From the NCBI GenBank assembly GCA_017502845.1, contig JAFVUE010000003.1, positions 1-52,024 on the forward strand: DNA of 52,024 bases, in the 5' to 3' direction. Under the pieces are notes generated by a model. That model was not told the origin of the DNA, made no database searches, and saw only the letters and a program-made list of their open reading frames with translations. This DNA comes from Clostridia bacterium (GTDB lineage: Bacteria > Bacillota > Clostridia > UMGS1810). Shown here piece by piece: positions 1 to 52,024 of the stretch. Numbering within the stretch: position 1 is the first letter of the stretch; each line of letters begins with the position of its first letter. The position numbers and the translations under genes are program-made.

Positions 1-13
1 GAGCAAAGCGAAA

Positions 14-129
14 AACATATCGATTTTGCGGAAGCAAAAATATCGAGCAAACGGAGTTTGCATATCGACAAGACAAGGTGCATCTTTTCTATCACCTAAT
101 TATATAATGAATTCAACTTTGTTGAATTC
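14..129. repeat. Hairpin-rich intergenic segment with ATATCG punctuation
   Basis: There is no gene here. The segment is a string of short perfect inverted repeats. TTTTGC/GCAAAA (24-39) and GCAAAC/GTTTGC (47-61) are each bounded by ATATCGA. AGGTG/CACCT lies at 76-97 and GAATTCAAC/GTTGAATTC at 109-129. The same style of element (short stem, small loop, ATATCG-like spacer) continues into the next repeat. Function is unknown; it could be a non-autonomous repeat or a transcript-processing or structure element. Confidence 0.6.
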
Positions 130-258
130 AGCGATATAAATTCCTGAGGTCATTTGCGATATGTACTTCGTACGCGATATACCTTGTGGTGCGATATATT
201 TTTGAATATCCTCGCCAAAGGCGAGATATATCAAAAATGAGAAAAAAGTGGGGGAAAA
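124..258 (+). repeat. Punctuated-hairpin repeat, copy A
   Basis: This is the first of two direct copies (the other at 653-787). GCGATAT motifs recur every 20-25 bases and separate small stem-loops: GTAC-TTC-GTAC (163-173), ACC-TTGT-GGT (181-190) and CTCGCC-AAA-GGCGAG (211-225). The copy ends in a G-run (about 249-254) that serves as the Shine-Dalgarno of the gene starting at 259, so the repeat reaches right up to a start codon. Confidence 0.75.
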
Positions 259-627
259 ATGAGAAAAGTAATCAAATATATCATATTTGGAATTATAATT
301 TGTCTGATAAGCATGTGGGTTAGTTCGCTTATAAAATGCGAAATACTTACACACAAGCATTACGATGAATTTAAGGATGCTTATAAACAAAACCAAATGC
401 TCAGTGAAATGGAATATTTCAAAGTGTTAGAGTATTCGCCGTATAATCTTGCTAAAATATATTACGTTTCAAAAGGGAACAAATGTGCAAATGTTTTAAC
501 TTTTAAGTTTAATTCAGACACAAATTTATGGGAAGAAATTTCATGTAACACAATTTGGTCAACAACAGGCAGTGCATCAGAAGTTATTTATCCGTATTGG
601 TGGCATTTTATATATGGCGGATTTTGA
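259..627 (+). CDS. Small membrane-anchored hypothetical protein
   Basis: A 122-residue protein with one N-terminal hydrophobic segment (about residues 7-25, IIFGIIICLISMWVSSLI) and a basic start MRKVIKY, so the remainder is probably extracytoplasmic. The C-terminal part has a KIYYVSKG strand, an LWEEIS segment and ends in TIWSTTGSAS...YPYWW. I recall similar small proteins in gut Clostridia but know no function. The start is placed at the ATG preceded by GTGGGGG. It stands alone between two copies of the same repeat, which suggests a cassette gained by recombination or a local duplication. No Pfam-type domain is recognised. Confidence 0.6.
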   Translation: MRKVIKYIIFGIIICLISMWVSSLIKCEILTHKHYDEFKDAYKQNQMLSEMEYFKVLEYSPYNLAKIYYVSKGNKCANVLTFKFNSDTNLWEEISCNTIWSTTGSASEVIYPYWWHFIYGGF

Positions 628-652
628 TAACATCTAAATCGTTTACTGATCA

Positions 653-787
653 AATTCAGCGATATAAATTCCTGTCGGAATTTGCGATATGTACTTCGTA
701 CTCGATATATCTAAAGATGCGATATATTTTTGAATATCCTCGCCAATGGCGAGATATACAAAAATGAGAAAAAAAGGGGGGAGAAAA
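653..787 (+). repeat. Punctuated-hairpin repeat, copy B
   Basis: The second copy of the repeat at 124-258, again ending in a G-rich ribosome-binding site, here for coaE. Stems are AAATTCC-TGTC-GGAATTT (666-683), GTAC-TTC-GTAC (691-701), ATCT-AA-AGAT (709-718) and CTCGCC-AAT-GGCGAG (739-753). Compared with copy A, the third stem is replaced on both arms (ACC/GGT against ATCT/AGAT) while pairing is kept, and the last loop differs (AAA against AAT). This points to selection on, or mechanistic maintenance of, the hairpins. Confidence 0.75.
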
Positions 788-1381
788 ATGATCGTAGGTC
801 TTACGGGCTCATCCGGTTCGGGGAAATCCACTGTTTCAAAAGTTTTTGGAAGAAACGGTTTTACCGTACTTGATCTTGACAACGTTTCAAGAAACGTCGC
901 ATCTGTCGGTTCTTCCTGTCTTCGTGAGATAACAGATTTCTTTGGCGATGCGGTTATTCTCCCTGACGGATCTCTCAATCGCAAAGGTCTCGGCGAGATA
1001 GTGTTTAACGACAAGGAAAAACTTGATGCACTTACCCGCATCACACATAAGTATATACTCAAAGAAATGGAAGATTTTATTTCCTGCACCGAGGGAGATA
1101 TTCTCCTTGATGCTCCCCTGCTCTTTGAAGCGAATGTGGACAAGAAGTGTGATTTTACCGTGGCGGTGCTTTGCAACAGGGAAACACAGATTAAGCGCAT
1201 TGCTCTCCGCGACGGAATCACAGAAGAAATCGCAAAGGCACGGCTCGAAAAGCAACACAGCAATGACTTCTTCATTGAAAACTGCGATTACTGTATAGAT
1301 AACTTCGGCGACGAATCCCAACTTATATCAAAGGCGGAAGAACTTATCCGCACTTTGAAGAAGGAGGGAGCAGATGACTGA
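788..1381 (+). CDS. coaE: Dephospho-CoA kinase
   Basis: Phosphorylates the 3'-hydroxyl of dephospho-CoA with ATP, the last step of coenzyme A synthesis in the cytoplasm. The 197-residue product is normal length for CoaE. It opens MIVGLTGSSGSGKSTVS, a Walker A P-loop, followed by LDLDNVSR (the family's D-x-D region). The LLDAPLLFEA segment and the R-x-x-x-R region near IALRDGITEE match the lid. The start at 788 is chosen over an upstream in-frame ATG (746) because it follows a GGGGGGAG ribosome site and fits the conserved N-terminus. The 3' end overlaps the next gene by 8 bases, implying co-transcription. Confidence 0.93.
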   Translation: MIVGLTGSSGSGKSTVSKVFGRNGFTVLDLDNVSRNVASVGSSCLREITDFFGDAVILPDGSLNRKGLGEIVFNDKEKLDALTRITHKYILKEMEDFISCTEGDILLDAPLLFEANVDKKCDFTVAVLCNRETQIKRIALRDGITEEIAKARLEKQHSNDFFIENCDYCIDNFGDESQLISKAEELIRTLKKEGADD

Positions 1382-3470
1382 TTTCCTGCGCAAGTATTCA
1401 AGGCACATCGTTCCCTGCATTGCGGTAATTCTCATAACAATAGTCTGTTGCTCCGTTCTCTTTACAAACGGCGGCTCGGGACTTTCGGACAACGGAGATT
1501 TTCAGCGGGTTATGGACGCCAACGGACTTCAGATGGCAGATTCCAGCCACAGCAGATACATATTCAAACGCCACTATACTATGGTGCTTGATGAAAACAA
1601 CGAACTTTCATCCATATTCAAAACTGTTGAGGGGCAATACCTTTACAAATCTCCTCATTTCACGTTTATCAAGATATCGAAATTCTTAAACTACACCGCA
1701 AATATCATAACGGGTCAACCTGCTACTAACTATGATATATTCTACCTCGCGCTTATCTACATTGCAATTCTTTGCGCAGGTGCTTACCTTATAATATACT
1801 TTTTCAAAAAACCCGTTCATCAGATTATCGCATCTGTGCTTTTCATACTGATGTTCTGCGATTCAGGACATCTCGTGTATTTCAACAGTTTATACGGCGA
1901 GGGGTTGCAGTTTGTATCTCTCACTCTTATAGTGGGACTTATCCTTGCACTTATAGACAAGAGAGTGAATATTCTCACTATAGCGGCACTCTTTATCTCA
2001 ATCTACTACTTCGCCGGTTCAAAACTTGCAAACATCCCGTTGGCTCTGCTTATAACTGCAGGATTATTCGTATTCCTGCCCAATATGAAAAAAATATACA
2101 AATGGATATTCTCATTTGGCGCGGTTGCCGTTGCAGTATCACTTGCGGTAATGTATGTTTCAATCCCCTCATGGATGAACGAACAAACCACGTATCAGAC
2201 GGTTTTCTTCGGTATATTAAAAGAAAGTCCCACTCCTGAAAAAGATATTGAGGAATTAGGTTTACCGAAAGAATATATTGCGCTCCAAAATACCCACGCC
2301 TATATGGGCGAATACCCCATAGACATCACAACTGACGAATTTCGCCATAATTTCTATGACAAGATTGGTAAAATGGATGCGGTGGGATTTTATATAAAGC
2401 ACCCCGTAAGATTTATTGGCAAATCCGCTATGGCTATCCGTGAGTGCACATCAATCCATCCCATATATCTCGGCACATCGCCACATGTACGTATGGGAAA
2501 AGTAGAAAAATTCAATCTGTGGAGTAACATCCGCGGCGGAAACAGTATATTTACAAATCCAAATATAATGCTACCTATACTGTTTGCGTTTGCTATTCTT
2601 TCCCTTATAGCGGTTATAGTCCTTGCAAAGAAAAAGAAAATGACAACAGGACTGCAAATCTGGTCAATGCTTTTAATCCTTATCTGCGGTATATGGGCAA
2701 ACATCCTGCTGCCCATAGCAGGTAATGGCGATGCGGACCTGCTCAAGCATATGTACCTGTTTATCCATATGACAGATATTCTTCTTTTCTTTGGAATTAT
2801 GTTTATATGCCATATATCACCGAAGATTATCACAACCAAGAAACGTGCTATAATAACTGCATCCGCATTGGCTGTTGTAATGGTTATAGCCATTATACCC
2901 AAAGGTAATAATAAAACAATAACATTCGGCACGTTCAACGGAACACCAATAGAATGGATTGAAATGTATTCCGACGGAGAGAGCACCACGTATATTGCAA
3001 AAGACGTTCTCTTTGAAGCACCATTCGATATGAACGGCGAATACGGTTACAATCTGTGGGCAGAGAGCGATATCCGCAGATACTTAAACGGAGAGTTTTT
3101 AGATTGTTTTACTCCAGAAGAACTTTCTCAACTCAAGGACACTTCCCACGAGGTAACATTGTCTCAGGCATATAGTGATTTAGCAGAAGCGGGATGGCAC
3201 ACACCGTATTGGAGGGCATCACAGATTGCCTCGGCGAATATGTATGAAGACACTTACCGACACACCGTAACAGATAAAGTATACCTGCCCGATACATTGC
3301 AGTACAGCAAAGGTCTGTTTGAGCCGGACGGAGAAGAATTTTATCTCGGCGATCCTTACGGTTCATCAGACAGTATGGTACGATTTGTTGATAAAAACGG
3401 TGTGCCCGTGTATTGCGACGCAAGTGTGAATATGGGCATACGTCCCGTTATCACAATCAGAAAGGATTGA
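1374..3470 (+). CDS. WsfD-like polytopic membrane protein with C-terminal DUF6273 domain
   Basis: A 698-residue protein. It starts with a transmembrane segment (residues 12-30) and a loop containing NGGSGLSDNGDFQRVM, followed by many hydrophobic helices up to about residue 510. The N-terminal loop and the FNSLYGEGLQ segment resemble the WsfD family of putative glycan hexose transferases, as I recall it. Residues about 515-697 are soluble (FGTFNGTPIEWIEMYSDG..., ESDIRRYLNGEFLD, ASVNMGIRPVITI) and match the DUF6273 pattern, which is usually a stand-alone or extracellular domain in Firmicutes. It overlaps coaE and lies 4 bases before uppP, so a lipid-linked sugar or cell-envelope polymer role is plausible. 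The enzymatic assignment is inference from family resemblance. Confidence 0.6.
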   Translation: MTDFLRKYSRHIVPCIAVILITIVCCSVLFTNGGSGLSDNGDFQRVMDANGLQMADSSHSRYIFKRHYTMVLDENNELSSIFKTVEGQYLYKSPHFTFIKISKFLNYTANIITGQPATNYDIFYLALIYIAILCAGAYLIIYFFKKPVHQIIASVLFILMFCDSGHLVYFNSLYGEGLQFVSLTLIVGLILALIDKRVNILTIAALFISIYYFAGSKLANIPLALLITAGLFVFLPNMKKIYKWIFSFGAVAVAVSLAVMYVSIPSWMNEQTTYQTVFFGILKESPTPEKDIEELGLPKEYIALQNTHAYMGEYPIDITTDEFRHNFYDKIGKMDAVGFYIKHPVRFIGKSAMAIRECTSIHPIYLGTSPHVRMGKVEKFNLWSNIRGGNSIFTNPNIMLPILFAFAILSLIAVIVLAKKKKMTTGLQIWSMLLILICGIWANILLPIAGNGDADLLKHMYLFIHMTDILLFFGIMFICHISPKIITTKKRAIITASALAVVMVIAIIPKGNNKTITFGTFNGTPIEWIEMYSDGESTTYIAKDVLFEAPFDMNGEYGYNLWAESDIRRYLNGEFLDCFTPEELSQLKDTSHEVTLSQAYSDLAEAGWHTPYWRASQIASANMYEDTYRHTVTDKVYLPDTLQYSKGLFEPDGEEFYLGDPYGSSDSMVRFVDKNGVPVYCDASVNMGIRPVITIRKD

Positions 3471-3474
3471 TAAT

Positions 3475-4290
3475 ATGGAATATATCAAATCAATAATCCT
3501 CGGTATAGTTGAGGGAATTACTGAATGGCTCCCCATAAGCAGTACGGGACATATGATACTCGTGAATGACATAATGGGTACAGGAACAGGATTTTTTAAC
3601 GAACAGATATACCTCTACGTTATCCAGTTAGGTGCAGTACTTGCTATTGCAACATTGTACTTTAAGAAATTAAATCCTTTCTCGCCCTCTAAAACAGCAG
3701 AGGAGAGGAAAGGTACATGGCAGATGTGGTTTAAGGTAATCGTTGCGTGTATCCCTGCGGCGGTTATAGGATTGATATTCGATGACGAGATGGAGTTGAT
3801 ATCCATTCCCGCAGTGGTTGGTGCAATGCTTATCGTCTATGGTATTGCCTTTATATTTATTGAGAAGAAAAACCGTCAGGCGAAGATTAATTCCATTGAC
3901 GATATGACATACAAAACCGCAATCCTTATAGGTATCTTTCAGGTGCTTTCAATTATCCCCGGTACATCACGTTCAGGTGCAACAATTCTCGGTGCTATGC
4001 TGATTGGTTGCTCAAGGGGTGTTGCGGCAGAATTCTCATTCTTCCTGGCAATTCCCGTTATGGTGGGCGTAAGCTTACTCAAAATCGTTTCAAACGATTT
4101 CCCGATGACGCCCGATACATGGGCTCTCCTTGCAGTAGGTATGGTTACGGCTTACGTTGTATCGTTGGTTGCCGTAAAATCTCTGGTTTCTTACGTTCGC
4201 AAACACGATTTCAAAGTGTTTGGCATATACAGAATCATCCTTGGTGTAGTTGTTATCGGATATTCGATAGTAAAAATGATGATTGTGTGA
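3475..4290 (+). CDS. uppP: Undecaprenyl-diphosphatase (UppP/BacA family)
   Basis: Removes a phosphate from undecaprenyl diphosphate at the membrane, recycling the lipid carrier for peptidoglycan and other wall polymers; overexpression is known to give bacitracin tolerance. The 271-residue polytopic protein shows both signature motifs: EGITEWLPISSTGHM near residues 13-27 and PGTSRSGATILGAM near 160-175. Length is typical. Four bases separate it from the WsfD-like gene upstream, so both are probably one transcript with coaE. Confidence 0.95.
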   Translation: MEYIKSIILGIVEGITEWLPISSTGHMILVNDIMGTGTGFFNEQIYLYVIQLGAVLAIATLYFKKLNPFSPSKTAEERKGTWQMWFKVIVACIPAAVIGLIFDDEMELISIPAVVGAMLIVYGIAFIFIEKKNRQAKINSIDDMTYKTAILIGIFQVLSIIPGTSRSGATILGAMLIGCSRGVAAEFSFFLAIPVMVGVSLLKIVSNDFPMTPDTWALLAVGMVTAYVVSLVAVKSLVSYVRKHDFKVFGIYRIILGVVVIGYSIVKMMIV

Positions 4291-4368
4291 AATGATTTGG
4301 GGGCCCGAAAGATTGAAATTTGGATTTTGCATATGATACAACCAAAAAGTATATAAGAGGGTATGTTT

Positions 4369-5031
4369 ATGGGAATTTTTAATTTATTCAAAAAAAGTAA
4401 GCAAAATGTAATGCCAGAACCTCTTCCGACTCAAGAAGCACCGATTCAAAATGAATTGTCAAATCAAATCAAATCTATTGCTAAAGATAAATTGATTTTA
4501 TATTTCTCACATGACATTGTTGACCGTGCTTTCCGCAGTTTTAACATCTATTACCGTATTGAAGGATTATGTTTAACCGTAGAAACGGATTTTGGAAGAA
4601 GAATGACCATTGCACAAGCTAAAGATTATAATGAACTTCTCTTTAATGTAATTAAGGAATTATCAGAAACTTGCGCGAAGGAATACGAACTAATTCATAG
4701 AGAAAACAATTCAAAAAAATGGCATTATTTACGTTCAAAAGTAATCAATGGTTACTGGATGTATAAAGAAAATAGCGACTACAAGTATGATGCCATAGAA
4801 GACACTCGTAAAATATGGTTTGAAAAGCACATTGGCGCAATGGCAACTGTTTATTCGATTAAAGATATTGATTCATTGATTTTAAAATATACATCATTGA
4901 TGAATATGTCGTTTGTAGATTCGCATTGGTCATTTGACACCGATTTGATGGAGTTCATTGAAATCAGCTCTTCGAAAAAAAGAGATACAAATAATCAAGA
5001 ACATCCCCAACCAAACGAAATACTCAAATAA
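4369..5031 (+). CDS. Hypothetical protein, orphan
   Basis: A 220-residue soluble protein of no recognised family. It starts MGIFNLFKKSKQN, a short amphipathic basic N-terminus also seen in the unrelated gene at 36947-37618 (MFFKKFFGKKEK); such leaders can bind membranes or recruit partners, but that is inference. The middle is rich in aromatic and charged residues (FNIYYRIEGLCLTVETDFGRR, YNELLFNVIKEL) and the tail is polar. I chose the ATG at 4369 over that at 4363 because the AGAGGG site is seven bases from it. It follows uppP by 78 bases and ends before a terminator hairpin. Confidence 0.55.
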   Translation: MGIFNLFKKSKQNVMPEPLPTQEAPIQNELSNQIKSIAKDKLILYFSHDIVDRAFRSFNIYYRIEGLCLTVETDFGRRMTIAQAKDYNELLFNVIKELSETCAKEYELIHRENNSKKWHYLRSKVINGYWMYKENSDYKYDAIEDTRKIWFEKHIGAMATVYSIKDIDSLILKYTSLMNMSFVDSHWSFDTDLMEFIEISSSKKRDTNNQEHPQPNEILK

Positions 5032-5096
5032 TATCTATGTAAGAACGCATTGATACAAATATAATACGTTGGGAGCAAGATTGTTTCTATAACGAT

Positions 5097-5127
5097 AAAA
5101 GGTCGTAGCAAATCGCTACGACCTTTT
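5097..5127. terminator. Bidirectional intrinsic terminator
   Basis: Perfect stem GGTCGTAGC/GCTACGACC (5101-5109 and 5115-5123), loop AAATC, with an A-run before and a T-run after, so it can terminate both the plus-strand gene ending at 5031 and the minus-strand run ending at 5127. Confidence 0.85.
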
Positions 5128-5669
5128 CATTTATCTCCGTATATTTTCTCATAGATACGTGCTCTTTTTTCAACACGCTCTACATATTCCGAGGTTTCCT
5201 TATAGGGAATTTTATGGAGGGTTACTCCGTCGGAACTGTACCTATCGTCTTTCAGCCACTTACGGACATTTCCCTGACCTGCATTATATGCCGCAAGGGC
5301 ATTTTCTACATTCTGGTCGAATAAGTCAAGCAGATATCTTAAATACGCGCAACCTATCTCGATATTGACTCTTGCCTCGTAGATTTCTCCTGTTATACCA
5401 TATTTCTCGGCACACCAGTAGGCAGTATCGTCTTTCAGTTGCATAAGGCCTTTGGCGGATTTCTGGCTTACCGCACTTTCCGAAAAACGGCTTTCTGCAC
5501 TTATAACTCCCATTACAAGGTATGGGTCAAGATTATACTTTGCACTGTATTCGTCTATATATTCTCTGTACTTTAATGGATACAGAGTTTTCATTATATA
5601 CGGCATAGACATCACAATAATCGCTATAAGAAGCACAACGGCTATTGCGACTTTCAAAAACTTTCTCAT
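5127..5669 (-). CDS. Lytic transglycosylase, SLT domain (membrane-anchored)
   Basis: Cleaves the MurNAc-GlcNAc bond of peptidoglycan to make 1,6-anhydro ends, acting outside the membrane. The 180-residue product has an N-terminal signal-anchor (about residues 5-23) followed by a goose-lysozyme-like fold: DPYLVMGVISAESRF (catalytic Glu in the AESRF segment), SAKGLMQLKDDTA, and NALAAYNAGQGNV, the three classic SLT motifs. The start overlaps the stop of gatD as ATGA, so it is translationally coupled to the D-glutamate amidation pair. It is the last gene of the minus-strand run. Confidence 0.9.
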   Translation of the reverse strand: MRKFLKVAIAVVLLIAIIVMSMPYIMKTLYPLKYREYIDEYSAKYNLDPYLVMGVISAESRFSESAVSQKSAKGLMQLKDDTAYWCAEKYGITGEIYEARVNIEIGCAYLRYLLDLFDQNVENALAAYNAGQGNVRKWLKDDRYSSDGVTLHKIPYKETSEYVERVEKRARIYEKIYGDK

Positions 5670-6373
5670 CTAAATCTCCCTACTGCATAATCGTGCGCTG
5701 CCATCTCTATTGTATCATCCAAGGGTGTAAGTTCTGTTTTGCCGTAACGGCGTTCCATTGCTTTTGAGATTATATAATCTGCAAGGCGCGGATTCTTCGG
5801 AAGAACAGGGCCGTGGAGGTATGTGGCAATTACATTTTTATAAATAACGCCCTCTGATCCTTTACCGTCAGCACCATTTCCTGAAATCACTTTTCCAAGT
5901 GGTGAGTGAGCACCAATATCCACAATACCGCTGTGGTTCTCAAAACCCACAACAGTGCCGAAAAGTTCGCTCTCGATAACTGCATTGCCGATAATCTTGT
6001 CTTTGACGTATCGGGTGGTAATATCGAGCAGACCAACGCCCTCTACAGTTCCGTCAGGTGTGGTATAACTACTGCCGAGCACTTCAAATCCACCGCATAC
6101 CGCAAGAATAACTCCGCCGTCTTCGGCATAAGCGATAAGTTTATCTTTCATCTCACGGAGACGGTTGCAAACGGTAAGTTGTTCCCTTTCTCCGCCACCG
6201 CCGATTAAAATAATATCGGCAGAAGAAAAATCAATATCGTCATCTATATTGTATGAAATCACATCCGCTTCTATGCCACGGGCATTGAGGCGGTATTTTA
6301 ATGTGAGAATATTTCCCGAATCCCCGTAGAGATTGAGCATATCGGGATAAAGATGTGCTATTGTGATTTTCAT
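5666..6373 (-). CDS. gatD: Lipid II isoglutaminyl synthase, glutaminase subunit GatD
   Basis: Class I glutamine amidotransferase that releases ammonia from glutamine for amidation of the alpha-carboxyl of D-glutamate in the lipid II stem peptide, working with MurT. It starts MKITIAHLYPDMLNLYGDSG, the family N-terminus. The nucleophile cysteine is in VILAVCGGFEVLGSS and the catalytic histidine in ATYLHGPVLPKNP. About 235 residues, normal length. A TTG nine bases upstream (6382) is possible, but the ATG fits the family better. It overlaps the lytic transglycosylase start and follows murT directly, as in most Gram-positive genomes. Confidence 0.92.
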   Translation of the reverse strand: MKITIAHLYPDMLNLYGDSGNILTLKYRLNARGIEADVISYNIDDDIDFSSADIILIGGGGEREQLTVCNRLREMKDKLIAYAEDGGVILAVCGGFEVLGSSYTTPDGTVEGVGLLDITTRYVKDKIIGNAVIESELFGTVVGFENHSGIVDIGAHSPLGKVISGNGADGKGSEGVIYKNVIATYLHGPVLPKNPRLADYIISKAMERRYGKTELTPLDDTIEMAAHDYAVGRFR

Positions 6374-6382
6374 AATCGTCAA

Positions 6383-7717
6383 TCATCCTTTGTCAGAAAT
6401 TGTTTTAAGTATCTCCTGTGTGCCGAAAAGAACCGTGTAGTTTACAAGCAGATAGCAAACCTCTCCGTCGCCCTTTGCAATATTGCGGAGAGTGTCGGCT
6501 GTGATGTCAATGGTCTTAACATCCTCAAATCCCGCATACTTAAGACGGAGTGCTGTATCGTGTTTGCGGACACCCGATGCAAATACGGAAAGTGTTTCTG
6601 CATCGGCAAGTTTCTCAAAATCGACATCCCATATCCATGATATATCCATACCGTCGGAGGGAGCATCGTTAATTGCAACAAGCACGTCCTTGGAACGCTT
6701 ATCTGCCAAGACGGTTGCAATTGCCTGATTGAATCCAGCAGGGTTCTTGGCAAGGTTTAATATAACCTGCTTACCCCCTACTGTGAAAGATTCCATTCTG
6801 CCGATCTGGGGTTTGTATGCACCAAAGATTTTATTTATATCATCGGTTTTCATACCCATTGCATCATAAGCGGAATACGCCGCAAGTACGTTATAGATAT
6901 TATAAAAACCCCTGTAGTTAAGGTCAAGACGGACAGAGCCGTTTATATCAAATGCAAGTTTGCCGTCTAAGTCAATATTATCTGCGGCATAGTCGATATG
7001 CGGTCTTGCAAAATCACAACCTGTGCAATGCCAGTCTCCAAGTTGACTGTAGTGATAATAATTATACTCAAACGGCGCACCGCATACTGTGCAGAATCTG
7101 CCCTCGGAGGTTTCGTTCACATCCTCGTTGCAATTTTCGTTTATGCCGAAATACTTTGCCTTTCTGCCTCTGCCGAGTGTGGAACTCATAGGATCGTCGC
7201 CGTTTAAGATAAGGAGAGTGTCGGGACACTTCTCAAGTGCCTCGTTAAGAAGTCCGATTGTGGACTCTATCTCCCCGTAACGGTCAAGCTGATCACGGAA
7301 AAGGTTTGTTACAACCACTTTGTCGGCTCTTACGTGTTTTACGGCATGGCGTAAACTTGCCTCATCACATTCGATAGATGCACAGTCGGCGTTGAGTTTG
7401 CCGAAGATACCTGCTTTTTCTATAAATGCAACTGTTACACCTGCCAACATATTGGCGCCCACCTTGTTGCAGACAACTTTTTTGCCGCTGCTCTCAAGGA
7501 GAGTGCAGAGCATATTGTTTGTGGTGGTTTTGCCGTTTGTTCCGCAGACGAAAACAATATCCCCCTTAACCTGATCGGACAGGTAACGGAGTATGTCAGG
7601 ATAAATCTTCATTGCGATAACACCGGGGGTATACGAACCCTTTTTACCCATAAGTTTACCGAGTTTTATAAGGATTTTACATGCTGCGATTGACAGTATA
7701 ATTCTTAATTTTCTCAT
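6383..7717 (-). CDS. murT: Lipid II isoglutaminyl synthase, Mur ligase-like subunit MurT
   Basis: ATP-dependent subunit that activates the D-Glu alpha-carboxylate of lipid II and uses GatD ammonia to form D-isoglutamine. The 444-residue protein has a Mur ligase P-loop (VFVCGTNGKTTTNNM, near residue 55), a four-cysteine zinc ribbon typical of MurT (CTVCGAPFEYNYYH then WHCTGCDFA, about residues 210-240), and the DUF1727 C-terminal domain with NLAKNPAGFNQAI and AINDAPSDGMDISW. It overlaps the upstream ECF gene by four bases and touches gatD. Amidation generally promotes transpeptidation and lysozyme resistance. Confidence 0.95.
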   Translation of the reverse strand: MRKLRIILSIAACKILIKLGKLMGKKGSYTPGVIAMKIYPDILRYLSDQVKGDIVFVCGTNGKTTTNNMLCTLLESSGKKVVCNKVGANMLAGVTVAFIEKAGIFGKLNADCASIECDEASLRHAVKHVRADKVVVTNLFRDQLDRYGEIESTIGLLNEALEKCPDTLLILNGDDPMSSTLGRGRKAKYFGINENCNEDVNETSEGRFCTVCGAPFEYNYYHYSQLGDWHCTGCDFARPHIDYAADNIDLDGKLAFDINGSVRLDLNYRGFYNIYNVLAAYSAYDAMGMKTDDINKIFGAYKPQIGRMESFTVGGKQVILNLAKNPAGFNQAIATVLADKRSKDVLVAINDAPSDGMDISWIWDVDFEKLADAETLSVFASGVRKHDTALRLKYAGFEDVKTIDITADTLRNIAKGDGEVCYLLVNYTVLFGTQEILKTISDKG

Positions 7718-8301
7718 AAATTTGCGCCCTTTTTCTTACTATAATTTGCGCCTTTTTTGCGGAATGTGTGTGGAAACAGATTCTTAAACGCCTTTGAAAG
7801 GGGTGCAATTATTGCCATAGCAATTGCATAGTCAACAATATGATGAAGCGATGTACCCACACCAATAACCGCCTGGGCTATAGCCATTCCTTCGCCTTTT
7901 AATATTTCACCCATACCAAGAGGAGCCGCGATAAGCCATACGATACCCATATCAGAAAGAGTATGTAAAACAAGTGTTACTGCCACGGTTAAAAAGAAAT
8001 TCATTCTCTTGCGGATCATAAGCGCACCTGTCAAAGCAAAAACTACGTGCATTGCTGCTCTTGCAGAAACCACCGGGTTATAGGCAAAGAGAAAACCGAA
8101 TGCAGAACCAAGAGATGTTACAATTGCTGACATAGGCGATATAAACATAGCTATTATCGTAGGCGTATGTGATGCCAATGTGGCAGTAAAAGGTCCGAAT
8201 GGTGGTGCTTTTACAGGCATATACAGGGGTATAACTATGGCAAGTGCCGTAAGCAATGCGGTGAGTGTAAGTTCCTGTGTTGTTCTTTTTCTGTTGTTCA
8301 T
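7714..8301 (-). CDS. ECF transporter S component, NiaX-like (niacin?)
   Basis: A 195-residue, very hydrophobic protein with about six membrane helices. It begins RTTQELTLTALLTALAIVIP and contains LASHTPTIIAMFISP, which resembles substrate-binding S components of energy-coupling-factor transporters, closest in my memory to NiaX (niacin). No EcfA or EcfT gene is in the window, as expected for group II S components that share a common ECF module. The basic C-terminal tail is Lys-rich with a repeated KKGAN. It sits between cls and murT, overlapping murT by four bases; no riboswitch is visible in the 40-base gap upstream. Substrate is uncertain. Confidence 0.6.
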   Translation of the reverse strand: MNNRKRTTQELTLTALLTALAIVIPLYMPVKAPPFGPFTATLASHTPTIIAMFISPMSAIVTSLGSAFGFLFAYNPVVSARAAMHVVFALTGALMIRKRMNFFLTVAVTLVLHTLSDMGIVWLIAAPLGMGEILKGEGMAIAQAVIGVGTSLHHIVDYAIAMAIIAPLSKAFKNLFPHTFRKKGANYSKKKGANL

Positions 8302-8341
8302 AATGTATTCCTCCTCGAAATATATGTGTGCCGTATTTTCA

Positions 8342-9859
8342 CTAGAAAAGCGGTGTAAAAGGTCTTAATAATGCCTGGAAGAAACGGGTGTGCAGAGGTA
8401 CATTATTGCACTCTTCCATAGTTATCTCGTGAGATTTTTCCATTGTGGCAAGAATATCGTCTTTGATGTCGCTTATACACTTACTTCCGCACATCCACAG
8501 ACCACATTCAAACTGCAGATACATACTGCGGTAGTCAAGATTTGCCGTACCGACGGTTGCAATCTCCCCATCGCAAAGAACTGTCTTGGCATGGATAAAT
8601 CCGGGGGTGTACTCAAATACGCGTACTCCCGCTTTTATAAGACGTTTGTAATAGGATCGTGTTGCCACGTGCACAAATTTCTTATCCCAGATATGGGGAG
8701 TTATAAGCCGCACATCAACTCCCGCCTTGGCAGAAAGTTCAAGTGCTGTGATAAATTCTTCACCTACTATAAAATAAGGTGTCGTTATATAAAGATAGTT
8801 ATTGGCACGGCTGATGATATTAAGATAAACTGATTCGCACACCCTCTCATTATCTCCGGGAACATCTGCATATGGCATTATGTAACCGTCGTTTTCTTTT
8901 GGGTATGTGATGTCAAGGTAATCTCTGTTGTCGGCTTTGGCATATACATTCCATAATTCAAGGAACATATGGGTAAAACTCTTAACCGCATCACCCTCTA
9001 CCATAACACCGTTGTCTTTCCAATGTCCGTGGAGGGATACTGCATTTATATATTCGTCGCCGATATTTATACCACCTGTAAATGCTACCTTACCGTCGAT
9101 AACACAAATCTTTCTGTGGTCGCGGTTATTCTGTATGGCAGACATAACGGGGCGGAATCTGTTAAATTCAATACACTTGATTCCCTTTTTCTCAAGGTCT
9201 TTGTAATAATTATCGGGGATAAGGAAAAGAGAACCCATGGAATCATACATAACCCGAACATCAACGCCGTCTGCTGCCTTGCGTTCAAGAATTTCAAGAA
9301 CAGCCGACCACATATGTCCCGATGCGATAATGAAGTATTCAATAAATATGAACTTCTCTGCTTTTTCAAGTTCGGATGTGAGTTCCTTAAAATATTCTTC
9401 TCCTATAGGGAGATATTTTACAGTTGACTTATCATAAGCAGGATACCCTGCATAGGATATGGCATAACCCGCCTGACGGGCGGCAGAGGGTTTCTCTGCA
9501 AAAAACTTCTCCATCGTACCCTTATCCTGTGAAAGCCCGGGCAAAGGGGGCTTTCCCGACTTTGAGGTTTTGATTACTTCTTTTCTGGACTGGTATCTTA
9601 TTATCAGATATAAAAGTCCACCGAAAACGGGAAACGTAAGTATTGGTATACACCATGCAAGTTTGTATTCAGGAGTTCCGTTGTCATTTACGATATGCAG
9701 CACAACTCCCGCAGAGATTATGAGAAGCCCCCAGGAAATATACTGGGAAAATCTCGCTCCGCGAAGCATAAGCATCACGAAAAAGCCAATCTGCACAAGC
9801 AACAGAACGGCAACTATGCTTATTCTGTTAAATAAAACCCTGAATATCTTTTTCAGCAA
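8342..9859 (-). CDS. cls: Cardiolipin synthase
   Basis: Membrane phospholipase-D-type enzyme that joins two phosphatidylglycerols into cardiolipin and glycerol. The 505-residue protein has two or three N-terminal membrane helices (about residues 10-90), then two HKD catalytic motifs: HRKICVIDGKVAFTGG near residue 247 and HAKTVLCDGEIATVGTANLD near 420. Length and layout match bacterial Cls. It follows polA by 10 bases, in the same run, which is an arbitrary-looking but apparently co-transcribed pairing. Confidence 0.93.
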   Translation of the reverse strand: MLKKIFRVLFNRISIVAVLLLVQIGFFVMLMLRGARFSQYISWGLLIISAGVVLHIVNDNGTPEYKLAWCIPILTFPVFGGLLYLIIRYQSRKEVIKTSKSGKPPLPGLSQDKGTMEKFFAEKPSAARQAGYAISYAGYPAYDKSTVKYLPIGEEYFKELTSELEKAEKFIFIEYFIIASGHMWSAVLEILERKAADGVDVRVMYDSMGSLFLIPDNYYKDLEKKGIKCIEFNRFRPVMSAIQNNRDHRKICVIDGKVAFTGGINIGDEYINAVSLHGHWKDNGVMVEGDAVKSFTHMFLELWNVYAKADNRDYLDITYPKENDGYIMPYADVPGDNERVCESVYLNIISRANNYLYITTPYFIVGEEFITALELSAKAGVDVRLITPHIWDKKFVHVATRSYYKRLIKAGVRVFEYTPGFIHAKTVLCDGEIATVGTANLDYRSMYLQFECGLWMCGSKCISDIKDDILATMEKSHEITMEECNNVPLHTRFFQALLRPFTPLF

Positions 9860-9869
9860 TTAAATCACC

Positions 9870-12503
9870 TTATTTTGCATCAAACCAACTTTTGCCGATA
9901 TTCGCTTCGGCAACCATGGGAACTGCAAGGTTAACTGCATTTTCCATACATTCTGTAAGAATCTTTTTAGCCATTTCCGCCTCGCTCTCGTGGGCTTCAA
10001 TGATGAGTTCATCGTGAACCTGTAAAATAAGTTTTGATTTTTCCAGTTTTTTAAGAGCGTTATAAACGCTTACCATTGCGATCTTGATAATATCGGCAGC
10101 ACTTCCCTGAATGGGAGTGTTCATCGCCATTCTCTCTCCTGCTGAACGGAGTGCAAAATTGGAGGAGGTGACTTCGGGGATATATCTGCGGCGTTTGAAT
10201 GCCGTTTCAACCCATCCCTGTTCTTTCGCCTGTGCAACAGCATCGTCCATAAATTTCTTCACATTGGGGTGCTTTGCAAAGTAACTGTCGATATATTCTT
10301 TTGCTTCCCCAACGGATATTCCAAGGTCCCCCGAAAGGGAGAAACTACCCATACCGTACACTATACCGAAATTAACCGCCTTTGCACGTGAACGGAGAAG
10401 CGGTGTAACCTCATCAACGCCGAACACATTTTTAGCAGTTGCGGCGTGGATATCCTCACCTGAATTAAATGCATCAATCATCGCCTTATCGTTAGCAAGT
10501 GCCGCAAGTACACGGAGTTCAATCTGTGAATAGTCCGCATCGATGAGCACATATCCCTCACGGGCAACGAACATTTTGCGAAGTTCTCTGCCAAGTTCAA
10601 GACGAACGGGGATATTCTGCAGATTCGGTTCTGTGGAACTGATTCTGCCTGTCATTGTAACCGTCTGCTTGAATGTGGAATGAATCCTGCCGTCTGTAGC
10701 ATCTATCAGCCAATAAAGGCCGTCTGCATAGGTGGATTTGAGTTTTGTTATCTGTCTGTATTCTATAATCTTTTCTATAACGGGATGTTTGCCAAGGAGT
10801 TTCTCAAGGACTTCCGCATTGGTGGAATAACCCGTTTTTGTTTTCTTAACGGCTTTGAGCCCTAATTTTTCAAAGAGGATAACCCCTAATTGCTTGGGAG
10901 AGCCGATATTAAACTCTTCCCCTGCAAGGTCGTAAATCTCTTTCTCAAGTTCTTCGATTCGGTTGCCAAGCATCTTGCCGTATTCGTCAAGTTTGTCGCT
11001 GTCAACCAAAAATCCCTCAAGTTCCATTGAAGCAAGAACTTCAACAAGGGGCATCTCGATATTGTCGCAAAGTTCTCTCTGACCGAGTTCATCGATTTTT
11101 TCTCTCTCGTATTTATAAAGGTGGGGAAGTGAGCCGACTTCTCCGCAGACTATCTTTTCAAAGGAATCACTGTCAAGGCAGTCCATGGATTTTCTGCTCT
11201 TGCCCTTACCGAGTATCTCCTCTGCATCGGCAATCTCCGCTGAAAGGAATGCATCTGTAAGAGCACAAAGGGAATAATCAGAACGGGAAGAATCCAGAAG
11301 ATACGCTCCCACTCCAATATCGTAATAATTATTTATCTTAACGCCGTATTCGTCAAGGAAAACCATATCTGCTTTTATATCTGCAGAAATTTTCTTTATC
11401 TTATCATCTGCCATAATGGGTTTTATGGCATCTGCAATATCCTGTGGGTATACACCGAAACCGGGTGTGATTGTGTGACATTTTCCGTCGGACAAAAATG
11501 CAAGGCAGTAAAGTTCATACGCCGCCTTATAAACACGATAGTAGAATGTATCCCCTATCTTGCCGAGATATTCATTGACTTCGTCTATGTCAATGAGTAC
11601 GTTATTTTCGGGAAGTGTGAGTGATTCGTTTGACGAGCCGCCGACTTTTTTAAGGAACGATTTAAGTTCAAGGTTAGTAAAGAGTTCACTTAATCTGCGG
11701 TTATCGTATTCTTTCACATTGTCTTTTGAAATATCGTAATCATCAGGAACGAATCTGTCTATGGTTGCAAGGTAATAACTGAGGTTTGCCTCTTCTCTGC
11801 CTGATGCAAGTTTATTTCTTGCGGCAGTTTTGATTGACGGAGAGTCAAGGTTATCATAGAGATTTTCTATGCTGCCGAATTCGCTTATAAGGGCAAAGGC
11901 ACTTTTCTCGCCGATACCTGCCACACCGGGAATGTTGTCGGAAGCGTCGCCCATAAGTGCCTTAACTGCAATAAACTCGTGGGGTGTAACGCCATACTTT
12001 TCCTTAACCGCCTTATCATCATAAACCTCTGTTGTGGTTGCGCCCATTCGGGTTGTGGTAAGTAAGACTTTCGTATTCTCCGATGCAAGTTGCAGGTCGT
12101 CCTTATCCCCTGTGAGGATAAGGCACTCCACTCCGCTTTCATCACAGATACGGCTTACTGTACCGATGATATCGTCTGCCTCGTAACCCTCTTTTTCATA
12201 GATACTGATATTCATAGCGGAGAGGATTTCCTTTAAGACAGGCATCTGAAGTGCAAGTTCGTCGGGCATACCTTTACGGTGTGCCTTGTACTGTTTATAA
12301 TGCTTATGGCGGAACGTGGGTGCTCTCATATCGAAAGCAACTGAAATATAGTCGGGAGAGTATTCTTCAATATTCTTAAAAAGTATATTGAGAAAACCGT
12401 ATATGCCGTTGGTGGGAAGACCTGCGCTGTTTGTGAGATTCTTAATAGCATAAAACGCACGGTTGATAATACTGTTTCCGTCGATAATCATATACTTCTT
12501 CAT
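9870..12503 (-). CDS. polA: DNA polymerase I
   Basis: Repair and Okazaki-fragment polymerase, 877 residues. The N-terminal 5'-nuclease domain (about 1-290) starts MKKYMIIDGNSIINRAFYAI and carries the acidic YEADDIIGT and LTGDKDDLQL motifs. The central domain (about 300-470) resembles the 3'-5' exonuclease fold but I cannot find the DxE catalytic pair, as in the Bacillus-type enzymes, so proofreading is probably absent. The polymerase domain has motif A DADYSQIELRV near 652, the O-helix RSRAKAVNFGIVYGMG, and motif C LQVHDELIIEA near 828. Clearly intact. Confidence 0.97.
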   Translation of the reverse strand: MKKYMIIDGNSIINRAFYAIKNLTNSAGLPTNGIYGFLNILFKNIEEYSPDYISVAFDMRAPTFRHKHYKQYKAHRKGMPDELALQMPVLKEILSAMNISIYEKEGYEADDIIGTVSRICDESGVECLILTGDKDDLQLASENTKVLLTTTRMGATTTEVYDDKAVKEKYGVTPHEFIAVKALMGDASDNIPGVAGIGEKSAFALISEFGSIENLYDNLDSPSIKTAARNKLASGREEANLSYYLATIDRFVPDDYDISKDNVKEYDNRRLSELFTNLELKSFLKKVGGSSNESLTLPENNVLIDIDEVNEYLGKIGDTFYYRVYKAAYELYCLAFLSDGKCHTITPGFGVYPQDIADAIKPIMADDKIKKISADIKADMVFLDEYGVKINNYYDIGVGAYLLDSSRSDYSLCALTDAFLSAEIADAEEILGKGKSRKSMDCLDSDSFEKIVCGEVGSLPHLYKYEREKIDELGQRELCDNIEMPLVEVLASMELEGFLVDSDKLDEYGKMLGNRIEELEKEIYDLAGEEFNIGSPKQLGVILFEKLGLKAVKKTKTGYSTNAEVLEKLLGKHPVIEKIIEYRQITKLKSTYADGLYWLIDATDGRIHSTFKQTVTMTGRISSTEPNLQNIPVRLELGRELRKMFVAREGYVLIDADYSQIELRVLAALANDKAMIDAFNSGEDIHAATAKNVFGVDEVTPLLRSRAKAVNFGIVYGMGSFSLSGDLGISVGEAKEYIDSYFAKHPNVKKFMDDAVAQAKEQGWVETAFKRRRYIPEVTSSNFALRSAGERMAMNTPIQGSAADIIKIAMVSVYNALKKLEKSKLILQVHDELIIEAHESEAEMAKKILTECMENAVNLAVPMVAEANIGKSWFDAK

Positions 12504-12525
12504 CCAAAGCTCTCTCCTTTGTTTT

Positions 12526-13989
12526 TTATTTTCTCTCTGCTTTTACCTCTTTGATAATGGCATCCATATCGCCACTTGCAAGTTCAACCGCTTTGTCAAA
12601 CGGCTTATCAAGAACTACATCCTGATTCTGCAGAGCATTCACTATGCTTGTCTGTGTTGTAAAATCAAGTACGCCGTAAGGATAAAGTCCTGAGTTATCC
12701 TGATATTTCTTTACAGCATAGTATGTTTCCTCGTCGTACACTTTATCGGGAACACCAACGCCATAGCCAAGAACATCAAGACGCTGCTCAAGAGCAAGTA
12801 CATCATCGCCTGTATCTCCCACACGGAGTACACGTTCATATGTTACGGGAGTAAAGTACACATCGCTGTACTTAACTTCCTGGGGTACAACTTTGTAATC
12901 CGGCTCAACGCCGATATTGTTTATTGTTCTCTTATTGGGGGAAAGATATTCCGCAACGGTAAGTTTATATCCGCCACCCATGAAAAGGGGATTCACAACC
13001 TGCATGGTTCCTTTACCCGTTGTCTGCTCACCTACAACAACACCAACACCGTGATCCTGCACCGCCGCAGAAAACGCCTCTGCTGCACTTGCGGTATAGT
13101 TGTTTACGAGGACAACAAGTTTGTGATTAAAACCGTTGTAATTGTTTGTTATTGTTGTGTTGTTTATAGGATTCTTGTACTCCAAATGCATCACAGGACC
13201 TTTAGGCAACGTCATGGCCGCAATTTTCTCAAGGGACTCCAATGAACCACCGGGATTGTATCGAAGGTCGATTATAATATTCTCCGCATCGTTGAGAGCC
13301 ATTATTGCCTCTGCCATAAACTGTGGTGCCTGATCGTCAAAAGATGAAAGTTGGATATAGCCGATATTTCCTTCTAACATCTGATAAAATCCGGGGATTG
13401 TCGTAACTTTGCCGCGAACCATATCAAAATACAGTTCTTCTCCGTCTCTTGAGATACCCACCTGAACGGGAGTGCCCTCTAAACCCACAATATAGTTTCT
13501 TGCTTCGTCAACATCCATGCCGCGGATGTCAACACCGTCGGCAGATATAATAATATCTCCCTGGCGGAGACCGGCCTTTTCTGCAGCGGAATCCTTATGT
13601 ACTTCTGTTACCATCAGTCCCTCATGGAACTCCATAATAGTTACACCGATACCGCAGAATTCGCCGCTGATATTTTCCAGAAACCACAAAAATTCCTCTT
13701 CGGTATAATAAGTTGAATACTGGTCCAGATTCCCATAGATACCCTGAAGTGCATACTCTCCCATTTCGGGATTGTGGGCAATAATCTCACGGAGAGCATT
13801 TCTGTAAAGTTCTGCTTCGTCAACGCCAAATTTATAGTTCTCCGCGACGTTATCGATTACAACGTCTAAAAATTTATTGGCAAGTATATCTCTGTTTACT
13901 TCCTCTTCCTCTGCGAAAACAGAAGTGAAGGAAAATGTCAGAACTAATATAAGTAACAGGGATGTCAGTTTCTTGATTTTCAGTTTCAT
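12526..13989 (-). CDS. C-terminal processing peptidase, S41 family, with peptidoglycan-binding tail
   Basis: Exported serine protease of the CtpA/CtpB type. The start at 13989 (MKLKIKKLTSLLLILVLTF) follows AAAGGAAG and gives a clean signal peptide; an upstream ATG at 14013 overlaps the argS stop as ATGA. Order: signal peptide, PDZ domain (about 100-190, GLMVTEVHKDSAAEKAGL), S41 domain with the catalytic serine in YTASAAEAFS (about 300) and lysine in GEQTTGKGTMQ (about 325), then a PG-binding-1-like module (about 415-475, DVLALEQRLDVLGYG). CtpB-type proteases in Bacillus act in sporulation signalling, but a general wall-processing role is equally possible here. Confidence 0.88.
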   Translation of the reverse strand: MKLKIKKLTSLLLILVLTFSFTSVFAEEEEVNRDILANKFLDVVIDNVAENYKFGVDEAELYRNALREIIAHNPEMGEYALQGIYGNLDQYSTYYTEEEFLWFLENISGEFCGIGVTIMEFHEGLMVTEVHKDSAAEKAGLRQGDIIISADGVDIRGMDVDEARNYIVGLEGTPVQVGISRDGEELYFDMVRGKVTTIPGFYQMLEGNIGYIQLSSFDDQAPQFMAEAIMALNDAENIIIDLRYNPGGSLESLEKIAAMTLPKGPVMHLEYKNPINNTTITNNYNGFNHKLVVLVNNYTASAAEAFSAAVQDHGVGVVVGEQTTGKGTMQVVNPLFMGGGYKLTVAEYLSPNKRTINNIGVEPDYKVVPQEVKYSDVYFTPVTYERVLRVGDTGDDVLALEQRLDVLGYGVGVPDKVYDEETYYAVKKYQDNSGLYPYGVLDFTTQTSIVNALQNQDVVLDKPFDKAVELASGDMDAIIKEVKAERK

Positions 13990-14009
13990 CTTAAAAGATC
14001 TTCCTTTCA

Positions 14010-15674
14010 TCACATTTTCTCAGGTGCATCAACCTTAAGAATTTCAAATACGTTTCTGATAACTGTACGTGAAGCATGTACAAGTGCAAGTCGTGCCTGT
14101 GTGAGGTCAGCATCGTCGGAGTTTACCTTGCATGAATTGTAGAACGAATGGAAAAGTGCCGCAAGGTCAAGAACATATCTTGTAAGGTGGCTTGGTTCGA
14201 GAGTTTCGGCAACCTTGTTGATTTCGTCGGGGAGTGCGATAAGTTTCTCAATAAGTGCACACTCTGACGGATCTGTAAGGAGAGTAAGGTCAGCACCGCC
14301 ACTTAATGTGATACCCTCTTGCTCAAGATTTCTTATAATACTGCAGATTCTCGCGTGTGCATACTGTACATAGAATACAGGGTTATCGCTGTTCTGTGCA
14401 ACTGCAAGGTCAAGGTCAAAATCAAGATGTGTTCCTGCCTGACGGAGGTTAAAGAAGAATCTTGCCGCATCGCATCCGATTTCGTCAATAAGGTCGTTCA
14501 TTGTAATCATCTTACCTGATCTCTTACTCATACGGGCAACCTCGCCATTTCTCATAAGACGTACAAGCTGCATAATAACGATTTCCAGTTTTGATGAATC
14601 AATGCCGATTGCATCCATAGCACCTTTCATACGGGCAACGTGGCCGTGGTGGTCAGCACCCCATACGTTTATAACCTTGTCAAATCCGCGTACTGCGAAT
14701 TTGTTCTTGTGGTATGCAATATCAACTGCGAAATATGTGGGGATACCGTTGGCACGGATAAGAACCTCATCCTTTTCGCTGCCGAATTCTGTGGTCTTGA
14801 TCCAGAGAGCACCGTCTTTTTCATAAGTGATGCCACTCTTCTTAAGATCTTCTATTGTCTGGGCAACCTCGCCGTTGGCGTGGATTGTGCTTTCTCTGAA
14901 CCATACGTCGTAGAGGATTCTGTATTTTGCAAGTCCCTCTTCAAGACCTTTTATATTAAGTTCCAATGCGTAAGCAATAAGTGCTTCTTTTCTCTCCTCG
15001 GAGGAGCACTCAAGGTATTTATCTCCATGGATAGCAATGAAATTCTTTGCATGTTGACGGATGTCATCTCCCTGATACCAATCCTCGGAAAATTCAACTG
15101 CATCTTCGCCTTTTAATTCCTGAATATATCTTGCCTCTAAAGAATTACCGAATTTTTCAATCTGCGCACCTGCATCGTTTACGTAAAATTCTTTTGTAAC
15201 GTCAAAACCCGCCCATGAAAGAGCGTTTGCAAGTGTGTCGCCAAGTGCACCGCCACGGGCATTGCCCATATGCATAGGGCCTGTGGGATTGGCAGATACG
15301 AACTCTACCATAACTTTCTTGCCTTTGCCCATATCGGTTTTACCAAAAGTCTCTTTTTCGGAAAGTACGGCTTTAAGACCGTCATATCTCCATTCATCAT
15401 TAAGATAGAAATTGATGAAACCGGGACCTGCAATCTCAACTCTGTCTATGTAGGTTCCCTCTGTTTCCATTGCACCAACGAGCGCCTCCGCAATCTGGCG
15501 TGGGGGACGTTTTGCAATCTTTGTAAGTTTCATAGCGGTGTTGATTGAGAAATCTCCGTTCTTTCTGTCAGCGGGAATTTCAATCTCAATATCACAAGTG
15601 CCCAGGTCTGCCTTTGTAAGCGCCTTTGCAACTGTGCTCTTTATCTGTTCTTTGATATTTGCAATAATATTCAT
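14010..15674 (-). CDS. argS: Arginyl-tRNA synthetase
   Basis: Class I synthetase charging tRNA-Arg, 554 residues. The N-terminal Add-1 domain (about 1-85) precedes the HIGH-type motif NPTGPMHMGNARG near residue 130. The KMSKS-type loop appears as ARMSKRSGKMITM. The C-terminal DALR anticodon-binding domain ends the protein (LYDLAA-like LDLAALFHSFYNSC). It lies next to ywiB, the same order as in Bacillus. No T-box is visible, the gap upstream being only 15 bases. Confidence 0.96.
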   Translation of the reverse strand: MNIIANIKEQIKSTVAKALTKADLGTCDIEIEIPADRKNGDFSINTAMKLTKIAKRPPRQIAEALVGAMETEGTYIDRVEIAGPGFINFYLNDEWRYDGLKAVLSEKETFGKTDMGKGKKVMVEFVSANPTGPMHMGNARGGALGDTLANALSWAGFDVTKEFYVNDAGAQIEKFGNSLEARYIQELKGEDAVEFSEDWYQGDDIRQHAKNFIAIHGDKYLECSSEERKEALIAYALELNIKGLEEGLAKYRILYDVWFRESTIHANGEVAQTIEDLKKSGITYEKDGALWIKTTEFGSEKDEVLIRANGIPTYFAVDIAYHKNKFAVRGFDKVINVWGADHHGHVARMKGAMDAIGIDSSKLEIVIMQLVRLMRNGEVARMSKRSGKMITMNDLIDEIGCDAARFFFNLRQAGTHLDFDLDLAVAQNSDNPVFYVQYAHARICSIIRNLEQEGITLSGGADLTLLTDPSECALIEKLIALPDEINKVAETLEPSHLTRYVLDLAALFHSFYNSCKVNSDDADLTQARLALVHASRTVIRNVFEILKVDAPEKM

Positions 15675-15689
15675 CTTTAAGTACCTCTC

Positions 15690-16118
15690 TTATATTTTTC
15701 TTACCTGTATCTCAAATGTGTTCGTTCCCGAAAACAAATTGTTCATGCTTATGCTGTACTTAACCGAAATCTTTCCACCGTCGGAATCAAGATTTGTTTT
15801 GACATCCTCTGTGGTTATGCCCATCATCATGGTTCCGTAGGGTGTTTCATAATAACTCGTTGTCAGCCGGTCCTTGATAAACAGCAATGTGGTATCAACC
15901 GCACCGGTTCGGGTAAGCGCCACATAATCTCCGTCTGTTTCAATAGTAGTGGATGTGCCCTCCATTCCGGTGGCTTCTGTTTCATCATAATCAATGAAAT
16001 ACTTGCCATCTTCAAATGTGAAGTCGCCCTCCGCCATCATCTCAATATCTATATTGTCATCATCACTATCATAGGTTTGTATGCCTTTGATAGTTATAAC
16101 GTAATCTTTCTTATTCAA
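15690..16118 (-). CDS. ywiB: DUF1934 protein, YwiB family
   Basis: A 142-residue protein of the DUF1934 family, a lipocalin-like beta-barrel fold by analogy to YwiB. The sequence is almost all predicted beta strands with the family features: DYVITIKGIQTYDSDD at the start, a central YFIDYDETEATGMEGTSTTI, and the terminal SVKYSISMNNLFSG. It is encoded immediately before argS, the conserved Bacillota arrangement. Biochemical function unknown. Confidence 0.85.
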   Translation of the reverse strand: MNKKDYVITIKGIQTYDSDDDNIDIEMMAEGDFTFEDGKYFIDYDETEATGMEGTSTTIETDGDYVALTRTGAVDTTLLFIKDRLTTSYYETPYGTMMMGITTEDVKTNLDSDGGKISVKYSISMNNLFSGTNTFEIQVRKI

Positions 16119-16131
16119 TGTTAGTCCTCCG

Positions 16132-16941
16132 TCAGCATTTCTCTATATCTACTTTTTCAACAAGACCGCCTATATCGTGTCCCATAAAAAGTCCTGCTAT
16201 CTTCTCAAATCCGTCTACCGCATCACTTACGAAATAGCGGTTTTCTTTTTTATCTTTACCGTCGGAAAGTTTGTCTTCCGATTCAAGATATTCCTTTACA
16301 AAGTGCGCTGTTTCAGCACCTGGATCAATTAATGTAACTCCATCGCCCATATATTCCGCAATAACTTTTTTAAGCATCGGATAATGGGTGCAACCGAGGA
16401 TAAGAGTGTCAACACCGCTGTTCTTAATATCTTCAAGATACATCTCAACTGTAAGTCGTGTTATCTCGTGATCAGTAAGTCCGTTCTCCACAAGGGGAAC
16501 GAACAACGGACAAGGCGCAGAAACCGTTACCGCATCGGGCTTTTTTTCGCCAATGAGTTTAGCGTATTTGCCGTTGGAGATAGTTCCTGCCGTGCCGATG
16601 ATACCGATTTTGCCGTTTCGGGTGGCTTTTACCGCCGCATCAACCGTGGGTTCAACAACACCGATAACGGGAACGGGATATTCTCCTTCTAAAACAGGAA
16701 GTGCCACGGTACTTGCAGTACCACAAGCCGCAACTATCAGTTTGATATGGTGTTTCATAAGAAAACCGATATCGTCCCGTACGTATTTTATAATAGTTTC
16801 TTCGGAACGTGAACCGTAAGGCACTCTGCCTGTGTCGCCGAAATAGACGATATTCTCATTTCCAAGAACTTTAATCATCTCGCTTACACAGGTGAGACCG
16901 CCAAGACCTGAATCAAAAACGCCTATACATCTGTTATCCAT
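16132..16941 (-). CDS. murI: Glutamate racemase
   Basis: Interconverts L- and D-glutamate, supplying D-Glu for the second residue of the peptidoglycan stem. 269 residues. Both catalytic cysteines are visible: IVAACGTASTVALP (about residue 70) and LILGCTHYPML (about 180). The N-terminus IGVFDSGLGGLTCVSEM is the family signature, with YFGDTGRVPYGSRSEE following. Placed between ddl and ywiB, consistent with a wall-precursor operon. Confidence 0.95.
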   Translation of the reverse strand: MDNRCIGVFDSGLGGLTCVSEMIKVLGNENIVYFGDTGRVPYGSRSEETIIKYVRDDIGFLMKHHIKLIVAACGTASTVALPVLEGEYPVPVIGVVEPTVDAAVKATRNGKIGIIGTAGTISNGKYAKLIGEKKPDAVTVSAPCPLFVPLVENGLTDHEITRLTVEMYLEDIKNSGVDTLILGCTHYPMLKKVIAEYMGDGVTLIDPGAETAHFVKEYLESEDKLSDGKDKKENRYFVSDAVDGFEKIAGLFMGHDIGGLVEKVDIEKC

Positions 16942-16960
16942 ATAAACAGTCCTTTATAAA

Positions 16961-18007
16961 TTATTCAAAAGCAAGTTCTACAAGACGTGTGAGCAATTCT
17001 TTATAACCAATACCGCAATAGTCAAAAAGTTTGGGGTACATACTGATGCTTGTAAATCCGGGGAGAGTGTTTATCTCGTTGATTCTCACATTCTCTCCGT
17101 CTACGAAGAAGTCAACCCTCGAAAGTCCTCTGCCTGAAAGCGCTTCGAATGCCTTAACTGCCTGAGTGCGGACATTCTCTATAGCACTTTCGCTGATAAG
17201 TGCAGGGATGTGAAGCTGTGATTTTGATGTTGAGGAATACTTGGAATCGAATGTATAGAATTCTTCGTCTGCCACAACTTCGCCAACAGTTGACGCGATT
17301 ACGTTACCGCTGTTTCCAAGAACGGCACACTCAACCTCATGACCTGTGAGAAGTTCCTCAACCAAAACTTTGCTGTCGTATTTAGTTGCATTTTCAATAG
17401 CGGAGATAAGTTCTTCCCTATTATGTGCCTTGCCGATACCGTAGGATGAACCGGCGTTTGCAGGTTTTACAAATACGGGATAGGGAAGTTTGCCCTCAAT
17501 CTCTCCGATCTTTTCGTCTATATCATCATAAGAGCGAACTGTTACCCAATCCGCCTGATTGATACCTGCGTGAGCGAATACTATCTTTGCATACTCTTTA
17601 TCCATACCAACGGCAGAGCAGAGAGTTCCCACACCTACGTATTTCACTCCTGCCATATCAAAAAGCCCCTGCAATCTTCCGTCCTCGCCGTTTGTTCCGT
17701 GGAGTACGGGGAAGAATACGTCTGCCTTGATTTTATAGTGGCTGTCGCCGTCTAAAACAAGTATGTAGGGTTCAACTGCATTATGGTCGATGCAGACTCT
17801 CTTAAGGTCGCCCTCATGCCATGTGTCATTTTCTATATTTTCAATGTTTCCGTCGTAGAGATACCATGTGCCCTTATCGGTAATTCCGATTGTTATGATA
17901 TCATAGAGTTCCCTGTCAATATTGCGGAGAACAGATGCACAACTGCGCAGCGAAATACTGTATTCGGCAGACTTACCGCCAAAGAGAACACAAACCGTCT
18001 TTTTCAT
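16961..18007 (-). CDS. ddl: D-alanine--D-alanine ligase
   Basis: ATP-grasp ligase making the D-Ala-D-Ala dipeptide for the pentapeptide terminus. 348 residues. Visible signatures: VCVLFGGKSAEYSISL at the start, VFFPVLHGTNGEDGRLQGL, PVFVKPANAGSSYGIGKA (grasp), and RINEINTLPGFTSISMYP with the metal-binding Asn/Glu. The YKEL/Y region that separates D-Ala from D-Lac specificity cannot be judged with confidence by eye. First gene of the long minus-strand run, with its own promoter. Confidence 0.94.
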   Translation of the reverse strand: MKKTVCVLFGGKSAEYSISLRSCASVLRNIDRELYDIITIGITDKGTWYLYDGNIENIENDTWHEGDLKRVCIDHNAVEPYILVLDGDSHYKIKADVFFPVLHGTNGEDGRLQGLFDMAGVKYVGVGTLCSAVGMDKEYAKIVFAHAGINQADWVTVRSYDDIDEKIGEIEGKLPYPVFVKPANAGSSYGIGKAHNREELISAIENATKYDSKVLVEELLTGHEVECAVLGNSGNVIASTVGEVVADEEFYTFDSKYSSTSKSQLHIPALISESAIENVRTQAVKAFEALSGRGLSRVDFFVDGENVRINEINTLPGFTSISMYPKLFDYCGIGYKELLTRLVELAFE

Positions 18008-18048
18008 CTAAACACCTTCCAAAAATATACTTTCCCTTTTAATATACT

Positions 18049-18057
18049 ATTATATCA
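18049..18057 (-). promoter_or_regulatory. Extended -10 promoter for the ddl run
   Basis: Minus strand reads TGATATAAT, an extended -10 (TGN-TATAAT), about 42 bases before the ddl start. The matching -35 position is poor, as is usual for extended -10 promoters. It probably drives ddl-murI-ywiB-argS and perhaps genes beyond. Confidence 0.5.
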
Positions 18058-18133
18058 CAGTTACATGAAAAACGGAATAGTTTTTTTGTAATTTATTTGC
18101 GATTTTGCAAGGCATTTTCTGTGTTTTTTGCAT

Positions 18134-18164
18134 AAAAAAAGTGCCCCGCATTTGCGGAGCACTT
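18134..18164 (-). terminator. Terminator of rpsF-ssb-rpsR
   Basis: On the minus strand a stem of AAGTGC and CCGCA with matching arms (18139-18164, one mismatch, loop AAT) is followed by seven T residues, directly after the rpsR stop. Confidence 0.9.
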
Positions 18165-18176
18165 GCATACAATAGA

Positions 18177-18410
18177 TTAATCTGTTGTGTAAGGGAGCAG
18201 AGCGATGTGTCTTGCTCTCTTGATAGCTGTTGTAAGCTGTCTCTGGTGTTTAGCACAGTTGCCTGTAACACGTCTGGGCAGGATCTTGCCACGTTCAGAA
18301 ACAAATCTTCTAAGCTTTGCAACATCTTTATAATCAATGTGTTCTACTTTATCAGCACAAAACGCGCAGACTTTTCTGCGGGGTTTTCTGCGGAAACGCT
18401 TTTCTTCCAT
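18177..18410 (-). CDS. rpsR: 30S ribosomal protein S18
   Basis: Small-subunit protein that binds as a heterodimer with S6 on the 30S platform. 77 residues with the S18 core [21 protein letters not shown] and the tail [19 protein letters not shown]. It keeps VCAFC and the later GNC cysteine, so it looks like the zinc-binding (C+) form. Last gene of the rpsF-ssb-rpsR operon. Confidence 0.97.
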
Positions 18411-18433
18411 TTTCGATATCCTCCTTTATTAGA

Positions 18434-18865
18434 TTAGAAAGGAAGGTCGTCTTCAGCGGGCATGGGGATAAATCCATCACTTGCGCCAAATGCCGCACCG
18501 CCATCTGCTGCAGGAGCTGTCTGAGGACGAGCTTCATCTGCTTTTGCAGTGCCTTTGTCGCCTGCGAAATATGCCTCATCAACGCTAACTTCTGTAACGT
18601 AGTGCTTCTGACCATCCTTATCGTATGATCTGGTCTGCAATGAGCCGACCACACCGAGCATTCTGCCTTTTCCGAAATTTTTACTGATGAACTCAGCAGT
18701 CTGTCGCCAAGCCACGCAGTTGATAAAATCGGCGTCATACTCACCGTTGGCATTTCTGAAACGTCTGCTTACTGCAAGTGAGAATGTGCAAACGCTCACG
18801 CCGTTGGGAGTAGTGCGGAGTTCAGGATCACGGGCGAGTCTGCCCATAAGAATAACTTTATTCAT
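18434..18865 (-). CDS. ssb: Single-stranded DNA-binding protein
   Basis: Tetrameric ssDNA-binding protein of replication and repair, 143 residues. The OB-fold begins MNKVILMGRLARDPELRTTP and contains FINCVAWRQTAEF; a disordered Ala/Gly-rich linker leads to the acidic partner-binding tip EDDLPF. Sits between rpsF and rpsR as in most Bacillota. Confidence 0.97.
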   Translation of the reverse strand: MNKVILMGRLARDPELRTTPNGVSVCTFSLAVSRRFRNANGEYDADFINCVAWRQTAEFISKNFGKGRMLGVVGSLQTRSYDKDGQKHYVTEVSVDEAYFAGDKGTAKADEARPQTAPAADGGAAFGASDGFIPMPAEDDLPF

Positions 18866-18880
18866 CTTAATACCTCCTGA

Positions 18881-19177
18881 TTACTGCTCTTTTCTGATTA
18901 CGATGCTTCTGATGATACCGTCTGTAATACGGTACACACGTTCCAGCTCAGCGATGAATTCTGCCTGTGAAGAGAATTCGATGAGAGTGTAGTAACCCTC
19001 TCTCTTGTGGTCAATCTCGTAAGCGAGACGGCGTTTGCCCCACTCGTCTACGTTATCAACTGTGCCGTTAGCTGCGATGAGATCTTTGAATTTCGCTACT
19101 AAAGAAGCTGTTGCTTCCTCACCCACTGCTGTGTCGATAACGAAAATCGTCTCATACTTGTTAATTACGTTTTCCAT
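18881..19177 (-). CDS. rpsF: 30S ribosomal protein S6
   Basis: 98 residues. Partner of S18. Features NKYETIFVIDT at the start, VDEWGKRRLAYEI and KREGYYTLIEFSS in the core, and the ferredoxin-like fold length. The ATG at 19177 is preferred over an upstream GTG (19186) because the GGAGGAGG site lies directly before the GTG and at normal spacing from the ATG. Confidence 0.96.
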   Translation of the reverse strand: MENVINKYETIFVIDTAVGEEATASLVAKFKDLIAANGTVDNVDEWGKRRLAYEIDHKREGYYTLIEFSSQAEFIAELERVYRITDGIIRSIVIRKEQ

Positions 19178-19258
19178 TATATTCACCTCCTCCCGGACTT
19201 ATGGCCCTTTCACAATATTTGAAAGAGCAAGGAAGCTGATAACAAAATCAGCTCTATC
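19178..19258 (-). promoter_or_regulatory. rpsF 5' leader with two hairpins (candidate S6:S18 leader)
   Basis: The transcript leader contains a perfect AGCTGAT/ATCAGCT hairpin and then a 9-bp stem GCTCTTTCA/TGAAAGGGC, followed by a TCCGGGAGG stretch that merges with the ribosome site. S6:S18 complexes are known to repress their operon through a leader containing a conserved CCG; this leader has a CCG in the right area, but I cannot confirm the full motif. Confidence 0.45.
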
Positions 19259-19287
19259 ATTGTACTATAACAGCCCCAATTTGTCAA
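19259..19287 (-). promoter_or_regulatory. Sigma-A promoter of rpsF-ssb-rpsR
   Basis: Minus strand TTGACA, 17 bases, TACAAT: a near-consensus housekeeping promoter about 80 bases before the rpsF start. Confidence 0.85.
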
Positions 19288-19406
19288 GAAAATTTATTTT
19301 TACCATAATTTTTCATAACAATTTTACAATAGACATGGGTTTTTTAAGGTGTTTTTTGCCGTATTTAAGAAATTTTCACTCATTTTCTAACTTATAAAAA
19401 AAATAC

Positions 19407-19435
19407 TTGCAATTTGAAAAATTTTCTGCTATAAT
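19407..19435 (+). promoter_or_regulatory. Sigma-A promoter of rpmB
   Basis: TTGCAA, 17 bases, TATAAT on the plus strand, 58 bases before the rpmB start. Divergent from the rpsF promoter; the AT-rich 120 bases between the two promoters hold nothing else I can identify. Confidence 0.85.
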
Positions 19436-19493
19436 ACTATTCGTATCTTAATTTGTATCTATTTGGATTGTATTAACAGGAGGTGTTTCATAT

Positions 19494-19679
19494 ATGGCAA
19501 AGTGCGAAATTTGCGGCAAAGGTGTTGTGTTCGGTATTAAGATGAGCCACTCTCACAGAAGAACAAACAGAACATGGAAGCCCAATATCAGAACTGTGAA
19601 AGCTACCGTTAACGGTACTCCCAAAACTATGAAAATTTGCAGCAGATGCTTGCGTTCTATTAAATCTCAGCAGGCATAA
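19494..19679 (+). CDS. rpmB: 50S ribosomal protein L28
   Basis: 61-residue large-subunit protein. Begins MAKCEICGKGVVFGIKMSHS and ends with KICSRCLRSIKS; the CxxC pairs make this a zinc-binding form. Strong AGGAGGTG site at about ten bases from the ATG. Monocistronic, with its own promoter and terminator. Confidence 0.97.
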   Translation: MAKCEICGKGVVFGIKMSHSHRRTNRTWKPNIRTVKATVNGTPKTMKICSRCLRSIKSQQA

Positions 19680-19708
19680 TGATTTTAGTTTGAATACGAA
19701 ATCATATC

Positions 19709-19738
19709 CGTCGGTGCAAAAGGCATCGGCGGTTTTTG
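19709..19738 (+). terminator. Terminator of rpmB
   Basis: Ten-pair stem CCGTCGGTGC/GCATCGGCGG (two G-T pairs) followed by five T residues. Confidence 0.8.
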
Positions 19739-19750
19739 TTGTGTATTGGC

Positions 19751-19786
19751 AAAAATGGCTGAACGGTTATCCGTTCAGCCATTTTT
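19751..19786. terminator. Bidirectional terminator between rpmB and the glycosyltransferase
   Basis: Perfect stem GGCTGAACGG/CCGTTCAGCC, loop TTAT, flanked by A-run and T-run. It ends the minus-strand glycosyltransferase transcript and backs up the rpmB terminator. Confidence 0.88.
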
Positions 19787-20826
19787 CATTTAAGATATTT
19801 TTCTATAATTCGTCCCATTACAAAATTTGCTGTATAACGCTTTGGAAGGAGTTTGCAGTTTGTTCGCATTGCTGTCATATATTCAGGATTGTCCATCGCC
19901 CACACAATGCTGTCGTAAAGTGTCCCCGCTTTATCATTGGGGTAAATCCACCCCGTTTCAAAATCGCGGATCATCTCCCCTGCCGCATTCCACTTACTGC
20001 TGATAACGGGAAGACCTGCAGCATATGCATCTATTAACGTCCCGGGACAACCCTCTCCGTCAAAATGTGTCGGGAAGAGAAGCGCCACATGGTTAGTTAA
20101 AGTTGACACACTCTTTTCAAAATCAACTCTGCCGCCGTAGGTTACATATTCGCCGTGAGTTTCAAGAAGTTTATCAAACTCCTCTTTATAATCATCCTCC
20201 ACAGCACCCCATATATCAAGATGAACTTTCGTTTCGTGTTCTTTATTATACCTTGCAACCGCCTCAATAGCATCGGTCATTCCCTTTTCCTTCATGACAC
20301 GGCTGAACATACAGAATCGGAACTTGCCCTCATCATCAGGAACGGCTACAGCATCTTTGGAATCAAGAACTTTGAAATTTGAAAACACATCGCAATTGGT
20401 TACGCCGAGTTCTTCAAGCTGACCTTTCATATAAGCCGTCTCAACCCAGTTGGAGTCAAATGAATTAAGATGCTCAACCGCATCTTTCCACTCCGCCATA
20501 TCCTCATGAAGATGGCCGCCCAGAACGTTGTGGTAAATCTTACGCTTTAAGAATTTCTTTACCTTATACATCATAGGCAGATAAACTCTTAACCCATTGG
20601 TTGAGAGAATCATCACAATAGTTTTGCAAGAGAGTATGCAACGAAAGGTATCCCACAGAAGTTTTATCTTGTTCTTCCTGTTATAATAAGTGTCAACGCA
20701 GAAAATATCATCAAAACCGCGGTTTTTCAGTTCTTCATAAAAAACCTTGGTCTTGACAGTCTGCCCGTCAAAGAATGTCTCTTTGCCACCGAAATGACCT
20801 ATAATACCGATTCTTTCTTTACTCAT
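19786..20826 (-). CDS. Glycosyltransferase, GT4-like (group 1)
   Basis: A 346-residue retaining-type sugar transferase of GT-B fold, probably cytoplasmic or peripheral. The C-terminal half is typical of group 1: FRFCMFSRVMKEKGMTDAI (sugar-nucleotide domain start) and GEGCPGTLIDAYAAGLPVIS, where the usual E-x7-E second Glu is replaced by Asp in LIDAYA. The N-terminus GIIGHFGGKETFFDGQTVKT with an early Gly-rich loop fits an acceptor-side domain. Donor and acceptor unknown. The ATG at 20826 is chosen over TTG at 20832 by its spacing from GAGG. A single gene with its own promoter. Confidence 0.8.
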   Translation of the reverse strand: MSKERIGIIGHFGGKETFFDGQTVKTKVFYEELKNRGFDDIFCVDTYYNRKNKIKLLWDTFRCILSCKTIVMILSTNGLRVYLPMMYKVKKFLKRKIYHNVLGGHLHEDMAEWKDAVEHLNSFDSNWVETAYMKGQLEELGVTNCDVFSNFKVLDSKDAVAVPDDEGKFRFCMFSRVMKEKGMTDAIEAVARYNKEHETKVHLDIWGAVEDDYKEEFDKLLETHGEYVTYGGRVDFEKSVSTLTNHVALLFPTHFDGEGCPGTLIDAYAAGLPVISSKWNAAGEMIRDFETGWIYPNDKAGTLYDSIVWAMDNPEYMTAMRTNCKLLPKRYTANFVMGRIIEKYLK

Positions 20827-20860
20827 AATCAAACCTCGTAAGTATCATTTGTATGAATAC

Positions 20861-20890
20861 ATTATACAACAGATAAGGAGATTCTGTCAA
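20861..20890 (-). promoter_or_regulatory. Sigma-A promoter of the glycosyltransferase
   Basis: Minus strand TTGACA, 18 bases, TATAAT. The -35 lies inside the palindrome at 20878-20904, so the palindrome could act as an operator or a read-through block. Confidence 0.7.
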
Positions 20891-20910
20891 ACAACAGAAT
20901 CTCCTTTTTT
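20878..20910 (+). terminator. Inverted repeat with T-run (terminator or operator)
   Basis: Arms GGAGATTCTGT (20878-20887, plus loop) and ACAGAATCTCC (20894-20904) are followed by TTTTTT on the plus strand. No plus-strand gene lies just upstream, so it would only stop antisense transcripts; on the minus strand it follows the spoVM stop but lacks a good T-run. Confidence 0.55.
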
Positions 20911-20920
20911 GAAATATTTT

Positions 20921-21001
20921 TCAATCATCGTTATGTATCTTGAAAACGCTTTTGAGTATCCTGCGCCAGAATTTAGGGGCTTTCCATACTACCACTTTCA
21001 T
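20921..21001 (-). CDS. spoVM: Stage V sporulation protein SpoVM
   Basis: A 26-residue amphipathic peptide that in Bacillus recognises the convex forespore membrane and anchors the coat ATPase SpoIVA. The reading frame starts MKVVVWKAPKFWRRILK and ends with acidic residues (HNDD). Length equals Bacillus SpoVM exactly, and the KAPKF...I pattern matches its KLPKFLGGIVR core. A good AGGAG site precedes the ATG by about nine bases. It is divergent from a SpoIIQ-like gene, supporting a sporulation context. Too short for ordinary gene-calling cut-offs, so it is easily missed. Confidence 0.85.
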   Translation of the reverse strand: MKVVVWKAPKFWRRILKSVFKIHNDD

Positions 21002-21023
21002 ATAAACCACTCCTTTGTCTTAT

Positions 21024-21031
21024 ATAGTATG
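21024..21031 (-). promoter_or_regulatory. Possible sigma-E -10 element of spoVM
   Basis: Minus strand CATACTAT, one base from the sigma-E -10 consensus CATACAAT, 23 bases before the spoVM start. In Bacillus spoVM is sigma-E dependent. I cannot see a convincing sigma-E -35. Confidence 0.35.
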
Positions 21032-21056
21032 CTTTTATCTGACAGTTGGTGCGGAT

Positions 21057-21084
21057 GTATAAAATGACAAATTACGGAAACAAT
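21057..21084 (+). promoter_or_regulatory. Candidate forespore (sigma-F type) promoter of the spoIIQ-like gene
   Basis: GTATA, 14 bases, GGAAACAAT. This fits the Bacillus sigma-F pattern GywTA-N15-GGnnAnAnT at every fixed base, with a spacer one base short. Bacillus spoIIQ is transcribed by sigma-F, so element and gene agree. Confidence 0.55.
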
Positions 21085-21106
21085 ATGCCCAGGAGGTGTT
21101 TTCCGG

Positions 21107-21862
21107 ATGAAAAGGATTATACTTAAAACTGCAAAAAGGGAAAAGAACAAGAAAAACGGAGGCGGGTTATTCTACACTATTCTGTTTGTAACGATTGTGG
21201 CGGTTGGTACTACGGCTTATGTGATGCATACGAAAAACATGGCGGTCAGCGAACTGACAAAAAATGCACAACAAATCGCCGTGGGCACACCCGAATTAAA
21301 ACCTATAAAGATAGAACTCCCTCCCGATATTGCACCAGCGGAAATCGATGAAGTTGTAGTGGCAGAAGAACATTGGCAAAGTGATGATGTACTTCCTGTT
21401 GAAGAAGAGATTATCTACGAGGAGGCAGAAGCCGTAACAGCAGAGCCAACGCAAACAACTTCTATATCCTGTCCCGTAGATGGAGAAATCATAAAACCCC
21501 ACAGCGACACGGAACTTGTGTATTCAAAGACGATGGAAGACTGGCGGCTCCATAAGGGTATTGACATCGCAGTTCCCATCGGTACGGAAGTAAAAGCATC
21601 TGCAAACGGCACAGTAAGCGAATGTTACACCGATACCGCAACTGGAGTAACAGTTATAATCGACCACGGAAACGGAATTATGACAAGGTACTCCAATCTG
21701 GCATCATCCAGCACCGTCAAGGCCGGGGAATCCGTTGAATCAGGTACCGTAATCGGCGTAGTAGGCGATACCGCAGAATTTGAGATTGCCGATGAACCAC
21801 ATCTCCATTTTGAAGTGATAAAAGACGGAAAAAGCGTTGACCCGAAAAGTTATTTTAATTGA
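21107..21862 (+). CDS. SpoIIQ-like LytM/M23 membrane protein
   Basis: 251-residue protein with a basic cytoplasmic tail, one transmembrane segment (about residues 24-44) and an extracytoplasmic acidic linker (EEEIIYEEAEAV) before an M23/LytM domain (about 130-251). The domain keeps the metal ligands HKGIDIAVPIGTEV (HxxxD) and HLHFEVIKDG (HxH), so unlike Bacillus SpoIIQ it may be a competent endopeptidase, as in some clostridial SpoIIQ proteins. SpoIIQ bridges the forespore to mother-cell SpoIIIAH during engulfment. The SpoIIQ assignment rests on architecture, the adjacent spoVM and the sigma-F-like promoter; a general wall hydrolase is the alternative. Confidence 0.72.
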   Translation: MKRIILKTAKREKNKKNGGGLFYTILFVTIVAVGTTAYVMHTKNMAVSELTKNAQQIAVGTPELKPIKIELPPDIAPAEIDEVVVAEEHWQSDDVLPVEEEIIYEEAEAVTAEPTQTTSISCPVDGEIIKPHSDTELVYSKTMEDWRLHKGIDIAVPIGTEVKASANGTVSECYTDTATGVTVIIDHGNGIMTRYSNLASSSTVKAGESVESGTVIGVVGDTAEFEIADEPHLHFEVIKDGKSVDPKSYFN

Positions 21863-21884
21863 GTTTTGTTTGCCCATAGCAATT

Positions 21885-21919
21885 AAAAAGCAGAAACGAA
21901 AATTTCGTTTCTGCTTTTT
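21885..21919. terminator. Bidirectional terminator
   Basis: Eleven-pair perfect stem GCAGAAACGAA/TTCGTTTCTGC, loop AAT, flanked by A5 and T5. It serves the converging spoIIQ-like and sigma-factor genes and overlaps the sigma-factor stop codon. Confidence 0.9.
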
Positions 21920-22667
21920 AATGTATGTACATAGATTTTAATTTACCGAGCACTTTTCTTTCAAGGCGTGAAACCTGCATCTGTGAAACTCCCATATCCT
22001 GTGCCAGTTCCCTCTGGGATTTACCTTTATAATACCTGCCCACGATAAGGTGTTTCTCCTCGGCTGTCAGTTTTCGCAAACTTTCGCAGAGGAAATCGCG
22101 ATTCTCTATAACAAGGAAGTCATCTTCTTCCACACCGATTGTCTGTGAAAGCGTTACCTCGCTGTTATATACCGTCTCCTCAAGGGAACGCATATTTACA
22201 ATATCTCCGTACTGTAAGGATTCTGTTATATCCTTGTCCGCAACCTGAAGGGCCGCCGCAAGTTCGTCAACCGTTGGGGGCGTTATCCCCTGTTGCTCGT
22301 GAGACAAACGGATTCTGTCCGCTTTACGGAATATCTCATATAACCGTCTCGGGAGTTTTATGATAAAACCTTTATCCCTGAAATATCTCTTGACCTCGCC
22401 AAGTATGGTTGGCGTAGCATAAGTAGAGAATTTAACACCACGGGCGCAGTCAAACCTGTCAATCGCAATAACAAGGCCCATACACGCCACCTGATATATA
22501 TCCTCGTACTCAACGCCCTTATTTACATAACGTTTCGCGATGGCCTTTGGTAGATACTGGAATCTTTCGAATATCTTTTCGCGGAGAGACGGGTCCCTGT
22601 CCTTACAGTAAAGGCAGAGCAGTTCGTCGCATTCGCCGGGAATATTACAATTTTTGTACTGCTCCAT
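21918..22667 (-). CDS. RNA polymerase sigma factor, SigB/SigF/SigG family
   Basis: 249-residue sigma-70 factor of the stress/sporulation subgroup. Region 2 is clear (KGVEYEDIYQVACMGLVIAI, then FSTYATPTILGEVKRYFRD), region 3 follows (PTVDELAAALQV), and region 4 has an HTH (KSQRELAQDMGVSQMQVSR). Cell-compartment sigma factors F and G normally sit in spoIIA or spoIIG clusters with anti-sigma or protease genes; here it is the last gene of a thioesterase-degV-orphan operon with no anti-sigma beside it. Whether it is SigF, SigG or an additional paralogue cannot be settled by eye. Confidence 0.85.
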   Translation of the reverse strand: MEQYKNCNIPGECDELLCLYCKDRDPSLREKIFERFQYLPKAIAKRYVNKGVEYEDIYQVACMGLVIAIDRFDCARGVKFSTYATPTILGEVKRYFRDKGFIIKLPRRLYEIFRKADRIRLSHEQQGITPPTVDELAAALQVADKDITESLQYGDIVNMRSLEETVYNSEVTLSQTIGVEEDDFLVIENRDFLCESLRKLTAEEKHLIVGRYYKGKSQRELAQDMGVSQMQVSRLERKVLGKLKSMYIH

Positions 22668-22679
22668 CCTTTCACCGCC

Positions 22680-23321
22680 TTATTTCATAATGTGTGCCAA
22701 TATTCCATCAGCCGCATTTATCTTTGTCTGAATCTCATCAGTAATGCTTTCGGGAGATATATATCTGTAACAAGCGTACAGCGTTTGTGTGGGTATTCCC
22801 TTACTTTCAAGGTACTCGTTTCCTTTTAAGGAAATGCCCATAACAGTACCATCCTCTGCGATATACAGGTTTTCTTCGCTGACTCCCTGTAATTCTGCCA
22901 CACGGGAGATATCACCAAACACCATATCGTCCTCGTACATCTCAAGCAAATCCTCATCTATAAGGAAAAGTATGGAATCATCTGCCGCAAAGGCAATGGA
23001 AACCTGCTGTCCCGCCATCATTTCTTCCTGATTCTGCGGTTTTACAGGGAAAGTGATCACATGAACATACGCCTTGCTCACACCGTCTCCGTTCAGGTCA
23101 GGGATAACGCCGTTGGATGCCATGTCGTTCCCAATTTCTTCAGAAGCAGTAGACATTGAATAATTGCTTAGTACAGCCGTGATCACAAGGTCGTCTTTCA
23201 CTTTATTGTGGCATTCTACAGCAAAGTATGCAACGGCAATAATCATTACTACTGCAATAATCATATGCCACTTGTAGTAATATATAATATCTGAAAATTT
23301 AGTTAATTTTTCTTTTTTCAT
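22680..23321 (-). CDS. Hypothetical single-pass membrane protein
   Basis: 213 residues: a short basic cytoplasmic tail (MKKEKLTKFSDIIYYYKWH), one transmembrane helix (about residues 20-36) and an extracytoplasmic domain of mixed strands. It contains PDLNGDGVSKAY, a loop resembling the DxNxDG calcium-binding signature, though a single such loop proves little. It lies 12 bases from the sigma-factor start, so a link to that sigma factor (for example as a membrane anti-sigma partner) deserves thought but is only positional. No family recognised. Confidence 0.55.
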   Translation of the reverse strand: MKKEKLTKFSDIIYYYKWHMIIAVVMIIAVAYFAVECHNKVKDDLVITAVLSNYSMSTASEEIGNDMASNGVIPDLNGDGVSKAYVHVITFPVKPQNQEEMMAGQQVSIAFAADDSILFLIDEDLLEMYEDDMVFGDISRVAELQGVSEENLYIAEDGTVMGISLKGNEYLESKGIPTQTLYACYRYISPESITDEIQTKINAADGILAHIMK

Positions 23322-23341
23322 TTTATTTGTTCCTCAAGCGA

Positions 23342-24187
23342 TTATTTCTGTGCGATGTAAATTGCACCACAAGCACCAACGCCCACGTGAGCACCGATTG
23401 TACCGCCGATATTTATAAGATTTTCTTCCGGCACATCATAACCCATTGAACGGATTGATTCTGCAAGGATATCAGAATTCTTTCGGTCGTGGGAATACAT
23501 AGTATACACAGGGAAAGAAGTGTCGGGTTTAATCTTTTCCATGTGCGCACAGATATTCTTGATGCCCTTGCGCATACTGAGTGCCTTTGCAGGTACTTCT
23601 ACCCTGCCCTCGCGGGAAACTGTAATCATAGGTTTGATATTTACGAATGAGCCAACTGTATATGCAGTATGTGAGATTCTGCCACCTTTGTAAAGGTATT
23701 CGAGAGTGTCAATACAAGCAAATATCTCTACTCTGTCGCGTATCTCCATTACTGCCTCGGCAATCTCGGAAGCGGATTTACCCTCGTCGCGAAGTTTCAC
23801 AGCATGTTCAACTAAAATTCTCTGTCCGCCTGTAGCGGTAAGACCGTCTATTACATAGCAATTGTCGAATTCCACATTGTTTTTCATAAGGCAAACACTC
23901 TGGTATGTTCCGCTGAGTGCAGAAGAGAGTGTAATAAATACTGCTTCATCCCCTGCCGCCTTTGCTTCTTCCATTGCCTGTTCCACATCAAAGGGAGATG
24001 GCTGTGCTGTCTTGGGGAATACATCACTCTCCTGAAGAAGAGTATAAAACTCTGTTTTGTTAAGATTGATATTTTCTATATACTCCTCATCACCGAAATT
24101 AATTCTCATAGGTGTGCAGATGATATTTTTCTCTGTAAGTTCGTGGGGCTCAAAATCCGCCGCCGAATCTGTTATAATACGTACCAT
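23342..24187 (-). CDS. DegV family fatty-acid-binding protein (FakB-like)
   Basis: 281-residue DegV protein. These bind a fatty acid and, as FakB, present it to the kinase FakA for phosphorylation and use in phospholipid synthesis. Seen: MVRIITDSAADFEP at the start, FITLSSALSGTYQSVC (ligand-carboxylate region), EYLYKGGRISHTAY, and IGAHVGVGACG near the end. The ATG at 24187 is chosen over TTG 24205 by the AAGGAGAAT site. It follows an acyl-ACP thioesterase gene, which would release the free fatty acid such a protein binds. Confidence 0.88.
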   Translation of the reverse strand: MVRIITDSAADFEPHELTEKNIICTPMRINFGDEEYIENINLNKTEFYTLLQESDVFPKTAQPSPFDVEQAMEEAKAAGDEAVFITLSSALSGTYQSVCLMKNNVEFDNCYVIDGLTATGGQRILVEHAVKLRDEGKSASEIAEAVMEIRDRVEIFACIDTLEYLYKGGRISHTAYTVGSFVNIKPMITVSREGRVEVPAKALSMRKGIKNICAHMEKIKPDTSFPVYTMYSHDRKNSDILAESIRSMGYDVPEENLINIGGTIGAHVGVGACGAIYIAQK

Positions 24188-24188
24188 A

Positions 24189-24896
24189 TTATTCTCCTTT
24201 CGCAATCATCATAACACAGGCATCGCCCGAGTCATTTTTGAGTTCCAGCGCAAATCCGTCTTCAGTCTCTTTTCTGCATACTGTGATACTCTCTCCTGCA
24301 ATAAGTTCCTTGCGGTATCGCACATTAAGTTCCTTCATCTTAAAATCGTCGGGAAGATAATCGAGAAGTATCTCAACAGATTTTACGTTATTCATATGAT
24401 TATTTGTGTCGATATCACGCTTTTCTACCTTTCGGGTGTCAATGGTTTCAATCTCCTCCAGGGGCTTAAATCTTTCAAAAAGCAAACCGTTGTCGGGTTC
24501 ATCCACCTTATCAAATGCATCAATGCACTCCTGGGGAATTCTCGCGATACGTCTTTTCTCGGTGTTCATAGTAAACCAGTCCGCAGTGGCAATTATCTTG
24601 CGCTCTCCGTCCTGCCACACCTCATAACCACGGTTTGACTCGCATGTTTTTATCGTCATAATACCGGTCTTAACCGTAACTTTACTGCGGTTGTGCAAAG
24701 TCGCATCAAAGCGCAGACGCCAACCCTCAAGAAGCCATGCAATCTTCATCTCCGCAAGTTTTTCAGTATCGTAACCAACAGCCGCAGAATGCAGTATTGC
24801 CGCTTCCTGCAGAATGTCGAGAACAGTACTTATCTTAATATTACCGCGTCTGTTAAGATCGCCGTATCGAAATTCATATTCCTTTATATACATCAT
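24189..24896 (-). CDS. Acyl-ACP thioesterase (FatA/FatB-like)
   Basis: 235-residue double hot-dog thioesterase, expected to hydrolyse acyl-ACP to free fatty acid. The N-terminal domain starts YIKEYEFRYGDLNRRGNIKI and contains LQEAAILHSAAVG. The second half has the family signature KRDIDTNNHMNNVKSVEIL, with the Asn/His of the active site in DTNNHMNN. First gene of an operon with degV, so release and binding of a fatty acid may be linked. A second ATG one codon in (24893) is equally possible. Confidence 0.87.
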   Translation of the reverse strand: MMYIKEYEFRYGDLNRRGNIKISTVLDILQEAAILHSAAVGYDTEKLAEMKIAWLLEGWRLRFDATLHNRSKVTVKTGIMTIKTCESNRGYEVWQDGERKIIATADWFTMNTEKRRIARIPQECIDAFDKVDEPDNGLLFERFKPLEEIETIDTRKVEKRDIDTNNHMNNVKSVEILLDYLPDDFKMKELNVRYRKELIAGESITVCRKETEDGFALELKNDSGDACVMMIAKGE

Positions 24897-24928
24897 CTTT
24901 CTCCGTTTTCTTGAAGGTTACTTATAAT

Positions 24929-24957
24929 ATTATACCAAAATCCACCTACCTTTTCAA
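24929..24957 (-). promoter_or_regulatory. Sigma-A promoter of the thioesterase-degV-sigma operon
   Basis: Minus strand TTGAAA, 17 bases, TATAAT, about 33 bases before the thioesterase start. Confidence 0.7.
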
Positions 24958-25015
24958 CCCTGTTCACAGAAAATTAACATGTTGATATACATATACAACA
25001 TAATAAGATTTTTTC

Positions 25016-25044
25016 TTGCATAATATTTCATATTCTGCTATAAT
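25016..25044 (+). promoter_or_regulatory. Sigma-A promoter of the paired membrane proteins
   Basis: TTGCAT, 17 bases, TATAAT, 43 bases before the start at 25087. It is divergent from the thioesterase promoter. Confidence 0.7.
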
Positions 25045-25086
25045 TGTTGTATAATCATACTTTCAAAATGAAAGCGAGGAATTTCT

Positions 25087-25998
25087 ATGTATCCTGAAGC
25101 AACTTATGAAAAAAAAGGAATGCGAATGAGAGGTGGAATCATCACATTCTTTGCGATGGCATTCGTCTGGCAGATTCTTTGGCCCGTGATTTATTATTCA
25201 ATAATTCCGGACATTGAGGGATATTACCTTAATTTTGATTTCTTTGAATTTGCTTTCGGCAATCCACAGTATCTTTTCTGGCTTATAATTCCGCTTTTTA
25301 TCATAATTCATGCATCATTCCTTCACAGAGTGATTCCCTCAAAAGTTACATACTCAATAGTTACAATGCTTCTCCTTACGGGGTATGTGCTGAACGCTGT
25401 GGAATACGGTTATTTCCTGTTCCCTTCTGAAATGTACTGGACATGTGGAATTATCACAGTACCGTTATTCCTTCTTTCTATAATCTTCGTCCTCGTGGGA
25501 CGCGGCGGAAAAGGTTTCGTGGTAAGTGCATACACCATTTCCTTTGTGCTTTTTGGAATATATTTCTTTGCGCGTATGGCAAATAATATGTTCGGCTATG
25601 GTTTTGGCTCGATTCGTTCAGACGAAGCCGAGTTCCTTTATGTAATAGCAAGTCTGCCTGTGCAGGAACTTACATTCCTTATCGGCATGTTCATTCTTGG
25701 TCTTTCAAGTTGCCCGTCAGGTGATCCTGTACCTTCGGCTCCCGCATACAGCACACCAACATACAGCGTACCACCTTACACCCCGCAGACCTATGATCTG
25801 CCCCAGTATAACCAACCCCCGTACGAACAGCCACAGTACAATCCTCCTCAGTACAACCAGCCCCCGTACGAACAGCCACAGTACAATCCTCCTCAGTACA
25901 ATCAGCCCCAGTATAATCCCCAGGCATATGACCCACAGAGCAGCAACACCCCTAACGGAAACGGCAGCCGGTTGATCGACAGCAATAATCTGCGCTAA
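25087..25998 (+). CDS. Polytopic membrane protein with Pro/Gln/Tyr-rich repeat tail
   Basis: 303 residues. After a short N-terminal tail there are about six hydrophobic helices (roughly 18-205), ending LIGMFILGLSSC. The last 90 residues are a low-complexity, probably cytoplasmic tail with repeats of PPYEQPQYNPPQYNQ, encoded by two near-identical 45-bp units at about 25805-25900. Such Pro-Tyr tails occur in Bacillota membrane proteins and may bind partners or the wall. The helix layout and the GLxSC end resemble the next gene, so the two are probably paralogues. Function unknown. Confidence 0.65.
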   Translation: MYPEATYEKKGMRMRGGIITFFAMAFVWQILWPVIYYSIIPDIEGYYLNFDFFEFAFGNPQYLFWLIIPLFIIIHASFLHRVIPSKVTYSIVTMLLLTGYVLNAVEYGYFLFPSEMYWTCGIITVPLFLLSIIFVLVGRGGKGFVVSAYTISFVLFGIYFFARMANNMFGYGFGSIRSDEAEFLYVIASLPVQELTFLIGMFILGLSSCPSGDPVPSAPAYSTPTYSVPPYTPQTYDLPQYNQPPYEQPQYNPPQYNQPPYEQPQYNPPQYNQPQYNPQAYDPQSSNTPNGNGSRLIDSNNLR

Positions 25999-26010
25999 GG
26001 AGGAAGAAAT

Positions 26011-26967
26011 ATGTATCCTGCTAATGAAACAAAAGAAAAACCATTGAAATTCCGGTTGGGGATGATTATACTCTTCGCAGTTGCGACGTTATTTTATATT
26101 CCTGTTCTCTGCTATACATTTGACTGTTCCCCTTGGCAAAACATCATTATCGTTCTTCTTACTTTTTCTCTGACAGGAATGCTGACTGTATATTCATCAT
26201 TCCTTTATAAGAAGATCAAACCCAAAGTAGTGTTTATCATTTCGTGTGGTTCTCTCACATTTCTATATATAGCAAGTTACTTGTTCCGAATGAATATGTA
26301 TGGGTTTCCTCTGCCTACCATGTTCATTTTAAGAACCATGATTCTCATATCCCTCTTTGTACCGGCAATTATATTTATGATAAAAGAGTCGAAATTAAGT
26401 AAGTTATTCGTTATAATTGCATTTTGTGTTTCTTCTTTAATTGCGATTCCTGTTTTCATCAGATGTATAGGCAATATTATCACACTCTTGCGGGGATATT
26501 GGTGGGGCTTTGATATTGTTGCTGATCACGTTCATAGTCTTTCTCTCCTGGCAGGTTTATTCCTCCTCGGTCTTGCAAGTTGCAATGGCAAATCAATGGT
26601 TGCAGCGAAAGTGAATTACGGCGTGGCTGATTACGGTATGAACTACGGAGGAAACAACTACAGCGGTCAGAATTACTGTGGACAGAACAGTATCGCGGCT
26701 CCTGTATACGAGGATCCAAACCACGTTGCACAGAATAGCGCTAATTATCAGGAACCTGTTTATACACAGCCCGTTTATACACCACCTGTATATACTGCAC
26801 CTGTAAATGAGGTTCCGTCTCCCGTTCCGGCACCTGCACCTGTTCCCACACCTGCTCCGGCAGTTTCTTCTGCCGACGAGATCGTTAAATTCAAGCAACT
26901 CCTCGACCAGGGAATCATCACACAAGAAGAATTTGACGCCAAGAAAAAGCAGTTGCTCGGACTGTAA
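26011..26967 (+). CDS. Polytopic membrane protein with C-terminal SHOCT domain
   Basis: 318 residues, 12 bases after its likely paralogue. About six hydrophobic helices (roughly 15-195) end LLAGLFLLGLASC, matching the neighbour's GMFILGLSSC. A Gly/Asn/Tyr and then Pro/Val/Ala-rich linker follows (PVPAPAPVPTPAPAV), and the last 30 residues are a SHOCT domain: DEIVKFKQLLDQGIITQEEF then KKKQLL. SHOCT is a short oligomerisation module usually at protein ends. The neighbour has a Pro/Gln/Tyr tail in the same place, so tails have been swapped on a common membrane core. Function unknown. Confidence 0.68.
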   Translation: MYPANETKEKPLKFRLGMIILFAVATLFYIPVLCYTFDCSPWQNIIIVLLTFSLTGMLTVYSSFLYKKIKPKVVFIISCGSLTFLYIASYLFRMNMYGFPLPTMFILRTMILISLFVPAIIFMIKESKLSKLFVIIAFCVSSLIAIPVFIRCIGNIITLLRGYWWGFDIVADHVHSLSLLAGLFLLGLASCNGKSMVAAKVNYGVADYGMNYGGNNYSGQNYCGQNSIAAPVYEDPNHVAQNSANYQEPVYTQPVYTPPVYTAPVNEVPSPVPAPAPVPTPAPAVSSADEIVKFKQLLDQGIITQEEFDAKKKQLLGL

Positions 26968-26982
26968 TCAAAAAACACATAC

Positions 26983-27015
26983 AAAAAGGACTATGGATTT
27001 CCATAGTCCTTTTTT
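26983..27015. terminator. Bidirectional terminator
   Basis: Stem AGGACTATGG/CCATAGTCCT with a small loop, flanked by A5 and T6, between converging genes. Confidence 0.88.
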
Positions 27016-27056
27016 GTTAATCCTTGAATATTTAACTATAACTTCAATGATTCATT

Positions 27057-28967
27057 TTACATGTCAACTGCCACCAGGAAGCGGAATGTTACTCTGCGGG
27101 AAGCAGCCAGATCCACATTGCCGTTTGCGTCATAAACCGGCTGACTGTTTGAATATCCCACGGCTTCCATTGTGTTCATGATTGCAGAAACGTCAACTCC
27201 TGTATCAGCAGACAGACAGTAATTCATTACGTTGTTTGCACGTTCCTCAGAAAGCGGCAAACCACTGGCATATGTACTTCCTTCCACAGGAGCAGTATGA
27301 CCTTCAACTATTGTTTTTGAAATAAATCCCGCATATTTTTCAGAGAAAGCGACATTTGTATATGCCTTGATGAACTTGTTCAGGAACACCTTGCCTTCAT
27401 CACTCAAAACTGCTGAATCTCCGCCGAACAAAACACCTGTATCAAGCGTTATGGTTCCGTCTTCTTTGTTTACTATAACAGCGATACCTTCCTGTTCAAA
27501 AGCGACAATCATATCGTCCAAAAGGGCGCCTTTACGCTGTGTAACATCTGAAAGACGAGAATTTGCAACGATCAGATATACATCCGTACCACCCTCATAT
27601 TTTGCATAAACATAATATGCCATAGGGTTACGTGCAGTATAACTGTATGACTGATATCCTTCAAGCAGTTTCTCACCGGTCATAGTGTCGACAAGATCAT
27701 ATCTGTAATTTGCACTTTCTACCTTTACAACCCACGGAGCGAATGCATATCCGCTGATTGTATAATCCTTGTCCTTGTGAGAATAATACATAGTTTTGTC
27801 ATCAATCTTCTTACTTGCAGTGAACTCGTTGGTAAACACAGTTGTATCCTTACCATCACCGCCGGTGAAGTAAATGGCACCGTTCTTATCTATCATTGTA
27901 TATCCCGAATCATTTTTCAGAATCCAGTGATTTCCGATGATTTTGTCATAATATACAAGGTCATAAGTTCCTTCGACTATGTTGTTTCCTTCCAGGTTGT
28001 ATACTTTGTTGTCCATCAAAATAACAGAACCGTAGCAAACAATGTTGCTGTTAAACTCTGCAGAGATAACATTGCCGGTTTTGTCCATTACAACGCTCTT
28101 GGTGCTTCCGTCAACATTCTTTGTTGCGACATAGCTTCCATCTCCATTTGCTGTTTTCGGAATAAATCCTGAAAGATCATAGCTGAACAACAGGTTGTGC
28201 TTATCATCGTACATCTCACCTGTTTTGCCTTCAACAGTATATGAGCCGTCTTCCAGCACATTTGCTCCTTCCGGCAAAAGATTTCCGTCAGCGTCGACGA
28301 TTATTCTTTCATCAGAACCGCCAAACTTACAGGTGATCACACCACCTTCGGCGAGGATATATCCCGCCTCTTTTGTATCTGTCAAACCGGGAACCTGCTT
28401 ACCTGTAGTAACGTCATAAACATACCATTTACCCTTATATAAAGCTTCCTGTTCAGCGGCTAAAGTAACCTTTTCATAACTTCCGTATTGAATAACCGCA
28501 TCATCGTCATCAACATATGTACGCTCTGTGGCTTCAAATACCTGAACGAATCTATCACTGATGAAATAGTAATCTGCATACTGGAAGGGAACTACAACTC
28601 TGCCCTTACCGTTAATCAGGCCAAAGGAATTAAGCCCTGCAACGTCATTATAATCAACAGCCATTTTCTCTGCAACAATAAAATGGCTCTTTACATCTCT
28701 GCAGGAAACATATTTTGCACCTGTATCGTATGTTCCTTCAAGAGACATAACACCATACAGGCCATCATCCCCCTTATAATAAAGACCACCTGAAGTTGTT
28801 GTGAAAACGTCTATGTCAAGTGTACCTACTTTTTCGGCTACAAGGAAATCATTAATCTGCGCGAACTCAACAGTATTTGTTTCAGCTTCTTTTTTGCAAC
28901 CTCCAAAAGATAATGCAAGTGCCGCAACAAGAATCAGCGACAGAATGGAACTTAGTCTTTTCTTCAT
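27057..28967 (-). CDS. Lipoprotein with WG-like repeats and OmpA-like C-terminal domain
   Basis: 636 residues from the ATG at 28967, chosen over an upstream in-frame start at 29051 because it follows GGAGG and gives a lipoprotein signal (LALSFGGC, lipid-attached Cys24). The middle is a series of WG-type beta repeats (FGLINGKGRVVVPFQYADYY; YTMIDKNGAIYFTGG). The last 130 residues resemble an OmpA C-terminal peptidoglycan-binding domain: TIVEGHTAPVEGSTY, LPLSEERANNVMNYC, SRRVTFRFLV. OmpA modules on lipoproteins are common in Gram-negatives but less so in Bacillota; here it could tether the protein to the wall. Role unknown. Confidence 0.72.
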   Translation of the reverse strand: MKKRLSSILSLILVAALALSFGGCKKEAETNTVEFAQINDFLVAEKVGTLDIDVFTTTSGGLYYKGDDGLYGVMSLEGTYDTGAKYVSCRDVKSHFIVAEKMAVDYNDVAGLNSFGLINGKGRVVVPFQYADYYFISDRFVQVFEATERTYVDDDDAVIQYGSYEKVTLAAEQEALYKGKWYVYDVTTGKQVPGLTDTKEAGYILAEGGVITCKFGGSDERIIVDADGNLLPEGANVLEDGSYTVEGKTGEMYDDKHNLLFSYDLSGFIPKTANGDGSYVATKNVDGSTKSVVMDKTGNVISAEFNSNIVCYGSVILMDNKVYNLEGNNIVEGTYDLVYYDKIIGNHWILKNDSGYTMIDKNGAIYFTGGDGKDTTVFTNEFTASKKIDDKTMYYSHKDKDYTISGYAFAPWVVKVESANYRYDLVDTMTGEKLLEGYQSYSYTARNPMAYYVYAKYEGGTDVYLIVANSRLSDVTQRKGALLDDMIVAFEQEGIAVIVNKEDGTITLDTGVLFGGDSAVLSDEGKVFLNKFIKAYTNVAFSEKYAGFISKTIVEGHTAPVEGSTYASGLPLSEERANNVMNYCLSADTGVDVSAIMNTMEAVGYSNSQPVYDANGNVDLAASRRVTFRFLVAVDM

Positions 28968-29049
28968 TTTAATCCTCCTCTTTTGATACGGCATATCTTT
29001 ATCAGAATATGTCGTTATTCCGAGATTTACATCCGGGAAATATACAGGC

Positions 29050-29078
29050 ATTATATCACTTTACGACATTTTTGTCAA
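29050..29078 (-). promoter_or_regulatory. Sigma-A promoter of the WG/OmpA lipoprotein
   Basis: Minus strand TTGACA, 17 bases, TATAAT, giving a 5' leader of about 75 bases. Confidence 0.85.
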
Positions 29079-29139
29079 ATATTTCTTAAACATCTGCCTC
29101 CGCTTCCGAATAAACAAGAACACGCCCTGTGGCAACCCC

Positions 29140-29360
29140 AAATACATACAAAAAAGCTCAACTGCTTAGGGGATTGACGGAAGGGATATAATAACAACGT
29201 CCCCCTTCTTTATACCCATTACTTTCAAAGCAGCTGAAACCTTATCTATATTATTAAACAACTGTGAAAAACTGATTTATTTAGAAAAACAACTTAATGC
29301 AGGTTCTGATACTAAATCAGAGCATTTTTCAGACAAAATGCCGTATAAACTTTTATTTAT
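29140..29360 (-). pseudogene. Decayed N-terminal fragment of an AMP-binding (acyl-CoA synthetase-like) enzyme
   Basis: The gap 28968-29503 contains no intact gene, but one minus-strand frame reads NKSLYGILSEKCSDLV, then, after a TAA at 29277-29279, ISFSQLFNNIDKVSAALKVM, GIKKGDVVIISLPSIP, another TAA at 29166-29168 and AVELF. This is the first 60 residues or so of the ANL superfamily pattern (alanine-lysine rich helix, GDVV, LPSIPEAVELF), with two in-frame stops and no downstream catalytic region. It is a relic, possibly left by an insertion or deletion. The SLOG gene lies directly upstream. Confidence 0.65.
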
Positions 29361-29503
29361 AGGTGTAGACGACTGTGCTGAATATTCAGTGGAAATCCCG
29401 CTCACATCACCAACCCCTTCAAATGTCTTATACGTATACAGGACATATCGAATTTTGTCAATACCGACACCGTATCCGACAGAAAATGGTTATATCAAAA
29501 GGT

Positions 29504-29977
29504 TCAAACATTGATAACCCTTAAACCTTTTCTTTTTGCATAATTGACTGTATAATATGTCCCTCCCGAACTCTTGTTTATATAGCACACACAAACAGAA
29601 CTGTTATCTACCAGATGACGGTTTCTTTTTTGCATACAATTATTTGTGTACTCAATATTTGTATATACTACTTTATCTGCTCTTTTCTTTATATCTTCAT
29701 ATATCTGTATATCTCTTTCCGACCAAAGTTTTGCCTGTGAAACACATGGCAAAACCAGTATAAGGCGGATATGCGGATATTTCAACTTTGCTTTTAATAC
29801 GGCTTTGGCGGCAATAGTATCAAATCCCAATGCTCCACCTGTACCAAAATACCGATATCCCTCTCCCACTAATTTATCTATTGTTTCTTCAACACTGTTG
29901 CATATTAAATCATACTTGTTTTCCGGTATATTCCTATGTCCCGAAAAGCAGCAGGTTTTTTCCACAAACACATTCAT
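29504..29977 (-). CDS. SLOG family protein (DUF1273/YspA-like)
   Basis: 157-residue Rossmann-like SLOG protein. It starts with KTCCFSGHRNIPENK, the family opening, and has FGTGGALGFDTIAAKAVL, the nucleotide-ligand loop, then LILVLPCVSQAKLWSERD and SSGGTYYTVNYAKRKG. SLOG proteins bind or cleave nucleotide-derived ligands; many are associated with conflict systems, others are stand-alone (YpsA, DprA relatives). Divergent from an XRE regulator 136 bases away, which may control it. No toxin or effector partner is seen, so no defence role is claimed. Confidence 0.82.
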   Translation of the reverse strand: MNVFVEKTCCFSGHRNIPENKYDLICNSVEETIDKLVGEGYRYFGTGGALGFDTIAAKAVLKAKLKYPHIRLILVLPCVSQAKLWSERDIQIYEDIKKRADKVVYTNIEYTNNCMQKRNRHLVDNSSVCVCYINKSSGGTYYTVNYAKRKGLRVINV

Positions 29978-30113
29978 ATTTTATCCTCTGTATACTAAAA
30001 ATACCTATTAAAAGGTTTTCGATATTTATAGTATATAATATTTATTTTTTAATATCAATGGTCTGTGGATATTCTGTTTTAATATTTATAGACTGTATTC
30101 AGAGGTGGTACTA

Positions 30114-30452
30114 ATGAGCGAAGTGGCAAAAATTGTCGGTCAAAGAATACGCAATTACAGAACACAGTCAGGATGGAGTCAGGAAAAACTGGCAGAGGCA
30201 GCCGGATGTCATCCCACATATATTGGTCAAATAGAACGGGGCGAGAAAAACGCCACTATAGAAAGCATCGAGAAGATTGCAGTCGCTCTTGGAGTTTCAA
30301 TGTCCGTTCTTTTTGAAATGTTAGGCAGAAAATCCGATAATCAAAAAAACATTCCTGCTCAATGCTATGAACTTTTGTCAGCGAAGAGCATTGAAGAACA
30401 GGAACACATCTATAATATACTTCTTGAAATGGATAAATATAAGAAGAAATAA
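30114..30452 (+). CDS. XRE-family transcriptional regulator
   Basis: 112-residue regulator. Helix-turn-helix of the Cro/C1 type at about residues 8-65: VGQRIRNYRTQSGWSQEKLA, HPTYIGQIERGEKNATIES and IAVALGVSMSVLFEM. A short C-terminal helical tail (ELLSAKSIEEQEHIYNILLEM) may dimerise. The ATG at 30114 is preferred over GTG 30105, which sits inside the ribosome site. Divergent from the SLOG gene; target not known. Confidence 0.9.
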   Translation: MSEVAKIVGQRIRNYRTQSGWSQEKLAEAAGCHPTYIGQIERGEKNATIESIEKIAVALGVSMSVLFEMLGRKSDNQKNIPAQCYELLSAKSIEEQEHIYNILLEMDKYKKK

Positions 30453-30461
30453 GAACTGAAA

Positions 30462-30490
30462 AAGCCCTTGTATAACACAAGGGCTTTTTT
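30462..30490 (+). terminator. Terminator of the XRE gene
   Basis: Perfect stem AAGCCCTTGT/ACAAGGGCTT, loop ATAAC, followed by T-run. Confidence 0.92.
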
Positions 30491-30510
30491 GTTAGGTTTA
30501 ATCTTGTTTA

Positions 30511-30609
30511 TCGGCAATCGGCTTCTGCGACTCCGTTCGCCTGTCGGCAATTGGCTTCTGCGACTCCGTTCGCCTGTCGGCAATTGGCTTCTGCGACTCC
30601 GTTCGCAAC
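30511..30609 (+). repeat. Three tandem 33-bp repeats
   Basis: Units start at 30511, 30544 and 30577 (TCGGCAATTGGCTTCTGCGA then CTCCGTTCGC and a 3-base end). Each holds a GCGA/TCGC stem. There is no spacer variation, so this is not a CRISPR array. Read on the minus strand in one frame the unit gives KPIADRRTESQ, open across all three copies. A partial fourth copy lies at 30735-30749, inside the lysS 3' end. Confidence 0.85.
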
Positions 30610-30727
30610 TCTGCATTTATACAAAGGTTGAGTTGCTCACTCCGCATGCATTCGCCATTTCCCGCTCGCGGCATACCCGGTATGCCTTATCGCTCGCTGA
30701 CGACTCTTTTCGTTTGCTGAAGCAAAC
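30610..30727. repeat. Hairpin-rich spacer between the 33-bp repeats and lysS
   Basis: No gene. Contains inverted repeats such as GTTTGCT/AGCAAAC (about 30711-30726) and GGCATACC/GGTATGCC (about 30671-30685), in GCGAGCG-rich sequence. This is the same kind of short-hairpin intergenic material as at the start of the window. It probably also ends lysS transcription, although no clear T-run is present. Confidence 0.5.
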
Positions 30728-32233
30728 TCATTTGTCGGAAATTGGCTTCATTGTTGGGAACAAGAGAACATCACGGATTGAATAAGAGTCTGTGAGGAGC
30801 ATTACGAGACGGTCGATACCGATACCAAGACCGCCTGTGGGGGGCATTGCGTATTCAAGTGCATTGATGAAATCGTCATCCATCATATTTGCCTCTTCGT
30901 CGCCCTTTTCTCTTGCTTCAACCTGTTTTAAGAATCTTTCTTTCTGGTCGATAGGATCATTAAGTTCGGAGAATGCGTTACCGTATTCTCTACCCATAAT
31001 GAAGAACTCAAATCTCTCAGTCAAGCGGGGATCTTCGGGTTTTCTCTTTGCAAGAGGAGAAACCTCTACGGGATAGTCTATAATAAATGTGGGCTGAACG
31101 AGTTTTTCTTCTACTCTCTCTTCAAATGCAAGGTTAATGAGTTCGCCACGTGTGAGTTCTCCCTCAACCTCTATACCCATACCTTTAACAGCAGCAAGGG
31201 CTTCAGCATCTGTTTCAATAGTATTGAAATCAACGCCTGTGAACTTCTTGATAGAATCAATCATTGTGATTCTCTCCCAACCGGGAGCCATATCAAGGTC
31301 TGTGCCCTGATAGTTAATCTTTGTAGTGCCGAGAACTTTCTCACAAACATAAACAATCATCTGCTCGGTAATATCCATCATACCGTGATAATCTGTGTAT
31401 GCTTCATACAATTCAATTGTTGTAAACTCAGGGTTATGCTTGATGCTCATACCCTCGTTACGGAAGATTCTGCCCATTTCATAAACTTTCTCAAAGCCGC
31501 CAACGATAAGACGTTTGAGGTAAAGTTCTGTTGCAATACGGAGATACATATCAATATCAAGTGTATTGTGATGTGTAATGAACGGACGTGCAGCAGCACC
31601 ACCGGGGATTGAGTTAAGGATAGGAGTATCTACCTCAATATAACCGCGGTTATCCAGAAATTCACGGATTGTGCTGATGATCTTTGAACGGATCATAAAT
31701 GTATTTTTAACCTCAGGGTTTACGATGAGGTCAACATATCTCTGACGGTAACGCAGGTCCATATCCTTAAGACCGTGGAATTTCTCGGGGAGTGGCTGGA
31801 GTGATTTTGAAAGAAGAGTAACCTCTGTTGCGTGGATAGAAGTTTCGCCTGTCTTTGTCTTAAACACTTCACCACGGATACCAACGATATCACCGATATC
31901 CATTTTCTTGAAGAGCTTGTACTCTTCCTCGCCGATATTATCTCTTGCAACGTACGCCTGAATCTTGCCCTCTCTGTCCTGAACATGGCAGAAAGATGCC
32001 TTACCCATAATACGTTTGCTCATAAGACGACCTGCAACTGATACGCTCTTACCCTCAAATGCATCAAAATCCCCAAGAATCTCGGCAGAATTATTTGTTC
32101 TGTCGTACTTGGTTATCTGGAACGGGTCCATGCCGTTATCCTGAAGTTCTTTGAGTTTTTCTCTGCGGATTTTAAGTATCTCATTCAAATCCTGCTCCGG
32201 AGCGTTGTTCATTTCTTTTGTATTTTCCTGCAT
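30728..32233 (-). CDS. lysS: Lysyl-tRNA synthetase (class II)
   Basis: 501 residues. N-terminal OB anticodon-binding domain ([20 protein letters not shown], about 65-85) and class II catalytic core with motif 2 ([20 protein letters not shown]) and motif 3 ([13 protein letters not shown]). The usual end is around FPTMKP; here the reading continues ISDK, encoded by a partial copy of the 33-bp repeat. Second gene of the greA-lysS operon. No T-box is visible. Confidence 0.96.
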
Positions 32234-32248
32234 TTTAGATCTATCTCC

Positions 32249-32725
32249 TTATTTACTGATGTCGATTATTTTGAACTGGATTGTACCGCCGGGTGTTTCA
32301 ATATCAACGACATCGCCCTTTGCATGACCGATAAGCGCTTTACCGATAGGGGATTCGTCTGAAATCTTATTCTTATTGGGATCTGCTTCTGTAGAGCCAA
32401 CAATCATAAATGTTTCTTCCTCGTCAAATTCAAGATCGAGAACTGTTACTTTTGCACAGATGCCAACAACGTTTACGTCAACATCGCTTTCGTCAACAAT
32501 CTCTGCATTGCGGAGCATTTTTTCAATCTCAACAATACGGATTTCCATCTTGCCCTGTTCGTCCTTTGCAGCATCGTACTCTGCATTCTCGGACAAATCT
32601 CCGAATCCACGGGCAATCTTGATTTTCTCCGCCACTTCACGGCGCTTTGTAACCTTGAGGTATTCAAGCTCTGCCTCCAGATTTTTCACGCCCTCGGGAG
32701 TGAGAACTACTTTCTTTTCTGCCAT
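32249..32725 (-). CDS. greA: Transcription elongation factor GreA
   Basis: 158 residues. Rescues backtracked RNA polymerase by stimulating transcript cleavage in the secondary channel. N-terminal coiled coil with the acidic tip (ARGFGDLSENAEYDAAKDEQ, residues about 38-57, with the DLSENAEYD motif), then the FKBP-like C-terminal domain (SPIGKALIGHAKGDVVDIET). First gene of the operon with lysS. Confidence 0.97.
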   Translation of the reverse strand: MAEKKVVLTPEGVKNLEAELEYLKVTKRREVAEKIKIARGFGDLSENAEYDAAKDEQGKMEIRIVEIEKMLRNAEIVDESDVDVNVVGICAKVTVLDLEFDEEETFMIVGSTEADPNKNKISDESPIGKALIGHAKGDVVDIETPGGTIQFKIIDISK

Positions 32726-32795
32726 CTCTTGCTTTCTCCTTTATATATACATTTCCGTGTAGTAATCAAAGGTGCAATACTTTTCTATCTTACAC

Positions 32796-32824
32796 ATTAT
32801 AAACATTTATATTCATTTTGTCAA
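32796..32824 (-). promoter_or_regulatory. Sigma-A promoter of greA-lysS
   Basis: Minus strand TTGACA, 17 bases, TATAAT, 71 bases before the greA start. Confidence 0.85.
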
Positions 32825-32833
32825 CATAAATAA

Positions 32834-33481
32834 TCATAAAGAATGTATTTTTATTTTATGCCTTTCCAAAACGCCTTTTTCTATTTTTTCTCCAAGGATT
32901 GCCTCCACCACATCGGCTGTGAAAAACCGCTTTTTTTCATCGGCAAAAACAGTATTTCCGCAACCCCTCATATCAACAGTTATGTCGTGATTGCCACCGT
33001 CTCCCGAACGGATAATTCCTACCCCGCCTGATGCACCGAGTTTAAGAGCAAGACCTGTGGAGGACAGAATCTCCGTGGCGATATATGATGCATCTTCTTC
33101 AGTTTCCAGAGACACATATCTGAAATGAGCTGCGGCGCATTTTATTATATCCAGTGTGATACCGTCCAGATCTGTATCATAAACAGTGCAATTCTCACAA
33201 TTTCCTGAAATCTTTGCAGCACGGGATATCATAAGAGGATATATGACTTGCATAAGTTCTTTGCCTGTATACAGTTCTATTCCCCGTTTTTCAAGTTCCG
33301 CAACTGTAAATGCAGGTACTTCCCCGCGGATTACGGCACGGTTCACTTTGTTTCGGGATATGAACCGCTTTAAGCGCCTTCGGGTGTTAAGCCCTTTTAC
33401 ATATATAATATCTGCACCCTCCACCGAAACGGATGAAATTTCAACTTTGTCCCCCGAAGATATAACCGCTATAACCGACAC
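32834..33481 (-). CDS. Hypothetical protein, orphan
   Basis: 215 residues from a GTG start that follows GGAGGTG at good spacing; longer readings have no ribosome site. The product begins VSVIAVISSGDKVEISSVSV and has a basic stretch NTRRRLKRFISRNKVNRAV, a C-x-x-C (GNCENCTVYD) and a Gly-rich KLGASGGVGIIRSGDGG. No signal or membrane segment. I do not recognise a family. It lies between the three-gene operon and greA, with a terminator upstream and its own weak promoter. Confidence 0.5.
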   Translation of the reverse strand: MSVIAVISSGDKVEISSVSVEGADIIYVKGLNTRRRLKRFISRNKVNRAVIRGEVPAFTVAELEKRGIELYTGKELMQVIYPLMISRAAKISGNCENCTVYDTDLDGITLDIIKCAAAHFRYVSLETEEDASYIATEILSSTGLALKLGASGGVGIIRSGDGGNHDITVDMRGCGNTVFADEKKRFFTADVVEAILGEKIEKGVLERHKIKIHSL

Positions 33482-33527
33482 CTTATCGCACCTCCTTATG
33501 GTGCAATTATATTTATATAAGGAAACA

Positions 33528-33556
33528 ATTATACCAAAAAGAAAACAGTATGTACA
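33528..33556 (-). promoter_or_regulatory. Weak promoter of the orphan gene, overlapping a terminator
   Basis: Minus strand TGTACA, 17 bases, TATAAT. The -35 lies in the terminator hairpin of the upstream operon. Confidence 0.4.
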
Positions 33557-33568
33557 AAACATACTGTT
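33534..33568 (-). terminator. Terminator of the three-gene operon
   Basis: Nine-pair stem AACAGTATG/CATACTGTT (33544-33568) followed on the minus strand by TTTTC-TTTTT, just after the stop of the TPR/coiled-coil gene. Confidence 0.75.
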
Positions 33569-33574
33569 CTCAAC

Positions 33575-35371
33575 TTAAAACAAAACTGTAAGAAGAAGTT
33601 CTTCCTCTTCTTTTTCTGCACGGAGACGTTCCTCTTCGAGACGGCGTTCCTCTTCAAGACGACGCTCTTCCGCAAGTCGACGTTCTTCTTCAAGACGGCG
33701 CTCCTCCGCAAGTCGTGCTTCTGCGGCAAGTCGTTCCGCTTCAATACGTGCCTTTTCCCGTTCCAGACGGAGTTCCTCTTCCTTCTGACGGCGTACGAAC
33801 TCTTCGTGCTGTCTCTTTTCTTCCTCGTACTCGGCTCTCATATCGGGATTCCATTTGAGTGTTCTCTCAATAAGTGCCTCATCCTCTGTTGTCCTTGCTT
33901 TATAATACACCGCTTCGCAAAGCCATTTTTCATCATCTATATTATCCGAAAGCGCAAGACGGCGAAGACCATATTCAGTAGCAAGACGGCTGTCCGTCTC
34001 GTAAAACATAAGATATTGCAAACTTTCAATATGATTTGGATCTTTCTGTATCTGCTGACGGTAATAGGGAAGCGCTTCCTCATCCTCGTGATCATAAGAT
34101 CTCTCTATAGCAAATCCACGGTACCAGGGATCGTAAGAAAAACCGTAAGTATCCATCTCGTCCATAGTTTCTGTCAGGTCATCATAATCATCATAATTAT
34201 CAACCTGTGCTTTCAAGAGGTTGTTATACACATATTTTTCATGTATACCGTGCATAAGTGCTTCTTTTGCATCCTCTACCGCCTCATAGGCATCACCGAG
34301 CATCCTGTTGTGATAAGAACGGTTACCGTAAGCATAGCCCGTCTGCTGACCAAGGTCGATTGCGACAGTGTACCATTTGACGCAATATTTGTAGTCTGCG
34401 TTCGTCATATTCTCCTTTTTGCTTCGGGAATATGCCATTCTGAACGCACAATCCACTATTTTTGAATTATAAGAGTTAGTCTCTCTGTCATTCTCGGTAT
34501 ATATGGCATCTGCCTTTGCATAATCCTTTGCAAGGTAATAATGTTCTCCCGCAAGAAGGTAATTATAACAAGCATTGCCAAGATTATTCTGATGACGATA
34601 CGCCCTTGCAAGGTGGAGCAGATAATTGGGTGGGAGTTGTTTATTACTCCTGGCAAGAAGTTCTCTGTACTGCTCAAGATATTCTACGATTGTATCGGAA
34701 TGAGAGGGAGCATTTTCTGCATTTGCGAGAGTTTCGGCAATATATGCTCTTACCTCGTAAGTGTCTTTGCAATCCATTGCTGTACAGAATGAATCATAAG
34801 CGTTCTGCACCTCTCCTGATTTAAGATATCGGAGTCCCTGCTCAATATAACGGGGATACTCTTTCTCTCTTGCGGCTTTCTCAGCGGCTTTCCTTGCCTC
34901 TTCCTGTGCCTGAAATCTTCTGAATTCCTCGTCGCGTGCCGCCTGTTCACGACGGCGTTGCTCTTCCATCTCACGCTGACGCTGTTGCTGTTCGCGTCTT
35001 TGCTGTTCCTGCTGCTGTTGCTGTTCTCTTTCTGCCCGCATTTCGTCTGCTATATCTGCAATATAATTATCGAAATTGCCCCAATAATCCATATCGGAAA
35101 GATATTCATGCACCATATCTTTGGTAATGCGAAGTCCTCTTGCAGCAGGTTTGCCCGGGGCATATCTGCCAAGATCCATACCTCCACCGAAGTTGTTGGT
35201 TCTCGTTCTCTTGTCGGGGTTGAACCTTGCTTTTTCTAAAACTTCGGAAACTACTTTCATACCTGTTGTGATGTTGCCATTACCATAATCCATACATTCC
35301 GCGATTGTCTGCATACTTTGTCTTTGGACTACATATCGATGTACGATCTCCGTAGCTTCTCTAATGTTCAT
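33575..35371 (-). CDS. TPR-like protein with coiled coils and a Glu/Arg repeat tail
   Basis: 598 residues, last gene of a three-gene operon. N-terminal 100 residues are a globular domain (IREATEIVHRYVVQRQSMQT). Residues about 115-170 are a Gln/Arg/Glu coiled coil (EREQQQQQEQQRREQQQRQ). Residues about 170-480 are helical with TPR-like A-helix patterns (LLHLARAYRHQNNLGNACYN). The last 90 residues are a long charged coil with repeats of ERRLEEERRLAE, from tandem repeats in the DNA at about 33600-33740. No signal peptide. It looks like a scaffold or adaptor. No named family fits well. Confidence 0.6.
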   Translation of the reverse strand: MNIREATEIVHRYVVQRQSMQTIAECMDYGNGNITTGMKVVSEVLEKARFNPDKRTRTNNFGGGMDLGRYAPGKPAARGLRITKDMVHEYLSDMDYWGNFDNYIADIADEMRAEREQQQQQEQQRREQQQRQREMEEQRRREQAARDEEFRRFQAQEEARKAAEKAAREKEYPRYIEQGLRYLKSGEVQNAYDSFCTAMDCKDTYEVRAYIAETLANAENAPSHSDTIVEYLEQYRELLARSNKQLPPNYLLHLARAYRHQNNLGNACYNYLLAGEHYYLAKDYAKADAIYTENDRETNSYNSKIVDCAFRMAYSRSKKENMTNADYKYCVKWYTVAIDLGQQTGYAYGNRSYHNRMLGDAYEAVEDAKEALMHGIHEKYVYNNLLKAQVDNYDDYDDLTETMDEMDTYGFSYDPWYRGFAIERSYDHEDEEALPYYRQQIQKDPNHIESLQYLMFYETDSRLATEYGLRRLALSDNIDDEKWLCEAVYYKARTTEDEALIERTLKWNPDMRAEYEEEKRQHEEFVRRQKEEELRLEREKARIEAERLAAEARLAEERRLEEERRLAEERRLEEERRLEEERLRAEKEEEELLLTVLF

Positions 35372-35377
35372 AATTCA

Positions 35378-36943
35378 TCAATCCTCCCTGTGGAGTTTCT
35401 TTTTCCAGACAAAACCTTCGTCTTTTACAACTACTTTACCTACAAAACCGCCTTTTTCAACATCAAAGGTGCGGGTGAAAGTTTCTTCGTTTTCATCAAA
35501 GATGTTTATGTTATGCTCTATTCTGTCGTAATCGCAAGGGATAACATACGCTTTCGACTCAAGTGAAAATACCCCTTTCTTGCCAAAACGTTCAACAATG
35601 ACATATCGGTCATTACTTGTTTTCTTTATATCAGTAAAAGCAAAAGGTGTTAACAGATAATCAAATTCCATACCCACCCCATCACGGTTGTTGGTAGATT
35701 TATATGATGCCACAGCATAGTAACCGTCTTTGTGTACTATATAATTTGTGCCCCAGCTCAACTGACGACCAAATTCGTATTCGGGATTTTTGCCGAAATA
35801 AAGATTGTAGCAATCCTTTGCACAGAGTTTACGGTCAGTAACGGGGATTTTTGCTGAAGTATCTGCTCCGAAAAGGAAAAGTTCGGGACCTGTAATTTTC
35901 ACAGCACTGGGTTCTTTTCCGTAAGGATACTTGTAATCGTCAAAAGAAACACCATTGCCGTTTAAGAGAACCAAACCCTCGCATTTTGCCGGATTGGGGG
36001 AATAAAGGATAACACCGTTTCCCTCTGCATCAACAAATCTGTCAACATATGAATCAATACCGGGACAGCGATCGGCATTAACGAAAAAGAAACGGGATGT
36101 GTTGATTTCCGATGGATCATCAAAGCCGAATTCTCTTTCATACAAATCTGTATATACTTTGTATTGGAAGCCATACTTCTCATATGCAATAATATGATAT
36201 TTACCGTCATGATAAGTCAGTATAACATCTTCAAACATAGGGGGCGTTATCTGGGAAACGTTGCCGTTGAAATAACCCCAGGGGCCGTATTCATCTAATT
36301 TATATTTGTATGCAACGAAATTGTCATTTTCTTCTTCAATGCAAAAATCAAGATATTCGAGTTTCTTTATTTCATAGAACTTATCAATTCTCAATTCGTT
36401 TTCTTCGGTCTTGATGAAAAATGAAATTATTTCTTCTGTATCAGGATTTACAACTACATAACTTCCGTCATCCGCTTTCTCAATTGTACAGAGTTCGTCA
36501 ACGAAAGAACTGTTGATATAACTGAATTCTTCATATGCAAGGAATGTGTTCGGATCATCTTCCTCGTCTGTGCCGAATGAGAAACGGTCATCATCTTCAA
36601 GACCTGCAAGTCCGCTTAATATTGATGCAAAAGCTGCAGCAAAAGAAGCATTTGTCTTTAAGTAATAACCATCTGCACCGTTGACGGGAATAACGCCAAC
36701 CTTTGCGGCATTGGGATCTTTTGTAAGGCAAGTATTACCCTGGGCAATGAGTTTTTCAAAAAGTTCATCGCCGCCGATTGCATAAAGTTCCTCAAAAACA
36801 GAAATGTGATTCTGACGCATACTTCCGTTTTCAAAATCAACTGCAGAAAATTCTCCGTCTCTGTCAGCGAAACCAAATCCGCCGTCTGCAACTTCTTTTC
36901 TTAATTCTTTGTCATTGATTAATTCTTCAACTGTGTATCTCAT
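35378..36943 (-). CDS. Hypothetical protein with WG-like repeats
   Basis: 521 residues, soluble, middle gene of the operon. N-terminus RYTVEELINDKELRKEVADG is helical; the rest is beta-rich. The C-terminal part shows WG-like repeats (ERFGKKGVFSLESKAYVIPC, DYDRIEH; YVDRFVDAEGNGVILYSPN), less regular than classic WG proteins. No signal peptide or membrane segment, so it is likely cytoplasmic, unlike the lipoprotein at 27057. Only six bases separate its stop from the next gene and three from the previous one, so the products are probably made together. Function unknown. Confidence 0.55.
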   Translation of the reverse strand: MRYTVEELINDKELRKEVADGGFGFADRDGEFSAVDFENGSMRQNHISVFEELYAIGGDELFEKLIAQGNTCLTKDPNAAKVGVIPVNGADGYYLKTNASFAAAFASILSGLAGLEDDDRFSFGTDEEDDPNTFLAYEEFSYINSSFVDELCTIEKADDGSYVVVNPDTEEIISFFIKTEENELRIDKFYEIKKLEYLDFCIEEENDNFVAYKYKLDEYGPWGYFNGNVSQITPPMFEDVILTYHDGKYHIIAYEKYGFQYKVYTDLYEREFGFDDPSEINTSRFFFVNADRCPGIDSYVDRFVDAEGNGVILYSPNPAKCEGLVLLNGNGVSFDDYKYPYGKEPSAVKITGPELFLFGADTSAKIPVTDRKLCAKDCYNLYFGKNPEYEFGRQLSWGTNYIVHKDGYYAVASYKSTNNRDGVGMEFDYLLTPFAFTDIKKTSNDRYVIVERFGKKGVFSLESKAYVIPCDYDRIEHNINIFDENEETFTRTFDVEKGGFVGKVVVKDEGFVWKKKLHRED

Positions 36944-36946
36944 TTT

Positions 36947-37618
36947 TTATTCCTCCGTTTTTGTTTTTCCTATTTCAAGATTTTTATTATATAAATGAAT
37001 AAGGTCATCTTCTTTAATTCCCTTAACCTTAGCATAACTCGGTGTGAATACGGCAAGATGGCTATGAATACTGAGAAACGTACCGCTTAATGGATGGCGG
37101 TCTTTTAACTTAGCAAAAAGCAAGAAAAGCCGTGGCGTTTCAAATACTACAGGCGTTGCACTGCCGTCATTATAGCACCAGATGTATTCCCCGTCTTTTA
37201 ATACTGCATAGGAAAGGGCTTCCTTGCTGTAATGTTCCTCGGCGTATTCCTGCTCCATTGTCATAACTTCGTTGGGATAAAAATTAACTTTCGGAATCAG
37301 CGGAGTCGCCTCTCCCTCAGGCAGATACCTTAAACGAAACGCCTCGTCAATGCGATCCCAGTAAATAGTCTGTCCGTCAATATCAAAGGGAATCAGACGT
37401 TCATCACTTTCAAGACTGACCGATGCCGTAAACTTTTCAATTTCGAGACTTTCGGAATCAACCCGGTCAAAGGAAAACTCAATTCTCTTTTCGTATGTAG
37501 CAATCTGTGTGAGCATATATCCGTAATCCGGCATATAAATGGACTTCTCGCCGACTTCAAATATATTCTTTACAGAAATGGGTTTTTCTTTCTTTCCGAA
37601 AAACTTCTTAAAAAACAT
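36947..37618 (-). CDS. Hypothetical protein, first gene of the three-gene operon
   Basis: 223 residues, no recognised domain. It starts with a short basic amphipathic stretch MFFKKFFGKKEKPIS, reminiscent of membrane-recruiting leaders and similar in style to the gene at 4369. The remainder alternates strands and helices with several aromatic patches (EYIWCYNDGSATPVVF, LSIHSHLAVFTPSYA). Its promoter is strong, and it is immediately followed by the WG-like gene. Unknown role; I would treat the three products as a functional set until tested. Confidence 0.5.
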   Translation of the reverse strand: MFFKKFFGKKEKPISVKNIFEVGEKSIYMPDYGYMLTQIATYEKRIEFSFDRVDSESLEIEKFTASVSLESDERLIPFDIDGQTIYWDRIDEAFRLRYLPEGEATPLIPKVNFYPNEVMTMEQEYAEEHYSKEALSYAVLKDGEYIWCYNDGSATPVVFETPRLFLLFAKLKDRHPLSGTFLSIHSHLAVFTPSYAKVKGIKEDDLIHLYNKNLEIGKTKTEE

Positions 37619-37655
37619 TTTTATGCCTCCAATGTGCTAAAAACATTATACTTCT

Positions 37656-37684
37656 ATTATATACGCACAGGCACTTATTGTCAA
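37656..37684 (-). promoter_or_regulatory. Sigma-A promoter of the three-gene operon
   Basis: Minus strand TTGACA, 17 bases, TATAAT, 38 bases before the start of the first gene. Full consensus at both boxes. Confidence 0.85.
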
Positions 37685-37781
37685 CCTGAGAAAGGTCATA
37701 TAACAGGTGTTTTCCCGTACCGTATATTTGCATTATATCCGAGGATATGTACAATAAAACGGATAGTTGTTTTTATAGATC

Positions 37782-37815
37782 AAAACCCCAAGGCAAATAT
37801 ATGCTTTGGGGTTTT
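37782..37815. terminator. Bidirectional terminator
   Basis: Stem AAAACCCCAAGGC... with matching GCTTTGGGGTTTT (one mismatch), between the prsA-like stop and the upstream operon's promoter region. Confidence 0.78.
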
Positions 37816-37827
37816 ATAAAAGACAAA

Positions 37828-38946
37828 TTATTTGAGTTTTGCGTTAACAGCATCCATAATCTTGTTATGAGCAAGAACGTTGCCGATAGAACTTGAAAGT
37901 TCTGCTGTAAGAGGCATTGATTCAACAGTCTTGATCTTCTTTATAATGTGCCAACCGTATGATGTCTTAACCGGCTCGGAAATCTCACCGTCTTTAAGAG
38001 CAAATGCAGCTTCCTCAAACTCTGCTACCATCTCACCTTTTGTGAATGTGTAGCCATCGGGATTTGATACCATACCGGGGTCTTCGCCGTAATCAGCGAC
38101 AAGTTTATCAAAGTCTGCGCCTGATGTTGCCAGATTATAAACAGAATCAGCACGTTCTTTCAGTGCTTTGAGTACTGCAGGATCTGTGATTTCTTTACCG
38201 TTCTCATCCATTGCGGAGATAAGGACATGTTTTGCCTGAACACCATCATAGGGGAACATTGCAGCATTGTCTGCATAGTACTTGGCAATCTCATCGGGTG
38301 TTGCCGCGAAAGCGGGGGATTTCAGAAGTTCGCTGTAGAGGTACTCTGTTTCCTGGTATCTCTTATACATTTCATAAGAGTAACCTGCATCGTTCATTGC
38401 TTTTTCCATTGCTTCTCTGCTACCGTAGTTCATTTCCATGTACGCCATGATATTTGTGAAAGCATCGTAGAACTCTTTGCCTACAACAATATTATTCTCC
38501 AGCGCAATATCTGCAAGAGCATTATACTGCATTATGCTGGAAAGCGCTGCTGCTCTGATCTGCTCAGGTGTAGCACCCTGCATAGCGGGATCATGAGCAT
38601 AAAGTTCCTCATAAGCAGCAATCTCTTCTGTTGTTGCTGTGTATCCGTTGCCAAGGTCTACTTCTTCGCCACCAAATTCTGCTGCATAACTTTCGCCGAT
38701 GTATGCTACACCGTCTTCATATGTAACATTTTTGCCGAGAGCTTCTGCAACGGCACGGATCGGAACATAAGTTGTATCCTGATAGAGGAAATTATCTGCC
38801 TGTAATTCCTTGCCATCAACCATAACGGTAATCCGGTTTCTTACTACGTCAATTCTTTCCCAGATTGTGTTTGCAATCGCCGGTGTTGCTGTGATGATTA
38901 TACCCGCAACAAGACCGAGAACAAAGGTTTTCAAACTTTTTTTCAT
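37828..38946 (-). CDS. PrsA-like foldase (parvulin PPIase) with copper-amine-oxidase-like stalk domain
   Basis: 372 residues. Exported folding helper with peptidyl-prolyl isomerase activity. N-terminal signal peptide (FVLGLVAGIIITATPAIA), then a copper amine oxidase N-terminal-like (stalk) domain at about 35-90 (VMVDGKELQADNF, YVPIRAVAEALGKNV), a SurA-like helical domain (about 100-220) and a parvulin domain (about 235-350: VQAKHVLISAMDENGK, FDKLVADYGEDPG, TSYGWHIIKK). PrsA in Bacillus is a lipoprotein; here there is no lipobox and the stalk domain replaces it, which is unusual but known in Clostridia. Third gene of the secA-prfB-prsA run. Confidence 0.86.
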   Translation of the reverse strand: MKKSLKTFVLGLVAGIIITATPAIANTIWERIDVVRNRITVMVDGKELQADNFLYQDTTYVPIRAVAEALGKNVTYEDGVAYIGESYAAEFGGEEVDLGNGYTATTEEIAAYEELYAHDPAMQGATPEQIRAAALSSIMQYNALADIALENNIVVGKEFYDAFTNIMAYMEMNYGSREAMEKAMNDAGYSYEMYKRYQETEYLYSELLKSPAFAATPDEIAKYYADNAAMFPYDGVQAKHVLISAMDENGKEITDPAVLKALKERADSVYNLATSGADFDKLVADYGEDPGMVSNPDGYTFTKGEMVAEFEEAAFALKDGEISEPVKTSYGWHIIKKIKTVESMPLTAELSSSIGNVLAHNKIMDAVNAKLK

Positions 38947-38978
38947 TTGTATCTCTCCTTAATAACAACTTTTTTATA

Positions 38979-40098
38979 TTAAACCGTCATATCCTTACCG
39001 GATGCAACGCCTTTAAGGTACTCGTTGATAAATCCGTCAAGATCACCGTCCATAACAGCACCAATGTTGCCCACTTCAAATGAAGTTCTGTGATCCTTAA
39101 CCATTGTGTAGGGCTGGAAAACATAAGAACGGATCTGGCTACCCCATGCAATTTCCTTGTGGTCGCCCTTGATATCCTCGATTTTTTCCTTGTGCTCTCT
39201 TTCCTTGATCTCAACAAGTTTACCCATCAGCATCTTCATGGCGGTTTCTCTGTTCTTGTGCTGTGAACGTTCGTTCTGACAGGAAACAACGATACCTGTG
39301 GGAATGTGGGTTATACGGATAGCGGAGTCAGTTTTGTTGATGTGCTGACCTCCCGCACCACTTGCACGGAATGTATCTACACGGATATCCTCTGTGTTGA
39401 TCTTGATCTCTGTATCATCCTCTATCTCTGGCATAACCTCAACAGATGCGAATGATGTGTGTCGTCTGCCCGATGAGTCAAAGGGAGAAATTCTGACTAA
39501 ACGGTGTACGCCTTTTTCACTCTTTAAGTAGCCGTAGGCATTAAGACCGCCTATAATTATAGTAACGCTCTTGATACCCGCCTCATCGCCGGGAAGCAGG
39601 TCAACTGTTTCCACAGAGTAACTTCTGCGTTCTGCCCAGCGGGTGAACATTCTGTAAAGCATCTGCGCCCAGTCCTGTGCCTCTGTGCCACCTGCACCTG
39701 CGTGGATTGTAAGGATGGCATTATTCTTGTCGTACTCGCCTGAAAGCAATGTTTCAAGTGTCATTGTTTCCAGCGTATCCTTAATCTGCTTGAGAGATGC
39801 CATCATCTCATTATCTGATTCTGTCTCGCCCTCTTCTGCCATCATCTCAGCAAGAACGAGAGTATCTTCATACATAGAAACAAGGTCGTTATAACGCTCA
39901 ACCTTATTCTTATATGCTTTTGTTTTCTGCAGAATCTTCTGACTCTTTTCCATATCATCCCAGAATCCGTCTGCAGCCGCCTGTTGCTCTAATTCTTCGA
40001 TTGATTTCAACGCACCGGCGATGTCAAAGTGAATCCCTCAGTTCGTCTATGCCGGGTTTTGTTGCCTGTACTTCAAGGCGAAATTCATCAATCAGCAT
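38979..40098 (-). CDS. prfB: Peptide chain release factor 2, made by programmed +1 frameshift
   Basis: Recognises UGA and UAA and releases the finished peptide. The mature protein is 372 residues: frame 0 from ATG 40098 encodes MLIDEFRLEVQATKPGIDEL and four more, reaching CTT-TGA-C at 40029-40023. Slippage of one base skips the T and reads GAC ATC GCC..., entering the long frame that ends at 38979. The long frame has the SPF codon-recognition motif (RISPFDSSGRRH) and GGQ (SGAGGQHINKT). A start in the long frame alone (40010) would be an annotation error. Adjacent to secA, the classic order. Confidence 0.95.
40023..40041 (-). promoter_or_regulatory. RF2 programmed frameshift site
   Basis: Minus strand CTG-AGG-GAT-TCA-CTT-TGA-C. 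The slippery CTT and in-frame TGA are canonical; the upstream AGGG acts as the internal ribosome-binding stimulator, five bases from CTT rather than three as in Escherichia coli. RF2 shortage stalls at the TGA and favours the shift, an autoregulation. Confidence 0.9.
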
Positions 40099-40145
40099 TT
40101 AATCACTTCCTTCTTTTATATAAAAATTTTTTAATACCTTATTTA

Positions 40146-42890
40146 TTACTCATTCATTCCGCAACACTTCTTGTATTTCTTACCGCTTCCGCATGGACAG
40201 GGATCGTTTCTTCCCACTTTTGCGCCCTTTACAACAGGTTTCTTTTCCAGAGTGCCGTCCCCACCGTGGGATGCAACCAACTTCTGTTCTTTTGGTTCTT
40301 CACGGATTACCTGTTTTTCTATCTTTACGCTGAAAAGCATCTTGATAACATCCTCACGGATATTGCCAAGCATTTCCTCATACATATTGTAACCCTCGTT
40401 CTGATACTCAATAACGGGATCATGCTGTGCGTATGCACGAAGACCGATACCTTTACGGAGTTGGTCCATGTTATCAATATGATCCATCCAACGTCTGTCA
40501 ACCACGCTCAAGAGGACCATACGCTCTACCTCACGGAACCGTTCATCTCCGAATAACTCTTCCTGTTCTTCGTAGCGTTTCATAGCGGCATCCATAAGAA
40601 TCATACGGAGTTTTTCTTTAGTTATATCTTCTCGCTCTTCACGGGTAAAATCAAGTGTACCCTTTGGAGCAAAGAACTGCTCAACGTATTCTGCCATACC
40701 GGCCATATTCCAGTCGTCAATATACTCTGCACTGCCGGTATACGAATCAATTATGTTATCAACAAATCCGCCGATCATATTGATAATGGAATCACGGACA
40801 CTCTCTCCATCAAGTACGCTTCTTCGCTGTGCATAGATAGTATTTCTCTGTTCGTTCATAACGTCGTCGTATTTCAGAACGTGCTGACGAACCTGGAAGT
40901 TATTGCCCTCTACTCTTTCCTGGGCTTTTTCTATAGCACCTGTGAGCATCTTATGTTCAATAACATCATCGTCGGAGAGACCGAGAGTTGAAACTATCAT
41001 CTGCAATCTGTCAGAACCGAAGAGTCGCATAAGATCATCTTCCAAAGCGATATAGAATTTGGATTCACCGGGATCGCCCTGACGGCCTGAACGGCCTCGG
41101 AGCTGATTGTCAATACGGCGTGATTCATGGCGTTCCGTACCGATGATGAAAAGTCCCCCTGCTTTAACAACTTCGTCGTGTTCGGAAGAAATTTCTTCCT
41201 TAAACTTTGTTTCAAGTTCCTTAAACTTCGCTCTCGCATCTAAAATCTCCGCATCGTCCGTCTCGGAAAAACCTGTGGATTCAAGGATGAGTTCGTCGGT
41301 GTAGCCCTGCTTCTTCATCTCACGTTTAGCAAGAAACTCCGCATTACCGCCAAGCATAATATCAGTACCGCGACCTGCCATGTTTGTAGCAATGGTTACT
41401 GCACCGCTTTTACCTGCCTGTGCGACAATCTCCGCCTCTTTCTCATGATGCTTTGCATTGAGCACCTGATGAGGGATTCCTGCTTTCTTAAGAAGCGAAC
41501 TTAAAAGTTCGGACTTTTCGATAGTTACTGTACCGACAAGAACCGGCTGACCTTTTGCGTGGCACTCCTGAATCTGGCGTATAACCGCACGATACTTTCC
41601 TGCCTGTGATTTATAAACAGCATCACCATGGTCAATACGGATCATGGGCTTATTCGTGGGAATAACCACAACGTCCAAACTGTATATTGTCTGGAACTCT
41701 GTTTCCTCTGTTTCCGCAGTACCTGTCATACCCGAAAGTTTGGAATACAGACGGAAATAGTTCTGGAATGTGATTGTAGCAAGAGTTTTGCTCTCGTGAG
41801 CAACTGTTACTCCCTCTTTTGCCTCGATTGCCTGATGAAGACCTGCGTTGTAACGTCTGCCTATCATAAGACGTCCTGTGAATTCGTCAACTATAATAAC
41901 CTGACCGTCTTTTACAACGTAGTCTTTATCACGCTTCATAATACTGTGGGCACGGATCGCCTGGTTGATATGATGAGAAAGTGTCATATTCTCGGGATCG
42001 GAAAGGTTCTCCACATTGAAGGCCGCCTCCGCCTTCTTCACACCTTTTGATGTAAGGGTAGCGGTGTTTGCTTTCTCGTCTATAATATAGTCGGCGTTGA
42101 TATCGTCGTCATGTTGTTTGTCATCCTGTTCCTTAATTGTAAAGGACTTGAGAGTACGTGCAAAACGGTCTGCAACCTGATAGAGTTCGGTGGATTTATC
42201 TCCTATACCGGATATAATAAGAGGTGTACGCGCCTCGTCGATCAAGATTGAGTCAACCTCATCCACAACCGCGAAATTATGTCCGCGTTTCTGCACCATC
42301 TGGTCTTTGAATCTCACCATGTTATCACGGAGATAGTCAAAACCGAATTCGTTATTTGTTCCGTATGTGATATCGGAATCGTATGCTTTCTTTCTGTCAT
42401 CACCCTCTACATCATGAGTGATAAGACCTACTGTAAGCCCCAAGAATCTGTGAATCTTGCCCATTTGTTCGCTATCGCGCTTTGCAAGATAATCGTTTAC
42501 TGTTACAACATGAACGCCTTTGCCTGAAAGAGCGTTAAGATAACAGGGAAGAGTTGCAACTAAAGTTTTACCCTCACCTGTTTTCATCTCGGCGATTCTG
42601 CCCTGATGGAGAACTATACCTCCCATAAGCTGAACATCGAAGTGTCTCATACCAAGCACACGGATACTCGCTTCACGGACTACCGCAAATGCCTCGGGTA
42701 AGATATCGTCAAGCGTTTCGCCACCTGCAAGGCGGTCTTTGAATTCCTGAGTTTTTCCGCGGAGTTCATCGTCGGAAAGAGCGTGAATCTCCGGTTCAAG
42801 AGCGTTAATCTTCTCAACCGTGGGGAGAAGGCGCTTTATTTCACGGTCGCTGTACGTACCGAATATTTTCTCTACAATTGCTTTGAACAT
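40146..42890 (-). CDS. secA: Preprotein translocase ATPase SecA
   Basis: 914 residues. Motor of the Sec export channel. The start at 42890 ([20 protein letters not shown]) is preferred over an in-frame start at 42977 because it matches the family N-terminus. Motifs: Walker [20 protein letters not shown]-type [25 protein letters not shown], and the C-terminal SecB/zinc tail [17 protein letters not shown]. No sign of a second accessory SecA2 here. First of secA-prfB-prsA. Confidence 0.97.
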
Positions 42891-42948
42891 TACGTCTGTC
42901 AGTCCTTTCTGAAACCCTAATATGCTTATTTTAGCATATACATAGTTT

Positions 42949-42977
42949 ATTATATCATCATTGACGGTATTTAACAA
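42949..42977 (-). promoter_or_regulatory. Promoter of secA
   Basis: Minus strand TTGTTA, 17 bases, TATAAT, with an upstream TGA making a partial extended -10. A TATGCT/AGCATA hairpin lies in the leader at about 42921-42940. Confidence 0.6.
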
Positions 42978-43032
42978 TAGTTTTCACGAAATTTTAACAT
43001 TTATTATGTGGGTAAAAAATGTTATTTAATTG

Positions 43033-43061
43033 TTGAAAACATTGGCAATTCGTGGTATACT
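43033..43061 (+). promoter_or_regulatory. Promoter of the comM-asnS operon
   Basis: TTGAAA, 17 bases, TATACT on the plus strand, 31 bases before the start at 43092. Divergent from the secA promoter. Confidence 0.7.
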
Positions 43062-43091
43062 TATTGTGTATGCACATTAAGGAGGGATTTT

Positions 43092-44627
43092 ATGATAGCC
43101 AAGACCGTAAGCTGTGCTCTCTCGGGCATTGACGGAGTTATAGTTACCATCGAAGCGGACTGCTGTCAGGGATTGCCCTCTGTAGATATTGTAGGACTGC
43201 CCGACACCGCCGTTAAAGAATCAAAAGAACGTGTTCGCTCGGCGGTTAACAATTCCGGGTTTTCATTCCCTCAACGCAAAGTTGTTGTAAACCTCGCCCC
43301 TGCTTATATACGAAAAGAGGGGTCGTTCTTTGACCTGCCCATAACAATTGCAATCCTGTCATCATCGGGACAGTTAAGAGAAGATTACACAGAGGGGTAT
43401 ATATTTATCGGCGAACTTGCATTGGACGGTTCACTCCGTGGTGTGAACGGCGTTCTTCCTATGGTAATCGAAGCGGCGAAGAACGGTTATACTAAAGCAA
43501 TCGTTCCCGAAGCAAACGCACCTGAAGCAGCGGTTGTGTCGGATGTTGAGATTTACGGTGCGAAAACACTTTCAGAGGCGGTTGCTCACCTGACAGGCGA
43601 AGCACCTATAGAACAAACCCGACTTAATCCCGAAGACCTATTCAACTACGCAGACAACCTCTGTGGCGATTATGAAGATGTCAAGGGACAGGACATAGCA
43701 AAACGCGCCCTGACTGTCGCGGCAGCAGGTGGACACAATGTGCTGATGATTGGCTCTCCCGGTTCGGGCAAGACGATGCTTGCAAAAAGATTGCCAACCA
43801 TAATGCCATCGCTGACATTTGAAGAATCACTTGAAGTTACAAAGATATATTCCATATCGGGAAAACTTCCCGAAAAGGCGGCGCTCATAACAACCCGTCC
43901 CTTCCGCGATCCCCACCACACAGTTTCGGCGGTTGCAATTACAGGCGGTGGTGCGAATCCGAAACCCGGCGAAATCTGCCTTGCCCACAAAGGTGTGCTT
44001 TTCTTAGACGAATTCCCAGAATTTCGTAAGGATGCCATTGATGCAATGCGACAGCCCTTGGAGGATGGTTCATTTACAGTAGCGAGAGCCAATGGGGTAG
44101 TTACATTCCCAAGCGATGTGATGCTTGTAGCAAGTATGAATCCTTGCAAATGCGGTTACTACGGAGACACAAGCCGCGAATGTAAGTGCAGCGCAGGAGA
44201 TATTCAGCGGTATATGCACAAAATATCAGGGCCGATGCTCGACAGAATAGATATTCATATACAGGTTCCCTCGGTTAAGTATTCCGAGCTTTCTGTGCAA
44301 AAGAAAACTGCATCAAGCGAGGATATGAAAAAAGCGGTAGACAGGGCACGTGCCATTCAGGCAGAGCGCTACAAGGACAAGCACTACTCCACCAATGCAG
44401 GGCTCGACAGCAAAGGTCTGGAGGAATATTGCAAACTGGATAAGAAATCAAACGAACTTCTTACGAATGTTTTTGAAAATCTCGGACTATCTGCAAGGGC
44501 ATACACAAGAATACTTAAAGTTGCCCGAACAATAGCCGACCTTGACGAAAGCGAAAATATTGAAGCAAAACACATCGCAGAAGCGATTCAGTACAGAACC
44601 CTCGACAAGAAATTTTGGTTTAACTAA
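43092..44627 (+). CDS. comM: YifB/ComM family Mg-chelatase-like AAA+ ATPase
   Basis: 511 residues. ComM is a hexameric helicase that extends recombination branches during natural transformation; in other species YifB homologues have unclear roles. N-terminal S5-like/Lon-protease-like domain ([20 protein letters not shown]), AAA+ core with Walker [18 protein letters not shown] (about 220) and Walker [12 protein letters not shown] (about 300), a zinc/C-loop region [18 protein letters not shown] and a C-terminal Mg-chelatase-like domain. The ATG at 43092 is chosen for its GGAGGG site and family fit. Other competence genes are not visible. Confidence 0.9.
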
Positions 44628-44646
44628 TAAAAGGAGATACACAAAA

Positions 44647-46041
44647 ATGGAACAGACTATTGAAATCAAAAAACTTTTCCGCGCAAACGGCGAGTACGAC
44701 AACAAAGAAATCCCCGTAGCAGGTTGGATAAAAAGTATGCGCGCATCAAACGCATTCGGATTTATCGAACTTAACGACGGTACATTTTTCAAGAACCTGC
44801 AGGTTGTATTTGAGAAAGAAAATCTCTCAAACTACGACGAGATCGCAAAACTCAATATCGGCTCAAGTATCATCGTTCACGGAACACTCGTTCCCACTCC
44901 CGATGCAAAACAGCCATTTGAACTTAAAGCAACTTCTATCGCAATTGAGGGTAAATCAACTCCCGATTACCCATTGCAGAACAAACGCCACTCATTCGAG
45001 TACCTCCGTTCTATCGCGCATCTGCGCCCAAGAGCAAATACATTTAATGCAGTATTCCGCGTTCGTTCTGTTGCGGCGTACGCTATCCACAAGTTCTTTC
45101 AGGAGAGAGGTTTCGTTTATGTAAACACTCCCATCATCACAGGAAGCGATGCCGAGGGTGCAGGTGAAATGTTCAGAGTAACAACTCTCGATATGGACAA
45201 TCTCCCAATGAAAGACGGCAAAGTTGATTTCAGTCAGGATTTCTTCGGCAAGAGCACAAACCTTACTGTAAGCGGTCAGCTGGAAGCAGAAACTCACGCA
45301 ATGGCGTTCCGCAAGATTTATACATTCGGTCCCACATTCCGCGCAGAAAACTCCAACACAGCACGTCATGCGGCAGAGTTCTGGATGATTGAACCGGAGA
45401 TTGCCTTTGCTGACATTGCAGACGATATGAAACTTGCAGAGGATATGATAAAATATGTTATCAATTACTGCCTTGAAAACCTCCCCGAGGAAATGAACTT
45501 CTTCGGCACATTCGTTGACAAAGGTCTTCTTGAACGTCTTAATGGTATAGTAAACAGCGACTTTGCTCACGTTACTTACACAGAAGCAGTTGAGCTCCTC
45601 AAAAAGAGCGGAGAGAACTTCGATTATCCCGTTGAATGGGGTATTGACCTGCAGACAGAACACGAAAGATACCTTACAGAAAAACTCCTTAAAAAACCTG
45701 TATTCGTTACAGATTATCCCAAGGATATCAAGGCATTTTACATGAAACTCAATGACGACGGCAAGACAGTTGCGGCTATGGACCTCCTGGTTCCCGGCGT
45801 TGGCGAGATTATCGGCGGAAGCGAGAGAGAAGCAGACTTTGACAAACTCTCAAAACGTATTGAAGAACTCGGTCTCAATCCCAAGGATTACGATTGGTAC
45901 CTTGACCTCCGCAAATTCGGCGGTACACGTCATGCCGGATTCGGTCTCGGATTTGAACGCCTTATTATGTATATGACCGGTATGTCCAACATCCGCGACG
46001 TACAGTCATTCCCCAGAACAGTCAATAACGCAGAATATTAA
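44647..46041 (+). CDS. asnS: Asparaginyl-tRNA synthetase
   Basis: 464 residues, class II. OB domain at the start ([20 protein letters not shown]) and catalytic motifs: [20 protein letters not shown] (motif 1), [20 protein letters not shown] (motif 2), and [18 protein letters not shown] (motif 3). It is AsnS rather than AspS by [20 protein letters not shown]. Start set at 44647 (GGAGATACACAAAA before), not the upstream in-frame ATG. Confidence 0.95.
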
Positions 46042-46052
46042 GAGGTAAAGAT

Positions 46053-46904
46053 ATGTCAAAATTTCTTAAACCCGCTCTTTATGTCATAGCATCCTTTTTT
46101 ATAGTATCCTTTGCTTTCGGTTTCGGATGGATTTTCGGAATCGCCGTGATGCTTCTCGGTTTCTTGTTCCTGGCGTTTATTATGCGGGGCGACTTACTTG
46201 CCACATATGCTCAACTTCAATACAACAAAGACCACGGCAAAGGATTTCTCTGGTATGAGAGAGCGATGAAAACAGGTAAGATGCGTCCACAAGCAATGCT
46301 TGTGTATGCATATCTCTTAATCCGCGACGGTGTGCTTGATAAGAGTGAAAGAATCATCAACAAGACGATGTTTGTGTACAAAGAGAAACTTACCGACGAA
46401 TACAGATGCGCATCACATCTTAATCTCTCCATTATCAAATGGAAAAGAGGTCAACTTACAGAGGCAATCGAGGAGTTGGAAGAAGTATATGCAACCGGCT
46501 TCCGTTCTACTGTTATGTATGGAACCCTGGGAACATACTATCTCTTAAACGGTCAGTATGCAAAGGCATTGGAATTTCACAAGGAAGCTATGGAATACAA
46601 TGACACTGACCACAGCATCCGCGACAACATGGCTCTTAACTACTACCTTTGCGGTAATATAACCGCGGCAGACGAAATGTATGAAGAACTCATAGACGAA
46701 GAACCCAAATTCCTTGAGCCATATTACAATTACGGTATGGTTTTAGAGCATATGGGTGAGTATGAGGCGGCAATGGCAAATTACAAAACGGCATTATCCT
46801 TTGAGGAGAAATTCCTCTCCACCGTAAAACATGCACAGGTACAGACGGCGATAGAAAAACTTGAGGCAAAGATGTCTGCAGAAGATGGCGGAGATAAGGA
46901 ATGA
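46053..46904 (+). CDS. TPR membrane protein
   Basis: 283 residues. Two adjacent N-terminal helices (residues about 8-48), then a cytoplasmic or extracytoplasmic TPR region with three or more repeats (AIEELEEVYATGFRSTVMYG; EFHKEAMEYNDTDHSI; YNYGMVLEHMGEYEAAMANY). The TPRs suggest a protein-interaction platform. It lies 11 bases after asnS and overlaps the pseudouridine synthase start by four bases. No more specific function. Confidence 0.7.
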   Translation: MSKFLKPALYVIASFFIVSFAFGFGWIFGIAVMLLGFLFLAFIMRGDLLATYAQLQYNKDHGKGFLWYERAMKTGKMRPQAMLVYAYLLIRDGVLDKSERIINKTMFVYKEKLTDEYRCASHLNLSIIKWKRGQLTEAIEELEEVYATGFRSTVMYGTLGTYYLLNGQYAKALEFHKEAMEYNDTDHSIRDNMALNYYLCGNITAADEMYEELIDEEPKFLEPYYNYGMVLEHMGEYEAAMANYKTALSFEEKFLSTVKHAQVQTAIEKLEAKMSAEDGGDKE

Positions 46905-47887
46905 GAACCGTTACAGTAGGCGCAAACGATGCGGGGCAGCGGCTGGATAAGTTTTTAACCAAATTCCTGAAAGCATGTCCCCAGAGCATGATATACAAAT
47001 GCCTTCGAAAGAAACGCATTAAACTCAACGGCAAAAAAGCCGAGGGCGCAGTTAAACTCAACGAAGGCGATGTACTGCAGATGTATATCAACGAAGAATT
47101 TTTCAGCGGCGAAGTAGCAAACACTTCGTTTATGAAGGTTAAGCCCGATATTGAGATTGTTTATGAGGATGAGAATATTATGCTCATAGACAAGAAACCG
47201 GGAATGATTGTCCACGAGGACGAGGGCGAAAAATTCAATACACTCATATCCCACATAAAGGCGTATCTTTTTGAAAAGGGCGAGTATGATCCTGCAAACG
47301 AACAGTCATTCGCTCCTGCCCTTTGCAACAGGATTGACCGAAACACAGGCGGCATAGTGATTGCTGCAAAAAATGCCGCAGCACTTCGCGTAATCAACGA
47401 GAAGATAAAGTCCCGTGAGATAAGGAAGTTTTATCTCTGTATGGTTCAGGGACACGTAAAACCCCAGTCGGGAACGCTTACGGCATACCTGCAGAAGAAT
47501 GAGAATCAGAACAGAGTTTATATCAGCGATACACCGAAAGAGGGATATAAAAAGTGTATAACAAAATACCGTACAATCGGCGCTACGGATATTGCATCTT
47601 ATCTTGAGATTGACCTTATTACAGGCAGAACTCATCAGATAAGAGCGCAGATGGCGCATATCGGTCATCCTCTTGCAGGAGACGGAAAGTACGGCACAAA
47701 CGAATTCAACAAGAAAATCGGTCTGAAATATCAGGCCCTTTATTCATACAGAACAGAATTTGCCTTTACGGATGAGAACATCCTCTCCTACTTAAACGGC
47801 AAATCGTTCGAGGTTAACAAAGAGAACATAAAATGGTACAAAAAGGTGTCTTCACATAGAAAAGAATCGGTTTTGAAAGGCAATTAA
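46901..47887 (+). CDS. Large-subunit rRNA pseudouridine synthase, RluC/RluD family
   Basis: 328 residues. Isomerises uridine in 23S rRNA. N-terminal S4 RNA-binding domain (RLDKFLTKFLKACPQSMIYK, about 12-60), then the catalytic domain with CNRIDRNTGGIVIAAK, the Firmicute variant of HRLD-RxTSG, with the catalytic Asp in NRID, and LITGRTHQIRAQMAHIGHPL. Its target uridines cannot be inferred. Overlaps the TPR gene as ATGA. Confidence 0.92.
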   Translation: MRTVTVGANDAGQRLDKFLTKFLKACPQSMIYKCLRKKRIKLNGKKAEGAVKLNEGDVLQMYINEEFFSGEVANTSFMKVKPDIEIVYEDENIMLIDKKPGMIVHEDEGEKFNTLISHIKAYLFEKGEYDPANEQSFAPALCNRIDRNTGGIVIAAKNAAALRVINEKIKSREIRKFYLCMVQGHVKPQSGTLTAYLQKNENQNRVYISDTPKEGYKKCITKYRTIGATDIASYLEIDLITGRTHQIRAQMAHIGHPLAGDGKYGTNEFNKKIGLKYQALYSYRTEFAFTDENILSYLNGKSFEVNKENIKWYKKVSSHRKESVLKGN

Positions 47888-47903
47888 CCGTAAACCAGTT
47901 CAT

Positions 47904-47947
47904 AAAAAAATCCGAAATACGTCAAGTATTACGGAATTTTTTTATTT
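47904..47947. terminator. Terminator of the comM-asnS operon
   Basis: Stem TCCGAAATAC/GTATTACGGA (one mismatch, loop GTCAA), A-run before and T7 after. Confidence 0.85.
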
Positions 47948-47990
47948 CTATTTACGACAAAATTTCTCTTTCAAAACTGCTTCGCACCTC

Positions 47991-48060
47991 AAAACAAATG
48001 TTTTAAGGCGAATATCTTCTATGGGAAGACACCTTGGCAGATAGTTTTATCTGCCTTTTT
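47991..48060 (+). promoter_or_regulatory. Structured leader ending in a terminator hairpin, before the GT4-CsaB gene
   Basis: Three helices in 70 bases: AAAAC/GTTTT (47991-48004); an outer AAGG/CCTT (48005-48035) enclosing TCTTC-TATGG-GAAGA; and a perfect GGCAGATA/TATCTGCC stem (48036-48055) followed by TTTTT, only 19 bases before the start codon. A terminator inside a leader usually means attenuation. TATCT at 48013-48017 could pair with AGATA of the terminator and form an anti-terminator. I do not recognise a known riboswitch class. Confidence 0.55.
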
Positions 48061-48078
48061 GCAAAGGAGTGTGAACAA

Positions 48079-50292
48079 ATGAAAATATTGCTTACCCTCG
48101 CAGGGCTTGACATCGGCGGTGCGGAAACTCACGTTGCAGAACTTGCCACCGAGCTCCACAGCAGAGGACACAAAGTGATTATTGCATCAGGCGGCGGTGT
48201 GTATGCCGATGAACTTGAAGCCATCGGCATAAAGCATTACACAGTTCCCCTCACACGGAGAAATATCGGGGACATGATTAAATCACGCCGTATGCTTAAG
48301 AAAATCATACACAAGGAAAAGCCCGACATAGTTCACGCTCACGCAAGAATACCTGCATTTATAATTGACACTTTGAGAAAATCATGCAACTTTGTGTTCG
48401 TTACAACGGTACACGGTGCATTTGATACGTCCTTTCTACTCCGCCATCTTTCGGGATGGGGAAATAAAACCCTTGCAGTCAGTGAAGACCTTAAAAAGTA
48501 TCTTCTTGAAAATTATGACGTTGATGAAAAAGATGTTTACACAAGTATCAACGGCATCAGCACCGTTAAATTTAACAAAAACATTGACGGCAGTAAGATT
48601 GGTGCAGAATTCGGATTTTCCGATACAAAAAACCGTATATGCTACGTAAGCCGTCTTGAGGACGGGATATGCTCCTGTGCTTATATGCTCATAGACAAAA
48701 TGGAGAAAATCTGCAATTCCGTTCCCGATGCCGAGCTTATCATAGTCGGCGGCGGAGAGCATTATGATGCACTTTATAAAAAATCAGAGGAATTAAATAA
48801 CCGTCTTGGCAGACGTGCGATTATAATGACAGGCGGCAGAACGGATGTTAATGAGATTCACGCCGCATCGAAAGTCTGCGTGGGCGTAAGCCGCGCCATA
48901 CTTGAACCAATGGCAATGGAGCGCCTTTGCATCGTGGCAGGAGATCCCGGTTATATCGGCATTATGGATGAAAGCAAACTTCCAATGGCAACGGCTACAA
49001 ACTTTACCTGCCGCGGTTGCGAAAAAGTCAATGCCGAAACTATGGCAGATGATATTATCTCTCTCCTTACAATGGACGAAGACAAGGCAGATAAACTCCG
49101 TGAATTTGCAGGTAAGGTGGTTCGTGAAAATTACTCTATCGACAGAATGGTTTCCGACAACGAGAAGATGTATGTTGATGCCATGAAAGAATACGGCTGT
49201 GATGCGGCAATTCTCGGCTATTACGGTTACGGAAACTGCGGCGATGATGCACTTCTTCACGCAATCTTAAAGGATATGTATGAGGCAAGACCGTACTTCT
49301 CCCCCACAGTTCTTTCATATAAACCCGCAAAGACCACGGATGATTACGGAGTTAAGGCGATAAACAGATTTGACATATTTGCAGTGCGCCGACTTTTCAA
49401 TAAAACAAAACTCTTTATCGCAGGTGGCGGAAGCTTGATTCAGGATATTACAAGTACAAAATCATTAATCTACTACCTGCACCTTATCCGCCTTGCAAAG
49501 AAAAAAGGCATACCCGTTATGCTCTACGGCAACGGCATAGGCCCTATCAATAAAAAATCAAACAGAAAATCTGCGGCTAAAATTCTCAATCAGGCAGACG
49601 TTATCACTCTCCGCGACTGGGAATCATTGGAACTCCTAAAGGAAATGGGCGTTACAAAGCCGATGATAAAAGTTACTGCAGATCCTGCTATAAGTTTAGA
49701 GTGCAACAAAGATGTGAACGCAACTGAAATCCTCCGCAAATACGGTCTGGGGGATGAAGAAAAATATTTCTGTGTATCTCTCCGCAGATGGAAATCAATG
49801 GGCAACTGCGCAGACGCCTTTGCAGATATCTGCACCGAAATATCCCAAAAATACGGGCTTGTTCCGGTGCTTGTGCCTATGCAGTATTCAAAGGATATTG
49901 CAATCAGCCGTGAAATAGCGGAAAAAACCGACTGCAGATGTGTGCTTATAGATGAGCCACTTACAGCAGACGAGATTATGAATATCCTTGCCATGTCAGA
50001 GGGTGCAATAACAGTGCGTCTTCATATGCTTATATTCGGCGTTACAGTGGGTATTCCCGTACTTGGTATAGATTATGATCCGAAAGTTTCTTCGTTTCAG
50101 AAATTCGCAGGTCTTGAGCATTGCATCACAATGGCAGACATCTCCGACGGAAAATACCGTCTTATAGCAGATGATTTCTTTGGCAAACGCCACGAAATTG
50201 CACATTCTGTGGAAACAAAACTACCCCAATTCAAAGATGCGGCAAAAGAGAATGCCCGTATTGCTGTGGAGTTGATTAACCATGAACGATAA
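48079..50292 (+). CDS. GT4 glycosyltransferase fused to CsaB-type polysaccharide pyruvyltransferase
   Basis: 737 residues. The N-terminal half (about 1-370) is a GT-B glycosyltransferase: MKILLTLAGLDIGGAETHVA at the start and YVSRLEDGICSCAYMLIDKM with VGGGEHYDALY. From about residue 376 it changes to CsaB: AAILGYYGYGNCGDDALLHA, LFIAGGGSLIQDITSTKSL, GNGIGPINKKSNRK, ITVRLHMLIFGVTVGIPV. CsaB adds a ketal pyruvate to a wall polysaccharide, which anchors SLH-domain proteins; the fusion would make and pyruvylate the sugar in one chain. Start at 48079 follows AAAGGAG. Ten bases before its end the PBP gene begins. Confidence 0.9.
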   Translation: MKILLTLAGLDIGGAETHVAELATELHSRGHKVIIASGGGVYADELEAIGIKHYTVPLTRRNIGDMIKSRRMLKKIIHKEKPDIVHAHARIPAFIIDTLRKSCNFVFVTTVHGAFDTSFLLRHLSGWGNKTLAVSEDLKKYLLENYDVDEKDVYTSINGISTVKFNKNIDGSKIGAEFGFSDTKNRICYVSRLEDGICSCAYMLIDKMEKICNSVPDAELIIVGGGEHYDALYKKSEELNNRLGRRAIIMTGGRTDVNEIHAASKVCVGVSRAILEPMAMERLCIVAGDPGYIGIMDESKLPMATATNFTCRGCEKVNAETMADDIISLLTMDEDKADKLREFAGKVVRENYSIDRMVSDNEKMYVDAMKEYGCDAAILGYYGYGNCGDDALLHAILKDMYEARPYFSPTVLSYKPAKTTDDYGVKAINRFDIFAVRRLFNKTKLFIAGGGSLIQDITSTKSLIYYLHLIRLAKKKGIPVMLYGNGIGPINKKSNRKSAAKILNQADVITLRDWESLELLKEMGVTKPMIKVTADPAISLECNKDVNATEILRKYGLGDEEKYFCVSLRRWKSMGNCADAFADICTEISQKYGLVPVLVPMQYSKDIAISREIAEKTDCRCVLIDEPLTADEIMNILAMSEGAITVRLHMLIFGVTVGIPVLGIDYDPKVSSFQKFAGLEHCITMADISDGKYRLIADDFFGKRHEIAHSVETKLPQFKDAAKENARIAVELINHER

Positions 50293-51697
50293 AAAGATTA
50301 CATGGGTTCTCCTTGCTATAAGCGGTCTGTTTCTGACGCTTATAATATACCTCACTTCTGTAGTTCTCTTATACGGGGACGAATACTCCTCAAGCGAACT
50401 GAATGCCCGTGCGCTCATAAGAGAAGAGAGAATTATGAGAGGCACTATTTACGATTCGGGCGGTGAAGTTTTAGCTTATTCCGAAATGGATGGGGATGTA
50501 CAAAAGCGCTATTATCCCCATGGCAAACTTTATTCCCACCTGATAGGATATTCATCTAAAAATTACGGGAAGTCTTTTATAGAGAAAGAATACAACAGTT
50601 TTCTTGTTGGCAGCGATGAACTTAACAAAATATTCAATATCGACAATGCCATCGCAGGTCAGATGAACGATGGCTACGACCTGCATCTTACAGTCAACCA
50701 TGCCACACAGGAAAAGGCATCGAAACTTATGGAAGGTTACAGAGGTGCTCTTGTGGCAATTAATCCCCAGACAGGGGAGATTATCGCAATGGTAAGCAAA
50801 CCCGACTTCGACCCTCACGAGGACTACCTTAATGCTAATTGGGATACTCTCGGAGAGGACGAGAGCGCTCCGTTCCTCAATCGCGCAACTATGGGGTTAT
50901 ATCCCCCCGGTTCCACATTCAAGACAGTTACAACTGCTGTTATGCATATGAACGGTATGCAGGATTATTCTTTTGACGATGAAACGGGCAGGATTGATAT
51001 TGGTGGACATACCATATCCAACACTCGTGATGCAATACACGGCGAAACGGATATAACAAAGGCGTTTACCCGTTCAAGCAACGTTTATTTTGCAAAGGCG
51101 GGTTCGGAGATACCTGCCGCTTCATTTGCAGATATGGCGTCAAAACTCATGTTTAATTCCTCTTTCGGCGGGGATTTCCCGCATATGCAGAGCAGGTTCT
51201 ATGCAGAGGGCATGACAGATGCGGAACAGGCGATTACCGCCATAGGGCAGGGTAAAACCCTCACATCGCCACTGCACCTTGCGATGATTACAGGTGCCAT
51301 TGCCAATGGCGGTACTATGATGAAACCGTATATTGTTTCGTCTGTTATGACCAATGGCGGAACAGTTATAAAAACAAATTCTCCCGAAGTTTTGAGCAAT
51401 GCAATCCCACCGGAGACAGCACAGTTTGTGAAAGACCTTATGGTGGATACCGTCGAATACGGAACAGGAACGAATGCAAAAATCAGCGGAATAACCGTTG
51501 GCGGAAAGACAGGTACGGCAGAAAACGAACTGACAGTTGACGATCCCGAAAAGACACACGCCCTGTTCATAGCATTCGCCCCTGCGGAAAATCCGCAGAT
51601 AGCCGTTGCGGTAGTCCTTGAATATGCAGGTTCTACAGGCGGAACAATCGCCGCACCCATTGCGAGAGATGTTATTAAGACATATTTGGGTAAGTGA
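50282..51697 (+). CDS. Class B penicillin-binding protein (transpeptidase)
   Basis: 471 residues. D,D-transpeptidase that cross-links peptidoglycan. N-terminal membrane anchor (about residues 8-28), a short dimerisation/pedestal domain (REERIMRGTIYDSGG), then the penicillin-binding domain: GSTFKTVTTAV (SxxK near 210), TRSSNVYFAKAG (SxN near 264) and VGGKTGTAEN (KTG near 408). No PASTA domains. It resembles the PbpA/FtsI-type elongation or sporulation PBPs. It overlaps the GT4-CsaB gene by 11 bases, coupling wall cross-linking with polymer decoration. Confidence 0.93.
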   Translation: MNDKKITWVLLAISGLFLTLIIYLTSVVLLYGDEYSSSELNARALIREERIMRGTIYDSGGEVLAYSEMDGDVQKRYYPHGKLYSHLIGYSSKNYGKSFIEKEYNSFLVGSDELNKIFNIDNAIAGQMNDGYDLHLTVNHATQEKASKLMEGYRGALVAINPQTGEIIAMVSKPDFDPHEDYLNANWDTLGEDESAPFLNRATMGLYPPGSTFKTVTTAVMHMNGMQDYSFDDETGRIDIGGHTISNTRDAIHGETDITKAFTRSSNVYFAKAGSEIPAASFADMASKLMFNSSFGGDFPHMQSRFYAEGMTDAEQAITAIGQGKTLTSPLHLAMITGAIANGGTMMKPYIVSSVMTNGGTVIKTNSPEVLSNAIPPETAQFVKDLMVDTVEYGTGTNAKISGITVGGKTGTAENELTVDDPEKTHALFIAFAPAENPQIAVAVVLEYAGSTGGTIAAPIARDVIKTYLGK

Positions 51698-51749
51698 CAG
51701 GCATTATCAATGCACCGAAAGGTATAATTTATTTGATAGTCTCTTGTAG

Positions 51750-51889
51750 GGTGTGGATTAATCCACACCGCAATTGTGTCCAAAAACATTTCGGGAGGGG
51801 GTAGAACCCCTCCCCTACGATATCCTCTATCGTAGTCAGTGCTAATCGTAGGGGACGATGCCCTTCATCGTCCCGAGTTAATACACACC
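51750..51889. mobile_element. MITE-like palindromic element
   Basis: A 140-bp non-coding block of four hairpins: GGTGTGGATT/AATCCACACC (51750-51769), GGGAGGGG/CCCCTCCC (51793-51814), CTACGATA/TATCGTAG (51815-51835) and GGGACGATG/CATCGTCCC (51852-51874). Ends are imperfect inverted repeats (GGTGTGGATTAAT at the left; GTTAATACACACC at the right). I recall similar TAGGGG-ACGATG-CCC repeats in clostridial genomes. No target-site duplication is visible. Confidence 0.65.
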
Positions 51890-51891
51890 AA

Positions 51892-51921
51892 AAAACGGAT
51901 GAAGAAATCTTCATCCGTTTT
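51892..51921. terminator. Bidirectional terminator
   Basis: Fourteen-pair perfect stem AAAACGGATGAAGA/TCTTCATCCGTTTT, loop AA. On the minus strand it ends the partial gene at the window edge. Confidence 0.9.
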
Positions 51922-51931
51922 ATCATGTAAA

Positions 51932-52024
51932 TCACTCTGCAGGGAATGATACCGAATTGCTCACGGGAACTAACGAACCAAATGATGCCCAGCTGAATGC
52001 CTTTAATCTTGCAATATCGCCGTT
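51932..52024 (-). CDS. 3' end of a gene running off the window
   Basis: Thirty codons and a TGA are visible. The reading ends ...DIARLKAFSWASFGSLVPVS then NSVSFPAE. A Lys-Ala-Phe-x-Trp tail of this kind is common at the C-terminus of secreted cell-surface proteins in Clostridia, so an exported protein is likely, but the rest is outside the window. Confidence 0.5.
   Translation of the reverse strand, partial: NGDIARLKAFSWASFGSLVPVSNSVSFPAE

Follow-up and report, generated by a model that had tools for sequence, protein, structure and literature searches.

A candidate three-component system of rare Clostridia comprising a TPR/coiled-coil protein and two partners without a named family

Three consecutive genes of a Clostridia bacterium, here called A, B and C, probably work together, since all three were found in just 3 of 391 class genomes and A is present there even when it is not linked to the other two. 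They lie within a 52,024-nucleotide stretch of contig JAFVUE010000003.1 (hereafter, the window). We tentatively propose that rare Clostridia possess an undescribed system of these three components: C would serve as the scaffold, B and A (the latter possibly encoded elsewhere) would join it in one complex, and the components would be gained or lost as a set. If confirmed, this would be a small and experimentally tractable complex. The case is one of genes of unknown function that are tied by genome-wide co-occurrence, beyond adjacency alone, and the module defines two to three protein domains that are absent from Pfam and NCBIfam (the N-terminal domain of B, the head of C, and all of A).

All three genes are encoded on the minus strand, in the order A (36,947–37,618; an ORF of 223 aa), B (35,378–36,943; 521 aa), and C (33,575–35,371; 598 aa). 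The ORF coordinates leave gaps of 3 bases between A and B and 6 bases between B and C, in agreement with the tight three-gene operon described in the first-pass annotation of this DNA. Its full-consensus promoter and closing terminator were likewise recovered, the former as a sigma-70-type promoter just upstream of A (TTGACA-17-TATAAT, 12/12 match; 37,684–37,656, minus strand) and the latter as an intrinsic terminator after C (13-pair hairpin and T run, −15.7 kcal/mol; 33,571–33,541, minus strand). The upstream foldase gene has a terminator of its own (inverted repeat/hairpin, −18.1 kcal/mol; 37,815–37,781, minus strand), which would insulate the A-B-C operon. Given a promoter before A, a terminator after C, and this separate foldase terminator, A-B-C appears by sequence to be a self-contained transcription unit. 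A first-order simulation predicts about 0.05 chance occurrences of a perfect promoter over the full 52 kb of the window, and four were found (TTGACA-16/18-TATAAT, at 37,684, 32,824, 29,078, and 20,890), all of them on the minus strand. The three ORFs have homologues in two other families at 37–51% amino-acid identity, and third-position changes outnumber first- and second-position changes in these comparisons; A, B, and C are thus real protein-coding genes.

To evaluate co-occurrence, the same sample of 391 genomes of the class was used for each gene. The profile of B matched only the window's genome and two others (G046 and G148), and the profile of the N-terminal part of C gave strong matches in the same three. 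Strong matches to A were also confined to these genomes (E = 2.6e-151 in the window's genome, 2.9e-55 on contig C16 of G148, and 8.9e-43 on contig C30 of G046); two further marginal matches, in G197 and G042 (16–20 bits), were judged to be chance, and that in G197 contains stop codons. The probability that the two extra genomes of A equal those of B-C is 1/C(390,2) = 1.3e-5 by chance, if genomes are treated as independent. The three carriers represent three families of three orders; G148 belongs to the third order, as in the collection the window's family is the sole one of its order, and G046 is the sole genome of its own. With only three carriers, two of which are incomplete assemblies (72% and 62%), the co-occurrence rests on few events.

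B and C are adjacent in 3/3 carriers, with gaps of 3–11 bases. A adjoins B only in the window, whereas A and B-C are on different contigs in G148 (C16 and C42) and in G046 (C30 and C68; the latter contig is 3.8 kb long and could be mis-binned). Linkage is constant for B-C but not for A, and hence looser than in a fixed operon of three genes. The joint function inferred earlier from tight packing is partly supported, in that A, B, and C do share the same genomes, which was the check suggested in the first-pass annotation. This separation also has a positive side, in that an unlinked A provides independent evidence of shared function.

The distribution of these genes is narrow. Neither the remaining 15 genomes of the window's family nor the other three in the family of G148 contain B, and it was not found in further relatives of G148. 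The N-terminal domain of B was detected only in the window's own genome when 398 genomes sampled from the phylum were searched. A scan of a larger genome collection for C, which relies on short exact motifs and would overlook diverged copies, brought up just the two relatives already named (SVKB01000008.1 and JAGAUM010000231.1). Judging by their titles, both belong to metagenome-assembled genomes (Oscillospiraceae SIG450; Clostridia RGIG8785, from water deer colon).

Comparison with close relatives revealed where the genes are missing. A congener of the window's genome, G001 (lysS 88%, greA 95%, and prfB 94% identical), keeps the gene order secA-prfB-foldase-g242-greA-lysS and has an empty site of ~130 bp at the place of the operon. 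The terminator after C (33,541–33,571) and the foldase terminator of G001 (L030 13,362–13,425) share a common core (AACAGTAT/ATACTGTTTT), as would fit either insertion of the operon ahead of a terminator already present or its loss from that position. In G148, a YhcH gene and a LysM-CAP gene flank A. In G100, a congener of G148, the pair is separated by 52 bp with nothing between, and B is missing too. The genome of G100 is smaller, and argB and argC are likewise missing from it at the place of A, so that the absence of A may reflect general genome reduction. Beside the A homologue and the LysM-CAP gene, the G148 locus (L017 9,476–13,501) encodes an AAA+ ATPase of SpoVK/CbbX/EccA type and a YbjN protein, both missing at the matching place of G100. 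We considered these two as a fourth component and rejected this, as no copy of the AAA+ gene turned up in the window's genome or in G046, both of them incomplete assemblies. The location of A near greA in both the window and G148 was also dismissed as synteny, because the genes adjoining greA are not demonstrably related. With regard to history, A, B, and C are 37–51% identical among the three carriers, compared with 53% for greA and 60% for lysS; recent transfer among the carriers is unlikely, judging from a divergence that equals or slightly exceeds that of these two genes. The pattern could stem either from old presence followed by many losses or from old transfers.

No match above the curated cut-offs was obtained when A, B, C, and the homologues scanned were compared with Pfam, NCBIfam, PADLOC, and PHROGs, and no component or homologue matched a PADLOC-DB library model. 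The earlier statement that none of the genes belongs to a named system is consistent with this outcome, as the scans recognised neither a named family nor a defence system. The queries tried against plasmids, phages, and viral contigs (IMG/VR) also returned no match. Together with the lack of a tRNA and of element-like boundary repeats, this led us to reject a mobile-element reading.

Among the three products, C could be described best. Its G148 homologue was modelled in AlphaFold2 from an alignment of three sequences (mean pLDDT 77.9). The predicted protein begins with three short HTH-like helices (residues 3–41, pLDDT ~67–78) and a poorly modelled stretch that carries an invariant Gly-rich motif, NNFxGGxDxGRY (45–74, pLDDT 30–48). 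These are followed by a long coiled-coil helix of ~95 residues (96–191), a TPR helical solenoid (~195–512, most blocks at pLDDT 80–96), and a second long helix or coiled coil (516–594). The solenoid consists of tandem antiparallel helix pairs in the model, and TPR superhelix structures were the top Foldseek matches (E down to 1.9e-6). A profile search with C also matched TPR proteins (SGT2/SGTA, E = 5e-5), TPR for C being the only outcome of the PDB sequence search. The TPR/coiled-coil character predicted for the last product in the first-pass annotation is thereby supported from both structure prediction and sequence. The three-helix head, of moderate model confidence, matched no HTH family model. 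The C-terminal end has a conserved LLxxLF, which reads LL(T/A)(V/I)LF in both full-length homologues in the alignment and is a candidate docking tail. When compared with known TPR scaffold proteins (OGT, LGN, SGTA-type), C shares the predicted solenoid but differs in its HTH-like head, its Gly-rich motif, and its two long coiled coils, and no catalytic domain was recognised. In build, A-B-C is closest to TPR scaffolds with a beta-rich partner.

That partner, B, consists of an N-terminal domain (~residues 1–125), which is 59–63% identical between families, and a remainder that averages well below this level. The body is beta-rich and contains two WG-like motifs (~220–245 and ~452–475); their positions correspond in all three homologues, and each is followed by a P(P/C)x(F/Y)(E/D) turn. 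B thus resembles WG repeat proteins (PF14903, WG_beta_rep) in the motif and the following turn; however, it differs from them in having only two, widely separated motifs, in being dominated by a conserved N-terminal domain without a family, and in scoring below the Pfam cut-off (13.8 bits for the window's B vs. 25.6 for PF14903, E = 0.05–0.06). The earlier label "WG-like" can be kept for the motifs, which recur in the relatives, but not as a family assignment. The structure model of B was poor (pLDDT 45.8), and a Foldseek search with it gave no match below 0.001. Its VIA matches (Z ≤ 8.0) were mostly propellers and fell in the same range as those of models without a clear relative; a beta-propeller assignment was therefore discarded as insignificant and based on too poor a model. 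We found no relevant paper on the function of WG repeats. A second WG-like protein is encoded in the window (27,057–29,051, minus strand; 664 aa), with a lipoprotein-like start, WG-like repeats by eye in its N-terminal part, and a C-terminal OmpA domain (Pfam E = 1.8e-6).

A is an acidic, soluble protein of 223 aa (pI 5.1) that forms a family of its own; its profile shows no relation to that of B, and we rejected kinship between the two. The basic amphipathic leader peptide attributed to A by the first-pass annotation was not supported. The N-terminus of A is MFFKKFFGKKEKP, and its homologues begin with MFFKKKEKPI or ML-NWFNKKEEP. Read by eye, the three homologues have FF/NWF-KKE starts without a hydrophobic core, and the basic start is not followed by the hydrophobic segment of an export signal. 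Inspection of A, B, and C by eye revealed no evident signal peptide or transmembrane segment. A start of the same MF..FKK type is found in a 222-aa protein elsewhere in the window (4,363–5,031, plus strand), which has weak similarity to the Imm63 immunity protein (E = 3.4e-4, below the Pfam cut-off).

Our best reading, to which we attach slightly less than even confidence, is that the products of A-B-C form a cytoplasmic protein complex and that this module is accessory and non-essential. The coiled coils flanking the TPR solenoid would allow C to self-associate and to bind partners as a scaffold, and its HTH-like head and invariant Gly-rich motif may dock to DNA or to another target. B could be the obligate docking or sensor partner of C, with the N-terminal domain as its likely contact or active part and the WG-like, beta-rich body as a platform for binding a ligand or protein. 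A would be a third soluble component acting in trans, which would account for its retention even when unlinked. The role of such a module would be regulatory or stress-related rather than enzymatic.

It is possible, though unlikely, that only B and C form a functional pair and that A is an unrelated accessory of the same sporadic genomes, captured into the operon in the window's lineage alone. This would be consistent with the linkage of A to B-C only in the window, and with unrelated neighbours elsewhere (a HAD phosphatase and a nuclease-like gene in G046, the LysM-CAP and AAA+ ATPase genes in G148). It fits poorly with strong matches to A in exactly the B-C carriers, a coincidence of the small probability calculated above, and with the packing of A 3 bases from B in the window.

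The proposed complex also has to be weighed against two functional alternatives. Patchy presence, clean empty sites in congeners, and conserved domains without a named family are features that an anti-phage or conflict system could show; such a sporadic cassette would pair a TPR/HTH sensor-scaffold with an effector concealed either in A or in the N-terminal domain of B. The AAA+ ATPase near A in G148 has weak IetA-like similarity that would suit such a system, but its best named match is SpoVK/CbbX/EccA and it was not recovered in the other two carriers, both incomplete. Housekeeping genes surround the operon in the window, with no other defence gene recognised around it, and neither PADLOC nor the plasmid, phage, and viral-contig queries tried gave a match. 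We consider a conflict system quite improbable on these grounds. RRNPP regulators of the Rap/PlcR/PrgX type combine an N-terminal HTH with a TPR array, and a cognate small secreted peptide is encoded alongside. C could be a regulator of this kind, in which the head binds DNA, a ligand on the TPR solenoid acts as the switch, and B or A provides that switch; in favour of this, C is predicted to carry both an HTH-like element of three helices and a TPR array. C differs from them, however, in the 95-residue coiled coil between head and TPR and the other after the TPR, in its constant large partner B, and in matching no HTH or RRNPP family model, which makes this the case to which we give very little credence. 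Moreover, no small peptide gene was recognised beside C among ORFs of at least 60 aa, where its neighbours are B and a protein of 216–242 aa. The gene next downstream of C in the window (32,834–33,562, minus strand) encodes a protein without a Pfam family, and its true start is probably a GTG near 33,481 behind AAGGAGG.
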